Source of the DNA: Bacteroidia bacterium
GTDB taxonomy: Bacteria; Bacteroidota; Bacteroidia; Bacteroidales; UBA12481
Assembly (NCBI GenBank): GCA_026391235.1
Contig: JAPLDV010000421.1
Span: forward strand, 1-8,297
DNA: 8,297 nucleotides
Direction of reading: 5' to 3'
The notes under the pieces are model-generated. The model saw nothing but the letters and a program-made list of their open reading frames with translations, made no database searches and had not been told where the DNA came from. Below, in pieces: positions 1-8,297 of the stretch. The position numbers and the translations under genes were made by a program. Each line of letters starts with the position of its first letter. Positions within the stretch are counted from its first letter, which is position 1.

Positions 1-1258
1 CGCGGGCAAACCCTCCGTGTTCCAGCTTTTTCGTGATATTCTCGAGAACCAAGATGGAGTCGTCGACCACCATCCCGATCGCTATGGAAAGGGAAGAGAG
101 GGTGATGAGGTTGATGGTTCCTCCGGAAAGGTACAAGTAGATGAAACCGACAATCAGTGAGATCGGGATGGAAAGCGAAATAATGAAGGTAGCCCTCCAG
201 CGCCCGAGGAAGAAGAATACCACAATGACAACAAAGATCAGGGCGTAAAGCAGGGTCGTCGCCAGGTTGTTGATCGAAGCCATCGTACTCAGGGAAGAGT
301 CCATCAGGATTTCCACCTTCACATCGGGCGGCAGGGTCTTCTTGATCTGCTCCAGCCTGGCTTTGATCTTATTGGCTACCGTGACCGTATTGGCATCCGA
401 CTGCTTCTGGATCATGATGCGGACGTTCTTGCCTCCATTGGACCGCTCATAGGTTTTGACATCCTTGAGCCCGTCGCGCACGGTGGCGATGTCACTCAGG
501 TAAACCGTCTTTCCGTTGATATTGCTGACGATGATATCCCTCACCTGGTCGCTGCTTTCCCATTCCCCCTGCAGCCGGAGCGGAAGATCGGATTTTCCCA
601 TCTCGAGACTTCCCGAGGGCAGGTTAATGTTGTTGGCCGCCAGTATCCCGGCCAGCTGTTCCACAGTCATGTTGTAGCTGTCGAGCTTGCGCGGGTCGAC
701 ATCCACCATCACCGCCCGGATCGGGGCACCGAGCTCGATAATGTTACCAACCCCATCGATCCGGTTTAGTGGCTGTATCAACCGCTTGTCGAGGATGTCC
801 TTGATGCCGTTGTAGCTCTCGCCGGCAGTAATGGTGAACATGACGACCGGCATCATGCTCGTGCTCATCTTGAAAATCGTGGGTAATTCCACCCCCTCCG
901 GCAAGTTGCGTTCTGCAAGGCCAACCGCATTGCGCACCTCATTCGTCGCTTCGTCCAGGTTGGCCCCCCACTCGAATTCCAAGGTGATCACAGAGATATT
1001 GTCTTTCGATTTGGAACTGATCTTCTTGAGCCCGGTGAGCGAACCAAACCCGTCCTCGAGTTTGCGCGTGACGTTTTGCTCCACATCGGAAGCATTGGCC
1101 CCGGTGTAAAAGGTGAATACAGAAAGGATCGGCGGATCGATCTTGGGAAAGAAATCCACGGGTAACTGCAGATAGGAATAGAGCCCGAAGATCACCACCG
1201 CGATGAAGATCATAATGGTGCTGACGGGCTTCTTTACCGCTGTGCTGAATAAACTCAT
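1..1258 (-). CDS. RND efflux permease, HAE1/AcrB-like (C-terminal part beyond window)
   Basis: Inner-membrane proton-driven pump subunit of a tripartite efflux system. I translated it from the ATG at 1256-1258; the frame stays open to the left edge, giving 419 visible residues of an expected ~1000-1050. Seen: a short cytoplasmic N-terminus and TM1 with the typical KKPVSTIMIF start followed by LPVDFFPKIDPP, then the porter domain (GANASDVEQ, LDEATNEVRNAV, GVGNIIELG, RLQGEWES), then TM2 (NLATTLLYALIFVVIVVFFF), TM3 and TM4. TM4 carries GMVVDDSILVLENI; its Asp399 and Asp400 match the proton-relay pair of AcrB (D407/D408), so the pump looks catalytically intact as far as it can be seen. It starts 4 bp after the adaptor stop, so it is the third gene of the pump operon. 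Substrate cannot be read from sequence; the DD pair favours the HAE1 drug/organic class over heavy-metal pumps. GC is about 55% in a counted sample (61-120), higher than the outer membrane gene of the same operon. Confidence 0.95.
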   Translation of the reverse strand, partial: MSLFSTAVKKPVSTIMIFIAVVIFGLYSYLQLPVDFFPKIDPPILSVFTFYTGANASDVEQNVTRKLEDGFGSLTGLKKISSKSKDNISVITLEFEWGANLDEATNEVRNAVGLAERNLPEGVELPTIFKMSTSMMPVVMFTITAGESYNGIKDILDKRLIQPLNRIDGVGNIIELGAPIRAVMVDVDPRKLDSYNMTVEQLAGILAANNINLPSGSLEMGKSDLPLRLQGEWESSDQVRDIIVSNINGKTVYLSDIATVRDGLKDVKTYERSNGGKNVRIMIQKQSDANTVTVANKIKARLEQIKKTLPPDVKVEILMDSSLSTMASINNLATTLLYALIFVVIVVFFFLGRWRATFIISLSIPISLIVGFIYLYLSGGTINLITLSSLSIAIGMVVDDSILVLENITKKLEHGGFAR

Positions 1259-1262
1259 GATG

Positions 1263-2318
1263 TCAGTTCTTAATGGTTATCGTAGTCTGGTTTTCGAGCT
1301 TGTTCTGCCCGACGACGATCACTTCGTCACCATCGGTAATGCCTTCCAATATCTCAATCCTGTCGTTGATCAGGCGCCCGGTGGTCACCTTTGTCTTGAC
1401 GGCAACTTTGTTCCTGTTCAGGAATACGTACATGTCGTTGGTCCCGGTTTGTTTGATGATGGAAATATTCGGAACCAGTATCGCGCTGCCCTGTCCGAGG
1501 TTGAGCTGTATCATGGCAAACATCCCGGGACGCAGTTTCAATCCCGTGTTCTGAATCCTGAGCTCAACGGTGAAGGTCTTGGTGGCGTTGTCCACGGTCG
1601 GGTAGATCCTGTAAATGTCACCGCTGAAAGCCATATCCGGATAAATTTCAGATTTGACATCGGCTTTCATCCCGGTCTTAACCAATGGGTAGTAATTCGA
1701 GGAAATACTGATAAGTGCCTTAAGCTGATTAATCTGAATGATTGAAAGGATAGCCGGTTTACCGACGGTTACAACCGGGGCGCCGGAATAGATTTCGCCG
1801 TCTTCAAAATACTTACCGGATATTACTCCGCTGAAAGGAGCTTTCAGCTGGGTATTGTCAAGCAGGAACTGATAGCTTGTTTTGGCGATATCGTAGGCCG
1901 ACTTGATCTGGTCATATTGCTGGTCGGCAATGCTGTTTGTTTGCTTCAGGGTCTCCAGTCTTTTGAAATCCGTTTCCAGTTTCATTAAATTAATATGTGC
2001 CTGTTCCAGGTTGGTACGGTCCATGAGTGCCACAACCTGGCCTTTGCTGACATTGCTGCCGATTTCAACATTCATCTTTTCAATCCTGCCGGGAGCTGAA
2101 GGGGCTAAGTGTACTTCTTCAAAAGGAATTAAAGAAGCCGTGAAATCAATATAACGGGTAATCGATTCCGTTTTGACGACCATTGATTTTACGGATACTG
2201 ATTGTTTTATATCAGGCTGTTTCGTTTCAGTATTACTGTCTTTTTTTGCGGTGCAGGCTCCACCTGCGAGTAAGAGTCCCAGAGCAACGGACAAATTCAA
2301 AGCTTTTATTGTATTCAT
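1263..2318 (-). CDS. RND efflux periplasmic adaptor (HlyD/AcrA-type membrane fusion protein)
   Basis: Couples the RND permease to the outer membrane channel. 351 residues, a normal length. Residues 1-22 form a hydrophobic export signal ending LLLAGGAC; Cys22 could be lipidated, but Gly at -3 is a poor lipobox, so this is uncertain. Two lipoyl-like half motifs (about 69-100, APGRIEKMNVEIGSNVSKGQ; and 156-187, LKAPFSGVISGKYFEDGE) flank a short alpha-hairpin (101-155). A beta-barrel follows (190-275) with the conserved LRPGMFA (262-268), then a membrane-proximal domain (278-349). The gene starts 4 bp after the TolC-like stop and ends 4 bp before the permease start, so the three are surely cotranscribed. 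Oddity: base composition switches inside the gene. The part encoding the C-terminus (1321-1380: 31/60 GC; 1561-1620: 32/60) matches the permease, while the part encoding the N-terminus (1681-1740: 22/60; 2101-2160: 23/60) matches the TolC-like gene. Confidence 0.95.
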   Translation of the reverse strand: MNTIKALNLSVALGLLLAGGACTAKKDSNTETKQPDIKQSVSVKSMVVKTESITRYIDFTASLIPFEEVHLAPSAPGRIEKMNVEIGSNVSKGQVVALMDRTNLEQAHINLMKLETDFKRLETLKQTNSIADQQYDQIKSAYDIAKTSYQFLLDNTQLKAPFSGVISGKYFEDGEIYSGAPVVTVGKPAILSIIQINQLKALISISSNYYPLVKTGMKADVKSEIYPDMAFSGDIYRIYPTVDNATKTFTVELRIQNTGLKLRPGMFAMIQLNLGQGSAILVPNISIIKQTGTNDMYVFLNRNKVAVKTKVTTGRLINDRIEILEGITDGDEVIVVGQNKLENQTTITIKN

Positions 2319-2322
2319 TTTA

Positions 2323-3624
2323 TTAAAGTTTACTGTTTATCTTACGTAAGGTCATCTCAGCATTAAGCAATTGAAGTATTAAATTGGTAAAATTTGATTC
2401 TGCCGTTAGGTAGTCGTTATTGGCACTTGTTACTTCGAGGCTTGAAATAATGCCCTGCTGATATTTTAAATTCATTTTATCCAAAACTTCTTTTGCAATT
2501 TCCACAATCGCTTTCTGGGTATCATACAGGACAAGAAGAGTATAGTAGTTATAGCCAAACTGCCTTTCCTGCAAGGTCAGCTGTTGTGTCAGGAGCTCCT
2601 TGGTATTGGTACTTATGTCGCTGTCGATTCTTGCCTGGTTCAGTTGTGCCAGTCTCTGTCCGCCCGAAAGGATCGGAACGTTCAGCGTTAATCCCACGAC
2701 ATTCTTGGGAGTAAAGTCGAAAAGAGGCTTCAGAATCTTATCGGTACGTGAATAATAGGCAGCCAGGGTTGGCAGATAGCTGGACTTCCTCATCTTGATT
2801 GTCTTTTGTGCAATATCGCCCTGCATCGATATCAATTTAAAGTCGATATTATTCTGGATATTGAAAGATTCCGCTAATGACGAATGCAAAATAAACTGCC
2901 TGGAAATATCGTCAAGGTTTGAAGCCAGGGAAATAGCCTGATCTGAATTTAAGCCCAGTTGAAAGCGCAGCAGGTTATACCCAAGTTCGACCTGCCTCTG
3001 CATGGATTTAAGTGCATTATCGACCGATGCAACCATAACGGAAAGCTTTTTCACATCTGTTTGTTCGATGATGCCGGCATTGGCAAGGTTTTTAGTTTTG
3101 TCGTAGATCAGCAGGGCATTCTCCTTATTGGATCTGATGATGACCAGTATCCTTTCACTGGCCAGGATCATGCAATAGGCCTGGATGGTCTGTTCCTTGA
3201 CATTCAGCTCATCCTTCTGATAGCTCTGTTCTGTAATGGTTTTGGCCAGCTTCGAAAGTTCGATGCCAACGAAATAGTTACCGTTAAATACCAGCTGGCT
3301 GACGTTTGCCTTAAAGCTGCTGGTAGGATTAAACTCGATGATAGCTGGCGGTGCTGCAGGGTTTAGCTGCAGTGAGGCTTGAGCTCCCAAAAAATTATTA
3401 TAATCCATGGAGGCATTAATCTGAGGTAACCCTGCCGCAATGGTTTCTCTAAGTTTTTGAGTTGATTTGTCAATTGCAAATTTTGAATTTACCAGGGTTT
3501 TATTGTGACCAATGGCGTAGCTTACGGCACTATCCAGTGACAGGATCAGCGGATCCTGTGCCTGTAAGGATAAAACGGCTAAGCAATAGATACCACTGAC
3601 AATGAACTTATAAATGGTTTTCAT
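2323..3624 (-). CDS. TolC-family outer membrane efflux protein
   Basis: Outer membrane exit duct of the tripartite pump. 433 residues, typical for the family. A Sec signal peptide is visible at residues 1-23 (MKTIYKF, hydrophobic core, LQAQ before Asp24). Two OEP repeats of alpha-helical barrel sequence occupy about 28-215 and 245-430. The second has the usual pattern: LPTLAAYYS, then GLTLNVPILSGGQR, then long helices ending in YQQGIISSLEVTSANNDYL and a C-terminal LLNAEMTLRKINSKL. The N-terminal GLPQINASMDYN is the matching segment of repeat one. It is the first gene of the pump operon, 111 bp downstream of the marR stop. A candidate operator/-7 element lies 41-48 bp upstream of its ATG. Base composition is AT-rich (19/60 GC in 2821-2880), unlike the permease. 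Start chosen because it gives a full signal peptide and lies behind the AT-rich leader. Confidence 0.95.
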   Translation of the reverse strand: MKTIYKFIVSGIYCLAVLSLQAQDPLILSLDSAVSYAIGHNKTLVNSKFAIDKSTQKLRETIAAGLPQINASMDYNNFLGAQASLQLNPAAPPAIIEFNPTSSFKANVSQLVFNGNYFVGIELSKLAKTITEQSYQKDELNVKEQTIQAYCMILASERILVIIRSNKENALLIYDKTKNLANAGIIEQTDVKKLSVMVASVDNALKSMQRQVELGYNLLRFQLGLNSDQAISLASNLDDISRQFILHSSLAESFNIQNNIDFKLISMQGDIAQKTIKMRKSSYLPTLAAYYSRTDKILKPLFDFTPKNVVGLTLNVPILSGGQRLAQLNQARIDSDISTNTKELLTQQLTLQERQFGYNYYTLLVLYDTQKAIVEIAKEVLDKMNLKYQQGIISSLEVTSANNDYLTAESNFTNLILQLLNAEMTLRKINSKL

Positions 3625-3656
3625 TCGATTTAATTTTAATTTTTCTTTGTGTTTAG

Positions 3657-3684
3657 TTTAACTTCAAATTAATCTGAAATTTAA
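3657..3684. promoter_or_regulatory. Palindromic candidate operator upstream of the efflux operon
   Basis: An AT-rich inverted repeat centred between 3670 and 3671. The inner 16 bp (TTCAAATTAATCTGAA, 3663-3678) pair at 7 of 8 positions per arm, the 22-bp form (3660-3681) at 9 of 11, and the 28-bp form at 11 of 14. It lies 33-60 bp upstream of the tolC-like ATG and covers the only -7-like element found there. MarR proteins are dimers that bind palindromes of about this size at target promoters, so this is a natural site for the MarR protein encoded just upstream. Binding is inferred, not shown. Confidence 0.55.
3665..3672 (-). promoter_or_regulatory. Weak -7-like element for the pump operon
   Basis: On the minus strand this reads TTAATTTG, one mismatch from the Bacteroidota -7 consensus TAnnTTTG. 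It sits 40 bp before the pump operon start. No TTG or TTTG was found at the usual 19-21 bp spacing upstream (the nearest, at 3699-3701, is 26 bp away), so the assignment is weak. It lies wholly inside the palindrome at 3657-3684. Confidence 0.35.
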
Positions 3685-3703
3685 AAGGGTTCGGCAGTCA
3701 ATC

Positions 3704-3718
3704 GTTGTTAACGTCAAC
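3704..3718. repeat. GTTG-N7-CAAC inverted repeat, copy 1
   Basis: GTTG at 3704-3707 and CAAC at 3715-3718 with a 7-bp spacer, in the marR to pump gap. The same motif with the same spacer occurs at 4220-4234 over the marR promoter. Arms are only 4 bp, so each copy alone is weak; the shared spacing and the placement at both regulatory regions are what make it noteworthy. Confidence 0.35.
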
Positions 3719-3735
3719 CATGTTTATAAATAAAG

Positions 3736-4179
3736 TTATAGTTTTTCAGCATTGCCTTTTATATGACTTACTACTTTGTGAAAAGTGTCTATTTCCTCCT
3801 GCGTAAGCCCTTGCTGAATGTTCTCCATCAATTCAAACACGATTTTCATATACTGGTCCCTTACACGGTATCCGGCCTTTGTCACCATCAGGTAATTCTT
3901 CCGCCGGTCTTCGATCGCAGAAACCCTCCTGACCAATCCTTTTTCTTCCAATGAATCGATTAGCCTGAGGATGGCTGATTTATCCTTTCCCATCAGTTCC
4001 GCCATATCTTTTTGAATGACATCCTCTTCTTTCAGGGTGATGGCATGTAAGAGGCTGAATTGCTCAGTGGATATCTTGATTTCATCATCTATCTGCTCAT
4101 CGGACCGTTTTTTAAACACACGGAATACCTCATGCATCATTTTTCCCAAATCCATCAACGACAATTTCTGGTTTCCCAT
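3736..4179 (-). CDS. MarR-family transcriptional regulator
   Basis: Cytoplasmic winged-helix dimer that usually represses efflux or stress genes and is released by small ligands. The chosen start (ATG 4177-4179) gives 147 residues, the normal MarR size, beginning MGNQKLSL. A longer in-frame start at 4233 adds 18 residues without family character and lies on top of the predicted promoter, so it is rejected. Seen: N-terminal dimerisation helix (1-30), winged helix from about 40 (QFSLLHAITL), QKDMAELMGKDKSAILRLIDSLEEKGLV as helix-turn-helix (56-83), a wing with the signature DRRKNYLMVT (91-100, Asp91-Arg92-Arg93), and C-terminal dimerisation helices (104-147). It lies immediately upstream of the pump operon on the same strand, separated by 111 bp with no clear terminator, so some readthrough into the pump is possible. 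Its likely targets are its own promoter and that of the pump; the ligand is unknown. Confidence 0.93.
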   Translation of the reverse strand: MGNQKLSLMDLGKMMHEVFRVFKKRSDEQIDDEIKISTEQFSLLHAITLKEEDVIQKDMAELMGKDKSAILRLIDSLEEKGLVRRVSAIEDRRKNYLMVTKAGYRVRDQYMKIVFELMENIQQGLTQEEIDTFHKVVSHIKGNAEKL

Positions 4180-4201
4180 TCTTGTGCAAATTTTAACCGC
4201 G

Positions 4202-4233
4202 CAAAGGTAAAGACAATTAGTTGATCTATGCAA
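4202..4233 (-). promoter_or_regulatory. Bacteroidota-type promoter of marR
   Basis: On the minus strand TACCTTTG (4202-4209) matches the -7 consensus TAnnTTTG exactly, and TTG (4231-4233) lies 21 bp upstream, acceptable for the -33 element. Transcription would start near 4196, leaving a leader of roughly 17 nt before the ATG at 4179. This supports that start over the upstream ATG at 4233. Confidence 0.7.
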
Positions 4234-4234
4234 C
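4220..4234. repeat. GTTG-N7-CAAC inverted repeat, copy 2
   Basis: GTTG at 4220-4223 and CAAC at 4231-4234, a 7-bp spacer as in the copy at 3704-3718. It overlaps the -33 element of the marR promoter, where a bound repressor would block polymerase. The spacer sequences differ, so only the arms and spacing are shared. Possible autoregulatory MarR site; inference only. Confidence 0.35.
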
Positions 4235-4346
4235 GATTTAGAAATATTTTGTTTTCTTCCTTAGGGTCTTGATATGATGTTCAGTTTTTGGCAGTGAAAA
4301 CCGGAATACTCCAAACAGTCAGTTGTTTCTAAAGATTCATGAGCTT

Positions 4347-4369
4347 CCCGATTTCTGTACCTGATCGGG
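4347..4369. repeat. Short inverted repeat in the divergent region
   Basis: CCCGAT (4347-4352) and ATCGGG (4364-4369) form a perfect 6-bp stem around an 11-nt loop, followed on the plus strand by only TTT. Too short for a confident terminator and with no gene ending there; it might be a protein-binding site for the fucosidase promoter about 75 bp downstream. Confidence 0.3.
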
Positions 4370-4443
4370 TTTGAATCCGGAACGCATAAACGCCCGGGTT
4401 GATCTTGCTGATGTTGATCTGATGCTTGTTCCTGTTCTTTAAT

Positions 4444-4451
4444 TATCTTTG
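4444..4451 (+). promoter_or_regulatory. -7 element of the fucosidase promoter
   Basis: TATCTTTG matches the Bacteroidota -7 consensus TAnnTTTG exactly and lies 27 bp before the ATG at 4479, predicting a leader of about 20-25 nt. No TTG at the expected 19-21 bp spacing was found (TTGs at 4426-4428 and 4414-4416 are 15 and 27 bp away), so the promoter may be weak or activator-dependent. Confidence 0.5.
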
Positions 4452-4478
4452 GGTGACTTGAAACCAACGAAATAAAAC

Positions 4479-6188
4479 ATGAAGAATTCACTATCATCAG
4501 TTACTCTAGTGCTGGGATTTCTAATGCTTACAATAACCGGTGCTGCCCAGAAAGCTAACCCGGGGTCCTTGCAAAGCTGGCGCGAATCGCGCTTCGGCAT
4601 GTTCATTCACTGGGGGCCGGTAAGCATCACCGAAAAGGAGATCAGCTGGTCGCGTGCGAATACAAATCCGAAGTGCCCAAACAACGGGGAAACACCGGCT
4701 GATGTATACGACAACCTATACAAGCGATTCAACCCGGTGAACTTCAATGCCGGGGAATGGGTGGCCACTGCAAAGGCTTCCGGGATGAAATACATGATCC
4801 TGACGGCCAGGCACTGCGACGGGTTCCTGCTGTGGGACTCGAAGGTGGACGATTACAACATCATGCATACCCCTTTCAGGCGGGATGCGTGCGCTGAGCT
4901 GGCGAAAGCCGCCCACGAGGCCGGAATGAAGATCGGGTGGTATTTTTCGCCGATGGAGTGGCGCGATCCCGACTGCCGCAACGAAAAGAACGGGGAATTT
5001 GTAAAGCGCATGCAGGCCGAACTGAGGGAATTGCTGACCAATTACGGAAAGATTGATATCCTCTGGTTCGATACCGATGGCAAGGAGGCTCCCTGGGACC
5101 AGGAAACCACCTATAAGCTAGTGCGGCAGCTGCAGCCGGATATCGTCATCAATGAGCGTCTCGACTTAGGTGATCAGGGCGGCTGGAACGAGGGTGTCAT
5201 CGGCCCGAACGCCGACTTCCACACGCCGGAGCAAACGGTCGGTAAATTCGACCAGCGCCCATGGGAATCGTGCATGACCGTTTCAAAAAAAAGCCAGTGG
5301 TCGTGGGGCGGCCATTCCGACGGGGTGAAGCCGGCCGGTCAGTGCCTCGACATGCTGATCCGGTGCGCGGGGGGTGATGGCAACATGCTGCTGAACGTGG
5401 GCCCGATGCCGGACGGGGCGATCGCACCGGAGCAGGTGGCGGTGATCAGGGAAATGGGTGAATGGCTGGCCAGGAACGGCACCAGCATTTACGGCACCCG
5501 CGGCGGACCGTGGAAACCGGGCAGGTCCGGCGTGTCCACCTGCCGGGGCAACACGGTTTACCTGCATGTTCTCGGCCGGTCCGGCAATACGCTGGAATTG
5601 CCTGCCATTCCTGCGAAAATTATCCGGTCAACGCTCCTGGCCGGCGGTAAGGTCAAGGTCGTTCAAACGGACAAGAACATTTCAATTGCACTTCCACCGG
5701 CAGGGCCGGAAGTGAAGGACCTGATCGTCGTGCTGGAACTGGATCGCCCGGCCGGCAGTATCGAACCGGTGAACATGAATCTTCCGTCGCTGTCGCTCAC
5801 CGCCGGGAAAAAGGCCACTGCCTCGAATGTATACCAGGGAATGGCTGCCTATGCCGCCGGCCAGGCATGCGATGATGACGAAACCACCCGCTGGGCCACG
5901 GATAACGGAACTAAAGCTGCATGGCTGGAGGTGGACCTGGGATCGGCGAAAACCATCGGCCGCGCGCTCATCAGGCAGGCTTACCCCGAACTCAAACGGA
6001 TCCGGAAATTCTCGGTTGAATACTGGCAGGATAACCAGTGGAAGACCTGCTATGCCGGCGAAAATTTAGGTGAAGTGCTGGATGTGAAGTTTAACCCGGT
6101 CACCGCACAGCGGGTTCGGCTGAATATAACCGAAGCCACCGAAGGCCCGACCATCTGGGAGTTCCAGGTATTTTCGACAGCCAGGTAG
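4479..6188 (+). CDS. Secreted alpha-L-fucosidase, GH29, with C-terminal F5/8 type C (CBM32-like) domain
   Basis: Retaining glycosidase that releases terminal L-fucose from glycans. 569 residues. A signal peptide is visible (about 1-24, MKNSLSSV, hydrophobic core, ITGAAQ), so it acts in the periplasm or at the cell surface. The GH29 barrel (about 28-340) shows FGMFIHWGP (His44), TARHCDGFLLWDSK (111-122), WYFSPMEW, and ILWFDTDG, whose Asp198 fits the catalytic nucleophile. Acid/base candidates are Glu251 (TPEQ) and Glu263 (RPWESC), not decidable by eye. GGDGNMLLNVGPMPDG (298-313) and ARNGTSIYGTRGGPW close the domain. A beta-sandwich (about 345-425) follows, then an F5/8 type C fold (about 437-567: DDDETTRWATDNG, WLEVDLGSAKTIGRALI, FSVEYW, RVRLNI, EFQVF), usually glycan-binding. 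Oddities: the usual HHDGF is HCDGF and the usual WFDG is WFDTDG. GC-rich (38/60 in 5341-5400). No SusC/SusD neighbours. It ends 9 bp from the convergent TIR gene. Confidence 0.93.
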   Translation: MKNSLSSVTLVLGFLMLTITGAAQKANPGSLQSWRESRFGMFIHWGPVSITEKEISWSRANTNPKCPNNGETPADVYDNLYKRFNPVNFNAGEWVATAKASGMKYMILTARHCDGFLLWDSKVDDYNIMHTPFRRDACAELAKAAHEAGMKIGWYFSPMEWRDPDCRNEKNGEFVKRMQAELRELLTNYGKIDILWFDTDGKEAPWDQETTYKLVRQLQPDIVINERLDLGDQGGWNEGVIGPNADFHTPEQTVGKFDQRPWESCMTVSKKSQWSWGGHSDGVKPAGQCLDMLIRCAGGDGNMLLNVGPMPDGAIAPEQVAVIREMGEWLARNGTSIYGTRGGPWKPGRSGVSTCRGNTVYLHVLGRSGNTLELPAIPAKIIRSTLLAGGKVKVVQTDKNISIALPPAGPEVKDLIVVLELDRPAGSIEPVNMNLPSLSLTAGKKATASNVYQGMAAYAAGQACDDDETTRWATDNGTKAAWLEVDLGSAKTIGRALIRQAYPELKRIRKFSVEYWQDNQWKTCYAGENLGEVLDVKFNPVTAQRVRLNITEATEGPTIWEFQVFSTAR

Positions 6189-6197
6189 GGTCCGGCG

Positions 6198-8297
6198 CTA
6201 ATTCTTTTTCTGGTTGGCAATAGCCCTGTCAACTTCCAGGATGAGCTGATTGATCTCGTCAGCCAAAGATTTTTCAGTATTTGGTTGTATCAATTCCTGA
6301 CATTTTTTCAGGGCATTCCGTGCTTCCGTATATTTCCCCTGGTGATAAAGCCCGACTGCTTTGGTTTGCCAAAGGTCGGGGTCACGGGGACTTAGCTCCA
6401 GCGCTCTATTGATGTATTTAATCCCATCCTCCAAATGGATGTTTTTATCAAACAGGAACCATGCGAATACATTAAGCCAATCAATTTTATCAGGTTTCAG
6501 TGTAAGCCCCTTTTGTGCATAATTTATGGCCTGATCAGTCATGTTCATGTCACGGTAAGTCGCAGCAACATCCATATAATCTGATGCTTCGTCCTTTGAT
6601 TCTTTGGGAATTCTCAAGATGAACTTCTCCAGGTATTCCTTCCCTTTTGCAGTATCACCCATTGCTAAATACAGGTTGGCCTGTCTAATATTAATGCGAT
6701 GAAATCCGGGAAAATCCATCTCTGCTTTTTCATATATATCCTTTTCGTTCTGATAATCTTGAGTTGTATGGTACAAGGATCCGAGATACATGTAAAATAT
6801 GGGTGTTCCGGGTTTTGAATTCCATTTCTTATAGATATTCAGAGTTTCCTTCAATTCAGGGATCGCCTTTGGATACTTTTCCATCCTCGAGTAGGCATCG
6901 CCTAAAAAGAAATGCACACTGGGCAATTGATCGTTGATCTGGTTCATGAATTTCAAGCATTCAATTTCCTTCTCCGGTGTTTTATTGCACCTGGCGTTTA
7001 ACCATTCGATCCAGTATTTTTCCTGCACGGATAGCTTTTGGTCCTTTTTCCCGTAAATCCTGGCACAGCATTCTCTTGCTTTCTCAACCATATTATTTGC
7101 CAGATAGTAATAAGAAAGGAATACATGCGCGAATACATAATTCGAGTCAGCGATCAAAGCTTCAGCGAACCAATTGATGGCTGTTTGATAATCATATTGA
7201 TACCCGGCTTCAAATCCTTTGATTAAATCAGTGTAGGCATCGGATGAAGTTGTGGTAGCAAAGGCCCTGAAATCGGGAGTCACGTCCTTTTTCAAAACGG
7301 ATATGATCAGGTAATCCCTCACCAGTTTTGAGAGCGAATCTGTTTTTGTCCAGATATCCTTGCCTGGGGATGCCGTAGCTACCCTGAAAACGGTTAAAAC
7401 TTTTTCTGTGGCGGCAGCATCGATCAACCGGGCATACAAACAAAGTGTGTCGCCTTCCTGTTTTATGCTACCCGCTACAAAGATTCTGGCAATCCCGCTA
7501 TTGACCTGTTCCGCTGCCCTTACTTCCAGTTCTTCCGTTGTTCTTAACCAACCGGTTATTTTATCCGGAATGTCTTTCTTCAGTTTATTCCAGGTCGAAT
7601 CATTGGTCGAGTTCTGAAACGGCAGGACAGCGACAGAACAGGCTGCTGAAGTCTGCGTTTTCCCGAGGGTGCCTGGCTTGAACAGCTTCGGATAGACAAG
7701 AATCGCAGCAATTACGGCAAAAACACCAATTGCTGCTGCCCAAATCCACGGTTTTCGCCACAAACCGAAGGCCAGTTTCTTTACCCTTTCTTCACGTTCT
7801 TCACGTTCTTCACGTTCTTCACGTTTCTTCACGAATGTATCATCCCCGAAACGCTCCCCGGCTGGAATCTTTTCCTTCTCCCCAACAGCCGATCCCATCT
7901 TTAACCCGTTGATGATCTCTTTAACGGCATTGGCCACCTTGTTGATCTGATCCCGGTAAACCAGCTGCTGGCCGGTTTTGGCCAGGTCATCGTCCCGCAT
8001 CCGCAACGGGCGGTTGACCCCCTGGGAATGATATATAAAATCCACCGGCCGGATGAACCCGAGGTAGCTTTCAGCCAGTTTGATGTCTTCGGGTTCAAGA
8101 TGGTGGATCCTCACCGGCAATACCCGGGAAGCCACGTTCCCGCCGGGCAGTTTCACCTTCAGCCCGAAACGGTCGTGTGAGGCCTGTTCGATAAAAGCGA
8201 TGAACTCATGCTCCCATGCATAGCTCTTTGGATCGCAATAGGTTCGTGAAACGATCGGGATGAAAACCAGCGCCTTCAGCTTCTCTTTCAGGGATTC
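6198..8297 (-). CDS. TIR-transmembrane-TolB_N/FlgO-like-TPR protein (N-terminus beyond window)
   Basis: 699 codons are visible, open to the right edge; there is no in-frame ATG in the first 47 codons and the frame is TIR-like up to the edge, so the true start lies outside. Visible residues 1-133 are the C-terminal half of a TIR domain: ALVFIPIVSRTYCDPKSY, AWEHEF with Glu31 in the W-x-x-E position of the TIR catalytic glutamate, LPVRIHHLEPEDIK, and YRDQINKVANAVKEIINGLK. A charged linker (159-171, repeated REE) leads to one membrane helix (about 183-203). Next is a degenerate TolB-N/FlgO-like domain (about 221-315: SVAVLPFQNST, IFVAGSIKQEGDTLCLYARL), as found in TPR-bearing adenylate cyclases, then some 7-8 TPR units (about 352-690). 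Positive residues before the helix predict TIR in the cytoplasm and TPR in the periplasm. Bacterial TIR domains often cleave NAD+; activity here is inferred. GC falls from 55-63% in the TIR part to 32-38% in the TPR part. No known partner gene (ThsA, CBASS cyclase) is in the window. Confidence 0.85.
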   Translation of the reverse strand, partial: ESLKEKLKALVFIPIVSRTYCDPKSYAWEHEFIAFIEQASHDRFGLKVKLPGGNVASRVLPVRIHHLEPEDIKLAESYLGFIRPVDFIYHSQGVNRPLRMRDDDLAKTGQQLVYRDQINKVANAVKEIINGLKMGSAVGEKEKIPAGERFGDDTFVKKREEREEREEREERVKKLAFGLWRKPWIWAAAIGVFAVIAAILVYPKLFKPGTLGKTQTSAACSVAVLPFQNSTNDSTWNKLKKDIPDKITGWLRTTEELEVRAAEQVNSGIARIFVAGSIKQEGDTLCLYARLIDAAATEKVLTVFRVATASPGKDIWTKTDSLSKLVRDYLIISVLKKDVTPDFRAFATTTSSDAYTDLIKGFEAGYQYDYQTAINWFAEALIADSNYVFAHVFLSYYYLANNMVEKARECCARIYGKKDQKLSVQEKYWIEWLNARCNKTPEKEIECLKFMNQINDQLPSVHFFLGDAYSRMEKYPKAIPELKETLNIYKKWNSKPGTPIFYMYLGSLYHTTQDYQNEKDIYEKAEMDFPGFHRINIRQANLYLAMGDTAKGKEYLEKFILRIPKESKDEASDYMDVAATYRDMNMTDQAINYAQKGLTLKPDKIDWLNVFAWFLFDKNIHLEDGIKYINRALELSPRDPDLWQTKAVGLYHQGKYTEARNALKKCQELIQPNTEKSLADEINQLILEVDRAIANQKKN
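7791..7826. repeat. 9-bp tandem repeat inside the TIR-TPR gene
   Basis: Three exact copies of TTCACGTTC (7791-7817) plus a fourth with one mismatch (7818-7826), then a partial unit. On the coding minus strand it encodes the repeating Arg-Glu-Glu linker (visible residues 159-171) just before the membrane helix. Because the unit is 9 bp, gain or loss of copies would change the linker by three residues without breaking the frame. Confidence 0.9.

Follow-up and report, generated by a model that had tools for sequence, protein, structure and literature searches.

Genes and features of the window

The window, the whole 8,297-nucleotide stretch of Bacteroidia DNA analysed here, carries the following genes and features.

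1-4233, minus strand: RND efflux transporter (cut at the window start), HlyD-type adaptor, OEP-type outer-membrane factor and MarR regulator
4479-6188, plus strand: alpha-L-fucosidase with an F5/8 type C domain (Pfam), the convergent downstream neighbour of the TIR gene
6198-8297, minus strand: incomplete TIR-TM-TolB_N/CsgG-like-TPR gene, last 699 codons plus stop; complete relatives begin upstream
7878-8297, minus strand: C-terminal two thirds of the TIR region (ORF residues 1-140), from alignment with complete TIR domains
8205-8207, minus strand: codon of the putative catalytic Glu (ORF residue 31; Glu96 of the relative P0001), from conservation and alignment with canonical TIRs
7788-7833, minus strand: 9-bp in-frame tandem repeat (TTCTTCACG x5) encoding a Glu/Arg-rich linker ahead of the membrane helix (Tandem Repeats Finder, score 83)
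7692-7748, minus strand: single predicted membrane helix (ORF residues 184-202; Kyte-Doolittle 19-residue mean 2.34)
7290-7643, minus strand: TolB_N/CsgG/FlgO-like alpha/beta domain, 24 residues shorter in the window copy; boundaries mapped from residues 280-420 of P0001
6201-7289, minus strand: TPR solenoid (Pfam TPR_2, 4.4e-18; TPR folds in the PDB)

The genes at 1-4233 form an ordinary efflux operon. In the ORF reading, the frame at 6198-8297 stays open for 699 codons and runs past the window end, and comparison with complete relatives such as P0001 (777 aa) places about 65 N-terminal residues beyond the window edge. The C-terminal TIR piece that lies within the window is IPIVSRTYCDPKSYAWEHEF, and the hydrophobic segment at residues 184-202 is preceded by KK and RK. 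Of its domains, Pfam recognized only the TPRs in the window ORF; TIR and TolB_N had no match to it at E ≤ 1, and the gene bears the names TIR and TolB_N/CsgG because complete relatives match these families. The analyses confirm that the window covers most of one bacterial gene, predicted to combine TIR, one membrane helix, a TolB_N/CsgG-like domain and TPRs in a single protein.

The TIR region and its conserved glutamate

Among 7997 candidates scored, 2634 homologues of the window ORF had E ≤ 0.001 (best 3.9e-184). The best 120 of the 2634, the window ORF and 11 genes from genomes form the working set of 132 sequences. The best relative, P0001, is 47% identical across the whole query. Complete relatives are about 770 aa long and their source organisms, where named, are Bacteroidota or Bacteroidales; two named loci come from a Bacteroidetes MAG. 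This homology, far beyond chance, indicates that the window gene belongs to a Bacteroidota gene family. One scan of viral contigs with P0001, for patterns of close relatives, found no relative.

The complete relatives supply the part of the TIR domain that the window lacks. P0001 starts with MASLIPGFEYDIFISYRQKDN, which provides the first strands and the BB-loop region, and the first strand in relatives, YDIFISYRQKDN, resembles TIR box 1 (YDIFISYR type). The TIR region of the P0001 model has strands at residues 10-17, 48-53 and 74-81 with helices between them. When 19 TIR regions were scanned in isolation, 17 matched the Pfam family TIR_2 at E ≤ 1, the best of them at 2.6e-4. TIR_2 fell below the Pfam cut-off or was absent in P0001 (0.11) and the other membrane-anchored family members scanned, and was just above it (29.0 versus 28 bits) in a soluble relative at locus L086. 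A profile of the 19 TIRs compared with the PDB ranked the plant TIR L6 first (E = 0.03), and hhalign scored the alignment of the family TIR profile with six canonical TIRs from related genomes at 90%. These comparisons support a TIR identity of the N-terminal region, as the initial annotation had proposed from the C-terminal piece.

Glu96 of P0001, residue 31 in the window, is conserved in 132 of 132 sequences and in all 19 isolated TIRs, and hhalign places it on a Glu found in five of the six canonical TIRs. Three residues ahead of it, Trp93 is a Trp in 131 of 132 sequences; the initial annotation had placed the Glu in a W-x-x-E position. We regard Glu96 as the putative catalytic Glu of an NADase-type TIR. 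The PDB matches listed for the P0001 model were TPR-type proteins, and those in BFVD mostly repeat proteins, which masked the TIR and TolB_N folds; with the lists taken up by TPR proteins, no structural TIR match was read from the fold searches. The initial annotation had named four findings that would speak against it: a predicted structure lacking a TIR fold, absence of the BB-loop and first strands upstream, a TIR placed outside, and a variable Glu. None of them was encountered, with orientation judged by charge alone and the fold lists filled by TPR proteins.

Membrane helix, sensor half and orientation

The AlphaFold2 model of P0001 has a mean pLDDT of 83 and a pTM of 0.63, with values below 50 in the linker and the helix flanks. 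Behind the alternating strands and helices of the TIR region come one helix (residues 247-261), an alpha/beta domain (about 281-420) and a series of about nine TPR-like hairpins. CsgG matched P0001 above the Pfam cut-off (7.7e-6), with the TPRs after it, and TolB_N matched the related protein L053 below the cut-off (0.0013). P0001 thus carries, after the predicted membrane helix, the CsgG/TolB_N-type domain and TPRs that would form the sensor module of the family. The TolB_N-like assignment of the initial annotation agrees with these matches, and its count of seven to eight TPRs compares with the roughly nine hairpins of the model.

Hydrophobic segments were defined as 19 residues with a Kyte-Doolittle mean of at least 1.6. 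The window ORF has one such segment, in line with its earlier reading as a single-span protein, and 118 of the 132 sequences have exactly one. A second, weak segment is present at about residues 391-413 in ten, three sequences have none, and one (L085) has three. Lysine and arginine are commoner on the N-terminal side of the helix in 88 of the 118 single-helix sequences, equal in 17 and fewer in 13. This charge balance favours a cytoplasmic TIR with the sensor half outside, as the initial annotation had suggested.

All three members that lack the helix retain the sensor module; in two, Pfam finds an HD phosphohydrolase-type domain at the C-terminal end.

L083:14387-16963: TIR-TPR protein without membrane helix, ending in an HD domain
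L087:6102-8693: TIR-TPR protein without membrane helix, ending in an HD domain

Because such relatives exist, the sensor module can also be cytoplasmic, which weakens the earlier premise that a TolB_N-TPR half must be outside. The protein may instead be a membrane-tethered intracellular sensor, with its helix inserted otherwise or peripheral and its TolB_N/TPR half responding in the cytoplasm to an internal cue such as a phage protein. The relatives without a helix speak for such a sensor, as do the seven cysteines in the sensor half of the window copy, unusual for a periplasmic domain; the second weak segments count against the single-pass receptor preferred here. Cysteine content after the helix is 0.51% in 27 non-redundant membrane-anchored members versus 0.69% in the three without a helix and points clearly to neither location. 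In genome G186, a gene next to RyR and SLOG genes encodes a TIR-TPR protein that has no hydrophobic segment, and a protein of G007 (L112), similar to it by eye, lies near an RyR gene. TIR-TPR proteins are, moreover, a known bacterial class: group 6 of the soluble ones, as presented in part of PMC7075850, has an N-terminal TIR followed by many TPRs in more than 700 aa and is mainly actinobacterial. That part names no membrane helix or TolB_N-like domain, in which these proteins differ from the family described here.

Against an intracellular sensor stand the single helix of most members, their N-inside charge balance and the odd number of helices in the three-helix member. CsgG, TolB_N and FlgO families are periplasmic or outer-membrane proteins, which also argues for a sensor outside. 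In the 27 non-redundant members, the motif D[ST][AILMTV], which we take to be the site of O-glycosylation in Bacteroides, shows a 2.5-fold enrichment C-terminal to the helix, and the three members without a helix show none; this is weak evidence, since four conserved columns carry most of the motif count. We consider the intracellular sensor unlikely, though it deserves to be kept in mind, and prefer the arrangement with the sensor outside.

Genomic neighbourhoods of the family

The TIR was surveyed in overlapping draws of 295, 395 and 395 genomes from the order, class and phylum of G001, with matches in 8, 6 and 8 genomes, and a full-length search covered 12 genomes of the family of G001. These yielded 16 family genes in nine genomes: three each in G001 and G007, two each in G163, G250 and G514, and one each in G010, G256, G317 and G457. 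Short fragments in G163 and G514 and weak matches in G202, G294 and G761 are outside this count. Two of the G001 copies are split over contigs, G007 has one copy cut by a contig end and one broken remnant, and one copy in G163 contains a stop. A helix scan of 11 of the 16 genes found three without a helix (the second copy of G250, one of G514 and that of G457).

A gene for a membrane protein with a YpsA-type SLOG domain and DUF4231 adjoins four of the 16 genes: two in G001 (contig C141), one in G010 and the remnant in G007 (contig C178). On the G001 contig, genes for a SIR2-like/TIR protein, an nSTAND1-WD40 protein, the TIR-TM-TPR protein, the SLOG-DUF4231 protein and the next TIR protein follow each other on one strand with short gaps. 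The first of these (L053:8507-9901, minus strand) joins a SIR2-like part, just under the cut-off, and a TIR in one protein. The partner proteins have the Rossmann-like fold of SLOG. DUF4231 was over the 24.7-bit cut-off in the L053 and L059 partners (27.9 and 27.6 bits) and below it in the L058 partner (18.3), and the three SLOG partners scanned had no SIR2 or macro match. A more distant relative, beside a TIR gene, matched SLATT_1 (6e-6). In the order survey, SLOG-DUF4231 homologues (E < 1e-100) occur in 3 and TIR genes (E ≤ 1e-63) in 5 of 295 genomes, with two shared (hypergeometric 7e-4), a co-occurrence that is indicative only because both shared genomes belong to one family. TIR and SLOG matches on contigs of equal size (4788 and 21162 bp), outside the 16-gene count, point to candidate further pairs.

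A recurrent operon consists of a gene for a TIR/DUF4062 protein of about 535 aa and genes for two large nSTAND1-type proteins (L084:12109-17821, with similar ones at L086-L091). Pfam was applied to the TIR/DUF4062 and first nSTAND1 proteins of G317 (L086), and the other operons were matched to them by size, order and opening residues. The operon looks like a conflict system. It lies divergently beside two of the 16 genes, in G317 and in G457, where the family gene lacks the helix. G514, G776, G956, G941 (cut) and G369 have it without an immediately adjacent family gene, as do G329 and G058 in less complete form. Its TIR/DUF4062 protein has a related TIR and differs from the family in being soluble, in a second TIR-like domain and in having neither TM helix nor TPRs. 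For DUF4062, the closest known system is Swarozyc (PMC13174449).

This operon bears on the possibility that the family TIR is a scaffold only, which would seed assembly with the TIR/DUF4062 protein in the style of Toll-like receptors and have no enzymatic activity of its own. The divergent position in two genomes fits such a role, as does the identity of the soluble operon TIR with L053, which amounts to 50-54% in five cases and to 29-39% in three others that are more distant. The invariant Glu would be superfluous in a pure scaffold, however, and the SLOG partners suggest that the TIR makes a nucleotide product. We regard a scaffold without activity as improbable.

With a TrkA-RyR gene directly ahead of one further gene (G250), 7 of the 16 genes have a conflict-type neighbour; in the other 9, none of the three types is present, partly owing to contig ends. 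The 9 genes without such neighbours, and the position of the window copy among efflux and fucosidase genes, would suit an envelope-stress or housekeeping regulator with no defence link, the TIR output of which tunes physiology. The patchy presence of the family (within one order, 5 of 295 genomes have TIR matches with E ≤ 1e-63 and 3 more have weaker ones) and the 7 genes with conflict-type neighbours argue against this, and we judge it an improbable explanation too. The earlier statement that the gene matches no defence system that can be named holds for the single protein; the initial annotation had no view of relatives, some of which adjoin SLOG-DUF4231, nSTAND1, DUF4062 and RyR genes, or of the separate evolution of the two halves.

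Two further observations concern these neighbourhoods. Near L112 and the RyR gene of G007, L115 (contig C113) encodes a TIR protein with one hydrophobic segment and a C-terminal half that is MORN-like by eye. FISUMP (Fib_succ_major) genes lie next to several copies, which raised the idea of ligands; we discarded it because G001 has 53 matches, so that such adjacency is expected by chance.

Different histories of the two halves

The TIR (residues 66-205) and sensor (residues 280-777) halves were compared by identity in 131 sequences. For the window protein and P0001 the two identities show no correlation (Spearman 0.06 and 0.02, respectively); for P0002 there is a weak one (0.20, p = 0.02). P0001 and P0002, both encoded on one contig of 101,354 bp, are 93% identical in the TIR and 38% in the sensor. 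Two paralogues of G001 are 97-100% alike in TIR residues but 40-59% in sensor residues, and at fourfold sites 51 of 63 are identical in the TIR versus 49 of 92 in TolB_N and TPR (Fisher p = 0.0006). The TIR of the third G001 gene, L053, is more distant (76-83% to one of the other two).

Trees of both halves were built from 25 chosen sequences. In the TIR tree, the window protein, P0001, P0002, P0003, P0005, P0009, P0010 and L053 form one clade (ultrafast bootstrap 93); in the sensor tree, P0001 groups with P0054 (92) and L053 stands apart as an outlier. The conflict is strong, the tree of either half being rejected by the data of the other (AU 4e-52 and 7e-5); P0009 with P0010 is an example of the groupings that recur in both trees. 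Within the sequences compared, the predicted TIR half is thus shown to track lineage and the sensor half, which is old and divergent, to track paralogue type. The conflicting trees are compatible with gene conversion within lineages as well as with repeated exchange of domains. That the TIRs are alike by lineage and the sensors diverse points to a signalling assembly shared by several receptors; likeness within lineages would also fit selection for co-assembly if the TIR were a scaffold.

An exact TIR segment of 109 nt is common to two genes of G001. Four contig ends of this MAG fall in the TIR segment, with the exact 109-nt overlap in all four pairings, so that the assembler could not resolve the TIR copies. 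The window, too, breaks off in this part of the gene, probably for the same reason.

Proposed signalling and relation to known systems

Our preferred reading is that the gene encodes a single-pass inner-membrane TIR receptor producing an NAD+-derived signal, which in some loci is read by the SLOG membrane effector; we hold it tentatively, at close to even chances. It starts from the layout present in the sequence (TIR, Glu, one membrane helix, sensor), and its steps follow in order of decreasing support. The TIR would be cytoplasmic and the sensor half outside. Ligand binding would gather the TIRs and switch on NAD+ cleavage, by hydrolysis or cyclization. Paralogues with different sensors, sharing one kind of TIR, might co-assemble or make the same signal. 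Where present, the neighbouring SLOG domain could read an ADP-ribose-type signal, upon which its DUF4231/2TM part would act on the membrane; in other loci, the TIR assembly may couple to the TIR/DUF4062-STAND complex. The outcome would be abortive, of the defence type. It counts against the pairing of receptor and SLOG effector that a SLOG neighbour is present at only 4 of 16 genes, one of them a broken remnant. P0001 had no match to any TIR-protein model of PADLOC.

Thoeris (ThsB with TIR; ThsA with SIR2-SLOG or TM-macro) similarly has a TIR gene beside a gene for a SLOG-domain protein or membrane effector that reads the TIR product. The family differs in that its TIR is membrane-bound with its own sensor and that SLOG is fused to DUF4231/2TM, not to SIR2. 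The PADLOC model of ThsB matched one relative weakly (E = 0.0018), and, judged from the three SLOG partners scanned, the ThsB and ThsA gene pair is absent beside these relatives. SLOG-SLATT-RyR-TIR conflict neighbourhoods were reportedly described by Burroughs et al. in 2015. The genomes examined here resemble them in the recurrence of YpsA-type SLOG with a 2TM part together with RyR and TIR genes. Such neighbourhoods are treated in parts of two papers (PMC9503650, PMC7159879).

The family shares with animal Toll-like receptors the single-span layout with a cytoplasmic TIR and a sensor half built as a repeat solenoid. The charge balance favours the same sidedness, sensor outside and TIR inside, and the relatives without a helix leave doubt. 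In contrast to Toll-like receptors, the TIR comes first in the chain, TPRs and a TolB_N-like domain take the place of LRRs, the catalytic-type Glu is invariant and no adaptor pathway was seen; we claim homology for the TIR fold only. TIR-TPR proteins, SLOG-SLATT neighbourhoods and TIR signalling are of already known kinds. New here are a TIR anchored in the membrane and joined to a TolB_N-TPR sensor, the association of this protein with SLOG-DUF4231, and the discordant evolution of its halves, of which our searches of open-licence papers found no description.

A broader and more doubtful proposal is that some Bacteroidota have a repertoire of surface-facing innate immune receptors, in which diverse ancient sensors are joined to one TIR module homogenized by gene conversion or domain exchange, which would let all paralogues co-assemble, and a common NAD+-derived signal is read by a SLOG-2TM effector. 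To our knowledge, prokaryotic TIR defences act on intracellular cues. If membrane-spanning TIR receptors exist, bacteria would also read the cell exterior through TIR signalling, and the repertoire would be a bacterial outside-in counterpart of the Toll-like receptor families. An arrangement of one effector with many sensors, together with the measurable conflict between TIR and sensor trees, makes this proposal directly testable, and the SLOG partner offers a handle for identifying the signal. The window copy itself, alone among the 132 sequences, lacks 24 residues of the alpha/beta domain (331-354 of P0001), a deletion by which its sensor may be changed or dead.
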